From Sunxiuqinia dokdonensis (GTDB lineage Bacteria > Bacteroidota > Bacteroidia > Bacteroidales > Prolixibacteraceae): a stretch of 43,403 nt of DNA. The DNA lies in the NCBI RefSeq assembly GCF_001270965.1, contig NZ_LGIA01000210.1, positions 1 to 43,403 on the forward strand, given 5' to 3'. How positions within the stretch are numbered: position 1 is the stretch's first letter; every line of letters begins with the position of its first letter. Positions 1 to 43,403 of this stretch are shown here, in pieces. The notes beneath the pieces are model-generated. The model did no database searches. It was given only the letters and a program-made list of their open reading frames with translations, and was not told the DNA's origin. A program made the position numbers and the translations under genes.

Positions 1-147
1 TTTTATTTGGAAGAACAACCCAGCAAAACCATTGCCGACGAGACCGGCTGGAGCGAAGCCAATGTGCGTGTAATTTTGCACCGGGGCCGCAAAAATATGC
101 TGGCGGCTGTGAATCAACTGATGCTAAAAGAGCTAAAAACGATCTGA
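1..147 (+). CDS. ECF RNA polymerase sigma factor, C-terminal end (partial)
   Basis: An open frame runs in from the window edge and ends in TGA at 145-147. The 48 visible residues contain SKTIADETGWSEANVRVIL followed by HRGRKNML, the helix-turn-helix of sigma-70 region 4 that binds the -35/-33 promoter element. The N-terminal regions lie outside the window, so the subfamily cannot be judged. The stop is one base before the next start codon, so the downstream membrane protein is almost certainly co-translated with it. Family assignment is by motif recognition. Confidence 0.8.
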   Translation, partial: FYLEEQPSKTIADETGWSEANVRVILHRGRKNMLAAVNQLMLKELKTI

Positions 148-148
148 A

Positions 149-493
149 ATGGATAAGAAAAATCAAGAAGAAAGACTGATCAAAAACTTGATGAAGCATT
201 CACTGACCAAAATGCCGTTTGAGGATTTTGAAGCGCGCATGATGGACAGAATCCACCAGGAAAAGCGTCAGCAGGAATCGGTAACCAACAACATCCGATT
301 TGCCTGGATGTTCTTTTTTGTCGGGCTTTTTCTGGGCTTAGGCATCACCAACATGACGGCCAACCTGAGCGTCCAGCTTTATGGCATTTCCCTGAAGCAA
401 GTCACCTTAATCATACAAATTGGCATTGCGCTGGTGTTGCTCTTTCAGTTTGAAAAACTACTCGACCTGTCCTTTCGCAAAAAAAAAACCTGA
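149..493 (+). CDS. small membrane protein co-transcribed with the ECF sigma factor
   Basis: 114 aa. A charged cytoplasmic N-terminus of about 48 residues carries the short motif PFEDFEARMMDRI. Two hydrophobic segments follow, roughly residues 50-72 and 84-101, and then a Lys/Arg-rich tail. It starts one base after the sigma-factor stop, which suggests translational coupling. By position it could be a membrane-anchored modulator of the sigma factor, but no zinc-binding anti-sigma motif (HxxxCxxC) is visible. Function is therefore unassigned and the regulatory role is inference from context only. Confidence 0.75.
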   Translation: MDKKNQEERLIKNLMKHSLTKMPFEDFEARMMDRIHQEKRQQESVTNNIRFAWMFFFVGLFLGLGITNMTANLSVQLYGISLKQVTLIIQIGIALVLLFQFEKLLDLSFRKKKT

Positions 494-533
494 ACCAAAC
501 CGTTTAAGTCACTTTAAAGGTTTGATTCAGGTT
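487..533. terminator. bidirectional intrinsic terminator between convergent genes
   Basis: Arms 487-501 and 519-533 are 15 bp each with one mismatch, and the inner sequence can extend the stem (TTTAA/TTAAA). The run of A at 481-488 becomes a U-tract for minus-strand transcripts, so it best fits termination of the lipocalin-like gene at 557-967. The left arm overlaps the stop codon of the plus-strand gene. Confidence 0.75.
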
Positions 534-556
534 CAGTCAGCATCAATTTCTTCCTG

Positions 557-967
557 CTAAAACACAGTCACCGGGGGCAGTTCTTCCTGCTTTTCAAAAC
601 GAATGGTGGCCACCAAAACTTCGTCATCGCCCCATTGCTGTGGCGGACAAGTCAGCTGCAATCCTTTTCCCCTCACCCGGGCATGGCGGATTTTATCCAG
701 CCCTTCCTCATTCGGAAACAACGAGCCTTCCACATGATGAACGATGTAATCTTTCTCGCGGTTGTACTCATAACTCCCAAAATACGAAATTCCTTTCAGC
801 TCCTTTTCGTCCTGATTTCGGGGCATATACTGAACCGAAAAATGGCCTGATGCCGAATAATGAATGTATCCAATGGCGTCTTCGCCAAATGGATAGACGA
901 TTTCGCCGTTTTCTTTTTCTGCCTCAAACGACAGGAGCTTATAAGTGCCTTCAATGATACTCTTCAT
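557..967 (-). CDS. lipocalin-like domain protein (Lipocalin_5 type)
   Basis: 136 aa with no signal peptide. The N-terminus IEGTYKLLSFEAEKENGEIV, the segment DAIGYIHYSASGHFSVQYM and the spacing of the beta strands match the cytosolic lipocalin-like domain often annotated as Lipocalin_5 (about 130-140 aa). The family is a small beta-barrel that may bind a hydrophobic ligand, and the ligand here is unknown. It is a single gene with its own terminator (487-533), convergent with the sigma operon. It ends in TAG, followed by only seven more sense codons before a TGA, so the TAG is probably the genuine end. Confidence 0.7.
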   Translation of the reverse strand: MKSIIEGTYKLLSFEAEKENGEIVYPFGEDAIGYIHYSASGHFSVQYMPRNQDEKELKGISYFGSYEYNREKDYIVHHVEGSLFPNEEGLDKIRHARVRGKGLQLTCPPQQWGDDEVLVATIRFEKQEELPPVTVF

Positions 968-1040
968 AGTTTAAATTTTTGAATACGAATATTACACTTT
1001 TAACCGCAAAATCCACCTCAAAAAAACATGTTTAAAAGAC

Positions 1041-1069
1041 AGGTTATTGGTGATTGGTGATTGGAATTT
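1041..1069. repeat. short heptanucleotide-like repeat
   Basis: The stretch reads as consecutive variants of TTGGTGA (GGTTATTGG, TGATTGG, TGATTGG, AATTTGG). It lies in the 120-bp gap between the lipocalin-like gene and the ZIP gene and resembles in style the longer repeat at 38107-38270. Function unknown. Confidence 0.6.
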
Positions 1070-1071
1070 GG

Positions 1072-1087
1072 TCCGCCAGCTGGCGGA
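1072..1087. repeat. perfect 16-bp palindrome TCCGCCAGCTGGCGGA
   Basis: The palindrome directly abuts the stop codon of the ZIP transporter gene (TAA, 1088-1090 on the minus strand). It can form a GC-rich stem in RNA but lacks a U-tract, so it is a poor intrinsic terminator by itself. A shorter related word (CCGCCAGCGG) occurs at about 37025, just after the UspA-like gene. It may be a dispersed intergenic palindrome. Confidence 0.7.
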
Positions 1088-1915
1088 TTATCCCAAGGCA
1101 ACATCCAGGGTCATCATCACCGCAAACCCAAGCATGGCTCCAATGGTGGCAATGTCGGTATTCTTTTGCAACTGCGATTCGGGAATCAGTTCCTCCACCA
1201 CAACATAGATCATGGCACCCGCGGCAAACGAAAGTGCATAAGGCAGAATCGGCTGCATCATCATCACCGCAGCAGCGCCAATTACCCCAGCAATCGGCTC
1301 TACAATTCCGGATGCTTGTCCATACAAAAAGCTCTTTCGCCGACTAAAACCTTCGCGACGCAGGGGAACTGAAACAGCGGCTCCTTCCGGAAAATTCTGA
1401 ATACCAATACCAATGGCCAAAGCCACAGCCCCGGCCAAAGTTGCTGCCGGAACGCCGTCAATTGGGGCACTGGCAGCCACCGCGCCAAAGGCCACACCCA
1501 CTGCGAGCCCTTCGGGAATGTTGTGCAAGGTAATGGCCATCACCAGCAACACACTGCGCCGCCAGGTGGTTGGAACCCCCTCCGCTTCGCTGGTCGGAAA
1601 CCCAAGGTGAAGGTGAGGCAACAACTGGTCGGCCAGCCACAAGAAGGCGCCGCCTCCCAAAAAACCGATGACAGCGGGAATCCAGGGATGATCGCTGGTT
1701 TGCCGGGCCATTTCGATCGCGGGGTTCAGTAGCGACCAAAAGCTGGCGGCAATCATGACCCCGGCTGCAAAACCAAGCATGCCATCCAGCACCTTTCGGT
1801 TGATGCGCTTAAAAAAGAAAACCATGGAAGCCCCGAGCGCTGTCACGCCCCAGGTAAATAAGGTTGCCAATAGTGCCTGGATAACAGGCCCTTGATCAAT
1901 AAACCAAGAAATCAT
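1088..1915 (-). CDS. ZIP family metal transporter (ZupT/GufA-like)
   Basis: 275 aa inner-membrane protein that probably imports zinc or another divalent metal. The signature metal-site helices are present: [10 protein letters not shown] (H131, E135) in TM4 and NFPEGAAVS (N174, E178) in TM5. About eight hydrophobic segments are seen, with a His-containing loop (LPHLHLGF) between TM3 and TM4. An upstream in-frame extension to 1969 would add 18 mostly basic residues, so the ATG at 1915 (MISWFIDQ) is preferred because it places TM1 at the N-terminus as in the family. It is monocistronic, with 172 bp to the response regulator gene. Metal preference cannot be read from sequence. Confidence 0.88.
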
Positions 1916-2087
1916 AATCGAATTCTGTTTTCGTTTGAAGTTTCGTTTTTTGTCCCGTTGAAAATACAAAAAATAACCGATCGCACAGGCGAGTTGTTCA
2001 ACGGTTTTGCTTCATCCTGCGACTTTCGCTTCAAATGGCTCAAATCGTAACAAACAAGTCCATGGAAATCGATCGTAAATCAGTTCC

Positions 2088-2852
2088 CTAAAGTTCCAGC
2101 AATGCTTTTATCTTATCATCATAATTGCGGCCACTCACCAACTTTGTCTTTTCGACATCATCCAAACGAACGACATACCGGCACCCCGAATGCTTGTCTA
2201 TTTCATGAATCAAAGACGAGTTGACCATTAGACTGCGGTGTATGCGTATGAAGTTTTCAGGTAGTTTGTCTTCCAGAAATTTCAAGCTGTGATCAATAAG
2301 ATACCTTTTACCATCTTTCATCACAATCGAAACATACTTATCCTCAGAAATAAAATAGCTAACATCGGTTATCCGTATGAGCAACATCCGGTCACCAATT
2401 TTCACAGGAATACTGGTCACCGATTTTCGCTTTTCAGGCGAAGAGTAGCTCGACAAAAGTCTCAACACCTGTTCTTTATTCCAGTCCTCCTTCAAATACC
2501 GGAGCTTTTCAATGGATCTTTTAACCCGCTCTTCTTTTACCGGTTTCACAAGATAATCGATGGCTGCCGTATCGAAGGCCTCCAAGGCATAATCGTCATA
2601 AGCTGTACAGAAGATCACGGCGGGAAAATGGCTCATTTTCTGAAGCACTTCAAAACCGTTCAGTCCCGGCATTTGAATATCCAGAAAAATCAGGTCTGGC
2701 TTCAATTGGTCAATCAAGCTCACGGCCTCCAAACCATTGGTGGCCTCACCGACAATTTCAACTTCAGGAATATCACCTAATATTTGTTGCATTCGCTGCC
2801 TGGCAGGGCCTTCATCGTCAATAATAATCGTTCGGTAGTGATTGCTTAACAT
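2088..2852 (-). CDS. LytTR-family response regulator
   Basis: 254 aa. The receiver domain (about 6-125) carries the acidic pair D12/D13, the phospho-acceptor D58 in LIFLDIQMPG, the conserved Thr in CTAYDDYA and the Lys in YLVKPVKEE. The LytTR DNA-binding domain occupies about 150-250 (KIGDRMLLI, FIRIHRSLMVNSSLI, KLVSGRNYDDKI). The gene lies 11 bp downstream of the LytS-type histidine kinase on the same strand, so the two form a cognate pair. No target site was identified. It ends in TAG. Confidence 0.92.
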   Translation of the reverse strand: MLSNHYRTIIIDDEGPARQRMQQILGDIPEVEIVGEATNGLEAVSLIDQLKPDLIFLDIQMPGLNGFEVLQKMSHFPAVIFCTAYDDYALEAFDTAAIDYLVKPVKEERVKRSIEKLRYLKEDWNKEQVLRLLSSYSSPEKRKSVTSIPVKIGDRMLLIRITDVSYFISEDKYVSIVMKDGKRYLIDHSLKFLEDKLPENFIRIHRSLMVNSSLIHEIDKHSGCRYVVRLDDVEKTKLVSGRNYDDKIKALLEL

Positions 2853-2863
2853 GCTGTTTTTTG

Positions 2864-4435
2864 TTACGAAAAAGGTAAAACAATAAGAATGTATTTCTCA
2901 GGCTCATTTTCCCACTTCAACCAAGCCTTGTTTTGGTAGATCAAATTTAGCTTCTCCTGAATACTTTGCAAACCATAGCCAGCGATAGGCTCACTAGGAA
3001 AACCAGGGCCGTTATCAAAAACCATGATCTTCAGTTGCTTGTTGTGCCGCTCAACCACAACTCGAATTTGCCCGTTGCTGGTCAGTTTTGAAAGGCCATG
3101 TTTCACCGCATTCTCAACAAGCGGTTGAATCAAAAACTGTGGAATCAGGACCTCTTCAAGTTCCCTTGAAATCTGTATTTCATAGTTGAGTCGATCTCCG
3201 AAGCGCACTTTCTCAATGGTCAGGTAGGTTTCAATCGATTCAATTTCCTCCTTTAAGCTCACCGTCTGCTTTTGCTCCTTATTGAGCGAATACTTAAAGA
3301 AATCGGACAAAGCCAGAGCCATTTGCTCGGTCTTTCGGCCATCGATCCTGGCCAGACTAGCTATCGAATTCAACGAATTGTACAAGAAGTGAGGATTGAT
3401 TTTAGACTGCAACGACTGCAGCTCAGCTTGTTTATGTAACTCGCTTAATTGCGCCAGTTGCACATCTTTCTCACACAACAGATTGCGCGACTGCATGCTC
3501 ATGTATATGTAAAACGTCCGGGCTACAGCAATAAGCGAACAAAACAAAACGGTTGTGACTGTAACACCAAAAATAACCTCCTTACCACCATTTGACGGCA
3601 TAATCACGGTTAAACCCATTGGCAGTAACGCAGGAATAAACGTCGTGGTCAAAAAGGGAATTAGCGTATTCAGCAATAAATTGTCTTTCCGGTTTTGAAG
3701 AATGCCAAATTCGACCAGGTAGATAAGAATAATGCTGATGACACCCAAAGCAGCTTGGCCTAACGTATTGGCAAGAACAATGAAATATTCAAATTTGACA
3801 TTCAAAAAATACACATTGATCGACGTTGAAACAGCGACTTGTATCAAATAAGCGAGAAAAACCAACATGCTCTGCCCGAGAAACTTACCAAAATCATAAT
3901 GATGATTTTTGATCACTCCGGCCTGCACAATCAGAATCAAATAAATAATCGCAATCAACATCCCAATTAATTGAGCACCGGAACTCACATAAAACCGGTT
4001 TCTCGGTGTGACGCTCTTGAATGAAACCGGAGGTTCTGCCTTTACGCCTCGCGAGCGATCGTCAAAAACTTTGGAATATAAAGCCTTTATTATTTTTCTA
4101 TCAATAGCGTGAAAGGTGATATCCTCCGGTTTTTTTTCGTCAAAAACTGCTCCAGCTATTCGATTGCGCGGATAGCTGGAATATCCATCGTTTTTAGAAC
4201 AATCAACTATTGCGCGTACCAAATAATAATAAAGAATCTTTTTTCTTTCCGGAAGCGATGTATTATTGGGAATATTTAGGATAACACGACTTTCTACAAT
4301 TTCTCTCGAATTATTACGAGCTTCAATCTGGTTTTCTTTTTCTTTGTTTGTTGGGCTGTTAATTTCAAGAACCAGATTGGCTGTCCCGACTTCTATCACG
4401 TAAACATCCCACGCATCAATGAGGGAGTCGAGCAT
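2864..4435 (-). CDS. LytS-type sensor histidine kinase, main part (N-terminus cut off by an in-frame TAG)
   Basis: 523 aa from the first ATG after the TAG. The N-terminal 140 residues look extracytoplasmic (soluble, with VGTANLVLEI, reminiscent of DUF2927-type domains, a weak match). About five membrane segments follow between residues 150 and 312, then a coiled linker. The His_kinase motif INPHFLYNSLNSIA has H349, and the HATPase_c domain shows LIQPLVENAVKHGL and DNGPGFP. Without the upstream fragment the sensor half would start on the wrong side of the membrane with no signal peptide, because the first 140 residues lack one. This argues that the gene was originally continuous with 4442-4657, which lies in the same frame. 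The kinase would phosphorylate the LytTR regulator 11 bp downstream. Confidence 0.85.
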   Translation of the reverse strand: MLDSLIDAWDVYVIEVGTANLVLEINSPTNKEKENQIEARNNSREIVESRVILNIPNNTSLPERKKILYYYLVRAIVDCSKNDGYSSYPRNRIAGAVFDEKKPEDITFHAIDRKIIKALYSKVFDDRSRGVKAEPPVSFKSVTPRNRFYVSSGAQLIGMLIAIIYLILIVQAGVIKNHHYDFGKFLGQSMLVFLAYLIQVAVSTSINVYFLNVKFEYFIVLANTLGQAALGVISIILIYLVEFGILQNRKDNLLLNTLIPFLTTTFIPALLPMGLTVIMPSNGGKEVIFGVTVTTVLFCSLIAVARTFYIYMSMQSRNLLCEKDVQLAQLSELHKQAELQSLQSKINPHFLYNSLNSIASLARIDGRKTEQMALALSDFFKYSLNKEQKQTVSLKEEIESIETYLTIEKVRFGDRLNYEIQISRELEEVLIPQFLIQPLVENAVKHGLSKLTSNGQIRVVVERHNKQLKIMVFDNGPGFPSEPIAGYGLQSIQEKLNLIYQNKAWLKWENEPEKYILIVLPFS

Positions 4436-4441
4436 GCTGGC

Positions 4442-4657
4442 CTATTCCTTAACAATATTTTGGTCGTCAGGAGTTGGATTGCCATCTAAACGAATCAAAA
4501 TGTTTGAATAATAGCGAATCGGAACAGAATCGATTAGGAATTTGGTGTTGATTTGGTCCCAAACGTCAGGCTCAAACTTAAGGCTCAAGTCAGATCCCGC
4601 CCGGGTTAGAAACCCAAAGAGAAAAACGAGTAAGCTTAACAAAACGTATTTTTTCAT
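4442..4657 (-). pseudogene. signal-peptide fragment of the histidine kinase, ended by in-frame TAG
   Basis: 71 codons starting MKKYVLLSLLVFLFGF (Sec signal peptide), then a soluble segment ending DDQNIVKE and TAG (4442-4444). The next two codons (GCC AGC) and the kinase ATG at 4435 are in the same reading frame. Reading through gives VKE-x-ASMLDSLIDAWD, a natural helix continuing into the kinase's extracytoplasmic domain (597 codons in total). A one-base change (AAG, CAG or GAG to TAG) would explain it. Alternatives are a sequencing error, stop readthrough, or re-initiation at the ATG 7 bases after the stop. Confidence 0.7.
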
Positions 4658-4749
4658 GGATACTAGTTTAAAGGTTTAGGCAAAGAACCTTTAAAAAAGA
4701 TGAATTTAAAAGAATATTCTGACAAGCTGCAAAATCAGCCGGATAAAAT

Positions 4750-4783
4750 GCAAAAAAGCCCCACCTTCGCAGATGGAGCTTCT
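4750..4783 (-). terminator. intrinsic terminator of the ilv operon
   Basis: On the minus strand, downstream of ilvC, the arms AAGCTCCA and TGGGGCTT (8 bp with one G-U pair; 4756-4763 and 4774-4781) enclose a 10-base loop and are followed by a run of six T. It separates the ilv operon from the two-component genes. Confidence 0.8.
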
Positions 4784-4834
4784 TGATATTTTCGGTTCCC
4801 CTGCTTCAAAATTCGCCGGGGAATAGTCAATCAA

Positions 4835-6310
4835 TTAGTAAATCGCCTTCATGGCAGCCATGGCTGCACGCAGCTCTTCGCCGATGATTTCCACATCGTG
4901 GTAGCGAATCTGTGCATTCACTTCAATCAGCCGCTTGTTGTCGACATGGTTATCGAAACCTTCACCATAAGTTTCGCCAATCACGTCGAGTTCAATTTTC
5001 TTCATGAAATCACCCAGCAACGGCTTGCAGGCATGATCGAACAAGTAGCAACCATATTCGGCGGTATCGGAAATTACCCGGTTCATCTCGAACAGTTTTT
5101 TACGCGCAATGGTATTGGCAATCAGCGGGGTTTCGTGCAACGACTCATAATATGCCGACTCTTCTTTGATTCCGGCTTCGGTCATGGTTTCAAAAGCCAG
5201 CTCAACACCCGATTTCACAAAAGCCACCAGCAATACGCCATTGTCAAAGTATTCCTGCTCGCTGATTTCTTCGTCGGTTGCCGGTGTTTTTTCGAAAGCC
5301 GTTTCACCCGTTGCCGCGCGCCAGGTCAGCAGGTTTTTGTCGTCATTGGCCCAGTCTTCCATCATGGTTTTGGAGAATTCGCCCGACATGATGTCGTCCA
5401 TGTGCTTTTGAAACAGCGGACGCATAATGTCTTTCAATTCTTCAGCCAATTCGAAGGCTTTAATTTTGGCCGGATTCGACAAGCGATCCATCATATTCGT
5501 GATTCCACCGTGTTTCAAGGCTTCGGTAATCACTTCCCATCCATATTGAATCAATTTCGAAGCATAACCCGGCTCAATGCCTTTTTCAATCATTTTATTG
5601 AACGACAAAATCGAACCGGTTTGCAACAAGCCACACAAGATGGTTTGCTCACCCATCAAATCCGATTTCACTTCGGCCACAAACGACGAACGCAAAACGC
5701 CAGCTTTGTGCCCACCCGTAGCTACGGCGTAGGCTTTGGCAATTTCAAATCCATCGCCATTCGGATCATTTTCCGGGTGAACAGCGATCAGGGTTGGCAC
5801 CCCAAAACCACGCTTGTATTCTTCGCGCACTTCAGAGCCCGGTGATTTTGGCGCCACCATAATCACGGTAATGTCTTTCCGGATTTGCATGCCTTCTTCC
5901 ACAATGTTGAACCCGTGCGAATAGGAAAGCGTGGCCCCTTTTTTCATCAGGGGCATCACGGCTTCAATCACACTGGAGTGCTGCTTGTCAGGTGTCAGGT
6001 TGATCACCAAGTCGGCCGTTGGCAACATTTCTTCGTAAGTTCCTACTTTGAAGTTGTTGTCTGCCGCATTTTTATACGACTGGCGCTTTTCCTTGATGGC
6101 TGCTTCGCGCAGGGTGTACGATACATCCAATCCCGAGTCGCGCATGTTGAGCCCTTGATTTAGGCCCTGGGCCCCGCATCCAACGATCACCACCTTTTTG
6201 CCTTCCAGCTTTTTTACGCCGTCTGCAAATTCTGACTGATCCATAAACTCGCAGGTTCCCAATTGTTCCAATTGCAGACGCAACGGAAGTGTGTTAAAAT
6301 AATTTGCCAT
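4835..6310 (-). CDS. ilvC: ketol-acid reductoisomerase, class II (long form)
   Basis: 491 aa, the same length as the enterobacterial long-form enzyme and closely similar at the start ([18 protein letters not shown]). It converts 2-acetolactate and 2-aceto-2-hydroxybutyrate to the dihydroxy acids using NADPH and Mg2+, the second common step of valine and isoleucine synthesis. The Rossmann motif [12 protein letters not shown] is near residue 44, and [13 protein letters not shown] supplies the cofactor-specificity loop. Two tandem C-terminal knotted domains follow, as expected for class II. It is the last gene of ilvDBNC, 90 bp after ilvN, with a terminator just downstream. Confidence 0.98.
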
Positions 6311-6400
6311 TTGCTTTATACTTTTTTAGATAATTTTTCAATGTAAAATACAAGTCATCATACTGTAATTGGATGAATCCGGTTACGCTCCATCCGTATA

Positions 6401-6943
6401 TTAGTCAATCTGGTTCAGCAAGTTGTCGCGTTCCATTAGGAACTCCGACAAACGCTCGATCGGGTCGCGGGTAATGGCCACACGCCCCGAGCGAATAAAC
6501 TGCAGCACGCCAAACTGGTTTAAGGCCTCAAACAACTCCTGTGTTTCTTCCTTGTGTCCGGTTTTTTCGATCACGGTGTATTCGCGGGTAATTTCCAGAA
6601 TACGGGCACCGGCTTTGCGAACCAGACGTTCAACCTGGTCGCTGTCGTACAAGGTATCGGTTTGAACCTTGTACAGTGCAATTTCCTGAAAAACCATCTC
6701 ATCGTTGGTGTGGTAAAAGGCTTTGAGGACTTCGACCACTTTTTCCAGTTGCCCCACCACTTTTTTCACGCGGTCTTCTTCTTCTCTGACCACGATGGTG
6801 AATTTTGAAATCCCCTTGATGGCCGATTCAGAAACCGTTAAACTTTCAATGTTCATTTTACGCCTGGTAAAATTGATCGTAATCCGGTTGAGCAAACCGA
6901 TGTGGTTTTCCGAATATATGGTAATGATAAATTCCTGTCTCAT
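6401..6943 (-). CDS. ilvN: acetolactate synthase small (regulatory) subunit
   Basis: 180 aa. The N-terminal ACT domain (about 4-80; ITIYSENHIGLLNRITINFTRRKMNIESL) binds the feedback inhibitor valine in this family. A C-terminal regulatory domain (about 85-160) follows, with EYTVIEKTGHKEETQELFEAL and GVLQFIRSGRVAI. It activates and confers feedback control on IlvB. It begins 18 bp after ilvB. The length fits the long (ilvH-like) version of about 160-180 aa, so ilvH would be an equally fair symbol. Confidence 0.95.
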   Translation of the reverse strand: MRQEFIITIYSENHIGLLNRITINFTRRKMNIESLTVSESAIKGISKFTIVVREEEDRVKKVVGQLEKVVEVLKAFYHTNDEMVFQEIALYKVQTDTLYDSDQVERLVRKAGARILEITREYTVIEKTGHKEETQELFEALNQFGVLQFIRSGRVAITRDPIERLSEFLMERDNLLNQID

Positions 6944-6961
6944 TGTGTCAATTTTTAAAGA

Positions 6962-8659
6962 TTAAGCTTCAAGAATAATGTCTGAAACTGATGCTCCTGA
7001 CGGAACCATGGGGAACACGTTGTCTTCCTTCTCGACAACAACCTCCAGCAAATATGGGCCGTCGTGATCAAGCATCCTTTGAATGCCGTCTTCCAATTCT
7101 TCGCGTTTAGTTACTTGGTGCCCTTCCATTCCGAAACCTTTTCCAATCATAATGAAGTCCGGGTTTTGCAGTTCGGTAAATGAATAGCGTTTTTCAAAGA
7201 ACAGCTGTTGCCACTGACGCACCATTCCGAGGAAATTGTTATTCAGGAGAATGATTTTTACCGGCAGTTTGTTTTGTACGATGGTGCCCAGCTCCTGCAA
7301 GGTCATTTGGAAACCACCATCGCCCACAAAGCAGCAAACGGTACGGTCTTTAGCGCCCAGCTGCGCTCCCATGGCCGCCGGAATGGCGTAGCCCATGGTT
7401 CCGAGTCCGCCGGACGTGACGTTACTCTTGGATTGGGTAAACTTGAAGTAGCGCGAGGCGATCATTTGTTGTTGGCCCACATCGGTGACCAACACCGCAT
7501 TGTGCTTGGTTTTTTCTGAAGTGATACGAACAGCCTCACCCATGGTCAGTCCAACTTTATCGGGGCGAATGTCTTTATCAATCACTTTCTCACGTTCAAT
7601 TTGATCGCAGTCCCGGAACTCCTGAATCCACGCGTCGTGGTTGTTTTCCTTCACGTTGTCGATCAGCATGGCCAGCGATTTTTTGGCATTCCCCAGAACG
7701 GCCACATCGGTTTTGATAATCTTATCAATCTCTGCCGGATCCACTTCGAGATGAATAATCTTGGCATTTTTGGCGTATTCGCTCACCTTTCCGGTCACCC
7801 GGTCATCGAAGCGCATGCCGACGGCGATAATCAAATCGGCCTCGTTCGTTTTAATGTTGGGCCCGTAATTTCCGTGCATCCCCAACATGCCCACATTCAG
7901 CGGATGATCGGTTGGCATGGCCGATAAACCAAGCAAAGTCCAGGCTGCCGGAATCCCGGTTTTCTCCACAAAAGCTTTCAGCTCCGCTTCGGCTTGGGCA
8001 ATGATGACGCCTTGGCCGAAAAGCAACAATGGTTTTTTCGCCTGATCAATCAGCCAGGCAGCAGCCTTCACCTTAAATGGATCAACCTGATGCTCGGGAA
8101 TATAGGAACGGATTTTCTTACACTTTTTATAGCTGAAATCAATTTCCTGGAACTGGGCATCTTTGGCAATATCGAGCAGCACAGGCCCCGGACGACCCGA
8201 TTGCGCAATGTAAAATGCTTTGGCAATGGCATCAGGAATTTCATCGGCGTTGGTAATCTGATAATTCCATTTGGTGATGGGCATCGAAATACCCACCACA
8301 TCCGACTCTTGAAAAGCATCGGTACCGAGCAGCGGCGAAGCCACTTGTCCGGTAATGCAAACCAAGGGAATCGAGTCAATCATTGCATCGGCGATTCCGG
8401 TAATCAGGTTGGTGGCACCTGGCCCCGAGGTGGCAAAACACACGCCAGCCTTGCCAGTCACTTTGGCATAACCTTCGGCGGCATGCACGGCACCTTGCTC
8501 GTGGCGGGTCAAAATGTGAGACACTTGTTTGTCGTAATCGTAAAGGGCATCGTAAATGGGCATGATCGCCCCGCCCGGATATCCAAAAATGGTATCAACG
8601 CCTTCTTCCAACAAGGAAAGAATAACGGCTTTTGAACCTGTAATACGCTTTATTGCCAT
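6962..8659 (-). CDS. ilvB: acetolactate synthase large (catalytic) subunit
   Basis: 565 aa ThDP- and FAD-dependent enzyme that condenses pyruvate with pyruvate or 2-oxobutyrate. The catalytic Glu lies in LTRHEQGAVHAAEGYA, the central domain begins around residue 190, and the ThDP/Mg motif is GDGGFQMTLQELGTI...NNNFLGMVRQWQ. It follows ilvD by 24 bp and precedes ilvN by 18 bp. The ilvD TAG and the ilvB ATG happen to be in the same frame, but IlvD ends there at its normal length, so this is ordinary operon spacing rather than a fusion. Confidence 0.97.
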   Translation of the reverse strand: MAIKRITGSKAVILSLLEEGVDTIFGYPGGAIMPIYDALYDYDKQVSHILTRHEQGAVHAAEGYAKVTGKAGVCFATSGPGATNLITGIADAMIDSIPLVCITGQVASPLLGTDAFQESDVVGISMPITKWNYQITNADEIPDAIAKAFYIAQSGRPGPVLLDIAKDAQFQEIDFSYKKCKKIRSYIPEHQVDPFKVKAAAWLIDQAKKPLLLFGQGVIIAQAEAELKAFVEKTGIPAAWTLLGLSAMPTDHPLNVGMLGMHGNYGPNIKTNEADLIIAVGMRFDDRVTGKVSEYAKNAKIIHLEVDPAEIDKIIKTDVAVLGNAKKSLAMLIDNVKENNHDAWIQEFRDCDQIEREKVIDKDIRPDKVGLTMGEAVRITSEKTKHNAVLVTDVGQQQMIASRYFKFTQSKSNVTSGGLGTMGYAIPAAMGAQLGAKDRTVCCFVGDGGFQMTLQELGTIVQNKLPVKIILLNNNFLGMVRQWQQLFFEKRYSFTELQNPDFIMIGKGFGMEGHQVTKREELEDGIQRMLDHDGPYLLEVVVEKEDNVFPMVPSGASVSDIILEA

Positions 8660-8683
8660 AATATATGAGTTTTTAATTTGTTG

Positions 8684-10513
8684 CTAATCAATTAATCGAA
8701 TGGCGCCTTGATCTGCCGATGAAACCAGGCTGGCATAGGCTTTCAGCGCTTTGCTGACCACGCGGTTTCTGCCGGCAGGCCGATAGGCTGCTTTACCTTT
8801 TGCTTGTTCGGCCGCTTTTCTTTTGGCCATTTCTTCATCCGAAATCAGCAGGTTGATCTTGCGTTCGGGAATGCTGATTTCGATGAGGTCACCGTCTTCA
8901 ATCAGCGCGATTTCGCCACCGGCTGCTGCTTCGGGAGATACGTGCCCAATCGAAAGGCCGGAAGTTCCTCCGGAAAATCGCCCATCGGTAATCAGGGCAC
9001 AGGCCTTATCCAGTTTCATGGATTTGATATACGAGGTGGGATACAACATTTCCTGCATGCCCGGTCCGCCCTTCGGCCCTTCGTAGCGGATGACCACCAC
9101 ATCGCCGGCCTGCACAGAGTCGCCAAGAATTCCATTGACCGCATCATCCTGCGACTGGAATACCTTGGCAGTTCCTTTAAAAGTGTACACTGAAGGATCG
9201 ACACCTGCTGTTTTAATGATGCATCCGTTGCGGGCAATGTTTCCAAACAAAACAGCCAATCCGCCATCTTTGCTGTAAGCATGCTCCAAATCACGGATGC
9301 AGCCTTTTTCACGATCGGTGTCCAATGCTTTATAATAACTTTCCTGTGAGCCCATCACATTGTTGCGGACTCCGGCCGGAGCCGATTTGTACTTGGTGAT
9401 CACTTCTTCGGAAACCTCCGGATTCATGACATCATATTTCTGAATGGCCTCAGCCAGCGTCAGTCCGTCAACCCGCGAAACTGAAGTATCGAGCAAACCC
9501 GCCCGGTCCATTTCGGCCAAAATACCGAGAATTCCACCCGCCCGGTTTACATCTTCGATATGATACTCGGAATTGGGTGCCACCTTACACAAGTTGGGCG
9601 TGTTGCGCGAAAGCTTATCAATATCTTCCATCGTAAAATCAACCCCGGCTTCGTGTGCAATGGCCAAAATATGCAACACCGTGTTGGTGGAGCCGCCCAT
9701 CGCGATATCGAGTTTCATCGAGTTTTCGAACACCGCTTTGGTCGCAATTCCTCGAGGGGTTACCTTTTCGTTTCCGTTTTGGTAATGGTCGTAAGTGATG
9801 TCGATAATGCGGTTGGCTGCTTCGGCAAACAGTTTGTTACGATTGGCATGGGTCGCCACAATGGTTCCGTTTCCGGGCAAAGCCAGCCCAAGGGCTTCGG
9901 CCAAACAGTTCATCGAGTTGGCTGTGAACATGCCCGAGCAGGATCCACAGGTTGGACAAGCTTCCTGTTCCACCCGCAAAATGGTTTCATCCGACACGGA
10001 ATCGTCGGCGGCCATCACCATGGCATCAACCAAATCATAGGATTTCTCGTCGATTTTTCCGGCTTCCATTGGTCCGCCTGAAACAAAAATGGCCGGAATG
10101 TTTAAACGCATTGCGGCCATCATCATTCCCGGAGTAATTTTATCACAGTTTGAAATGCAGATCATCGCATCGGCTTTGTGCCCGTTGCACATGTACTCAA
10201 CACTGTCGGCAATCACATCGCGCGAAGGCAACGAATACAACATCCCATCATGCCCCATGGCAATGCCATCATCAATGGCAATGGTATTAAACTCAGCGGC
10301 AAAACAGCCTCTTTCCTCAATCAGGGCCTTAATTTCCTGACCAATATGATGCAAGTGAACATGCCCCGGAACAAACTGGGTAAACGAATTAACAATGGCA
10401 ATCATGGGCTTTCCAAATTGCTCTTCCTTCACCCCATTGGCTCTCCACAGACTTCGGGCTCCCGCCATCTTGCGTCCCTCGGTGGTCGTGGCTGATCTCA
10501 ATCTTTTCTGCAT
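8684..10513 (-). CDS. ilvD: dihydroxy-acid dehydratase
   Basis: 609 aa from the ATG at 10513. An upstream in-frame TTG at 10519 is possible but [20 protein letters not shown] is the typical start. The enzyme is iron-sulfur-dependent and makes the 2-oxo acid precursors of valine/leucine and isoleucine. The cluster cysteines are visible in SNCDKITPG and [19 protein letters not shown], and the C-terminal domain has [16 protein letters not shown]. It is the first structural gene of ilvDBNC and lies immediately downstream of two attenuators. It ends in TAG at the expected family length (about 610-616 aa). Confidence 0.97.
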
Positions 10514-10536
10514 TTTCAATCTGATTTTTTATTTTT

Positions 10537-10566
10537 AAAAAAGCCCTTCTCATAGAGAAAGGCTTT
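10537..10566 (-). terminator. ilv attenuator terminator 2
   Basis: Minus-strand hairpin AAAGCC-TTTCTC / GAGAAG-GGCTTT (arms 10555-10566 and 10540-10551, one internal mismatch, 3-base loop) followed by TTTTTT. It lies 24-53 bases before the ilvD ATG. Its 5' arm is also complementary to the segment immediately after leader peptide 2 (10594-10601), the classic terminator/antiterminator switch. Confidence 0.85.
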
Positions 10567-10601
10567 CGAATTTTATTTGTTCAACAATCCCCGGCCTTTC
10601 T
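10556..10601 (-). promoter_or_regulatory. antiterminator pairing of ilv attenuator 2
   Basis: In the minus-strand transcript, AGAAAGGC (10601-10594, overlapping the last base of the leader 2 stop codon) is a perfect 8-bp complement of GCCTTTCT (10563-10556), which is most of the 5' arm of terminator 2. If a ribosome stalls on the Val/Leu/Ile codons this pairing can form first and block the terminator. The pairing is read directly; the mechanism is inference from classical attenuation. Confidence 0.7.
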
Positions 10602-10660
10602 TAGTGAAACACTAGAATGACGACTAGAAGGACCAAATGAATTGTTGTAAACTGTCTCAT
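10601..10660 (-). CDS. ilv leader peptide 2
   Basis: ATG at 10660 and TAA at 10601 encode 19 aa, MRQFTTIHLVLLVVILVFH. Ten of the 19 residues are Ile, Leu or Val, including nine in a row (LVLLVVILV), which is the composition expected of a branched-chain amino acid attenuation leader. It lies between terminator 1 and terminator 2, with no good promoter of its own, so it would be transcribed only when terminator 1 is read through. The core CTTCTAGTCGT is shared with leader 1, suggesting that the two modules are related by duplication. Confidence 0.8.
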   Translation of the reverse strand: MRQFTTIHLVLLVVILVFH

Positions 10661-10679
10661 AAATCAAAGTGCTATAAAT

Positions 10680-10711
10680 GAAAAAAGCCATTCCCCCTGA
10701 TGAGAATGGCT
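10680..10711 (-). terminator. ilv attenuator terminator 1
   Basis: Minus-strand perfect 8-bp stem AGCCATTC/GAATGGCT (arms 10704-10711 and 10686-10693, 10-base loop) followed by TTTTTT. It lies 27 bases after the leader 1 stop codon and upstream of leader 2, so it would stop transcription before the second module. Confidence 0.85.
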
Positions 10712-10741
10712 ATCGGTTAACCCAACGTACGACATCCTCAC
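10700..10741 (-). promoter_or_regulatory. possible antiterminator pairing of ilv attenuator 1
   Basis: In the minus-strand transcript GUGAGGAUG (10741-10733, overlapping the leader 1 stop codon) can pair over 9 bp, including two G-U pairs, with CAUUCUCAU (10708-10700). That segment contains most of the 5' arm of terminator 1. It is less stable than the counterpart in module 2, so the call is more tentative. Confidence 0.5.
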
Positions 10742-10806
10742 TTCGCCTGCGAAATGACCACGACTAGAAGAATAAGGACGTTGGATATGATAGCCTGTAA
10801 TTTCAT
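10738..10806 (-). CDS. ilv leader peptide 1
   Basis: ATG at 10806 and TGA at 10738 encode 22 aa beginning MKLQAIISN, then VLILLVVVI, then SQAK. Eleven of 22 residues are Ile, Leu or Val, nine consecutively. It begins about 20 bases after the -7 element of a good Bacteroidota promoter (10827-10856) and is followed by terminator 1. By analogy with ilvGMEDA and ilvBN leaders, ribosome stalling when charged Val/Leu/Ile tRNAs are scarce would prevent termination. Confidence 0.85.
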   Translation of the reverse strand: MKLQAIISNVLILLVVVISQAK

Positions 10807-10826
10807 TTTTATTGTTATTAGTGGAG

Positions 10827-10856
10827 CAAATGTAGAAATTAATCCGCAAAGACAAA
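10827..10856 (-). promoter_or_regulatory. Bacteroidota promoter of the ilv operon
   Basis: Minus strand: TTTG (10856-10853), an 18-bp spacer, then TACATTTG (10834-10827), an exact match to TTTG-N-TAnnTTTG. Transcription would start near 10820, leaving a short leader before the first leader peptide at 10806. Confidence 0.8.
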
Positions 10857-11182
10857 ATTAATTCGTAAGTAAAAACTAGTTTTTTTCTGTGATTTAATAT
10901 CTAAAGCCAATCTCTGCAAATAAAATAGAAGAAGAAATCAACTTACAACTTATAAAAACGACGAAAGAAAGGCTTTGAAAACCAAGCAATCAACGCCTCA
11001 ACAATACTCTGCCTGCGATTCGTCCCATCTGACACAAGCAGAAAAGCGTTGCCGACTAAATTTTCTTTTCACCGGCGAATAGCGACAACACAATTCAAGA
11101 CAAGCCGTTTTCTGAAACCCTTGATTTTAGTGGTCCCCGAGTAGGTATCACCCTCCCCGGCGGCTTTTCACCCCCCACAACG

Positions 11183-11327
11183 GAAAATCACCTACCCCTG
11201 CCTGAAATTTCATCGCTACAGCGGGAAATGCCCCTCCACGATAGGAAATTTCGGCTCCACAATGAAAAACGAGCAGCCCCTGAGCAGAATTTCAGCTCCA
11301 CAGCGCGAAATGACCTCTCCCTGATCC
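11183..11327. repeat. degenerate 21-bp periodic repeat, paired into 42-bp units
   Basis: GAAA/GAAT-type words recur at 11183, 11204, 11225, 11245, 11264, 11287 and 11307 (spacings 19-23, mean about 21). The words GAAATTTC-A/G...GCT-C/A-CA recur at 11204, 11245 and 11287, giving a superimposed period of about 42. Copies are diverged. The surrounding gene-free stretch 10857-12003 shows no convincing gene or RNA apart from this repeat, the array at 11370 and a possible promoter at 11803. Confidence 0.6.
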
Positions 11328-11369
11328 TGTTTTTGTGTCGCAATTACCTCTGCAGATCCGTCAATCGGT

Positions 11370-11537
11370 CATTTTTCTAATTTAATCGGCAGTAGGAAGC
11401 CTCCCCTAAGCCATTTTTTGAATTTAACTGGCACCGGGAAGCGCCCCCGGGGCAAATTCTCGAAGTCAACCGGCTTGAGGAGGCATCCCCGGGACCATTT
11501 CTCTGCTTTCAGGGGCTGACTGATCTTTTCCCCAGGC
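11370..11537. repeat. degenerate 42-bp tandem repeat, four copies
   Basis: Units at 11370-11411, 11412-11453, 11454-11495 and 11496-11537 each begin with CATTTxTxTxxTTT-like sequence and end with a C-rich/CCxGGGC-like block. A partial fifth starts at 11538 (CATTTCTCTGGTTCCAT). On the minus strand the array can be read as 14-residue repeats (for example KKWLRGGFLLPI), but the 65-aa frame has no sign of being a gene. The period equals that of the array at 19174-19425. Confidence 0.7.
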
Positions 11538-11802
11538 CATTTCTCTGGTTCCATTACGCTTCGCAATCATTCTGCGGGATATCGCTCCCAAAAAATGCTC
11601 GTTGCATGAAAATTATTCCTAACCGATCGGCGGCATGATCCACTTTTCATCGGAATTTCTCTTCGGCCTGCCTGAACTTGGCGCGATTGCTCAAGCATCG
11701 ATAAACAGACCATGCCTTGCGGTAACATTGCACACACAGCCTCACCGACCTGTTAAACTTTTCAACAAAATATGTGTTAGTTGAATCGTTATTTTGAAAA
11801 GA

Positions 11803-11833
11803 CTTGGCCGATTGATGTTTTTAACTATTTTTG
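11803..11833 (+). promoter_or_regulatory. possible promoter of the surface-protein operon
   Basis: CTTG (11803-11806), 19-bp spacer, TATTTTTG (11826-11833). The -7 element is an exact TAnnTTTG match while the -33 has one mismatch. It would give a leader of roughly 165 bases before the gene at 12004, with no obvious structure seen in it. Confidence 0.35.
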
Positions 11834-12003
11834 ATCAGGTCTTAATCATACAAATATTAAAGAACTAAACAGCTAAACGAATTAGAAATAAACACCTAAA
11901 TCTTATCAATAGCAGACACAAAAACGCAAATTCTCAACAATCAATCCCCATAAACCCGGAAAACTCAGCAATTAATCATTCAATAACCCATAATTCAGCG
12001 TGT

Positions 12004-12444
12004 ATGAGAAAAATTTACCTTGTTTTAATGATTTGGATCTTTGGTACAAGTGGACTATTGGCCCAAGTATCCGATCAGGAAGCCCAGATTCTGCAGCTGT
12101 GTATTGATTTACCTGAAATACAGGAATTCTATCCACAGTTCGATGACGAATCCAAGGCAGCCGTCTATATCATGCAATATCCGATTGCAATATCGACCGA
12201 CCTCCCGCTTCAAAAGTTCAACAAACAACCGGTTTACATGAGTCGGCATGAAATCTATGACAACAACGTTGATGCCTATTTCCTGTTCAAGCAAATTGAT
12301 GTTGGAAGTCAATCCGCCTTTGTTGAATACACCATGTATTACGATTACAACAGCGATGATCAAAAGATCGTGAACATCAGCCTTGATTTTCAAAAATCAG
12401 ATGCGGGCTGGGCGGTGCAAAATACCCAACTGGAACATAAATAG
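12004..12444 (+). CDS. small exported protein of unknown function
   Basis: 146 aa with a Sec signal peptide (MRKIYLVLMIWIFGTSGLLAQ, predicted cleavage after about residue 20). The mature part of about 125 residues has one Cys, many aromatic residues and a predicted beta-rich C-terminal half (SAFVEYTMYYDYNSDDQKIVNISLDF). I do not recognise the family. It ends in tandem stops TAG TAA and lies 21 bp before the giant repeat protein, so it is likely the first gene of a three-gene secretion operon. A chaperone or accessory role for the repeat protein is possible but unsupported by sequence. Confidence 0.75.
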   Translation: MRKIYLVLMIWIFGTSGLLAQVSDQEAQILQLCIDLPEIQEFYPQFDDESKAAVYIMQYPIAISTDLPLQKFNKQPVYMSRHEIYDNNVDAYFLFKQIDVGSQSAFVEYTMYYDYNSDDQKIVNISLDFQKSDAGWAVQNTQLEHK

Positions 12445-12465
12445 TAAACCTAAACACAATCTCGT

Positions 12466-15400
12466 ATGAACAAACAGAATAAGATGCTCGCCTTTTTTAA
12501 AAGGCGAAGTGCCCTGCTGACTATTATTCTATTGTCAGCTATTTGGACAACACCTTCTTTGGCTCAATCTCCTTTATGTGACTCCTACCCAACTATGTTT
12601 TGTTGTGAATATATCTCAGAAGTTAGCATTAATGGTGCTTCCGCTGCCGGAGCTCCCGACGCTACCGGATTTGCCACCGGCCCAGGCTATATTGACCATA
12701 CTTCGTCAAGCCTGACGACTTTGGTTGCCGGAAGTACCTACCCAGTTTCGGTGACCGTAAAAACAGGTAGCACCTACCAAGAATATGTCAAAATCTGGTT
12801 TGATTTTAACGGGAATGGTGACCTCACTGATATCGGAGAGTTAGTGTATGAAGCCGATCAGAATATTGATGGAACCTATACCTTTAATGGAACTATTACA
12901 GTTCCCAACGATGTGTTTAATGGTGATGTCTATATTCGAGTTGTGATGACCTTTGAAAATTCGCCAACACTTTGCGGAGAGTATGACTACGGGACCACCA
13001 TTGATTTGAAAGCCACTATAACCGGAGGAGTTGACCCTCATGTTCTTCAGGTATCAGTTGCAAGTTCTGGAGGGCTTACTGGCACCGTAATCAGCTCACC
13101 GGGAGGTATTAGCACCGGAACAGAACAAGAAATGGCCAACTTTGCGGATGGTTCAACCGTGACCCTAACGGCAAATCCTTCCGGAGCAGCATCCTTCAAC
13201 GGCTGGACTGGAGACGTGACAAGCACCAGTAACCCGCTTGAGGTGGTCATGAATGAGGCTAAAAACATCACTGCCAATTTTGGCCCGCCAAATGCTGCAC
13301 CCAGCTTTAACAACGGTGCTACAGCCTCACTCACGGTTGACGAAGACGCAGCAACAACCTCAATCAACGATTTATTGGCCATTACCGATACCGATACGGG
13401 CAACCCGTTGACATGGTCTGTAGCGACAGCTCCCACCAACGGCAGCCTGAGCGGATTTAATGCTACGGCTACCAGCACAGGCTCGTCGGTTACCCCAAGT
13501 GGATTGAGCTACACCCCAGCCAACGGCTATAGCGGATCCGACTCGTTTCTCATCGAAATTAGCGATGGTACAGCAACGGCTCAAATCACGGTGAATGTGA
13601 CGGTGAGAGCCAGCCAAAGCATTACTTTCGACGCGATTGGTACCAAAACCTATGGCGATGCTGACTTCACCCTCGGCGAGGCAACCACCGACGAAGGATT
13701 GACGGTGACCTACACCGCCGATGATCCCACCATCGTTTCGATTAGTGGGAATACCGCCAGCATTCTGAAAGCGGGAAGCACCACCATCACAGCAAGCCAG
13801 GATGGCGATGCCACCCATGCGCCAGCCACTTCGGTACAACAAACCCTGGATGTTTCAAAAAAAGAATTGACAGTGACAAGCGCCGTAGCAGCCGACAAGA
13901 TTTACGATGGAAACACCGATGCGACCATCAGCGGAGCAACTTTAAGCGGACTTGTAGGCAGCGATGATGTCACTTTGGGCGATGCAGCAACTGGAACCTT
14001 TGCGCAAGCCACAGTAGGCACAGGCATTTCTGTTGGGACAGCCATGACCATCAGTGGAGCCGATGCCGGAAACTATACGCTGACACAGCCGGTGCTCACT
14101 GCCGATATTACGCCAAAAGCCTTAACGATTACTGCTGAAGACAAATCCAAGACCTACGACGGAGCAGTTTACAGTCCATTCACCGTGACTTATTCCGGCT
14201 TTATAACCAGCGAAGATGAAACGGCGCTGGATGGAACACTCTCCTTCAGCGGCACAGCCACTACCGCTACGAATGTGGGAACAGCATATGGCATCAGCCC
14301 CGGCGGATTGAGCGCTTCAAACTACGACATCACCTTTGTAGATGGAAAGCTGGACATTATGCCGAAAGAATTAACTGTAAGCGATGCTGTAGCAGCCGAT
14401 AAGGTTTACGACGGTCAAGCCGATGCTGTCATCAGCAGTGCGATCCTTTCGGGGGTGGTCGGAACTGACGAGGTTTCGCTGGACAACCATACCTCAGGCG
14501 TATTTGCACAAGCCGGAGCGGGCACAAACATCGAAGTAAACACGTCAATGACCATCAGCGGAGCAGATGCCGGAAACTACAGTTTGACACAACCGGCACT
14601 GACTGCCAACATCACGAAAAAGGCTTTAACGATTACGGCCGACAACCAAACCAAGACTTATGATGGTGAGGTTTACAGCCCATTCACCGTAACTTATTCC
14701 GGCTTTGTAGCAGGTGAAGATGAAAACGATTTGGCAGGCGCCCTCAGCTTTACGGGTTCTGCAGCTACTGCGACTGATGTTGGCAAAGGCTATGTTATTA
14801 CCCCCGAAGGCTTGAGCTCGTCGAACTACGACATCTCTCTTGTTGACGGCGAACTGGAAATCTACCCCAAAACCTTAACCGTAACGGCAGACGATCAGAG
14901 CAAGGAATATGACGGTGCTGTATTTAGTTCGTTCACGGTAAGCTATAGTGGATTTGCAACGGGTGAAGATGAAAACGATCTGGGTGGTGTTCCTACCTTC
15001 AGCGGAACAGCCATTTCGGCAACTGATATTGGCGAAGATTATACCATCATCCCGGGAGGACTGAGTTCCTGGAATTATTCGATCAACTACGTGAGTGGCA
15101 TGCTGGACATCACAGCAAAAGAGCTGCAAGTTTTAAATGCAACGGCAGCCGACAAGGTCTACGACGGCCAGACCGATGCCCTCATCAGCGGTGCAATCCT
15201 GTCGGGGGTAGTCGAAGGCGAGGATGTTACTTTGAGTAACATGACCACAGGTACATTTGCACAGGAAGGTGCTGGCGAGAACATCACCGTAAGCACATCC
15301 ATGATCATCAGCGGTGCAGATGCCGACAAATACACTTTGGTACAGCCAACACTAACCGCCAATATCACGAAGAAAGATCTAACGGTTACTGCTGAAGACA

Positions 15401-18045
15401 AATCCAAGATTTATGATGGTGCGGTTTATAGCCCATTCACCGTGACTTATTCTGGTTTTGTAACAGGCGAAGACGAGAATGATCTGGGAGGTGCGCTTGA
15501 TTTCAGTGGCACAGCGACCACAGCAACCGATGCGGGGACAGCCTATGTGATTACCCCCGAAGGTTTGAGCTCGTCAAACTATGCCATCACTTTTATTGAC
15601 GGCAAGTTGGATATTACGCCAATGGAACTGACTGTGACTGCCGATGCCGGACAAACAAAAGTCTATGGCGAAGCAGATCCGGTATTCACTTACGCGGTTG
15701 CACCTGCCTTGGAAACTGGCGACAGCTTCTCAGGCGAACTGAGCCGTGCAGCTGGTGAAGATGTTGGCTCGTATGCCATCGGGCAGGGAACACTGACTGC
15801 CGGAGCCAACTACGACCTCAGCTTTGTCAGCAGCGATTTCAGCATCACCCAAAAACCAATTACGGTGACTGCCGATGCCGGACAAACAAAAGTTTATGGT
15901 GAAGCAGACCCGGTATTCACCTACGCGGTTGCATCTGCTTTGATAACTGGCGACGACTTCTCAGGCGAACTGAGCCGCGCAGCCGGTGAAGATGTTGGTG
16001 ATTATGCCATCGTGCAGGGAACACTGACTGCCGGAGCCAATTACGATCTCAGCTTTGTCAGCAGCGATTTCAGCATTACACAAAAAGCCATTACCGTGAC
16101 TGCCGATGCCGGACAAACGAAAGTTTATGGTGAAGCAGACCCGACATTCACTTACGTGGTTGCACCTGCTTTGATAACTGGCGACAGCTTCGCGGGCGAA
16201 CTGAGCCGCGTAGCCGGTGAAGATGTTGGCTTGTATGCGATCGGCCAGGGAACACTGACTGCCGGAGCCAATTACGACCTCAGCTTTGTCAGCAGCGATT
16301 TCAGCATTACACAAAAAGCCATTACCGTGACTGCCGATGCCGGACAAACTAAAGTTTATGGTGAAGCAGATCCCGTATTCACCTACGCGGTGGCACCTGC
16401 TTTGATAACTGGCGACGACTTCTCAGGCGAACTGAGCCGCGCAGCCGGTGAAGATGTTGGTGATTATGCCATCGGCCAGGGAACACTGACTGCCGGAGCC
16501 AACTACGACCTCAGCTTTGTCAGCAGCGATTTCAGTATCACTCAAAAGCCAATTACGGTGACTGCCGATGCCGGACAAACAAAAGTTTATGGCGAAGCAG
16601 ATCCGGTATTCACTTACGCGGTTGCACCTGCCTTGGAAACTGGCGACAGCTTCTCAGGCGAACTGAGCCGTGCAGCTGGTGAAGATGTTGGCTTTTATGC
16701 GATCGGCCAGGGAACACTGACTGCCAGTTCGAATTACGATCTCAGCTTTGTCAGCAACGATTTCAGCATCACCCAAAAGCCAATTACGGTGACTGCCGAT
16801 GCCGGACAAACAAAAGTGTACGGCGAAACAGATCCGGTATACACTTACACGGTGGCACCTGCCTTGGAGAGCGGGGATGTCCTGAACGGAGCGCTGTCAA
16901 GAGAAGCCGGAGAAGATGCAGGTTCATACTTGATCACTCTGGGCAGCTTGACCGCAGGTTCAAACTACGAATTAATCTTAGCCAGCGAATCGTTCATCAT
17001 CACACAAGCCTCGCAGAGCATCAGCTTTAGCCCGATTCCATCGAAGCACCTGGAAACCGATGCAGATTTTACGTTGGATGCGACCGCGAGCTCAGGTCTT
17101 CCGGTAAGCTACACCTACACGTACAGTGCGACGGAAGCTCCCGCCACCGTTTCCGAAGATGGATTTGTCAGCTTGATGAGCTCGGGCGAAGTTGAAATTA
17201 CCGCTTCACAAGCCGGGAACAACAACTACCTCCCTGCAGAACCCGTAAGCCAGTGGCTGACAATTACCAGTTCGGATGCCAGTATTCACAGTTTCACGAT
17301 TAAAGGAGAGGACTTCGTCCAACCTGATCTGGAATTCTACTACCGGATGGATTGCGACGAACAGGAGACATCAGTAAGCATTAACTACAGTACCGATGCC
17401 AATGCCTCCTCAAGCGAAACAAACCCATTGGTCATTGAAACACCAGGCCCCGGGATTTACCGCAAAAGCGTGACGATCACTTCGCAAGATGAAAGCCAGC
17501 AACAGACCTACCATATCACCGTTGAAAAGGGCTTCCGTTTTGATGAAATCATCGAACAGAAGTACAACAACGTTTTATTGGTGAACAACAACCCCGATAC
17601 CAATGGAGGCTACCGTTTTACAAGCTTCAAATGGTATAAAAACGGCCAGTTGATCAGCACCGGGCAATACTACTCGGCAGGTGATGATGCTTCAGACCGA
17701 CTGGATCCGAACGCATCTTATTCGGTAGAGCTAACGACCACGGACAATCAGGTGCTTCGTACTTGTGAATTCAACATTGAGCTGAACAGTGCCTTTGCCT
17801 TGACAGCGAGTCCCAATCCGGTAAGAGCGGGAAGTACGATTGAAGTGGTAACAAACTACAGCAACAACATGCTGGTCGATCGCACGGTGCAGATTACAAG
17901 TCTGTACGGAGCTCCGATCTTGCGAGAGGTATCGGCCAGCAACGAAACCACGATTACACTCCCCAACAGCATGGCTCCGGGAACCTATGTCGTGACAACA
18001 GTTGCTTCGGGCGTTGTTCTCAACACAAAAATCATAGTTCAGTAA
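12466..18045 (+). CDS. giant secreted MBG/YDG-repeat protein with T9SS-like C-terminal domain
   Basis: 1859 aa. Order: signal peptide (about 1-33, ending LAQ); GEVED-like domain (about 40-190, with YVKIWFDFNGNGDLTDIGE); a short repeat domain of the divergent InlB B-repeat type (about 192-272, ending NITANFG); an Ig/cadherin-like domain (about 275-380, TLTWSVA-like core and NGYSGSDSFLIEISDG); a Big-like domain (about 385-462). Alternating YDG domains (KIYDG or KVYDG starts near 480, 645 and 895) and MBG-type domains (KTYDGAVYSPFTVTYSGF near 555, 725, 805 and 970) follow. Then come six near-identical 77-residue MBG repeats (1054-1515), another Big-like domain, and a C-terminal domain from about 1778 (SPNPVRAGSTIEV...APGTYVVTT...KIIVQ) resembling T9SS type A sorting domains. 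It is probably exported by T9SS and anchored or released at the cell surface as an adhesin or matrix protein. Ligand unknown. Confidence 0.9.
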   Translation: MNKQNKMLAFFKRRSALLTIILLSAIWTTPSLAQSPLCDSYPTMFCCEYISEVSINGASAAGAPDATGFATGPGYIDHTSSSLTTLVAGSTYPVSVTVKTGSTYQEYVKIWFDFNGNGDLTDIGELVYEADQNIDGTYTFNGTITVPNDVFNGDVYIRVVMTFENSPTLCGEYDYGTTIDLKATITGGVDPHVLQVSVASSGGLTGTVISSPGGISTGTEQEMANFADGSTVTLTANPSGAASFNGWTGDVTSTSNPLEVVMNEAKNITANFGPPNAAPSFNNGATASLTVDEDAATTSINDLLAITDTDTGNPLTWSVATAPTNGSLSGFNATATSTGSSVTPSGLSYTPANGYSGSDSFLIEISDGTATAQITVNVTVRASQSITFDAIGTKTYGDADFTLGEATTDEGLTVTYTADDPTIVSISGNTASILKAGSTTITASQDGDATHAPATSVQQTLDVSKKELTVTSAVAADKIYDGNTDATISGATLSGLVGSDDVTLGDAATGTFAQATVGTGISVGTAMTISGADAGNYTLTQPVLTADITPKALTITAEDKSKTYDGAVYSPFTVTYSGFITSEDETALDGTLSFSGTATTATNVGTAYGISPGGLSASNYDITFVDGKLDIMPKELTVSDAVAADKVYDGQADAVISSAILSGVVGTDEVSLDNHTSGVFAQAGAGTNIEVNTSMTISGADAGNYSLTQPALTANITKKALTITADNQTKTYDGEVYSPFTVTYSGFVAGEDENDLAGALSFTGSAATATDVGKGYVITPEGLSSSNYDISLVDGELEIYPKTLTVTADDQSKEYDGAVFSSFTVSYSGFATGEDENDLGGVPTFSGTAISATDIGEDYTIIPGGLSSWNYSINYVSGMLDITAKELQVLNATAADKVYDGQTDALISGAILSGVVEGEDVTLSNMTTGTFAQEGAGENITVSTSMIISGADADKYTLVQPTLTANITKKDLTVTAEDKSKIYDGAVYSPFTVTYSGFVTGEDENDLGGALDFSGTATTATDAGTAYVITPEGLSSSNYAITFIDGKLDITPMELTVTADAGQTKVYGEADPVFTYAVAPALETGDSFSGELSRAAGEDVGSYAIGQGTLTAGANYDLSFVSSDFSITQKPITVTADAGQTKVYGEADPVFTYAVASALITGDDFSGELSRAAGEDVGDYAIVQGTLTAGANYDLSFVSSDFSITQKAITVTADAGQTKVYGEADPTFTYVVAPALITGDSFAGELSRVAGEDVGLYAIGQGTLTAGANYDLSFVSSDFSITQKAITVTADAGQTKVYGEADPVFTYAVAPALITGDDFSGELSRAAGEDVGDYAIGQGTLTAGANYDLSFVSSDFSITQKPITVTADAGQTKVYGEADPVFTYAVAPALETGDSFSGELSRAAGEDVGFYAIGQGTLTASSNYDLSFVSNDFSITQKPITVTADAGQTKVYGETDPVYTYTVAPALESGDVLNGALSREAGEDAGSYLITLGSLTAGSNYELILASESFIITQASQSISFSPIPSKHLETDADFTLDATASSGLPVSYTYTYSATEAPATVSEDGFVSLMSSGEVEITASQAGNNNYLPAEPVSQWLTITSSDASIHSFTIKGEDFVQPDLEFYYRMDCDEQETSVSINYSTDANASSSETNPLVIETPGPGIYRKSVTITSQDESQQQTYHITVEKGFRFDEIIEQKYNNVLLVNNNPDTNGGYRFTSFKWYKNGQLISTGQYYSAGDDASDRLDPNASYSVELTTTDNQVLRTCEFNIELNSAFALTASPNPVRAGSTIEVVTNYSNNMLVDRTVQITSLYGAPILREVSASNETTITLPNSMAPGTYVVTTVASGVVLNTKIIVQ
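15625..17010 (+). repeat. six tandem 231-bp coding repeats (MBG domains)
   Basis: Units start at 15625, 15856, 16087, 16318, 16549 and 16780, exactly 231 bp (77 codons) each, and all are in frame. The first five are nearly identical at the DNA level. The sixth is diverged in its second half, as if the array grows or is homogenised from the left. Each unit opens with TVTADAGQTKVYGEADP and closes with LSFVSSDFSITQK. Such an array is prone to copy-number change by recombination and to collapse in short-read assemblies. Confidence 0.92.
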
Positions 18046-18078
18046 TTCTTCTGGTAGCATTTTAAAAAATAGAATCAT

Positions 18079-18972
18079 ATGAATCGTTTTAAATTCAACC
18101 CATACCAACAAGTTCTGATTGCCATTTTCCTGCTCCTATCGGCAGGATCGGCAACAGCTCAATATTACCAGCTTCCGAAGGGTGAACTTTCGGTTTACTT
18201 AAAGGGAGTCAATTCTAAATTGCATATCGATATGCGGGAAACCGCTGACAGCGATACGCGATTCGGGGCAGGTGCCGGAATCCAGTACAGCTATTATCTT
18301 TCGCGAAACTGGAGTGTTTCGGGTGCGCTCGAATACCAATCTTATCGTTCTGAAACCCTCATTGACAACTTCGCCGACAGCTACAGCGTGAGCGATGCCG
18401 AAGGGGATAACATGATCTTCCGAACTTCGGCCGATGTTTACCACGAAAGGCAGTCCGTCGGCATGCTGAACATTCCGCTGCGCATTCAGTGGGAAACCAC
18501 AGGCTATTAGACCAGGCTGTTTGCTGCAAGTGGGATCCAGCTGGGCCTCCCGCTTGCGGCCAGCTACAAGGCCACCGCTTTTGGCCTGGAAACTTCCGGT
18601 TACTTCCCGCAATGGGATGCTCATCTGACGAGCCCGCGTTTTATGGGTTTTGGAAGTTGGAATACCAAGCACAGCGGTAAGGAAAAGCTGAAACTAAAAA
18701 ACAGCTATTCGGTTTTGTTCGAACTGGGTGTAAAACAGCAATTAAAGGCGTTCCGTCACCTGTACGTGAGTGCCTATGTCGAACTGGGACTGAACGATCT
18801 GGCAAAGGCGAGCGACCCGCAAGCACTCATGGGCTACAATACCGACAGCCCGGTTGATTTCCACCACGGCTCGGTCATTTACAGTTCGCCGGAAGCCGCC
18901 GGAAGCAACTATGCCGGTAAGGTAAGCGCTCAAAGTTTCGGTTTTAAGATGCGTTACGCTTTTAGCTGGTAG
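18079..18972 (+). pseudogene. outer-membrane beta-barrel protein gene interrupted by in-frame TAG
   Basis: The frame begins MNRFKFNPYQQVLIAIFLLLSA (signal peptide, cleavage near TAQ) and reads a typical Bacteroidota OMP_b-brl-type barrel: SRNWSVSGALEYQSY, then SVGMLNIPLRIQWE, up to a TAG at 18508-18510. The same frame continues immediately as TRLFAASGIQLGLPLAASY and ends YAFSW, the aromatic C-terminal residue typical of barrels, with stop at 18970-18972. The complete protein would be 296 residues plus the TAG position. Both halves are needed for one barrel, so truncation at 143 aa would be non-functional. It is 33 bp after the repeat protein and probably belongs to the same operon. A sequencing error, a fresh nonsense mutation or readthrough are the options. 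Confidence 0.8.
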
Positions 18973-18990
18973 CCATTCATAGTTGCAACC

Positions 18991-19046
18991 AAGAGTTCAA
19001 GAAAAAAGCACTTCAGTTCCCTGAGGTGCTTTTTTCTTGAACTCCT
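18991..19046. terminator. strong bidirectional terminator after the surface-protein operon
   Basis: Arms 18993-19016 and 19021-19044 are 24 bp with a single mismatch (G-U in one RNA strand) and a 4-base loop. Poly-A and poly-T segments lie inside the arms. It follows the beta-barrel gene by about 20 bp. Confidence 0.85.
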
Positions 19047-19173
19047 TGTCAAACTTTTTTCTCATCTGCTTCCTAATTGTAAGTCAGTGAAAATAGTCCT
19101 TAACTTACCGTACTGCCAAATGTAGCACTTCCACCAGGAGCCTCATGATATAGAATATCAGTGAATAATTGAA

Positions 19174-19425
19174 CTGTGACTCCAAATTATTTGATGCTGA
19201 CCGTAAATTATCGGACTGTAACTCTAAATTATTTGATGCTGACGGTAAATTATCGACCTGTGACTTCAAATTATTTGATGCTGACGGTAAATTATCGGAC
19301 TGTGACTCCAAATTATTTGATGCTGACGGTAAATCATCGGACTGTGACTCCAAATTATTTGATGCTGACGGTAAATCATCGGACTGTGACTTCAAAACAT
19401 TTGATGCTGTCGGTAAATAATCGCC
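19174..19425. repeat. 42-bp tandem array, six copies, each of two 21-bp halves
   Basis: Units at 19174, 19216, 19258, 19300, 19342 and 19384 are exactly 42 bp, and copies 2-5 differ by only a few bases. Each unit has two related halves, CTGTGACTCC-AAATTATTTGA and TGCTGACGGT-AAATTATCGGA. Diverged partial copies flank it on both sides. The array starts about 130 bp after the terminator at 18991-19046 and ends 30 bp beyond the sulfatase stop codon. All units being a multiple of three keeps reading frames open on both strands (for example 14-residue repeats with SASNNLESQSD on the minus strand), but no start signal or non-repeat domain supports a protein. The rest of 18973-19455 holds only the terminator. 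Confidence 0.9.
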
Positions 19426-19455
19426 CTGAGATGCTGAATAATTCGATGGCAACAG

Positions 19456-21072
19456 TCAATTCTCCACCACTTCGAGATACTCATTTAAAAAGCGCTGATC
19501 GTTTTCATCCGAATCGCCATATTTTTCGCGCAGTTCAACCAAGCGGCCGTGCATCATTTCCTGCACTTCCGCATAGTCCGGGTCACCGTAAACATTGGTC
19601 ATTTCATGCGGGTCTTTTTCCAGGTCGTAGAGCTCCCATTCGTCAATGTCGTAGTAAAAATGCATCAGTTTGTAGCGATCGGTAGCCACACCATAATGCC
19701 GTTTCACCATGTGTATCGAAGGATACTCGTAGTAAGTGTAGTACACCGCATCGCGCCATTCGCCGCTTTGTCCATTGAGCAGCTTGCGAAACGACTCGCC
19801 CTGCATGGCTTCAGGAATTTCAATGCCGGCATAATCGAGGAAAGTTGGCGCAAAATCGAGGTTTTGAACCAGCTGATCAAAGCTTGATCCGGCACCAATC
19901 TCTTTCGGATACCGAATGAGCAGCGGTGTGCGGAACGACTCCTCATACATAAATCGCTTATCGAACCAGCCGTGTTCCCCTAAATAAAAACCCTGATCGG
20001 AAGTATACACCACGATCGTGTTTTCATCCAAGCCGTTTTCCTCCAAAAAATCCAGCAATTCACCAACCCCGTCGTCAACCGAAGCGATGCAGCCCAGGTA
20101 ATCCTGCATGTAACGCTGGTAGCGCCACTGCATAAGCTCTTTCTCATTCATATTGGCATAATCGCGCTGAAACTCGTCATTGATCGGACCATAAACCGAA
20201 TCCCAGGCAGCCCGCTGGTCAAAGTCCATGCGCCCAACTTCGCGGTGAAAAGCACCTTTATCCCAACCGGCAGTTTCCTCAATACCCAGCCGGTCCATCA
20301 CATCGGGATAAACCTTGGAATCGCCGGCCCAGTTCATGTGCTCCAAAATATTCATTTCCGACTCTTTGGCGGCCGTCCCCCTACCCTCGTAATCATCAAA
20401 AAGGGTTTCCGGCTCCCGAAAAGTCATGTTGGTGTAGGTTTTATAATGCCGGTTGGCAGGCAGCCATTCCCGATGCGGCGCTTTCTGATGATAAAGGACG
20501 CAAAACGGTTTCTCCAAATCCCGGTTCTTCAGCCAGTCGAGCGTCATCTCTGTGGTCAGGTCCGTCACATAGCCCGAAAGTCGTTTCCGCTCACCGTTAA
20601 TGATGAAATCTGGATTGTAGTAGGCACCCTGCCCGGGCAGCACTGCTGAGTAGTCGAATCCGGTGGGCAATCCGTCGAGGTGAATTTTGCCAATCATTGC
20701 GGTTTGATAGCCATTCGCCTGAAGCAGCTTCGGAAAGTTATCCTGCTCCCAGTCGAACGGCTGGATATTGTCCACCTTTCCATTCACAAAGCTGTGCTTG
20801 CCCGTAAGAAGAACAGCCCGGCTGGGGGCGCAGATGGAATTGGTTACCGTGGCCCGGGTGAAAATAGCGCCTTCTTTGGCCAGCCGGTCAATGTTTGGCG
20901 TTTGGTTTAAGCCATGTCCGTAGGCGCTTATGGCCTGGTAGGCATGATCGTCACTCATGATGAAGACGATATTCGGACGCTTGGGTTCTTGTTCTTTGGG
21001 AGCACAGCCAACAATTCCGGCGGTTGCTGTCAGCAGGGCCAGTGAGTTTGTAAGGATTGGTTTCATACGCAT
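19456..21072 (-). CDS. S1-family sulfatase, predicted lipoprotein
   Basis: 538 aa. The N-terminal lipobox GIVGC (C23) predicts a lipoprotein. The sulfatase N-terminal metal ligands are in FIMSDDHAYQ (D41, D42) and the formylglycine signature is SICAPSRAVLLTG with C81, so activity needs a sulfatase-maturing enzyme encoded elsewhere. The downstream metal site is VVYTSDQGFYLGEHGWFDKR. General similarity (DDH, NSICAPSRA, HVNG-like FVNGK) recalls GlcNAc-6-sulfatase/heparan-type S1 enzymes, but the subfamily is not certain. The C-terminal domain carries WELYDLEKDPHEMTNVY. It probably removes sulfate from marine or host glycans. No polysaccharide utilisation locus (SusC/SusD) is present nearby. Confidence 0.93.
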   Translation of the reverse strand: MRMKPILTNSLALLTATAGIVGCAPKEQEPKRPNIVFIMSDDHAYQAISAYGHGLNQTPNIDRLAKEGAIFTRATVTNSICAPSRAVLLTGKHSFVNGKVDNIQPFDWEQDNFPKLLQANGYQTAMIGKIHLDGLPTGFDYSAVLPGQGAYYNPDFIINGERKRLSGYVTDLTTEMTLDWLKNRDLEKPFCVLYHQKAPHREWLPANRHYKTYTNMTFREPETLFDDYEGRGTAAKESEMNILEHMNWAGDSKVYPDVMDRLGIEETAGWDKGAFHREVGRMDFDQRAAWDSVYGPINDEFQRDYANMNEKELMQWRYQRYMQDYLGCIASVDDGVGELLDFLEENGLDENTIVVYTSDQGFYLGEHGWFDKRFMYEESFRTPLLIRYPKEIGAGSSFDQLVQNLDFAPTFLDYAGIEIPEAMQGESFRKLLNGQSGEWRDAVYYTYYEYPSIHMVKRHYGVATDRYKLMHFYYDIDEWELYDLEKDPHEMTNVYGDPDYAEVQEMMHGRLVELREKYGDSDENDQRFLNEYLEVVEN

Positions 21073-21201
21073 GATTTATTTCGGTTGCTCAAAAATAGCA
21101 AACCGACAGATCATTTGAAACCCCATTCTGAAAAGACTTTTGACAATTGAATCATCCTCCGGAAGTGGACAAAACGAATTCCCGACAGGCTCTTCTCCGC
21201 T

Positions 21202-22119
21202 TTAAACGAAAAAGATGGCAACCCCCAATACGGTGATTACAGCCCCCACCACTTCTTTCCAGTTCACTTTTTCTTTGAAGATGATAATGGCGGGCGGAAT
21301 AATCAGTACCGGAACAATTGACATGATGGTTGCTGCGATGCCCGCTTTCGTATTTTGAACGGCAATCAGCGAAAAGGAAACGCCGAGAAAAGGACCAAAG
21401 AACGAACCCAAACTAATACGTTTCATGGCCGAAATATTTTTCAAGGCCGCCCAAACGCGGTGATACCGCTTCATAAAAACCAGCAAAATCGCAAAACCGA
21501 CAATTCCGGTCATCACCCGGATTTGCGAAGCGGCAAAAGCATCATAGTCGCCCATTCCTTTTTTGCTCAAAACCAAGCCGGTAGCCTGCCCCAGCGCGCC
21601 ACCAAGGGCCAACAAAATACCGGGAACCGAGTAGGCCGAAGTCAGTCGTTTGCGAATTTTCTCTCCGCCATTGAGTGCACTGTTTTCGCGTTTCAAAATG
21701 ACCATGCTGATTCCCAATAGCGTAATGATCATACCGACCCAGTTCATCGGCGACAACACTTCGCCCAATATAAAATAGGAAATGAAAGCCGTAAAAGGTG
21801 GCGTCATGGCCATAATCAGCATCGAAATGCGCGCGCCAACCACCACAAAAGCCTGAAACAAAAGCAAATCGCCAATAACAAAACCCACCAATCCCGACAA
21901 GGCCAGCCAGCCCCATTGATAAGTCGTAGCATCAAACGGAAACCACATGCCCCGTGAGATTTGGGTGTAAATGGAATAAATAAAAAACGCAATGACCAAA
22001 CGAATCAAATTAACGGCCAGCGAGCCGACTTTTTTTCCGGCCGACTCAAAAGCCATGCTGGTTACGGTCCAGAAAAGAGCCGTCAGCAAAGCTGCAATTT
22101 CACCCCAATATGCCATCAT
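21202..22119 (-). CDS. EamA/DMT-family transporter
   Basis: 305 aa, about ten membrane segments arranged as two EamA repeats (about 5-140 and 165-304). The repeats carry typical internal ends (WVGMIITLLGISMVIL and WKEVVGAVITVLGVAIFFV). It is an inner-membrane drug/metabolite transporter superfamily member. The substrate cannot be deduced. Two ATGs are adjacent at the start (22119 and 22116). It is divergent from the glutamine amidotransferase gene across 287 bp in which no clear feature was seen. Confidence 0.9.
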   Translation of the reverse strand: MMAYWGEIAALLTALFWTVTSMAFESAGKKVGSLAVNLIRLVIAFFIYSIYTQISRGMWFPFDATTYQWGWLALSGLVGFVIGDLLLFQAFVVVGARISMLIMAMTPPFTAFISYFILGEVLSPMNWVGMIITLLGISMVILKRENSALNGGEKIRKRLTSAYSVPGILLALGGALGQATGLVLSKKGMGDYDAFAASQIRVMTGIVGFAILLVFMKRYHRVWAALKNISAMKRISLGSFFGPFLGVSFSLIAVQNTKAGIAATIMSIVPVLIIPPAIIIFKEKVNWKEVVGAVITVLGVAIFFV

Positions 22120-22406
22120 AACTGTACCGCTTCAAGTGTAAACTGAAATTGCAGATCGAAGTGCAAAATCAGCAAAAATCGGGTCAAGACGTTCATTTAA
22201 AATTCTGATTAATTTGCGCCAAAAATAGTCAAATAATCACAGGCAAAAACAGACAAATACACAGGCCGGATTCATATTTTTTGACCGGGCAGCCAAATCA
22301 CACGCGCTGCAACCGGACGACAAAGAAGTCAAACTTGGCGAATCGGCCGCTCGAAGAACTTTTCAGAAATGACTCAGAATCGTTTATCTTCGAAACCAAA
22401 AAGCAA

Positions 22407-22982
22407 ATGAAACTACTGGTTGTGAACAGTGCCGAACCCGACGTGGCTGAATTCGCCGAAAATATCGCAAAAATTGTCCAAAGTGCCGGAGCAAACCACC
22501 AACTCATCAACTACCGGGATGGCCTGAAGCAGGATTTTTCGACCTTCGATGGTATTCTGATCTCCGGCTCTCCTCAGGGAGATGACATTGCAGAGCACCA
22601 CCAACCCTTTTTTCGGTGGATCAAAACCACTCCGAAACCAATTTTGGGAATCTGTGCCGGCCACCATATCACCGGGGTGATGTACGGGGCCAAGTACCTG
22701 CGCAGCGTGGAACCCGAATCAGGCGATTGTGAAGTTGAGATTGTTCTGGATGACCCCATATTCGCCGGAATTGGCAGAACCTTTGTTGCCCGCCAAATGC
22801 ACAACGACTCCGTCACACTGCCCGAAAACTTTGTGCATCTGGCCAAATCGGCGGTCTGTTTCAACCAAGCGATGAAACATCAAGACAGAGCCCTGTACTC
22901 CTTTCAATTTCATCCCGAATACCTTAATCCCAGTCTGATTCAGAATTTCATTCGCCTGTGCGCCCGAAAAACTGGGGAATAA
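22407..22982 (+). CDS. stand-alone class I glutamine amidotransferase (GuaA-N-like)
   Basis: 191 aa from the ATG at 22407 (MKLLVVNSAEPD). An in-frame extension to 22281 has no family-like sequence. The triad is complete: C83 in GICAGHH, and H169/E171 in FQFHPEYL. The glycine-rich oxyanion strand is LISGSPQGDD. It resembles the glutaminase domain of GMP synthase, but no synthetase domain follows, so it hydrolyses glutamine for an unknown partner, or acts on another gamma-glutamyl substrate. It is monogenic, followed by a hairpin at 23134-23160. Confidence 0.85.
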   Translation: MKLLVVNSAEPDVAEFAENIAKIVQSAGANHQLINYRDGLKQDFSTFDGILISGSPQGDDIAEHHQPFFRWIKTTPKPILGICAGHHITGVMYGAKYLRSVEPESGDCEVEIVLDDPIFAGIGRTFVARQMHNDSVTLPENFVHLAKSAVCFNQAMKHQDRALYSFQFHPEYLNPSLIQNFIRLCARKTGE

Positions 22983-23133
22983 TCGGCAGCAGCGCCCAAT
23001 CACGCGAGCATTTGGTATCAGAACGTTACTTTTTCCATTTTTTTTGAAGAAAAATGAAACGACTAACAAAAACATTGCTTTAATTCGCATCATCAAGTAT
23101 GAAGAACAATCTTCATTTTTGTTACTCATGAAT

Positions 23134-23160
23134 GAAAGGCCGCCTCACCAGCGGCCTTTC
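23134..23160. terminator. hairpin, possible terminator after the amidotransferase gene
   Basis: Perfect 10-bp stem GAAAGGCCGC / GCGGCCTTTC with 7-base loop. The U-tract is weak (TTTC TGTATGTT), so it could alternatively be a dispersed GC-rich palindrome. Nothing else was seen in the 329-bp gap 22983-23311. Confidence 0.55.
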
Positions 23161-23311
23161 TGTATGTTAGCCCATAACAATTCATTGACGCTGGTTTGCC
23201 CCGAACCCAAACAAACAGGCAGACCAATACGGTTTCAACCCAAAAAAGTTGAGATAAAAACGGCCTGGAGCCCACCCCGGCTACAGCTGCAACTAACAGG
23301 ATTAGGCAAAT

Positions 23312-23506
23312 TTATTCTTCCTCGTACTTAATCACTTCAACGGGGCATCCTTCCGCCGCTTCGATGATGCCATCTTCGTTTGATGCCAAATCGGCACCTT
23401 CGATTACAACTGCTTCATCGGGCATTTCAAACACCTCTGGGCAAGCACTTTCACACAATCCACAGGAAGTACATCCTTCTTCGATCCAAACTCTTTTAAT
23501 GGCCAT
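23312..23506 (-). CDS. 4Fe-4S ferredoxin
   Basis: 64 aa from ATG 23506 (MAIKRVWIEEG). An upstream in-frame start at 23548 would add 14 residues without family support. Cluster ligands are CTSCGLCESACP and GCPVEVIKYEEE; the acidic composition is typical. It is a small soluble electron carrier, most like single-[4Fe-4S] ferredoxins of the anaerobic type. No redox partner gene is adjacent; asnB lies upstream but is separated by a terminator. Confidence 0.92.
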   Translation of the reverse strand: MAIKRVWIEEGCTSCGLCESACPEVFEMPDEAVVIEGADLASNEDGIIEAAEGCPVEVIKYEEE

Positions 23507-23635
23507 ATCTTTAGATTTTAGTTGAAATAAAACAGCTTTGCGAATCACTAATCAGTTACAAACCTAAGAATATTTGGCGAGAAAATGTTTACGAAAGAAG
23601 AATCACCGCATTCAACTCAAGCGAAAATTTTCACT

Positions 23636-23668
23636 AAAAAAGCCAGTGTCCTGGGACACCGGCTTTTC
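23636..23668 (-). terminator. intrinsic terminator of asnB
   Basis: On the minus strand AAAAGCCGGTGTC-CCAG-GACACTGGCTTTT with one mismatch (arms 23655-23667 and 23638-23650), followed by TTTTTTAG. It lies 70 bp past the asnB stop codon. Confidence 0.8.
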
Positions 23669-23736
23669 ACTCATTTTTGGCAAAATGTACATTGCTTCAA
23701 CAGCAATGCTTTATCGATACGAACTCCTCGTTTAAC

Positions 23737-25413
23737 TTATTTCTCAAAAATGGTACTCTGCTCATGCACGCCGCTTACGGCACGTCCCGACGGGTCGGCA
23801 TTGTTCTGGAACGATGCATCCCAGGCCAAAGCTTCGGCCGTGCTGCACGCAATAGACGGAACTGAAGGCACGCAAGAGGCCGCGGCGTCAGACGGAAAGT
23901 GCTCTTCAAAAATGGTTCGGTACAAATATTCTTCTTTCGAACGGGGCGTGTTGATTGGAAATCGGAATCCGGCATTGGCCATCATTTCGTCCGACACTTT
24001 GTCCTTGGCAATTTGTTTCAGGGTATCAATCCAGCCATAGCCCACACCATCGGAGAACTGCTCTTTCTGCCGCCACGCCACACTTTCGGGTAGCATGTCT
24101 TCAAAAGCCTTACGAACCACCCACTTTTCCATGCGCCCGTTACCAGCCATTTTTTCTTTCGGGTTCATACGCATAGCTACATCAATAAACTCTTTGTCGA
24201 GGAAAGGCACCCGCCCCTCAACGCCCCAGGCAGCCAGTGATTTGTTGGCACGCAAACAGTCGTACAAATTCAATTTGCTCAGTTTACGCAGGGTTTCCTT
24301 GTGAAATTCTTCGGGGTTTGGAGCTTTGTGGAAATAAAGGTAGCCTCCAAAAATTTCGTCGGCTCCCTCACCGGTCAGCACCATTTTAATGCCCATCGAC
24401 TTGATCACCCGGGCAAGCATGTACATCGGAGTTGAAGCGCGAATGGTCGTCACATCGTAGGTCTCGATGTGGTAAATGACGTCGCGAATGGCATCCAATC
24501 CTTCCTGGATGGTGTAGTGAATTTCGTGGTGAATGGTTCCGATGTGATCGGCCACTTTGCGGGCAGCAGCCAGGTCGGGCGAACCTTCGAGCCCAATAAC
24601 AAACGAGTGCAACTGCGGCCACCAAGCGTCTTTTTGATCGCCTTCTTCAATGCGCTTGCCCGAGAATTTTTTGGCCAGTGCCGAAGTTACCGACGAGTCG
24701 AGCCCGCCCGAAAGCAACACGCCATAGGGCACATCCGACATCAGCTGGCGATGTACAGCATCTTCCATGGCTTTTTTCAACTCCGGAATACTGGCCTCGT
24801 TATCTTTCACATTTTCATAGTCCATCCAGTCACGGGTCCACCAACGTTTAATTTCTCCGTCTTTGCTGTACAGGTAACTGCCCGGAGGAAACTCTTCGAT
24901 TTTCGAACATACCCCTTCAAGTGTTTTCAATTCGGAACCCACATAAAAATTCCCAAACTTATCCCAGCCCATGTAAAGCGGAATGATTCCAATATGGTCG
25001 CGACCAATCATGTAGGTATCCTTTTCTTCGTCGTACAAGGCAAAGGCAAAAATCCCATTCAAATCATCCAGAAAATCGACCCCTTTTTCCTGATACAAAG
25101 CCAGGATTACTTCACAGTCGGACCCGGTTTGATACTCGTACCGATCTTTGGTTTGCTCACGGATGGCGCGATGGTTATAAATCTCCCCATTCACACCCAA
25201 AATCAGCTTTTTGTCTTTGCTATACAAAGGCTGACCACCGGACTCAGGGTCAACAATCGATAAACGTTCGTGGGCGATAATTGCTTTTTGCCCACAATAA
25301 ATTCCTGACCAGTCTGGTCCACGATGTCTTACTTTTTTAGATTGCTCCAAGACCTGAGGTCTGAGCGTCTGCGCATCTGTTTTTAAGTCAAATACTCCTA
25401 CAATTCCACACAT
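23737..25413 (-). CDS. asnB: asparagine synthase (glutamine-hydrolysing)
   Basis: 558 aa, close to the E. coli AsnB length (554). The start MCGIVGVFD exposes the nucleophile Cys2 of the class II amidotransferase domain (about 2-205). The ATP pyrophosphatase motif is LLSGGLDSS near residue 232, and the C-terminal block CVPSVPSIACSTAEALAWD is typical. It converts aspartate, glutamine and ATP to asparagine in the cytosol. It is a single gene with its own promoter (25463-25492) and terminator. Confidence 0.97.
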   Translation of the reverse strand: MCGIVGVFDLKTDAQTLRPQVLEQSKKVRHRGPDWSGIYCGQKAIIAHERLSIVDPESGGQPLYSKDKKLILGVNGEIYNHRAIREQTKDRYEYQTGSDCEVILALYQEKGVDFLDDLNGIFAFALYDEEKDTYMIGRDHIGIIPLYMGWDKFGNFYVGSELKTLEGVCSKIEEFPPGSYLYSKDGEIKRWWTRDWMDYENVKDNEASIPELKKAMEDAVHRQLMSDVPYGVLLSGGLDSSVTSALAKKFSGKRIEEGDQKDAWWPQLHSFVIGLEGSPDLAAARKVADHIGTIHHEIHYTIQEGLDAIRDVIYHIETYDVTTIRASTPMYMLARVIKSMGIKMVLTGEGADEIFGGYLYFHKAPNPEEFHKETLRKLSKLNLYDCLRANKSLAAWGVEGRVPFLDKEFIDVAMRMNPKEKMAGNGRMEKWVVRKAFEDMLPESVAWRQKEQFSDGVGYGWIDTLKQIAKDKVSDEMMANAGFRFPINTPRSKEEYLYRTIFEEHFPSDAAASCVPSVPSIACSTAEALAWDASFQNNADPSGRAVSGVHEQSTIFEK

Positions 25414-25462
25414 ATTGCCAATGAATTAAAAAATGAGTGTTCAATTCTATAATTTCAGACAT

Positions 25463-25492
25463 CAAAAATAATCGTTTTGTTTCTACTTCAAA
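25463..25492 (-). promoter_or_regulatory. Bacteroidota promoter of asnB
   Basis: Minus strand: TTTG (25492-25489), 18-bp spacer, TATTTTTG (25470-25463), an exact consensus match. The predicted start is near 25456, about 45 bases before the asnB ATG. The remaining AT-rich part of 25414-25791 shows only the terminator at 25732-25760. Confidence 0.75.
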
Positions 25493-25731
25493 ATATATTC
25501 TGACATTTTTCTATATTATTTTTGATTGTCTTGACAAATATTTCACGTACTCGTCAATATTTTTACTTTTTGAAATACACTATTTATTCACTGCCCCCTT
25601 CTTTTACACCCCTGTTTCTGAAAAAAAGCTAATAAAAATCCGTCCCCCTCCTTAAAATAAAAGGCCTTTGCCATATTAAACCCAAAACTCACCAAGTATC
25701 CCCATTCCAACTTCACACAAAAAAAATGAAT

Positions 25732-25760
25732 AAAAAAAGCAGCCCATTGTTGAGCTGCTT
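25732..25760 (-). terminator. intrinsic terminator of the NhaD-type antiporter gene
   Basis: Minus-strand 7-bp stem AAGCAGC / GCTGCTT (25760-25754 and 25743-25737), 10-base loop, followed by a T-run. It lies about 30 bp downstream of the antiporter stop codon. Confidence 0.8.
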
Positions 25761-25791
25761 CCTTAATATTTATAATCCGAATTTTCTCTTC

Positions 25792-27102
25792 TTACAGGAA
25801 AATCAATTGGGTTACGATATATACAGGTAAAAGAACGGTGAGCGAAAACTTCACGATATAACCAAAGAAACTCGGCATCTCTATTTTGTTTTCCTCTGCA
25901 ATGGCTTTCACCATAAAGTTTGGTCCGTTACCAATGTAGGTCATGGCACCAAAGAACACGGCCCCCAAGCTGATCGCTTTTAGCAACACTTCAGGAATAT
26001 GAGCAACCAAAGCGCTGGCTCCAAACTGGTCGACCATGCCCAGGGCCAGGTTATGAAACGACACAGCCGTCGGCGCATTGTCGAGGAACGCACTTAAAGT
26101 TCCGGTTGCATAATAAAAATGCGTAGGAGTTGATAGTCCAAACGAATGTGCGTTTTCTCTCAAGTACAGCAAGGCCGGAACCATGGTAATAAATATACCC
26201 AGGAAAAGGTAAGCCACTTCAATAATTGGCCCCCAGGTAAACTTATTTTCCTGGTAACGCATGTTGTTGTTGGTAAAAACCAGCGATAAAATTGCCATGA
26301 GCAAGATCACCCCTTCGCGAATAAAGCCCAGGTAATGGTTTTCATGAATGGCATGAATGTATTGCTGATTGAGAAAAGCAACGGCCAGCACCACACCAAT
26401 CAGAAAAACAAAATTGAGATTTCCCTTTAAACGGATAGGTTCAATATGCGTGCGATCTTCCACAATAGCCTTCACCGACTCTTTTTTGTGGTAATAGCTG
26501 TCGAGCAGGAAGTAGATGACCAACAGCAGCGCATTGGCAAACAGCCAGGGACCTACAAGTCCAAAAAACCAGGAGAACGGCGCGCCTCGCAGGTACAGCA
26601 AAAACAGTGGTGGATCGCCCAGCGGAGTCAACATGCCACCTGCATTGGCCACAATGGCAATAAAAAACAGGATGGTGTGCACTTTAAACTTCCGCTCGGA
26701 GTTGGTTTTAATCACCGGACGAATAAGCAACATGGCTGCACCGGTTGTTCCCATAAACGACGCAAGCACGGCACCAATTGCCAAAAACAAGGTATTGACC
26801 GTTGGCTTGGCTTCAATATCACCTTTGAGGTGAATGCCACCGGTAATGACAAACAGCGCCCCCAGCAGAATAATGAAGGGGACGTAATCGAACAACATCT
26901 GGTGGATTAATTCATGATGAAGGCCCCGCACAACCAGCAAAATTGCCAGCGGAACACCCAAAATCAACGAAATTTTCAACTTATTTTTATTTTCCTCCCA
27001 CCAGTGATGGAAAAACAAAGGACCTATTGCGATAAACAGCAACATAGCCACAAACGGCAAGGATAGCCACAAGGGCATACTTTCTACAGTTCCATGGTTC
27101 AT
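25792..27102 (-). CDS. nhaD: NhaD-type sodium:proton antiporter / CitM-superfamily transporter
   Basis: 436 aa inner-membrane protein with 11-13 hydrophobic segments. Family features are NAGGMLTPLGDPPLFLLYLRG in the first half, LDNAPTAVSFHNLALG in the second, and GAMTYIGNGPNFMVKAIAE near the C-terminus, as in the Na+/H+ antiporter NhaD and related ion transporters. It probably exports sodium in exchange for protons, which fits a marine organism. It is monocistronic with its own terminator. A role in anion transport cannot be excluded from sequence alone. Confidence 0.85.
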   Translation of the reverse strand: MNHGTVESMPLWLSLPFVAMLLFIAIGPLFFHHWWEENKNKLKISLILGVPLAILLVVRGLHHELIHQMLFDYVPFIILLGALFVITGGIHLKGDIEAKPTVNTLFLAIGAVLASFMGTTGAAMLLIRPVIKTNSERKFKVHTILFFIAIVANAGGMLTPLGDPPLFLLYLRGAPFSWFFGLVGPWLFANALLLVIYFLLDSYYHKKESVKAIVEDRTHIEPIRLKGNLNFVFLIGVVLAVAFLNQQYIHAIHENHYLGFIREGVILLMAILSLVFTNNNMRYQENKFTWGPIIEVAYLFLGIFITMVPALLYLRENAHSFGLSTPTHFYYATGTLSAFLDNAPTAVSFHNLALGMVDQFGASALVAHIPEVLLKAISLGAVFFGAMTYIGNGPNFMVKAIAEENKIEMPSFFGYIVKFSLTVLLPVYIVTQLIFL

Positions 27103-27262
27103 AAGTCAGATTCTATTAATTTTTTATTTGAGGCCGAAAATAAAAAATATTCTCCAACTACATCCTATTATATATCAATTAGATCAGGACAGACTCATTT
27201 TGAAGGTTGTCATTTTACACAATCGTGACCCCAAAATCCCTGATTTTATGCCTGACAGGGAC

Positions 27263-27285
27263 AAAAAAAGGGACAAAAGTCCCTT
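27263..27285 (-). terminator. intrinsic terminator of ychF
   Basis: Minus-strand perfect 7-bp stem AAGGGAC-TTTT-GTCCCTT followed by a run of T, 25 bp past the ychF stop codon. Confidence 0.85.
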
Positions 27286-27310
27286 CCAATATCTTCAAAT
27301 AAAATTAACA

Positions 27311-28411
27311 CTACACGTTAAAACGGAAATGCATAATGTCACCGTCCTGCACCACGTAATCTTTTCCTTCGATGGCCATTTTGCCAGCTTCCTTGCAGGC
27401 TTGCTCCGACCCCAGAGCAACAAAATCGTTGTACTTTATCACTTCGGCACGGATAAAGCCTTTTTCGAAATCGGAATGAATAACCCCCGCAGCTTGTGGT
27501 GCCTTAAAACCCCGCTTATAGGTCCAAGCCCGAACCTCTTTCACACCTGCGGTAAAGTAGGTTTCCAGCTGCAGCAATCTGTAGGCTAATTTAATCAGCT
27601 TATTGACACCCGATTCCTTCAAACCCAAATCTTCCAAAAACAGCTGACGCTCTTCAAAGTCGTCCAACTCGGCAATGTCAGCTTCGGTTGCTGCAGCAAT
27701 CATCAGCATTTCGGCATTTTCATCTTTGATGGCCTCTTTCAACGCTTCCACGTATGCATTGCCCTTCACAACAGCCGCTTCATCCACATTGCAAATGTAG
27801 AGAATGGGCTTATTGGTCAGCAGCTGCAGTTCGCGCCCAAGTTTGGCATCAGCTTCGTCCAACTCCAGCGTGCGCGCCGATTTTCCCTGAATCAGCACCT
27901 CCTTATACATTGACAGCACCTTAAACATGCGTTTGGCTTCGGGGTCGTTGCCTGTTTTTGCTTGCTTTTCAACCTTGGCAATCCGGCTCTCCACCGTTTC
28001 CAAATCTTTCAGCTGCAACTCAATATCAATGGTTTCCTTATCCCGAACCGGGTTTATTGTTGTATCAACGTGCGTGATGTTTTCATTTTCGAAACAACGC
28101 AGCACATGAATAATGGCATCAGTTTCCCGTATGTTTCCAAGAAATTTATTACCCAATCCTTCTCCTTTACTGGCTCCGCGAACCAGACCGGCAATATCAA
28201 CAATTTCAACGGTTGTAGGCACCACTCGCTGAGGCTTTACCAACTCTTCCAACTTAATCAACCGGTCATCGGGTACCGTAATGACTCCAATATTGGGTTC
28301 GATGGTACAAAACGGAAAATTGGCCGACTGCGCTTTGGCATTCGACAAACAATTAAACAAGGTTGACTTTCCCACATTCGGAAGTCCAACAATTCCACAC
28401 TTTAAAGCCAT
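27311..28411 (-). CDS. ychF: redox-regulated ATPase YchF (OBG-like)
   Basis: 366 aa, typical length 363-367. G1 motif GLPNVGKSTLFN, G3 region DIAGLVRGASKGEGLGNKFL, and a G4 variant in PILYICNVDE (NxxE-like rather than NKxD), which in this family goes with ATP preference. A coiled-coil insertion occupies about 130-200 and a C-terminal TGS domain ends VVQDGDIMHFRFNV. It binds ribosomes. A TAACTTTG (28446-28439) 28 bp upstream of the ATG could be the -7 element, although no good -33 was seen. Confidence 0.97.
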   Translation of the reverse strand: MALKCGIVGLPNVGKSTLFNCLSNAKAQSANFPFCTIEPNIGVITVPDDRLIKLEELVKPQRVVPTTVEIVDIAGLVRGASKGEGLGNKFLGNIRETDAIIHVLRCFENENITHVDTTINPVRDKETIDIELQLKDLETVESRIAKVEKQAKTGNDPEAKRMFKVLSMYKEVLIQGKSARTLELDEADAKLGRELQLLTNKPILYICNVDEAAVVKGNAYVEALKEAIKDENAEMLMIAAATEADIAELDDFEERQLFLEDLGLKESGVNKLIKLAYRLLQLETYFTAGVKEVRAWTYKRGFKAPQAAGVIHSDFEKGFIRAEVIKYNDFVALGSEQACKEAGKMAIEGKDYVVQDGDIMHFRFNV

Positions 28412-28644
28412 GTTGTTTTCTTCTTAAAAATTGAGCGGCAAAGTTAATCCTTTTTGACTATTTTTGGACATCCATTTATCTGGAGCGATCATGATTTAAC
28501 AAAGCAGCACGGCGAGCCGAAACTGACGAATTCAGTTCCGGTTTCCTTTTGACGAATAAATGCTAAAGTTTTGTTAAAATCACACATCTGGTTAAACAAT
28601 GGCTGCATAATGCACTCTATTGAGTTGAATCATCCGGTTAATCC

Positions 28645-29190
28645 ATGAAAAGCGACCAGCAAATTTTAGCTGAACTGAAGAACGAAAGTACCAAACAAGC
28701 TGCTTTCCGCAGCTTGGTATCCCTGTACAAGGAGCGCCTGTACTGGCACGTTCGGAAAATAGTGCTTAGCCATGAGGATGCCGATGATGTTTTACAAAAT
28801 ACCTTTGTCAAGGTTTGGCGCAACATCGACGGGTTTCGCGAGGAATCTGGCTTGTTTACCTGGCTATACCGCATCGCAACCAACGAGTCTTTGACTTTCC
28901 TTAGCCAGAAAAAGAAACGGGCATTTGTCACTTCGGAGGAAACCAATGACTATATCATCGAAAACTTACAAACCGATCCCTACTTCGATGGCGACGATAT
29001 TCAATACCGCCTGCAAAAAGCCATTGCCCGCTTGCCCGACAAGCAACGCCTGGTTTTTAACATGCGCTATTACGACGACATTAAATATCAGGATATGGAG
29101 AAAATACTGGAAACATCGGCTGGTGCTTTGAAAGCATCGTATCATCACGCCGTTAAAAAGATTGAGGAGTATTTGAAATCAGAAGAGTAG
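28645..29190 (+). CDS. ECF RNA polymerase sigma factor
   Basis: 181 aa. Region 2: HEDADDVLQNTFVKVWRNIDGFREESGLFTWLYRIATNESL (about 46-90). Region 4: AIARLPDKQRLVFNMRYYDDIKYQDMEKILETSAGALKASYHHAVKKI (about 122-175). It is the first gene of a three-gene set with the membrane protein (29240) and the Spy-like protein (29728). This arrangement in Bacteroidota suggests an envelope-stress regulon controlled through the latter two. Confidence 0.94.
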   Translation: MKSDQQILAELKNESTKQAAFRSLVSLYKERLYWHVRKIVLSHEDADDVLQNTFVKVWRNIDGFREESGLFTWLYRIATNESLTFLSQKKKRAFVTSEETNDYIIENLQTDPYFDGDDIQYRLQKAIARLPDKQRLVFNMRYYDDIKYQDMEKILETSAGALKASYHHAVKKIEEYLKSEE

Positions 29191-29239
29191 GCGGAAACGA
29201 CCGGCATTAAACTTTTTTAAATTCATAGAGTCAAAGCGA

Positions 29240-29704
29240 ATGATGAACGAAAAGAAAAACATAGGGAATGCATTGCAAAATCGACCTTCGAAACCTCCAT
29301 TCAGGGTGCCGGATGGTTATTTTGACACGCTGGAAGATCGAATCGAGGCCAGAATCGCAGATAAAAGTTCACCGGTATCATCCAAGGGAAAACTGATCCG
29401 GATGATGAAGCCCATGCTCGCCATGGCCGCCAGTTTCGCGCTCATCTTCATGTTGGTTTATTATCCGTTAAGCGTATTTCTGCCCAATTACCTGGCAAAA
29501 AATACCGAGATACCGGCAGACACAACAACGGTGAACGAGAACGATTTGGTGATTTCATACCTGACTGGCTTGACACACTCGTATTACGATCTTTTTAGTG
29601 CCGAAGAGGAAACACCTGAAGTTGAAGTAAATGAACAAGATATGCTTGACTATTTAGCTTTCGAGATGAATGAAGCTGAAATCTATGCTGAATTAGCCAA
29701 TTGA
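29240..29704 (+). CDS. single-pass membrane protein of the ECF operon, possible anti-sigma factor
   Basis: 154 aa (a second ATG follows at 29243). A soluble N-terminus with the motif PPFRVPDGYFDTLEDRIEARI is common in Bacteroidota proteins encoded next to ECF sigma factors. One membrane segment spans about 56-77, and an acidic C-terminal domain faces the periplasm. It lies 49 bp after the sigma gene and 23 bp before the Spy-like gene. No zinc-finger anti-sigma motif is visible. Anti-sigma function is inferred from position and topology only. Confidence 0.75.
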   Translation: MMNEKKNIGNALQNRPSKPPFRVPDGYFDTLEDRIEARIADKSSPVSSKGKLIRMMKPMLAMAASFALIFMLVYYPLSVFLPNYLAKNTEIPADTTTVNENDLVISYLTGLTHSYYDLFSAEEETPEVEVNEQDMLDYLAFEMNEAEIYAELAN

Positions 29705-29727
29705 CCGTCATAAAATCAATTTAAAAA

Positions 29728-30192
29728 ATGAAAAGACTTATTTTATTTTTTCTAACAATAGCCACAGCATCCGGTTTTTTAATGGCGCAACCCAATAAAA
29801 AACACAGCGAAGACTGGATCCAGAAAATTAAAGCCGAGAAGGTTGCATTTCTGACGCAAAAACTTGAGCTCACGCCGGGCGAAGCACAGAAATTTTGGCC
29901 TGTTTACAATGAATTTGAAGAAAAACGCTTCGAAATTCATATGAAAAGACGAGAAATGGAATGGGAAACGATGGACAAGCTTGAAGGCCTGAACCAGGAA
30001 CAGCTCAAAAAGATTACCGTGGACTTTATCGGCCTCTTTCAAAAAGAAGCTGATCTGATGAAAGACTATAACGAAAAGTTTTTCGAGGTGTTGCCGGCCA
30101 AAAAGGTGGTAATGCTTTACGACATGGAAAATGATTTTCGGTCGCACATGCTCAGAGAATACAAGGATAAGCAGAAAGACGACAAACGCTAA
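29728..30192 (+). CDS. periplasmic Spy/CpxP-like protein (sensor of ECF-type sigma factor)
   Basis: 154 aa with signal peptide (MKRLILFFLTIATASGFLMAQ). The mature part is nearly all charged helix: KVAFLTQKLELTPGEAQKFWPVYNEFEEKR is the LTPxEAxxFWPxYxE signature of the Bacteroidota proteins annotated as sensors of ECF sigma factors, related to the LTxxQ/Spy fold. By analogy it binds misfolded envelope proteins or metal and feeds back on the adjacent sigma factor. It is the last gene of the operon, with a terminator at 30252-30290. Confidence 0.85.
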   Translation: MKRLILFFLTIATASGFLMAQPNKKHSEDWIQKIKAEKVAFLTQKLELTPGEAQKFWPVYNEFEEKRFEIHMKRREMEWETMDKLEGLNQEQLKKITVDFIGLFQKEADLMKDYNEKFFEVLPAKKVVMLYDMENDFRSHMLREYKDKQKDDKR

Positions 30193-30251
30193 ATGGATCA
30201 TCAGATTTTTGGGAGATTCAAATTTCTCGTCGATCAGATAGAAAATACAAG

Positions 30252-30290
30252 AAAAAAAGAGGCTGTTTGAAAAGGACAGCCTCTTTTTTT
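30252..30290. terminator. bidirectional terminator between the ECF operon and hutH
   Basis: Perfect 15-bp arms (30252-30266 and 30276-30290) including A7 and T7 tracts and a GC core AGAGGCTGT/ACAGCCTCT, with a 9-base loop. It works for both convergent units and touches the hutH stop codon. Confidence 0.9.
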
Positions 30291-31787
30291 TTAGACAAAT
30301 TTTCCAAGTTCCAGAAAAGCGATCGTTTCATTAATTCCCTCATACATCAGGCAATCTTCGCGAACAAACGGAACATGTCTCCGATATTCCGCGAGGAAAT
30401 CTTCCAGATAGGCCGATGTCTTCAGCGGTTTTCGAAACTGCATGGCCTGGGCACCATTGTACAACTCAATGGCCAAAACCTTCAGCACATTGTCGGTCAC
30501 TTTCAATGCTTTTGTAGCGGCGTTGCCCCCCATGCTCACGTGGTCTTCCTGCTCGTTCGACGACGGAATGGAATCAACCGAAGCCGGAGTGCACAATTGC
30601 TTGTTCTGGCTCACAATGGAAGCCGCGGCATACTGCGGGATCATAAAGCCGGAGTTTAAACCCGGATCAGCCACCAGGAACTCAGGCAATCCTCTCTCCC
30701 CGGAAATCAGGCGGTAGGTTCGCCGCTCGGAAATGCTGGCCAACTCGGAAAGCGCGATGGCTAAAAAGTCGAGCGACAGCGCCAAAGGCTCGCCGTGAAA
30801 GTTTCCTCCGCTGATAATCAAATCATCATCGGGAAAGACTGTTGGGTTATCGGTCACTGAGTTGATTTCCGTTTCGATAACGCGTGATACATAGTCAACC
30901 GTGTCCTTCACGGCACCGTGAACCTGCGGAATGCAGCGAAACGAATATGGATCCTGCACATGCTCCTTTTTTCGGTTGATCAGCTCACTTCCTTCAAGCA
31001 GCTTGCGAAAATTCTCGGCCGTGTCAATCTGCCCGGCATGCGGACGAATTTGCTGCACTTGCGCCATAAAAGGTTCAATCAAACCATCGAAACTATCGAG
31101 CGAAATCGCGCCAATGACATCGGCATATTTCACTACTTTGAAGGCTTTCAGCAAAGTGTAAACACCGTGGGCACTCATAAACTGGGTGCCATTTAAAAGT
31201 GCGAGCCCTTCTTTGGCTTCCAATCGGACAGGCTCCCAGCTTTTTTCGGACAGCACGTCAGCGGCCATCACTTTTTGTCCGCGATAATTGACGGTTCCCA
31301 GCCCGAGCAGCGGTAAAAACAACATGGCCAGGGGTGCCAAATCGCCGCTGGCGCCGAGCGATCCCTGCTCAAAAACTTCGGGCAAAATATCTTCATTAAA
31401 CAAATCCAGAATCCGCTGAACGGTTTTCAATTGCACGGCCGAATTGCCTTTGGCCAACGCGTGTGCTTTTAGCAACAGCATGAGCCGGACAACATCTTGC
31501 GGAATTTCGTCGCCAATGTTGCAGGCGTGCGAAACCACCAAGTTTTCCTGAAGTTTGCTCAGCTCGGCCTTCGACACTTTAATGTCGCACAAGGCGCCAA
31601 AACCGGTATTGATTCCGTAGATCGGATCTTCACTTTCGGCCAGTTTTTGATCGAGAAAAGCTTTTGATTTTTGAATTAACGCGACCGACTCATCAGAAAG
31701 AACCAGCTTTTTCTTTTCTTCCAGAATGTCTTCGATGATTTTGAAGCTGAGCGGTGCAGGACTGATCGTATGAATAGTAGACTCCAT
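30291..31787 (-). CDS. hutH: histidine ammonia-lyase
   Basis: 498 aa, the family length. The electrophilic MIO cofactor forms from A146-S147-G148 in GSLGASGDLAPLA. Other conserved parts are YGINTGFGALCDIKV (about 57-71), NGTQFMSAHGVY and QVHGAVKDTVDYV. It deaminates histidine to urocanate. The rest of the hut pathway (hutU, hutI, hutG/ftcD) is not in the window, so the gene is detached from a catabolic operon. It follows hisS on the same strand after 162 bp. Other aromatic amino acid lyases share the fold, but the substrate loop looks hut-like. Confidence 0.9.
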   Translation of the reverse strand: MESTIHTISPAPLSFKIIEDILEEKKKLVLSDESVALIQKSKAFLDQKLAESEDPIYGINTGFGALCDIKVSKAELSKLQENLVVSHACNIGDEIPQDVVRLMLLLKAHALAKGNSAVQLKTVQRILDLFNEDILPEVFEQGSLGASGDLAPLAMLFLPLLGLGTVNYRGQKVMAADVLSEKSWEPVRLEAKEGLALLNGTQFMSAHGVYTLLKAFKVVKYADVIGAISLDSFDGLIEPFMAQVQQIRPHAGQIDTAENFRKLLEGSELINRKKEHVQDPYSFRCIPQVHGAVKDTVDYVSRVIETEINSVTDNPTVFPDDDLIISGGNFHGEPLALSLDFLAIALSELASISERRTYRLISGERGLPEFLVADPGLNSGFMIPQYAAASIVSQNKQLCTPASVDSIPSSNEQEDHVSMGGNAATKALKVTDNVLKVLAIELYNGAQAMQFRKPLKTSAYLEDFLAEYRRHVPFVREDCLMYEGINETIAFLELGKFV

Positions 31788-31908
31788 CTTTTTTTTCGTT
31801 TTTAATCGTTCAACAATTACACATCAAAAAAGAAAGCGTCCACTTCATGGGCAGCGGGTGTCGCAACCAAAGGCCTTTACAGGCCGGTCATCACGTCCAA
31901 TTAGTTTT

Positions 31909-31937
31909 GTTCTTGCAGACCACATATCCGCAAGAAC
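31909..31937. repeat. inverted repeat between hisS and hutH
   Basis: Perfect 8-bp arms GTTCTTGC / GCAAGAAC with 13-base spacer. No U-tract follows in either direction, so a terminator call is weak. It could be a hisS 3' structure or a protein site upstream of hutH. Confidence 0.4.
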
Positions 31938-31949
31938 GTTAAATTCAGC

Positions 31950-33314
31950 TTATTCAGAAAGGATTTTTATCAGCTCTTCGGGCGTAACCGATTGTTGGTC
32001 CCCGGTTTTCATGTTCTTCAGGGTCACTTTCCCCTGAGCAATTTCTTCTTCGCCAACCATGACCACAGAAGCCACTTGCTTTCGATCAGCCCAGGTCATT
32101 TGCTTTTTCATTTTGGCAGGCTCCGGATAAATCTCGGCATTGACCTTGCTGGCACGCAGCTTAGCCAAAATCGGCAAGCAATAGGCTTCTTCCTTTTCAC
32201 CAAAATTGACAAACAGCACTTTGGTTGAAGCAACGGCTTCTTCAGGAAACAGTTCCAATTGCGTCATCACATCATAAATACGATCGGCGCCAAACGAAAT
32301 GCCCACACCCGACACGTCGGGCATACCAAAAATGCCGGTCAGGTCGTCGTAGCGGCCACCACCACAAATGCTGCCAATTTGCACATCTTTGGCTTTCACC
32401 TCGAAAATAGCGCCGGTGTAATAATTCAGCCCACGGGCCAGGGTTAAGTCCAGCTCCACCTCGGCGTTCAGCTCGAATCCTGACAGGTATGCAAACAACG
32501 TCCGCATCTCGTCCACCCCTTTTTTACCAACTGCTGAAGCTCCAATTACGGCCTCAATCTGATCGAGCTTTTCGGCATTCGAGCCACTCAACTTCAAAAT
32601 GGGTTGCAACTTATCGACAGCTTCCTGCGATACCCCTTTTTCAAGCAGTTCGAGGTTTACTTTTTCCAAGCCAATTTTGTCGAGCTTGTCAATGGCCACT
32701 GTAATGTCGATGATGCGGTCGGATTCGCCAATGGTTTCAGCAATGCCCGCCAAAATCTTCCGGTTGTTGATTTTTACCACCGTGTTGATTCGCAGTTGGT
32801 TGAAAACATCGTTGATAATTTGAACCAACTCCAGTTCATTCAGCAGCGAATTACTTCCGACGATATCCACATCGCACTGGTAAAACTCGCGGTAGCGCCC
32901 TTTTTGCGGGCGGTCGGCGCGCCAAACCGGCTGAATTTGATATCGTTTGAACGGAAAGGAAATGTCGTTACGATGCTGCACCACAAAGCGGGCAAAAGGC
33001 ACGGTCAGGTCGTAGCGCAAGCCCTTCTCCGAAATCTTGTTGGTCAACCGGATGCTATTGCGTTCCTGCAACTCCTGCTCGTCCACTTTCGAAATAAAAT
33101 CGCCTGAATTCAGAATCTTAAACAGCAGCTTGTCGCCTTCCTCGCCATACTTTCCCATCAGGGTCGACAGGTTTTCCATCGCCGGGGTTTCAATGGGTTG
33201 AAAGCCGTAGCGCTGAAAAATTTCCTTCACCGTATCGAAAATATAGTTCCGGCGAGCCATCTCTACCGGTGAAAAGTCGCGTGTTCCTTTTGGAATCGAG
33301 GGTTTCTGAGCCAT
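31950..33314 (-). CDS. hisS: histidyl-tRNA synthetase
   Basis: 454 aa from ATG 33314 ([16 protein letters not shown]). The in-frame extension to 33386 covers the terminator and promoter region and is not coding. Class II motifs: KGTRDFSP and [12 protein letters not shown], motif 2 [19 protein letters not shown], the HisRS-specific [13 protein letters not shown] and [10 protein letters not shown], motif 3 [11 protein letters not shown]. The C-terminal anticodon-binding domain occupies about 355-450. It charges tRNA-His in the cytosol. Confidence 0.97.
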
Positions 33315-33336
33315 AGTCTGTTTTTTATTCGAACTG

Positions 33337-33344
33337 CAAAAGTA
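33337..33344 (-). promoter_or_regulatory. possible -7 element of the hisS promoter
   Basis: TACTTTTG on the minus strand (exact TAnnTTTG), 22 bp before the hisS ATG and directly after the upstream terminator. No clear TTTG at the -33 distance was found, so support is partial. Confidence 0.4.
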
Positions 33345-33354
33345 ACTAAAAACA

Positions 33355-33378
33355 AGAAAAGCCGGAATGGATCCGGCT
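33355..33378 (-). terminator. intrinsic terminator of the DUF4870 gene
   Basis: Perfect 7-bp stem AGCCGGA / TCCGGCT (33360-33366 and 33372-33378), 5-base loop, followed on the minus strand by TTTTCTTGTTTTT. It separates the DUF4870 gene from hisS. Confidence 0.8.
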
Positions 33379-33402
33379 GTTTTCATTTTTTTTCAACATT
33401 TC

Positions 33403-33759
33403 TTAATTCAGAAACTTAATTGACCACGGATAGCGATAAAATTCGCCCTCGTTGGCTTTAATGGCTGCAATGATGGTAAAAACCAAGGCTGCAATACCAA
33501 TCACGGCCAGAAGTAGCAGTCCGATACCAATGACGACCAGAATTCCGGAAATGAAAATCAGGATTGTTACCGTGATTTGGAAATTCAAAGATTCTTTGCC
33601 CTGGTCATCCACAAAGCCATATTCGTCTTTTTTCATCAGGTAAACAATTAAGGGGCCAACAATATTTCCGGCAACCGGAATAACCAGGCCGGCAAAAGCA
33701 GCCAGGTGGCAAAGCATGCCCCACATGCGTTCGTCGCGATCATCTATAATTCTATGCAT
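33403..33759 (-). CDS. DUF4870 membrane protein
   Basis: 118 aa. ERMWGMLCHLAAFAGLVIPVAGNIVGPLIVYLMKKD at the N-terminus and DDQGKESLNFQITVTI in the middle are the DUF4870 signature. Three to four membrane segments are seen (about 15-42, 62-80 and 80-100). The family is related to Tic20-like proteins and has no established bacterial role. It is monocistronic with its own terminator. Confidence 0.88.
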   Translation of the reverse strand: MHRIIDDRDERMWGMLCHLAAFAGLVIPVAGNIVGPLIVYLMKKDEYGFVDDQGKESLNFQITVTILIFISGILVVIGIGLLLLAVIGIAALVFTIIAAIKANEGEFYRYPWSIKFLN

Positions 33760-33935
33760 AAGTTATTTTTTTGTGCAAGTTAGGGAAGTCATCACGAAAA
33801 TCAAAGGTCGGTTTGGGAATATGGCGTATTCCTTGTTGCCGCAAAACTCGGCAAGGCTGTCGCAAAGCTATTTGATAGAAAATATAAAGTATTCCCTTCT
33901 GCTGCTTCAATATGCTCTATTGCGAACGGCGAATA

Positions 33936-36011
33936 TCAATCGAGCGGAAGATTTTTCTCTATGCGAATCCGCGCATCGACGGCAAGAATCCGGTCGCCTT
34001 TGCCCAAGAGTGGATTGATGTCCATTTCCTTAATCTCGACAGCAAAGCGCAACATGCTCGACAAACGCACAATAATTTCCGCAAACTTACGCTGGTTGGC
34101 CCCTTCCTGTCCCCGGTAGCCTTTAATAATTTGGTACGATTTCAGGTTTTTGATCATGGACGATGCTTCGCAGATACCCAACGGAGCCAATCCGGAGGTC
34201 ACATCTTTCAGCACTTCGACCATGGTTCCGCCCATGCCGCACAGGACGATATGCCCGAAGCGATTCTCGTATTTTGCCCCCACAAACAGTTCAATCCCGG
34301 AAGCCATTTCAGCCATCAGTACCGCCTCCGTTTCCGGGATGTTGATCAGCCGGTTAAACTCATGCAGCACCGTTTCCTGATCGTGCACATTGAGCACCAC
34401 GCCCCGCACATCGCTTTTATGAACCGGCCCAATGACTTTCATCACCAGGGGCCAGCCCAGTTGTTCTGCTGCCTGCAAGGCTTCCTCCGGCGTTTTGACC
34501 ACCAGCTCCTGTACCCGGGGAATGCCAGCCGCATCGAACAGGCGGTGAATAATTTCGGGCGGCTGGTAGCCGTCCGAGGCTTGATCCACAATGCGCCGGA
34601 TTTCGGGAATATCCACGCCATCCAGAAAAATCTCGTCGGTGTGTGGCTTCGGCGTATTGGCCACCTTGGCCAAAGCCCGCCCGAGCAACACTTCGTCAGG
34701 AAAGTTCACATTCCCTTCGGACAGGAAATAAGCCACATCATCGCTGACGTTGATCACCGACGGCAGAATCGGATAAATCGGCTTTTTGCAGGTGTGCATC
34801 TTGCTGTTCAGCACTTCGTAGACATCGCCCACCGGGAAAAGCCCCGGACTTCCGTAGATGACCGCCATGCCATCCACTTCTTTAAAGTCGTTGTCGCAGG
34901 CGTCAATAATGGCGCCCAACTGCTCGGCATTGCCGGTGGCCAGAAAATCGATGGGATTTTCAACCGATGAACCGGGAAACAGCTGGTCTTTCAACTGCTC
35001 CTTTTGAGGCGAATCCTGAATCTGGGGAATCTTCAATCCACCTGCTTCGAGCGCATCGGTGAGCATTACCGCAGGGCCGCCAGCATGAGTAATGATGGCC
35101 ATGCGTTTGCCCTTCATTTCCTTGCACATAAACACACAGCCAACCGTTGTCAGCTCCTCGCGTCCGTAGCAACGGACGATTCCGGCTTTTCGAAACAAGG
35201 CTTCAACTGCCGAATCGGAACTAGCCATGGCCCCAGTGTGCGATGAAGCCGCCCGGCTCCCGGCATCGCTGCTGCCGGCTTTGATAGCCGCAATTTTACA
35301 GCCTTTTCGAATGAGTGAAGAAGCATGCTTCAGTAATTTGTCCGGATTTTGAATGCTTTCAATATAAAGTAATTTGACCCGGGTGCTGGTTTTGGGGTCG
35401 AACACCTCGTCCATAAACTCCAACACATCTTCAACCCCAACCTGGGCCGAGTTGCCCACCGAAAAAACGCTGGCAAAATGCAGGCCTTTCGGAATGCCCG
35501 ACTCCATGATAAACACAGCCGTGGCACCCGAACTGGAAATAAAATCGCAACCCATCTGGTCGAGCTTGGGAACCGGCGTGGTGAAAACACTGGCATGCGC
35601 CGGCGTAATAATGCCAATGCAGTTGGGTCCAATGAGTGAAGCCCCGTAGCGATTTACTGTTTCGACAATCTGTTGTTCCAGCTGCCGTCCTGCTTCGGAT
35701 TCTTCGCTAAAACCTGCCGAAATAATGATGATGCCCTTCGCTTTTTTATCGCGGCACAGCTGCAAGGCCATTTCGGGGCAAAACCGGGCCGGAACAGCCA
35801 GCACCGCCGTTTCCACTTCCGGCAACTCGTCGATCGACGGGTAGGCTTTGATTCCCTGAACCACTTCGGTTTTAGGATTCACCACATACAAATCGCCTTC
35901 GAAATGATTATCCAGCAAGTTTTTAAGCAATTTGCCTCCGGGCTTGGAAACATCGTTTGACGCGCCTACTACGACAATACTTTCGGGCCAGATGAGTTCT
36001 CGTGTCAGCAT
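33936..36011 (-). CDS. ADP-forming acetate--CoA ligase family protein (fused alpha-beta)
   Basis: 691 aa. CoA-binding domain about 7-135 (SIVVVGASNDVSKPGGKLL), succinyl-CoA-ligase-like domains about 150-450, with the phospho-accepting His258 in RAASSHTGAMASSD, and an ATP-grasp domain about 470-690 (GWPLVMKVIGPVHKSDVRGV, MDINPLL). It interconverts acyl-CoA plus ADP plus phosphate with acid plus CoA plus ATP, yielding ATP during fermentation or amino acid breakdown. The acyl specificity (acetate, branched-chain, aryl) is not readable. It is divergent from the UspA-like gene. Confidence 0.9.
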   Translation of the reverse strand: MLTRELIWPESIVVVGASNDVSKPGGKLLKNLLDNHFEGDLYVVNPKTEVVQGIKAYPSIDELPEVETAVLAVPARFCPEMALQLCRDKKAKGIIIISAGFSEESEAGRQLEQQIVETVNRYGASLIGPNCIGIITPAHASVFTTPVPKLDQMGCDFISSSGATAVFIMESGIPKGLHFASVFSVGNSAQVGVEDVLEFMDEVFDPKTSTRVKLLYIESIQNPDKLLKHASSLIRKGCKIAAIKAGSSDAGSRAASSHTGAMASSDSAVEALFRKAGIVRCYGREELTTVGCVFMCKEMKGKRMAIITHAGGPAVMLTDALEAGGLKIPQIQDSPQKEQLKDQLFPGSSVENPIDFLATGNAEQLGAIIDACDNDFKEVDGMAVIYGSPGLFPVGDVYEVLNSKMHTCKKPIYPILPSVINVSDDVAYFLSEGNVNFPDEVLLGRALAKVANTPKPHTDEIFLDGVDIPEIRRIVDQASDGYQPPEIIHRLFDAAGIPRVQELVVKTPEEALQAAEQLGWPLVMKVIGPVHKSDVRGVVLNVHDQETVLHEFNRLINIPETEAVLMAEMASGIELFVGAKYENRFGHIVLCGMGGTMVEVLKDVTSGLAPLGICEASSMIKNLKSYQIIKGYRGQEGANQRKFAEIIVRLSSMLRFAVEIKEMDINPLLGKGDRILAVDARIRIEKNLPLD

Positions 36012-36098
36012 AAATTCGGTTTATTTTCATCAAAAATACAAATTCCCTGCTCATGGCTGCTGATATTATTCAGGTGAATCATGATCTGTTAGGCAAAG

Positions 36099-36150
36099 GG
36101 CAGGAGAAGGAAAAGGAAAAGGAGAAGAAGAAAAAGAAGAAGAGATCAGA
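36099..36150. repeat. purine-only tract (GGAGAA/GGAAAA microsatellite-like)
   Basis: About 50 bases consisting almost only of A and G, made of AAGGA and AAGAAG words. It lies between the acyl-CoA ligase and UspA-like genes and just upstream of a promoter. It is polar in strand composition and could be length-variable. Confidence 0.7.
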
Positions 36151-36171
36151 AATTGGAAAAATGGAATTCAT

Positions 36172-36200
36172 TTTGGGTTTGACATTTTTTTATAGTTTTG
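36172..36200 (+). promoter_or_regulatory. Bacteroidota promoter of the UspA-like gene
   Basis: TTTG (36172-36175), 17-bp spacer, TAGTTTTG (36193-36200). The expected transcription start (about 36207) would fall almost on the ATG at 36209, implying a leaderless message or use of the later ATG at 36236. Confidence 0.55.
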
Positions 36201-36208
36201 GCAATGAA

Positions 36209-37024
36209 ATGGAAAATCTTACCGAACAACGGATTATGGTTCTCTGCGACTTTTCGGAGTCGATGAACGACGCGATTGCTCACGGCGTACAAATGTCCAA
36301 TATTTTCAGAAAGGAATTGTGCCTGTTTCATCCATTACAGAACAAAGGGAAAGCCGAAAAGCTGGCTGCTCAAAAAGCACTGTCCGAGATCATCCACTTG
36401 CTGAAAAAAGATCTGCCGGACATTCCCATTTCCAGCCTGACGCTCAAGGGTGAGCTGACGGGCTGCATTGACCGGATTGCGGAACAGTATGATGGCATTA
36501 TGCTGGTATTGACTTCGGAAAAAGTGAAAACCAAGTTGCCCGCATTGCAAATCAGCCAAATCCCATTTTTGTTTGTCAACGGGCATCAGCCCGAATCGCT
36601 TCGCTACAAAAATGTACTGCTGCCAGTCGATTTCAGAAAAGTGATGAAAGACACCTCGCTATGGGCCAGCTATTTTGCCCGTTTCAACAAAGCCGATGTG
36701 ACCATTTTCCCTGCGACAGAAAAAAACAAGGAAAACGCCACCATGATTCGTAAAAATGTGAAGTTCATCAAACATTTGCTTGCCAACTTGAAGCTCGGCT
36801 TTCAAATCAAAAATAGTAGCAAAGGGAGTTTTGGCTTACCGTTCGACGCTCTGCAGCGTTGCCATGACAAACAACACGATTTGCTGATCATGCCTTCCAG
36901 CAAGAACATCAGCCTGATCGACCTGATCATTGGCTTGCCCGAAGCAAAAATCATCAAAAAAGCCAATCACTTGCCGGTACTTTGCATCAACCCAAAAAGG
37001 GATATGTATATTCTGTGTGATTGA
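36209..37024 (+). CDS. universal stress protein, UspA family (tandem domains)
   Basis: 271 aa from ATG 36209 (MENLTEQRIMVLCDFSESM). The frame is open back to 36053, but that part translates the purine tract to poly-Glu/Lys and is unlikely to be coding. The first Usp domain starts IMVLCDFSESMNDAIAHGVQMS. The second begins near residue 130 (YKNVLLPVDFRKVMKDTSLWASYFARF) and ends KKANHLPVLCIN. The ATP-binding Gly motif (GxxGxxxxG) is not obvious, so it may be a non-nucleotide-binding member. Soluble stress protein of unknown specific role. Confidence 0.85.
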   Translation: MENLTEQRIMVLCDFSESMNDAIAHGVQMSNIFRKELCLFHPLQNKGKAEKLAAQKALSEIIHLLKKDLPDIPISSLTLKGELTGCIDRIAEQYDGIMLVLTSEKVKTKLPALQISQIPFLFVNGHQPESLRYKNVLLPVDFRKVMKDTSLWASYFARFNKADVTIFPATEKNKENATMIRKNVKFIKHLLANLKLGFQIKNSSKGSFGLPFDALQRCHDKQHDLLIMPSSKNISLIDLIIGLPEAKIIKKANHLPVLCINPKRDMYILCD

Positions 37025-37118
37025 CCGCCAGCGGAGCTCCTATAATTCAAAATTTTATTATTCCTTTGTAAAACGACCAAAAAGATGGTTCGGATAAACC
37101 ATTCAACACGAAGAAATC

Positions 37119-38102
37119 ATGCGTGCAATCCTACTATTTACTCTTCTTTTTACGGCCATAACTGGCTTTGCTCAAAAATTTGAATACGATGTTTTATTTC
37201 ACGGCATCGGTGATAACCGGGAGTATTTTAGCGGCGTCGCCAATTCGCAAACCATTTTGGGAGAACGAACCAGTTTTGTGGTGGGAACTACCCTGGAAGA
37301 AAAGCACGAATTTCGAATTGGGCTGAGCCATTTGTTTGAATTTGGAAGCGAAATCGATGACCAAAAACCCAAGCTGACAGCTTACTACCATTACTCGGAC
37401 AAGCAAGCAGAATTTTATTTTGGCGCCTTCCCGCGTATGGGGCTGATTGATTTTCCGCTGGCCTTAATCACCGACACCTTTTTATATTACCGCCCCAACA
37501 TCGAAGGATTATATGGAAAATACAGCTGGGATTGGGGCCATCAAAGCGGCTTTGTGGACTGGACCGGCCATCAAACTGAAACCACGCGCGAAACCTTTAT
37601 GGCCGGTTTTTCAGGAGAAATGCGCCATCAAATGATCTTCTTTCAAAATTACATCACCCTATTTCACTATGCAGGCACAGCGCTTCGGCCCGAAGGCGAA
37701 AACATCCACGACAACCTAGGCGCAGCGTTCTTTCTGGGCTCCGATTTGGACCAGCTGCTGCCATTGCACAATTCCTATTTCAAACTGGGTTTGCTCCACT
37801 CAAAATATCGCGAACGTCATGTGATGAACGAGTACCTGAATTCGACCAGTATTCTAGCTGAATCTTATGGCGAAGTGAAGAAATTTGCCCTACGGTCAGC
37901 CTTGCACTTTGGCGACGGGCACAACATGATGAATGGCGACCGTTTTTACGATGTGGACAGCTACTGGCGCACCGATGTGATTTGGCGGTTCATCAAGAGT
38001 AAACATATTGAAGGCCGTTTCAATCTTTCTTTTCACCTGATTGAAGGCAACGACTTGGATCAGTCGCAACAATTGTCGCTGATTTACCAGTTTGGAAATT
38101 GA
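37119..38102 (+). CDS. exported protein, probably an outer-membrane beta-barrel
   Basis: 327 aa with signal peptide (MRAILLFTLLFTAITGFAQ). The mature part has alternating short amphipathic strands rich in Tyr, Phe and His (EFRIGLSHLFEF, KQAEFYFGAFPRMG, YFKLGLLHSKYRE, RFNLSFHLIEG) and ends in a strand QLSLIYQFGN, compatible with a barrel. I do not recognise a named family. It lies 94 bp after the UspA-like gene on the same strand. Function unassigned. Confidence 0.7.
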   Translation: MRAILLFTLLFTAITGFAQKFEYDVLFHGIGDNREYFSGVANSQTILGERTSFVVGTTLEEKHEFRIGLSHLFEFGSEIDDQKPKLTAYYHYSDKQAEFYFGAFPRMGLIDFPLALITDTFLYYRPNIEGLYGKYSWDWGHQSGFVDWTGHQTETTRETFMAGFSGEMRHQMIFFQNYITLFHYAGTALRPEGENIHDNLGAAFFLGSDLDQLLPLHNSYFKLGLLHSKYRERHVMNEYLNSTSILAESYGEVKKFALRSALHFGDGHNMMNGDRFYDVDSYWRTDVIWRFIKSKHIEGRFNLSFHLIEGNDLDQSQQLSLIYQFGN

Positions 38103-38106
38103 TCGG

Positions 38107-38270
38107 ACTGGATGCTTGATACTCGATGCTTGATGCTCGATGATATTCGATTCTTGATGCGTGATGCTGGCAACTTGCGGCTTGAAGCTGATTTCTTTCT
38201 GCCTACTGCGACGGTTCACTGCGACTTGATGCTGGATTCTGGAATTTGGAATTTGTAGCTGCGACTGGAA
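38107..38270. repeat. degenerate heptanucleotide-like repeat (GATGCTT/GATGCTC)
   Basis: 38107-38169 is a chain of seven-base words (GGATGCTT GATACTC GATGCTT GATGCTC GATGATATTC GATTCTT GATGCGT GATGCTGG). It then decays into a looser mix that includes GCGACTTGATGCTGGATTCTGGAATTTGGAATTT. It occupies the whole gap between two convergent genes, where no terminator-like hairpin was found. Similar in style to 1041-1069. Confidence 0.75.
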
Positions 38271-38276
38271 ACTAAG

Positions 38277-40427
38277 CTATTCCGAAACCAGCTCCATTTC
38301 ATCAATCAGATAACCAGCTCCGGCAAACCTATCGACGATAAACAACATGTAGCGAACATCGAGCATAATATTCCGGCACTGATCGGGATCGAACATGATG
38401 TCGCTCATGGTGCCTTCCCAACACCGGTCGAAGTTAAGGCCAACCAATTGTCCACGGGCGTTGATTGCCGGGCTTCCGGAATTGCCTCCGGTAGAATGAA
38501 TGGATGCCGTGTAAGCCACCGGAACCTCGCCATTGGTTTCGTATTCGCCAAAATTGCCGGCATTGTACAGCTCACGTAACTTATCCGGAATCTGGTAATC
38601 CGGAATATCCTGATTGTTTTTCTCCATAATCCCTGCCAGGGTGGTATAGTAGCGGTAGTTTACACCATCGCGGGGCTGGTAGCCTTCCACCTGGCCGTAA
38701 GCTACACGCAGCGTGAAATTGGCATCGGGGTACAATTGAAAATTCTTCTCCATCAACATGATCCCCTTCATGTATTTTTGCTGAACGGTGCTGATATTCT
38801 CCTGTATCTCCTGGTGGACGTTTTCAATATTCCGCTGATAGTGTTGCTTCAATGCCTGAAACAATTCGACTACCGGGTCCTTTTGCAACTTGTTAATTTT
38901 TTTACCATCAAATTCTGAGATCATTTGCTGTAACTTTTCCTGATCGGCCAGTACCGATTTGGCATACACCCTACGCACCAACTTGTCGTCATCGAATTTA
39001 GCCAACAGTTTCGTCAAGTCGTCGGGCAGAAAACTTTCATCCAAGTCATTTCTCAACATTCGGAGCAGCTCCACAAAAAGCTCCTGATCGGTGGCCTGGT
39101 CATAATCATCAAAATAATCAGCCACTTTTATCGCCAGGGCCTTTCGTACCATGTCGTGACGAGCTTCATCCACCCGGTTCCACCCCCGGTCATTTCGCGG
39201 AAAGAAGTCCGCCAGCTTAAATATTTCGATTCCCTTAAAAACAATCTCCTGGTAATAATGATACGCTTTTTCGTATGGCTGAAGGTCGACGTACAATTTT
39301 TCGAATTGGGGCAGCACCGGAGCATACGTTGCTTCGAGCGTATCGTTTTGCATGTACCAGACCTCGAAGTCTGCTTCAAAGGCTTTCTTTTGCTCCACCG
39401 CCTGCAAACGATCCAGTCCCCGTATTTCACCTTTCCAGCGTTTCCACGAATTGCTGGTCCGGGCATGCTTCGACGCATACTGAATGCGCACCTTGGGATC
39501 GGCAGCCATGTGCTTGTCGAAAATATCAAGAATGGTCGTCCTTATTTTGATGCGGTCGGGGTTGCTTTGATTTTGAATCAGTTCAACCGCCTGCGATGGC
39601 AAGTATTGCTGCGTGGTTCCCGGATAACCCATCAGCATCATAAAATCGTTGGGCTGAACGCCATCAAGCGAAATGGGCAACCATTTTTTTGGCCGGTAAG
39701 GAACGTTATCCGGCGAATACGACGCGGGCTCATTATCCGCATTGGCATACACCCTGAAAATGGAAAAGTCGCCGGTATGGCGGGGCCACATCCAGTTGTC
39801 GGTGTCGCCACCAAACTTACCAACCGACTGCGGCGGTGCTCCAACCAGACGAACATCCTGAAAAACCAGGTAAGTGTACAAAAAATACTGATTCCCAAAA
39901 AACAAGGGTTTTACAACTGCCTCAAATTTTCCATCTTCTGTGGCTTCGCGCTGAATACGACTGATGTTTTCGTTTAATTTTTGCTGAAGGGAATCGCCCT
40001 CCAAACCCGTGGTTCCCGCAAAAACAGAATCCGACACGTCCACCATCCGGTCCAGAAACTTGGCGGTCAATCCGGGATTCGGCAATTCTTCACCCTGCGA
40101 CATGGCCCAAAATCCATCAGACAAATAATCCTGTTCCACCGAACTGTGCGACTGAATATTTGAAAATCCGCAGTGATGATTGGTCAGCAACAAGCCCTGA
40201 TCCGAAATCATTCCTCCGGTACATCCGCGCCCAAAAATGACCACCGCATCTTTCAAACTGTTTTGGTTTACACTGTATATATCATCAGCAGTCAGGCGAA
40301 AGCCCATCTCCTGCATTTCGTCGATGTTATATTTTTCGAGTAAGGTGGGAATCCACATCCCCTCTTTGGCCGAGGCGGAAACACTTAAAACGGTGGCAAT
40401 AAAAAACAGGAATAATTTTCTCATCAA
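38277..40427 (-). CDS. S46-family dipeptidyl-peptidase, DPP11-like (Asp/Glu-specific)
   Basis: 716 aa with signal peptide (cleavage near SASA). Serine protease of the DPP7/DPP11 family: catalytic H85 in LLLTNHHCGFSN, the Asp region DTDNWMWPRHTGDFS near 213-228, and catalytic S650 in GGNSGSP. Arg668 (FDRCWE) lies 18 residues after the catalytic Ser, the position that is Gly673 in DPP7 and Arg673 in DPP11 of Porphyromonas gingivalis. Specificity for acidic P1 residues is therefore expected. It cleaves dipeptides from peptides in the periplasm, feeding amino acid catabolism. Single gene. Confidence 0.93.
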   Translation of the reverse strand: MMRKLFLFFIATVLSVSASAKEGMWIPTLLEKYNIDEMQEMGFRLTADDIYSVNQNSLKDAVVIFGRGCTGGMISDQGLLLTNHHCGFSNIQSHSSVEQDYLSDGFWAMSQGEELPNPGLTAKFLDRMVDVSDSVFAGTTGLEGDSLQQKLNENISRIQREATEDGKFEAVVKPLFFGNQYFLYTYLVFQDVRLVGAPPQSVGKFGGDTDNWMWPRHTGDFSIFRVYANADNEPASYSPDNVPYRPKKWLPISLDGVQPNDFMMLMGYPGTTQQYLPSQAVELIQNQSNPDRIKIRTTILDIFDKHMAADPKVRIQYASKHARTSNSWKRWKGEIRGLDRLQAVEQKKAFEADFEVWYMQNDTLEATYAPVLPQFEKLYVDLQPYEKAYHYYQEIVFKGIEIFKLADFFPRNDRGWNRVDEARHDMVRKALAIKVADYFDDYDQATDQELFVELLRMLRNDLDESFLPDDLTKLLAKFDDDKLVRRVYAKSVLADQEKLQQMISEFDGKKINKLQKDPVVELFQALKQHYQRNIENVHQEIQENISTVQQKYMKGIMLMEKNFQLYPDANFTLRVAYGQVEGYQPRDGVNYRYYTTLAGIMEKNNQDIPDYQIPDKLRELYNAGNFGEYETNGEVPVAYTASIHSTGGNSGSPAINARGQLVGLNFDRCWEGTMSDIMFDPDQCRNIMLDVRYMLFIVDRFAGAGYLIDEMELVSE

Positions 40428-40516
40428 TCAGTAATTTTTCGGCAGAAAACGGACACTACAAAACGCTTATCGAAACAGAAACAACGTTGTAGTACACACT
40501 AGCAACAATTTATCAA

Positions 40517-41098
40517 TTAAAATTCTTTCAGAAATTGGTAGACTTTATGCACCGGAAGGCCCATGACATTGAAGAAAGACCCTTCAATTTTCTTCACGCC
40601 AACAAAACCAATCCACTCCTGAATTCCATAACCACCGGCTTTGTCGTAGGGCTTGAAACGATCAACATAGTACTCGATTTCCGCATCGGTCAGTTCGTCA
40701 AACCAAACGGCAGTAACCGCATGAAAGGAATATTTTTTGGTAGCCGACTGGATGTTGACTCCGGTAATAACTTGGTGCTGGCTCGATGATAAATGTTGAA
40801 GCATTTGAATGGCCTCGTCCCGATTACCGGGTTTGCCAAGGACTTCTTCATCCTTCCACACAATGGTGTCGGCAGCGATCACCAGACTGTTTTCGGGTAA
40901 GTTTTTCCGAACGGCCGTAGCTTTTAACTCAGCCAGGTATTCCGGAATAGCGGTCATCCCAAGTTCCGGCGGAAAATATTCTTCAACATCCGAAACATGA
41001 ACCTGGAAATCAAGCCCCAGTTCTTTTAGTAAATGTTGGCGTCGTGGTGACTTCGATGCCAGAATCAGTTGATATTTTTGTAAGTTTTGAGGTACCAT
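40517..41098 (-). CDS. maf: Maf-family nucleoside triphosphate pyrophosphatase
   Basis: 193 aa from ATG 41098 (MVPQNLQKYQLILASKSPRRQHLL). Maf signatures are LASKSPRR near residue 13, VIAADTIVWKDEEVLGKP in the middle and YDKAGGYGIQEW in the C-terminal half. The family hydrolyses non-canonical or methylated nucleotides (dTTP/UTP type). The start overlaps the stop of the upstream phosphatase gene by one base (TAATG), so translation is probably coupled. An alternative ATG at 41113 would overlap by 16 bases. Confidence 0.93.
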   Translation of the reverse strand: MVPQNLQKYQLILASKSPRRQHLLKELGLDFQVHVSDVEEYFPPELGMTAIPEYLAELKATAVRKNLPENSLVIAADTIVWKDEEVLGKPGNRDEAIQMLQHLSSSQHQVITGVNIQSATKKYSFHAVTAVWFDELTDAEIEYYVDRFKPYDKAGGYGIQEWIGFVGVKKIEGSFFNVMGLPVHKVYQFLKEF

Positions 41099-41628
41099 TA
41101 AATTGATCTCCAATAATATGAATGTTCATTAATCCATGTATCCTGAGCTTTCATCACTTGCTCAATGATATCGCGGGCACAGCCTTCGCCCCCTTTCTTA
41201 TCCGAAATATAAGAAGAAATTTCTTTAATCTCGCTGACCGCATCCAAGGGGCAAACGGCTACGCCAACGGCCTGCATCACCTGGTAATCGACCAAATCGT
41301 CGCCCATGTAAAGCACTTCATCTGCCTGAACACCGGTTTTTAGCATAAAGTCATTCAGACATTCCATTTTATCGCGTACACCCATGTAAATATATCCCAC
41401 CCCAAGGTTAGCATAACGAGTTCGGACCTGCTCCAGGTTTCCGCCGGTAATAATCCCAATTTGGTAACCCATATTCAGTGCATTCCGAAGCGCATAACCA
41501 TCTTTTACATTGGCGGTGCGTACCGGCACACCGGCTTCATTCAAAACCATGGTATCGAGCGACAACACGCCGTCAATATCAAAGATTAGTGCTTTTATCG
41601 TTTTTAGTTTGTCTTTGAAAAAGGCCAT
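41098..41628 (-). CDS. KdsC-type HAD phosphatase (KDO 8-phosphate phosphatase)
   Basis: 176 aa, C0-type HAD fold. Motif I ALIFDIDGVLSLD, motif II IGIITGG, motif III/IV LYMGDDLVDYQVM with late Lys in DKKGGEGCARD. The size and GGEGCARD tail fit the tetrameric KdsC family that dephosphorylates KDO-8-phosphate for lipopolysaccharide core synthesis. Related YrbI-like phosphatases have other sugars as substrate. It lies 3 bp after the DUF2520 gene and overlaps maf, so the three form an operon. Confidence 0.88.
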   Translation of the reverse strand: MAFFKDKLKTIKALIFDIDGVLSLDTMVLNEAGVPVRTANVKDGYALRNALNMGYQIGIITGGNLEQVRTRYANLGVGYIYMGVRDKMECLNDFMLKTGVQADEVLYMGDDLVDYQVMQAVGVAVCPLDAVSEIKEISSYISDKKGGEGCARDIIEQVMKAQDTWINEHSYYWRSI

Positions 41629-41631
41629 ACT

Positions 41632-42402
41632 TTACTTGGTATTTTGAGTTTTGTAAATGCTTTCAGTCATCAATTGATAGATTGCTTTTTGGCGGGAATG
41701 ATCGGCCAGCAAATCCAGGTGCTTGTTTATAATCGTCTCATCCATGCGCACTGCTGGCCCGGTTTGCGCGTCGATGGGTTTCATGCCCATGACTTTTTGA
41801 GCGGTTTCCTGGATTAACGGTTTCAGCAAATCGAAACGGAGTCCTTTTTCTTCCAACATGGAGTCGCCAATGCGATAGCAATGATTGACGAAATTGCAGG
41901 TAAACACCGCTGCCAGATGCAGAACCTTTCGCTCCTCAGAATTGACCGGCTGAACCGAAGTGGAAAGCTTTTTGCCCAAAGCCTGCAGGTCGGAAAAAAC
42001 GTCATCAGAACTGGCCTCCAAACAAATGGGAATGTTTGAAAAATCGACATCCCGCTGTTTCGAAAAAGTTTGCAAAGGGTAAAATACACCGAACTTTTCA
42101 AAATAACCAGACAGCAGCTCCATCGGAATACTTCCTGCCGTATGCACCACGGTTGTTTCGAGTTGAATTTGCCGCAGCACCGTCTCCAGCGCATCATCTT
42201 TTACCGAAACCACGCACAAATCGCATTGCACCAATTCATCGAGCTTGGTGGTGTACGGACATTCCAAAACATGGGCAAGCGCTTTGGCTGCTTTTTCGCT
42301 TCGGCTGTAAACCTGCACCACATCCAGTCCATTCTTCCGAAAGGCTTTTCCCAACTGCGTGGCTAAATTACCCGAACCAACCAATACAATTTTCTGAATC
42401 AT
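41632..42402 (-). CDS. Rossmann-fold/DUF2520 protein
   Basis: 256 aa from ATG 42402 (MIQKIVLVGSGNLATQLGKAF). An upstream ATG at 42438 would add 12 residues. The N-terminal NAD(P)-binding motif is GSGNLATQLG, and a DUF2520 helical domain follows from about 120 (FYPLQTFSK, CNFVNHCYRIGDSML). The architecture resembles pyrroline-5-carboxylate reductase/F420-dependent NADP oxidoreductases, but the reaction is unknown. First gene of the DUF2520-kdsC-maf operon, just after the superoxide dismutase terminator. Confidence 0.87.
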   Translation of the reverse strand: MIQKIVLVGSGNLATQLGKAFRKNGLDVVQVYSRSEKAAKALAHVLECPYTTKLDELVQCDLCVVSVKDDALETVLRQIQLETTVVHTAGSIPMELLSGYFEKFGVFYPLQTFSKQRDVDFSNIPICLEASSDDVFSDLQALGKKLSTSVQPVNSEERKVLHLAAVFTCNFVNHCYRIGDSMLEEKGLRFDLLKPLIQETAQKVMGMKPIDAQTGPAVRMDETIINKHLDLLADHSRQKAIYQLMTESIYKTQNTK

Positions 42403-42435
42403 AGTTGAGCTTTTCGATTTCGCCACCCAAAGAAA

Positions 42436-42460
42436 CAAAAAAACCGGTTAAAAACCGGTT
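42436..42460 (-). terminator. intrinsic terminator of the superoxide dismutase gene
   Basis: Minus strand AACCGGTT-TTT-AACCGGTT (42460-42453 and 42449-42442) followed by TTTTTTTG. It begins 5 bp after the superoxide dismutase stop codon. Confidence 0.85.
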
Positions 42461-42464
42461 CCAT

Positions 42465-43175
42465 TTAAGCGTTTTGATAGCGCATGCCAACCACTTCCCA
42501 ATTGACAATGTTCCAGAAATTGTCGACATAATCGGCGCGACGGTTTTGATAATGCAGGTAATAGGCATGCTCCCACACATCGAGTGCCAGGATTGGTGTT
42601 CCTTGTTTTTCCACCACGTTCATCAGCGGATTATCCTGGTTTGGTGTGGACGACACAAACAACTTGCCATTGGCATCAACCGATAGCCACGCCCAGCCAC
42701 TTCCAAATTGTGTTTTTGCTGCCTGGCCAAATTCCTCTTTCAAGGCATCGACCGATCCAAAATCAGCTTCAATAGCTGCTTTCAGTTCTTCGTTCATCGC
42801 CGTTTGCTCCGGAGTCATGTTTTCCCAAAACAACTGGTGATTATAAAAGCCGCCGCCATTATTTCTCACGCCATCACTTTGCTGATCAATTTTGGCAAAA
42901 ATTTCCGGCATCGGCGTTTTCTCCAGGTCAGTTCCGGCAATAGCATCGGTAAACTTACCGAAATATCCGCGGTGGTGCTTATCGTAGTGCAACTCCATGG
43001 TTTGCGCATCAACATACGGTTCAAGCGCATCGTACCCGTAAGGCAAATCGGGAAACTTGTGCCCTTCAAAAACCGCTTGTTTACTTTCGCTACTGCAAGC
43101 AGCCAAAGCACCTCCAAAAAGTGGAGCGGCAACAGCAGCTGTTCCTACCAAATTGATAAAATTTCTTCGTTCCAT
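42465..43175 (-). CDS. exported Fe/Mn superoxide dismutase, predicted TAT/lipoprotein
   Basis: 236 aa. The N-terminus MERRNFINLVGTAAVAAPL carries a twin Arg followed by a hydrophobic stretch, then LAAC (C27), a lipobox. The mature enzyme starts about residue 35. Metal ligands are recognisable: H63 (MELHYDKHH), the His in GFYNHQLFW, and Asp/His in LALDVWEHAYYLHY. GSGWAWLSVD and NIVNW are typical of the family. Most bacterial homologues are cytosolic; this copy is predicted to be exported and membrane-anchored, to remove superoxide in the envelope. Fe versus Mn cannot be decided. The remaining 43176-43403 holds no gene I can support. Confidence 0.92.
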   Translation of the reverse strand: MERRNFINLVGTAAVAAPLFGGALAACSSESKQAVFEGHKFPDLPYGYDALEPYVDAQTMELHYDKHHRGYFGKFTDAIAGTDLEKTPMPEIFAKIDQQSDGVRNNGGGFYNHQLFWENMTPEQTAMNEELKAAIEADFGSVDALKEEFGQAAKTQFGSGWAWLSVDANGKLFVSSTPNQDNPLMNVVEKQGTPILALDVWEHAYYLHYQNRRADYVDNFWNIVNWEVVGMRYQNA

Positions 43176-43403
43176 AATATCTAAACTTTTCTATTTACTT
43201 TAAACACAACAAAATGACTGCACGAATGTTTTTTATTGCCGCCAAAAAACCAGATTGATCGGCTAAACGGGAGAATGTGGGAGGGCGAGAGCGTTTGTAA
43301 GATCCAATTTGAACACAAAGGAACGAAAACACGAAGAATTGTTGATGGGATCTTCATTTCCCAGAGGGAATTCTTAGGCATAGAAGAGAGTGTTCAACGA
43401 ACT

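Follow-up and report, generated by a model that had tools for sequence, protein, structure and literature searches.

The ilvDBNC operon of Sunxiuqinia dokdonensis is preceded by two complete sets of attenuator elements in series, each composed of a leader ORF with nine consecutive branched-chain codons, a complementary segment at its stop codon and a terminator-like hairpin with a T-run. We consider it probable (about 0.78) that they represent two complete ribosome-mediated transcription attenuators acting serially on one transcript. This reading is based on the anatomy of the leader, its conservation, a single promoter motif and module-specific pairing in silico. The window, i.e. the whole stretch of DNA analysed, comprises 43,403 nucleotides (contig NZ_LGIA01000210.1) of a genome (G000) of 4.96 Mb. 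On its minus strand, one promoter is followed by leader 1, terminator 1, leader 2, terminator 2 and ilvDBNC, as listed here:

10827..10856, minus strand: promoter TTTG-N18-TACATTTG, read as a motif (TTTG 10856-10853; TACATTTG 10834-10827)
10738..10806, minus strand: leader 1 (distal ORF), MKLQAIISNVLILLVVVISQAK, 22 amino acids, nine consecutive I/L/V
10789..10795, minus strand: segment 1, GGCTATC within leader 1, complementary to GATAGCC, which overlaps the 5' arm of terminator 1
10733..10741, minus strand: distal segment 2, GTGAGGATG, at the leader 1 stop codon, pairs with CATTCTCAT
10711-10686, T-run to 10681, minus strand: terminator 1, AGCCATTCTC-ATCAGG-GGGAATGGCT, class CCATTC, from the hairpin scan
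10601..10660, minus strand: leader 2 (proximal ORF), MRQFTTIHLVLLVVILVFH, 19 amino acids, nine consecutive I/L/V
10594..10601, minus strand: proximal segment 2, AGAAAGGC, at the leader 2 stop codon, pairs with GCCTTTCT
10567-10539, T-run to 10537, minus strand: terminator 2, GAAAGCCTTTCTC-TAT-GAGAAGGGCTTTT, class CCTTTC, from the hairpin scan
8684..10513, minus strand: ilvD, dihydroxy-acid dehydratase (NF009103, 1056 bits; TIGR00110, 794 bits)
6962..8659, minus strand: ilvB, acetolactate synthase large subunit (TIGR00118, 722 bits)
6401..6943, minus strand: ilvN, acetolactate synthase small subunit (TIGR00119, 107 bits)
4835..6310, minus strand: ilvC, ketol-acid reductoisomerase (NF003557, 927 bits)

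This order agrees with a preliminary description of the window, which had named a promoter, leaders of 22 and 19 amino acids, two terminators and then ilvD. A recount of the nine consecutive Val, Leu and Ile residues that it had reported for each leader gave the same number, and both leaders are short ORFs with a run of end-product codons. The described complementarity between the stop-codon segments and the 5' arms of the terminators was also present: GTGAGGATG and CATTCTCAT form nine pairs, two of them G-U, in the distal module, and AGAAAGGC and GCCTTTCT form eight pairs in the proximal module. As judged from the DNA sequence, each leader ORF is followed, ahead of the first gene, by a terminator-like hairpin and a T-run. 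RNA folding, which the preliminary description had suggested as a check, was run on 10830-10515 and returned both terminators with a z-score of -4.0, which was equalled by none of 100 shuffles. In a simple terminator scan of 10400-12100, terminator 1 was the sole site listed, with shuffles averaging 2.0; terminator 2 had no entry there and was picked up by a separate hairpin scan. The start of ilvD was set to ATG 10513 instead of TTG 10519 of the ORF list because the ATG is kept in the relatives L004, L007 and L008. No Rfam family reached its gathering score in the window, and no T-box RNA was found. The closest named ilvD loci belong to metagenome-assembled genomes of Odoribacter sp. (81%) and Prolixibacteraceae bacterium (80%, 74% and 73%).

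Two neighbouring features of the window may be mentioned here. Divergent from the ilv operon, the plus strand encodes a 1859-aa protein (12466-18045) that carries a T9SS type A sorting tail and weakly matches the tandem-95 repeat. Downstream of ilvC, the region 2088-4435 (minus strand) likely encodes a response regulator and histidine kinase pair, with matches below the curated cut-offs.

Upstream regions of ilvD were scanned for modules, defined as an ATG ORF of at most 33 amino acids with at least seven I/L/V in ten codons and a terminator-like hairpin within 90 nt. In a set of 199 loci, in which some species are likely present twice, 550 nt could be scanned at 196 loci; the other three have shorter upstreams. 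No module was found in 36 of these real upstreams, one in 141 and two in 19. Not a single module appeared in 1960 dinucleotide shuffles, 196 reverse strands or 77 stretches located 550-1100 nt upstream. Locus L206, scored as a tandem by the script, was dropped since inspection by eye identified the sequence as the end of an upstream gene. L019 fell just under the cut-off, and L222, with two leaders by eye, is likewise outside the 19.

For a survey of the family, the leader cut-off was lowered slightly to six of ten I/L/V. An ilvD match at E 1e-150 was obtained in 94 of 100 genomes, and 90 upstreams were read, leaving out G010, G021, G026 and G066 (partial genes or no upstream). The script assigned one module to 72 upstreams, two to 15 and none to three. 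Among the script-negative loci, L132 has a single module by eye with an ORF beyond the length limit, the upstream of L141 ends at the contig end, and no such leader was seen in L173. All six ilvD regions read in the genus carried the tandem; a seventh genus genome (71% complete) gave no ilvD hit. The remaining family tandems came from g15 (four of four read), from g3, g23, g18 and g13 (one genome read each) and from g19 (one of 12). A single module is the rule in the family, and the tandem is conserved in the genus and scattered elsewhere in the family. The preliminary description had looked to related genomes, and to the composition of their leaders, for a check of its proposal: the pair is kept in 6/6 genus members and occurs in 15/90 family upstreams, and the leaders of relatives are rich in I/L/V, with longest runs of 4 to 10. 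The tandem arrangement is real, because close relatives keep the same pair. That most relatives have one module was counted against the serial reading.

Outside the family, 60 of 91 further ilvD-positive genomes of the order were read. L221 and L222 showed two leaders by eye, the second hairpin of L222 having no clean T-run, and in L213, from another family, the tandem appears partly decayed. Among the 49 named Bacteroidota loci scanned, taken from the 80 matches listed, three from Marinifilaceae (L073, L082 and L086) have two I/L/V leaders before ilvD, each followed by a hairpin, with other terminator sequences. They possibly represent an independent tandem. A plasmid search with IlvD yielded only more distant copies, with at most 72% identity among the matches listed.

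The program used for promoter scanning covers sigma-70 forms, and a Bacteroidetes-type promoter lies outside its scope. The motif TTTG-N18-TACATTTG matches what we take to be the Bacteroidetes promoter form. In 13 of the 15 family tandems, a strict TTTG-N17..19-TAnnTTTG is located no further than 120 nt upstream of leader 1; in the other two, L005 and L006, TTTT replaces TTTG. Among the 72 single-module loci, 62 also have the strict form no more than 160 nt ahead of the leader, and the distal module occupies the same promoter-adjacent position as the single module does elsewhere. Between terminator 1 and leader 2, TAnnTTTG was absent in all 15 tandems, so the stages look serial, and an internal promoter that would place them in parallel was rejected. 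One TATGTTTG with a poor -33 box is located between leader 1 and terminator 1 of L025. Since the distal module is adjacent to the promoter and no motif separates the modules, both terminators should share one transcript, as far as promoter motifs can indicate.

Consensus folds of 12 clade members (six from the genus, four from g15 and one each from g3 and g23) displayed, for both modules, a 1:2 and a 3:4 helix. There was little covariation, with two-sided changes in 1/29 and 0/21 pairs of the clade alignments. To each segment 2, the 5' arm of its own terminator was the better partner. In the window, the duplex of distal segment 2 was calculated at -11.1 kcal/mol with its own arm and at -7.4 kcal/mol with the proximal arm; proximal segment 2 reached -12.2 kcal/mol with its own and -8.0 kcal/mol with the distal arm. 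Averaged over the 15 tandems, the distal 2:3 duplex was at -13.4 kcal/mol with the own vs -7.9 kcal/mol with the other arm, and the proximal duplex at -15.7 vs -11.1 kcal/mol. The own arm was preferred by 15/15 distal and 14/15 proximal modules, the exception being L025. When segment 2 was shuffled, at most 10 of 200 shuffles were as good in 93 of 102 modules. Nine modules failed this cut, including the distal modules of L001, L004, L005, L007 and L155 and that of the window, where 28/200 shuffles were as good and the 2:3 duplex is not clearly better than chance.

Folding with a masked ribosome footprint was computed for transcripts not yet extending into segment 4. Ribosomes placed on I/L/V codons gave a mean share of 2:3 pairing of 0.61 in distal and 0.75 in proximal modules. 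At the stop codon it was 0.02 and 0.07, respectively, values that are not independent evidence because a mask at this position necessarily takes segment 2 away. The shares without a ribosome (0.13 distal, 0.36 proximal and 0.52 in the 72 single modules) mean that the model without ribosome does not always predict termination. The margin of the best stalled codon over the stop codon was larger than 0.2 in 15/15 distal, 15/15 proximal and 72/72 single modules. After shuffling of segment 2, the best stalled codon gave a mean of 0.41 vs 0.81 for the real sequences, and 6/150 shuffles were as good. These model calculations support a switch with the stalled ribosome as in classical attenuation. Full-length folding with segment 4 present was carried out for eight modules from four loci. 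In seven of them the terminator formed for almost every placement of the ribosome. Antitermination there must therefore be kinetic, and full-length equilibrium folding hardly discriminates as a test of it; in the distal module of L118, the 3:4 share was at most 0.5 at 13 of 24 ribosome positions. In the distal module of the window, 2:3 pairing was favoured for stalls at codons 6-10 or thereabouts, partly at codon 11 and hardly later. Later stalls mostly left GGCUAUC available for pairing with the arm of the terminator. This segment is invariant (GGCTATC) in the distal leaders of 12/12 relatives, and the GATAGCC that it complements overlaps the terminator 1 start at 10711.

According to the serial reading, RNA polymerase would start at the single promoter upstream of leader 1, and in each module the ribosome translating the leader would decide the fold. 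A ribosome that has reached the stop codon would cover segment 2 and thereby permit 3:4 pairing, formation of the terminator and a stop of transcription. If the ribosome stalls on Ile, Val or Leu codons for want of charged tRNA, 2:3 pairing would allow the polymerase to pass. With both leaders translated, polymerase stopping at both terminators and the stages acting independently, ilvDBNC would be reached only by polymerases passing both gates, Q = Q1 x Q2. This product would lower basal expression. Since both stages contribute additively to the logarithmic gain, the response to branched-chain shortage would also become steeper. We take the sensitivity measure from the available part of PMC1183508; its extension to two stages is our own. 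The multiplicative gate proposed in the preliminary description follows if both modules work, and each has its own antiterminator pairing in silico. The pair probably makes control stricter. Against this reading, an experiment cited in the accessible text of PMC1262725 found similar leaders before ilvB of Streptomyces coelicolor unresponsive to codon substitution.

The terminators of the two modules belong to different classes. In the family tandems, distal terminators were CCATTC in 15/15 and proximal terminators CCTTTC in 15/15. The 72 single-module loci comprise seven CCATTC modules, 11 modules of g19 and 54 CCTTTC-like modules, for eight of which the script's reading was shifted out of register by one base (x = C). 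As tabulated, segments 2, 3 and 4 concur at the base separating the classes in 71 of 102 modules; reading a tied register the other way adds ten more. A T in segment 2 opposite A was found in 6/7 single CCATTC modules and in 15/15 leuA modules tabulated; the corresponding base is A in 15/15 proximal modules and A or G in 45/46 single CCTTTC modules. Distal modules have this T in 5/15, and ten more are tied between registers: they were tabulated with A opposite A, two or three registers tying at 5/6 and the first being kept, and the other register of the tie, located at the stop codon (AGGATG or AGGGTG), places T opposite A in all ten. Departures from the base rule are L138, L156 and the eleven g19 modules (T opposite T). 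These come from 11 of the 12 g19 genomes (L012-L017, L020-L023 and L026), in which a single module joins a segment 2 T to a CCTTTC terminator. Eight of the 11 leaders end in LLRAE like the distal leader of L011, the twelfth g19 genome, where both modules are present. Judged by its sequence, the g19 single module resembles a distal leader fused to a proximal terminator. In four g7 genomes (G054, G012, G032 and G043; loci L126, L129, L130 and L134), the CCATTC hairpin AACCATTCTC stands without an I/L/V leader before an intact proximal module and is likely a relic of the distal module. The order CCATTC then CCTTTC was seen again, by eye, in L221 from another family.

Tandem duplication followed by divergence, the origin favoured in the preliminary description, is not supported, as the two terminators are of different classes and the distal one is of the leuA class. 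A comparison of the distal, proximal and leu modules within ten genomes was not decisive for duplication, and no origin is claimed on its account. Tentatively, with somewhat less than even odds, the distal module may have been derived from the attenuator of a leu operon. CCATTC is common to the distal ilv terminators (15/15) and to leuA, where it was found in 6/6 genus upstreams and in 16/19 usable family upstreams. The genus leuA upstreams, all above the family cut-off, have one leader followed by this terminator, e.g. MTRIYSISILGILLGILLWMR in G000. In the family, 20 leuA upstreams were fetched and one (L295) was dropped as it ends at the contig end; 15 had a leader by script, and L296, L302 and L305 had no CCATTC terminator. 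Upstream of leuA in the genome of the window (L279, G000:C156), a single Ile/Leu leader precedes the CCATTC terminator. In this genome, the pattern CCATTCTC-N3..9-GRGARTGG matches only the distal ilv terminator and a site before leuA; for CCTTTCTC-N3..9-GRGARRGG, the proximal ilv terminator is the sole match. The reversed-pattern control gave 0 hits. In the tandem genomes G018 and G023, leuA lies near ilvD, about 4 kb downstream on the same strand. Spacers were slightly more alike between distal and leu modules (mean z 1.3) than in the other pairs (-0.1 and 0.7). However, the leader ORFs of distal and leu modules were less alike (mean z 1.3 in ten genomes) than those of distal and proximal (3.0) or proximal and leu modules (2.3), and a class defined by few bases can converge.

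An ilvD tree of 78 rows, built by a quick method with 29/75 inner branches drawn open and weak support at depth, implies at least eight changes between the tandem and other states, gain and loss not being distinguished. An old pair with repeated loss and fusion likely explains the pattern best. A more elaborate reading, which we regard as doubtful, combines such an old, repeatedly lost or fused pair with a leu-type attenuator gained before the ilv-type. The result would be an insulated cascade with an Ile-weighted first and a Leu/Val-weighted second stage, forming an AND gate on tRNA charging. Since the classes differ at the key base, each antiterminator would act on its own stage. If true, such a cascade would be the leader-peptide counterpart of the tandem T-boxes in Bacillota.

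The codon content of the leaders bears on what the two stages may sense. Over the 15 tandems, Ile/Leu/Val totals were 74/43/64 in distal and 43/57/49 in proximal leaders, and the Ile share was higher in the distal leader in 12/15, the others being L011, L118 and L155. All three amino acids are present in every leader. The suggestion in the preliminary description that the two stages could sense different amino acids has weak support. Codon changes were compared in nine related distal leaders of equal length and in six rows of proximal leaders. I/L/V codons of the distal leader showed 13 synonymous changes, 13 changes from I/L/V to I/L/V and four leaving this group, with 48% expected to leave; in the proximal leader, the eight synonymous, five within-group and eight leaving changes gave little conservative excess. 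An AND gate of distinct signals, with the distal stage sensing Ile first and the proximal stage Leu and Val first, is unlikely. It would fit the different Ile/Leu/Val counts and the predicted response of the distal fold of the window to stalls at early codons, among them Ile6, Ile7 and Val10, but stalling at any one of several codons should suffice, L011, L118 and L155 lack the bias, and the 12 Ile-biased tandems are not independent because they form one clade of near relatives.

It is very unlikely that the proximal module alone regulates and the distal one is a relic with read-through or a weak terminator: decay occurs elsewhere (the leaderless hairpin of g7, the partly decayed L213) and the distal duplex of the window is slightly weaker than the proximal one, but 12/12 members of the genus and three near genera retain the distal leader, its stop-codon segment, the terminator and the T-run in intact form, the I/L/V codon changes of the distal leader are conservative, and terminator 1 would have to be passed for ilvDBNC because the promoter motif precedes the distal module and none is found before leader 2.

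To our knowledge, the classical branched-chain attenuators have one module each, whereas the ilv leader described here has two complete modules in series. Published systems are compared below as described in the available portions of the reports. With the classical attenuators of E. coli and Salmonella ilvGMEDA, ilvBN and leu (PMC1183508), the ilv leader shares an end-product-rich leader peptide, an antiterminator segment, an intrinsic terminator and a biosynthetic operon. Salmonella mgtCBR (PMC3641672) likewise has two leader ORFs in the 5' leader of one operon. It differs in that the signals are ATP and proline, the effect was reported to be additive and the hairpins are unlike intrinsic terminators, whereas in the ilv leader a terminator-like hairpin belongs to each module and branched-chain codons abound in both ORFs. 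In mefA/msrD (PMC10314930), two ribosome-mediated attenuators with the leaders MefAL and MsrDL respond to the same signal and msrD is located behind both; however, the system responds to macrolides and the attenuators are separated by mefA. The rimP-leader of several Gammaproteobacteria (PMC2965389) has two serial terminators in one leader, but it belongs to a different gene, and the portion of the report available mentions no amino-acid leader.

A further comparison concerns the tandem T-boxes of Bacillota (PMC12452182), two serial terminator switches that control branched-chain genes and sense tRNA charging; for tandems with the same ligand, a pseudo-cooperative response is expected. Unlike the ilv leader, they consist of tRNA-binding RNA without a leader peptide. 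The statement of the preliminary description that known branched-chain operons use one leader is thus borne out for leader peptides in the literature seen, but not for the tandem T-boxes. The ilv tandem seems to have reached this logic by a route of its own. In the available parts of the attenuation papers from the Lyubetsky group, there is no mention of a tandem. A 2010 survey, in the text available, states that leader-peptide systems were previously known, before its additions, only in Proteobacteria and Actinobacteria, and short ORFs resembling leaders are briefly touched on in the accessible part of a Bacteroides transcriptome paper. The literature covered, which includes subscription journals in part, yielded no tandem of leader-peptide attenuators for an operon of amino-acid biosynthesis.

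Textbooks usually depict attenuation with a single leader and a single terminator for each biosynthetic operon. Tandem T-boxes in Bacillota and tandem leaders in the present family suggest that different lineages reached series control of the same pathway. The finding also points to a large set of leader-peptide attenuators at ilvD and leuA in Bacteroidota, a kind of element for which this window gave no Rfam match. A conserved natural pair in a family of mostly single modules offers a direct test of the benefit of a second stage, which may be a lower basal level, a steeper response or separate sensing.
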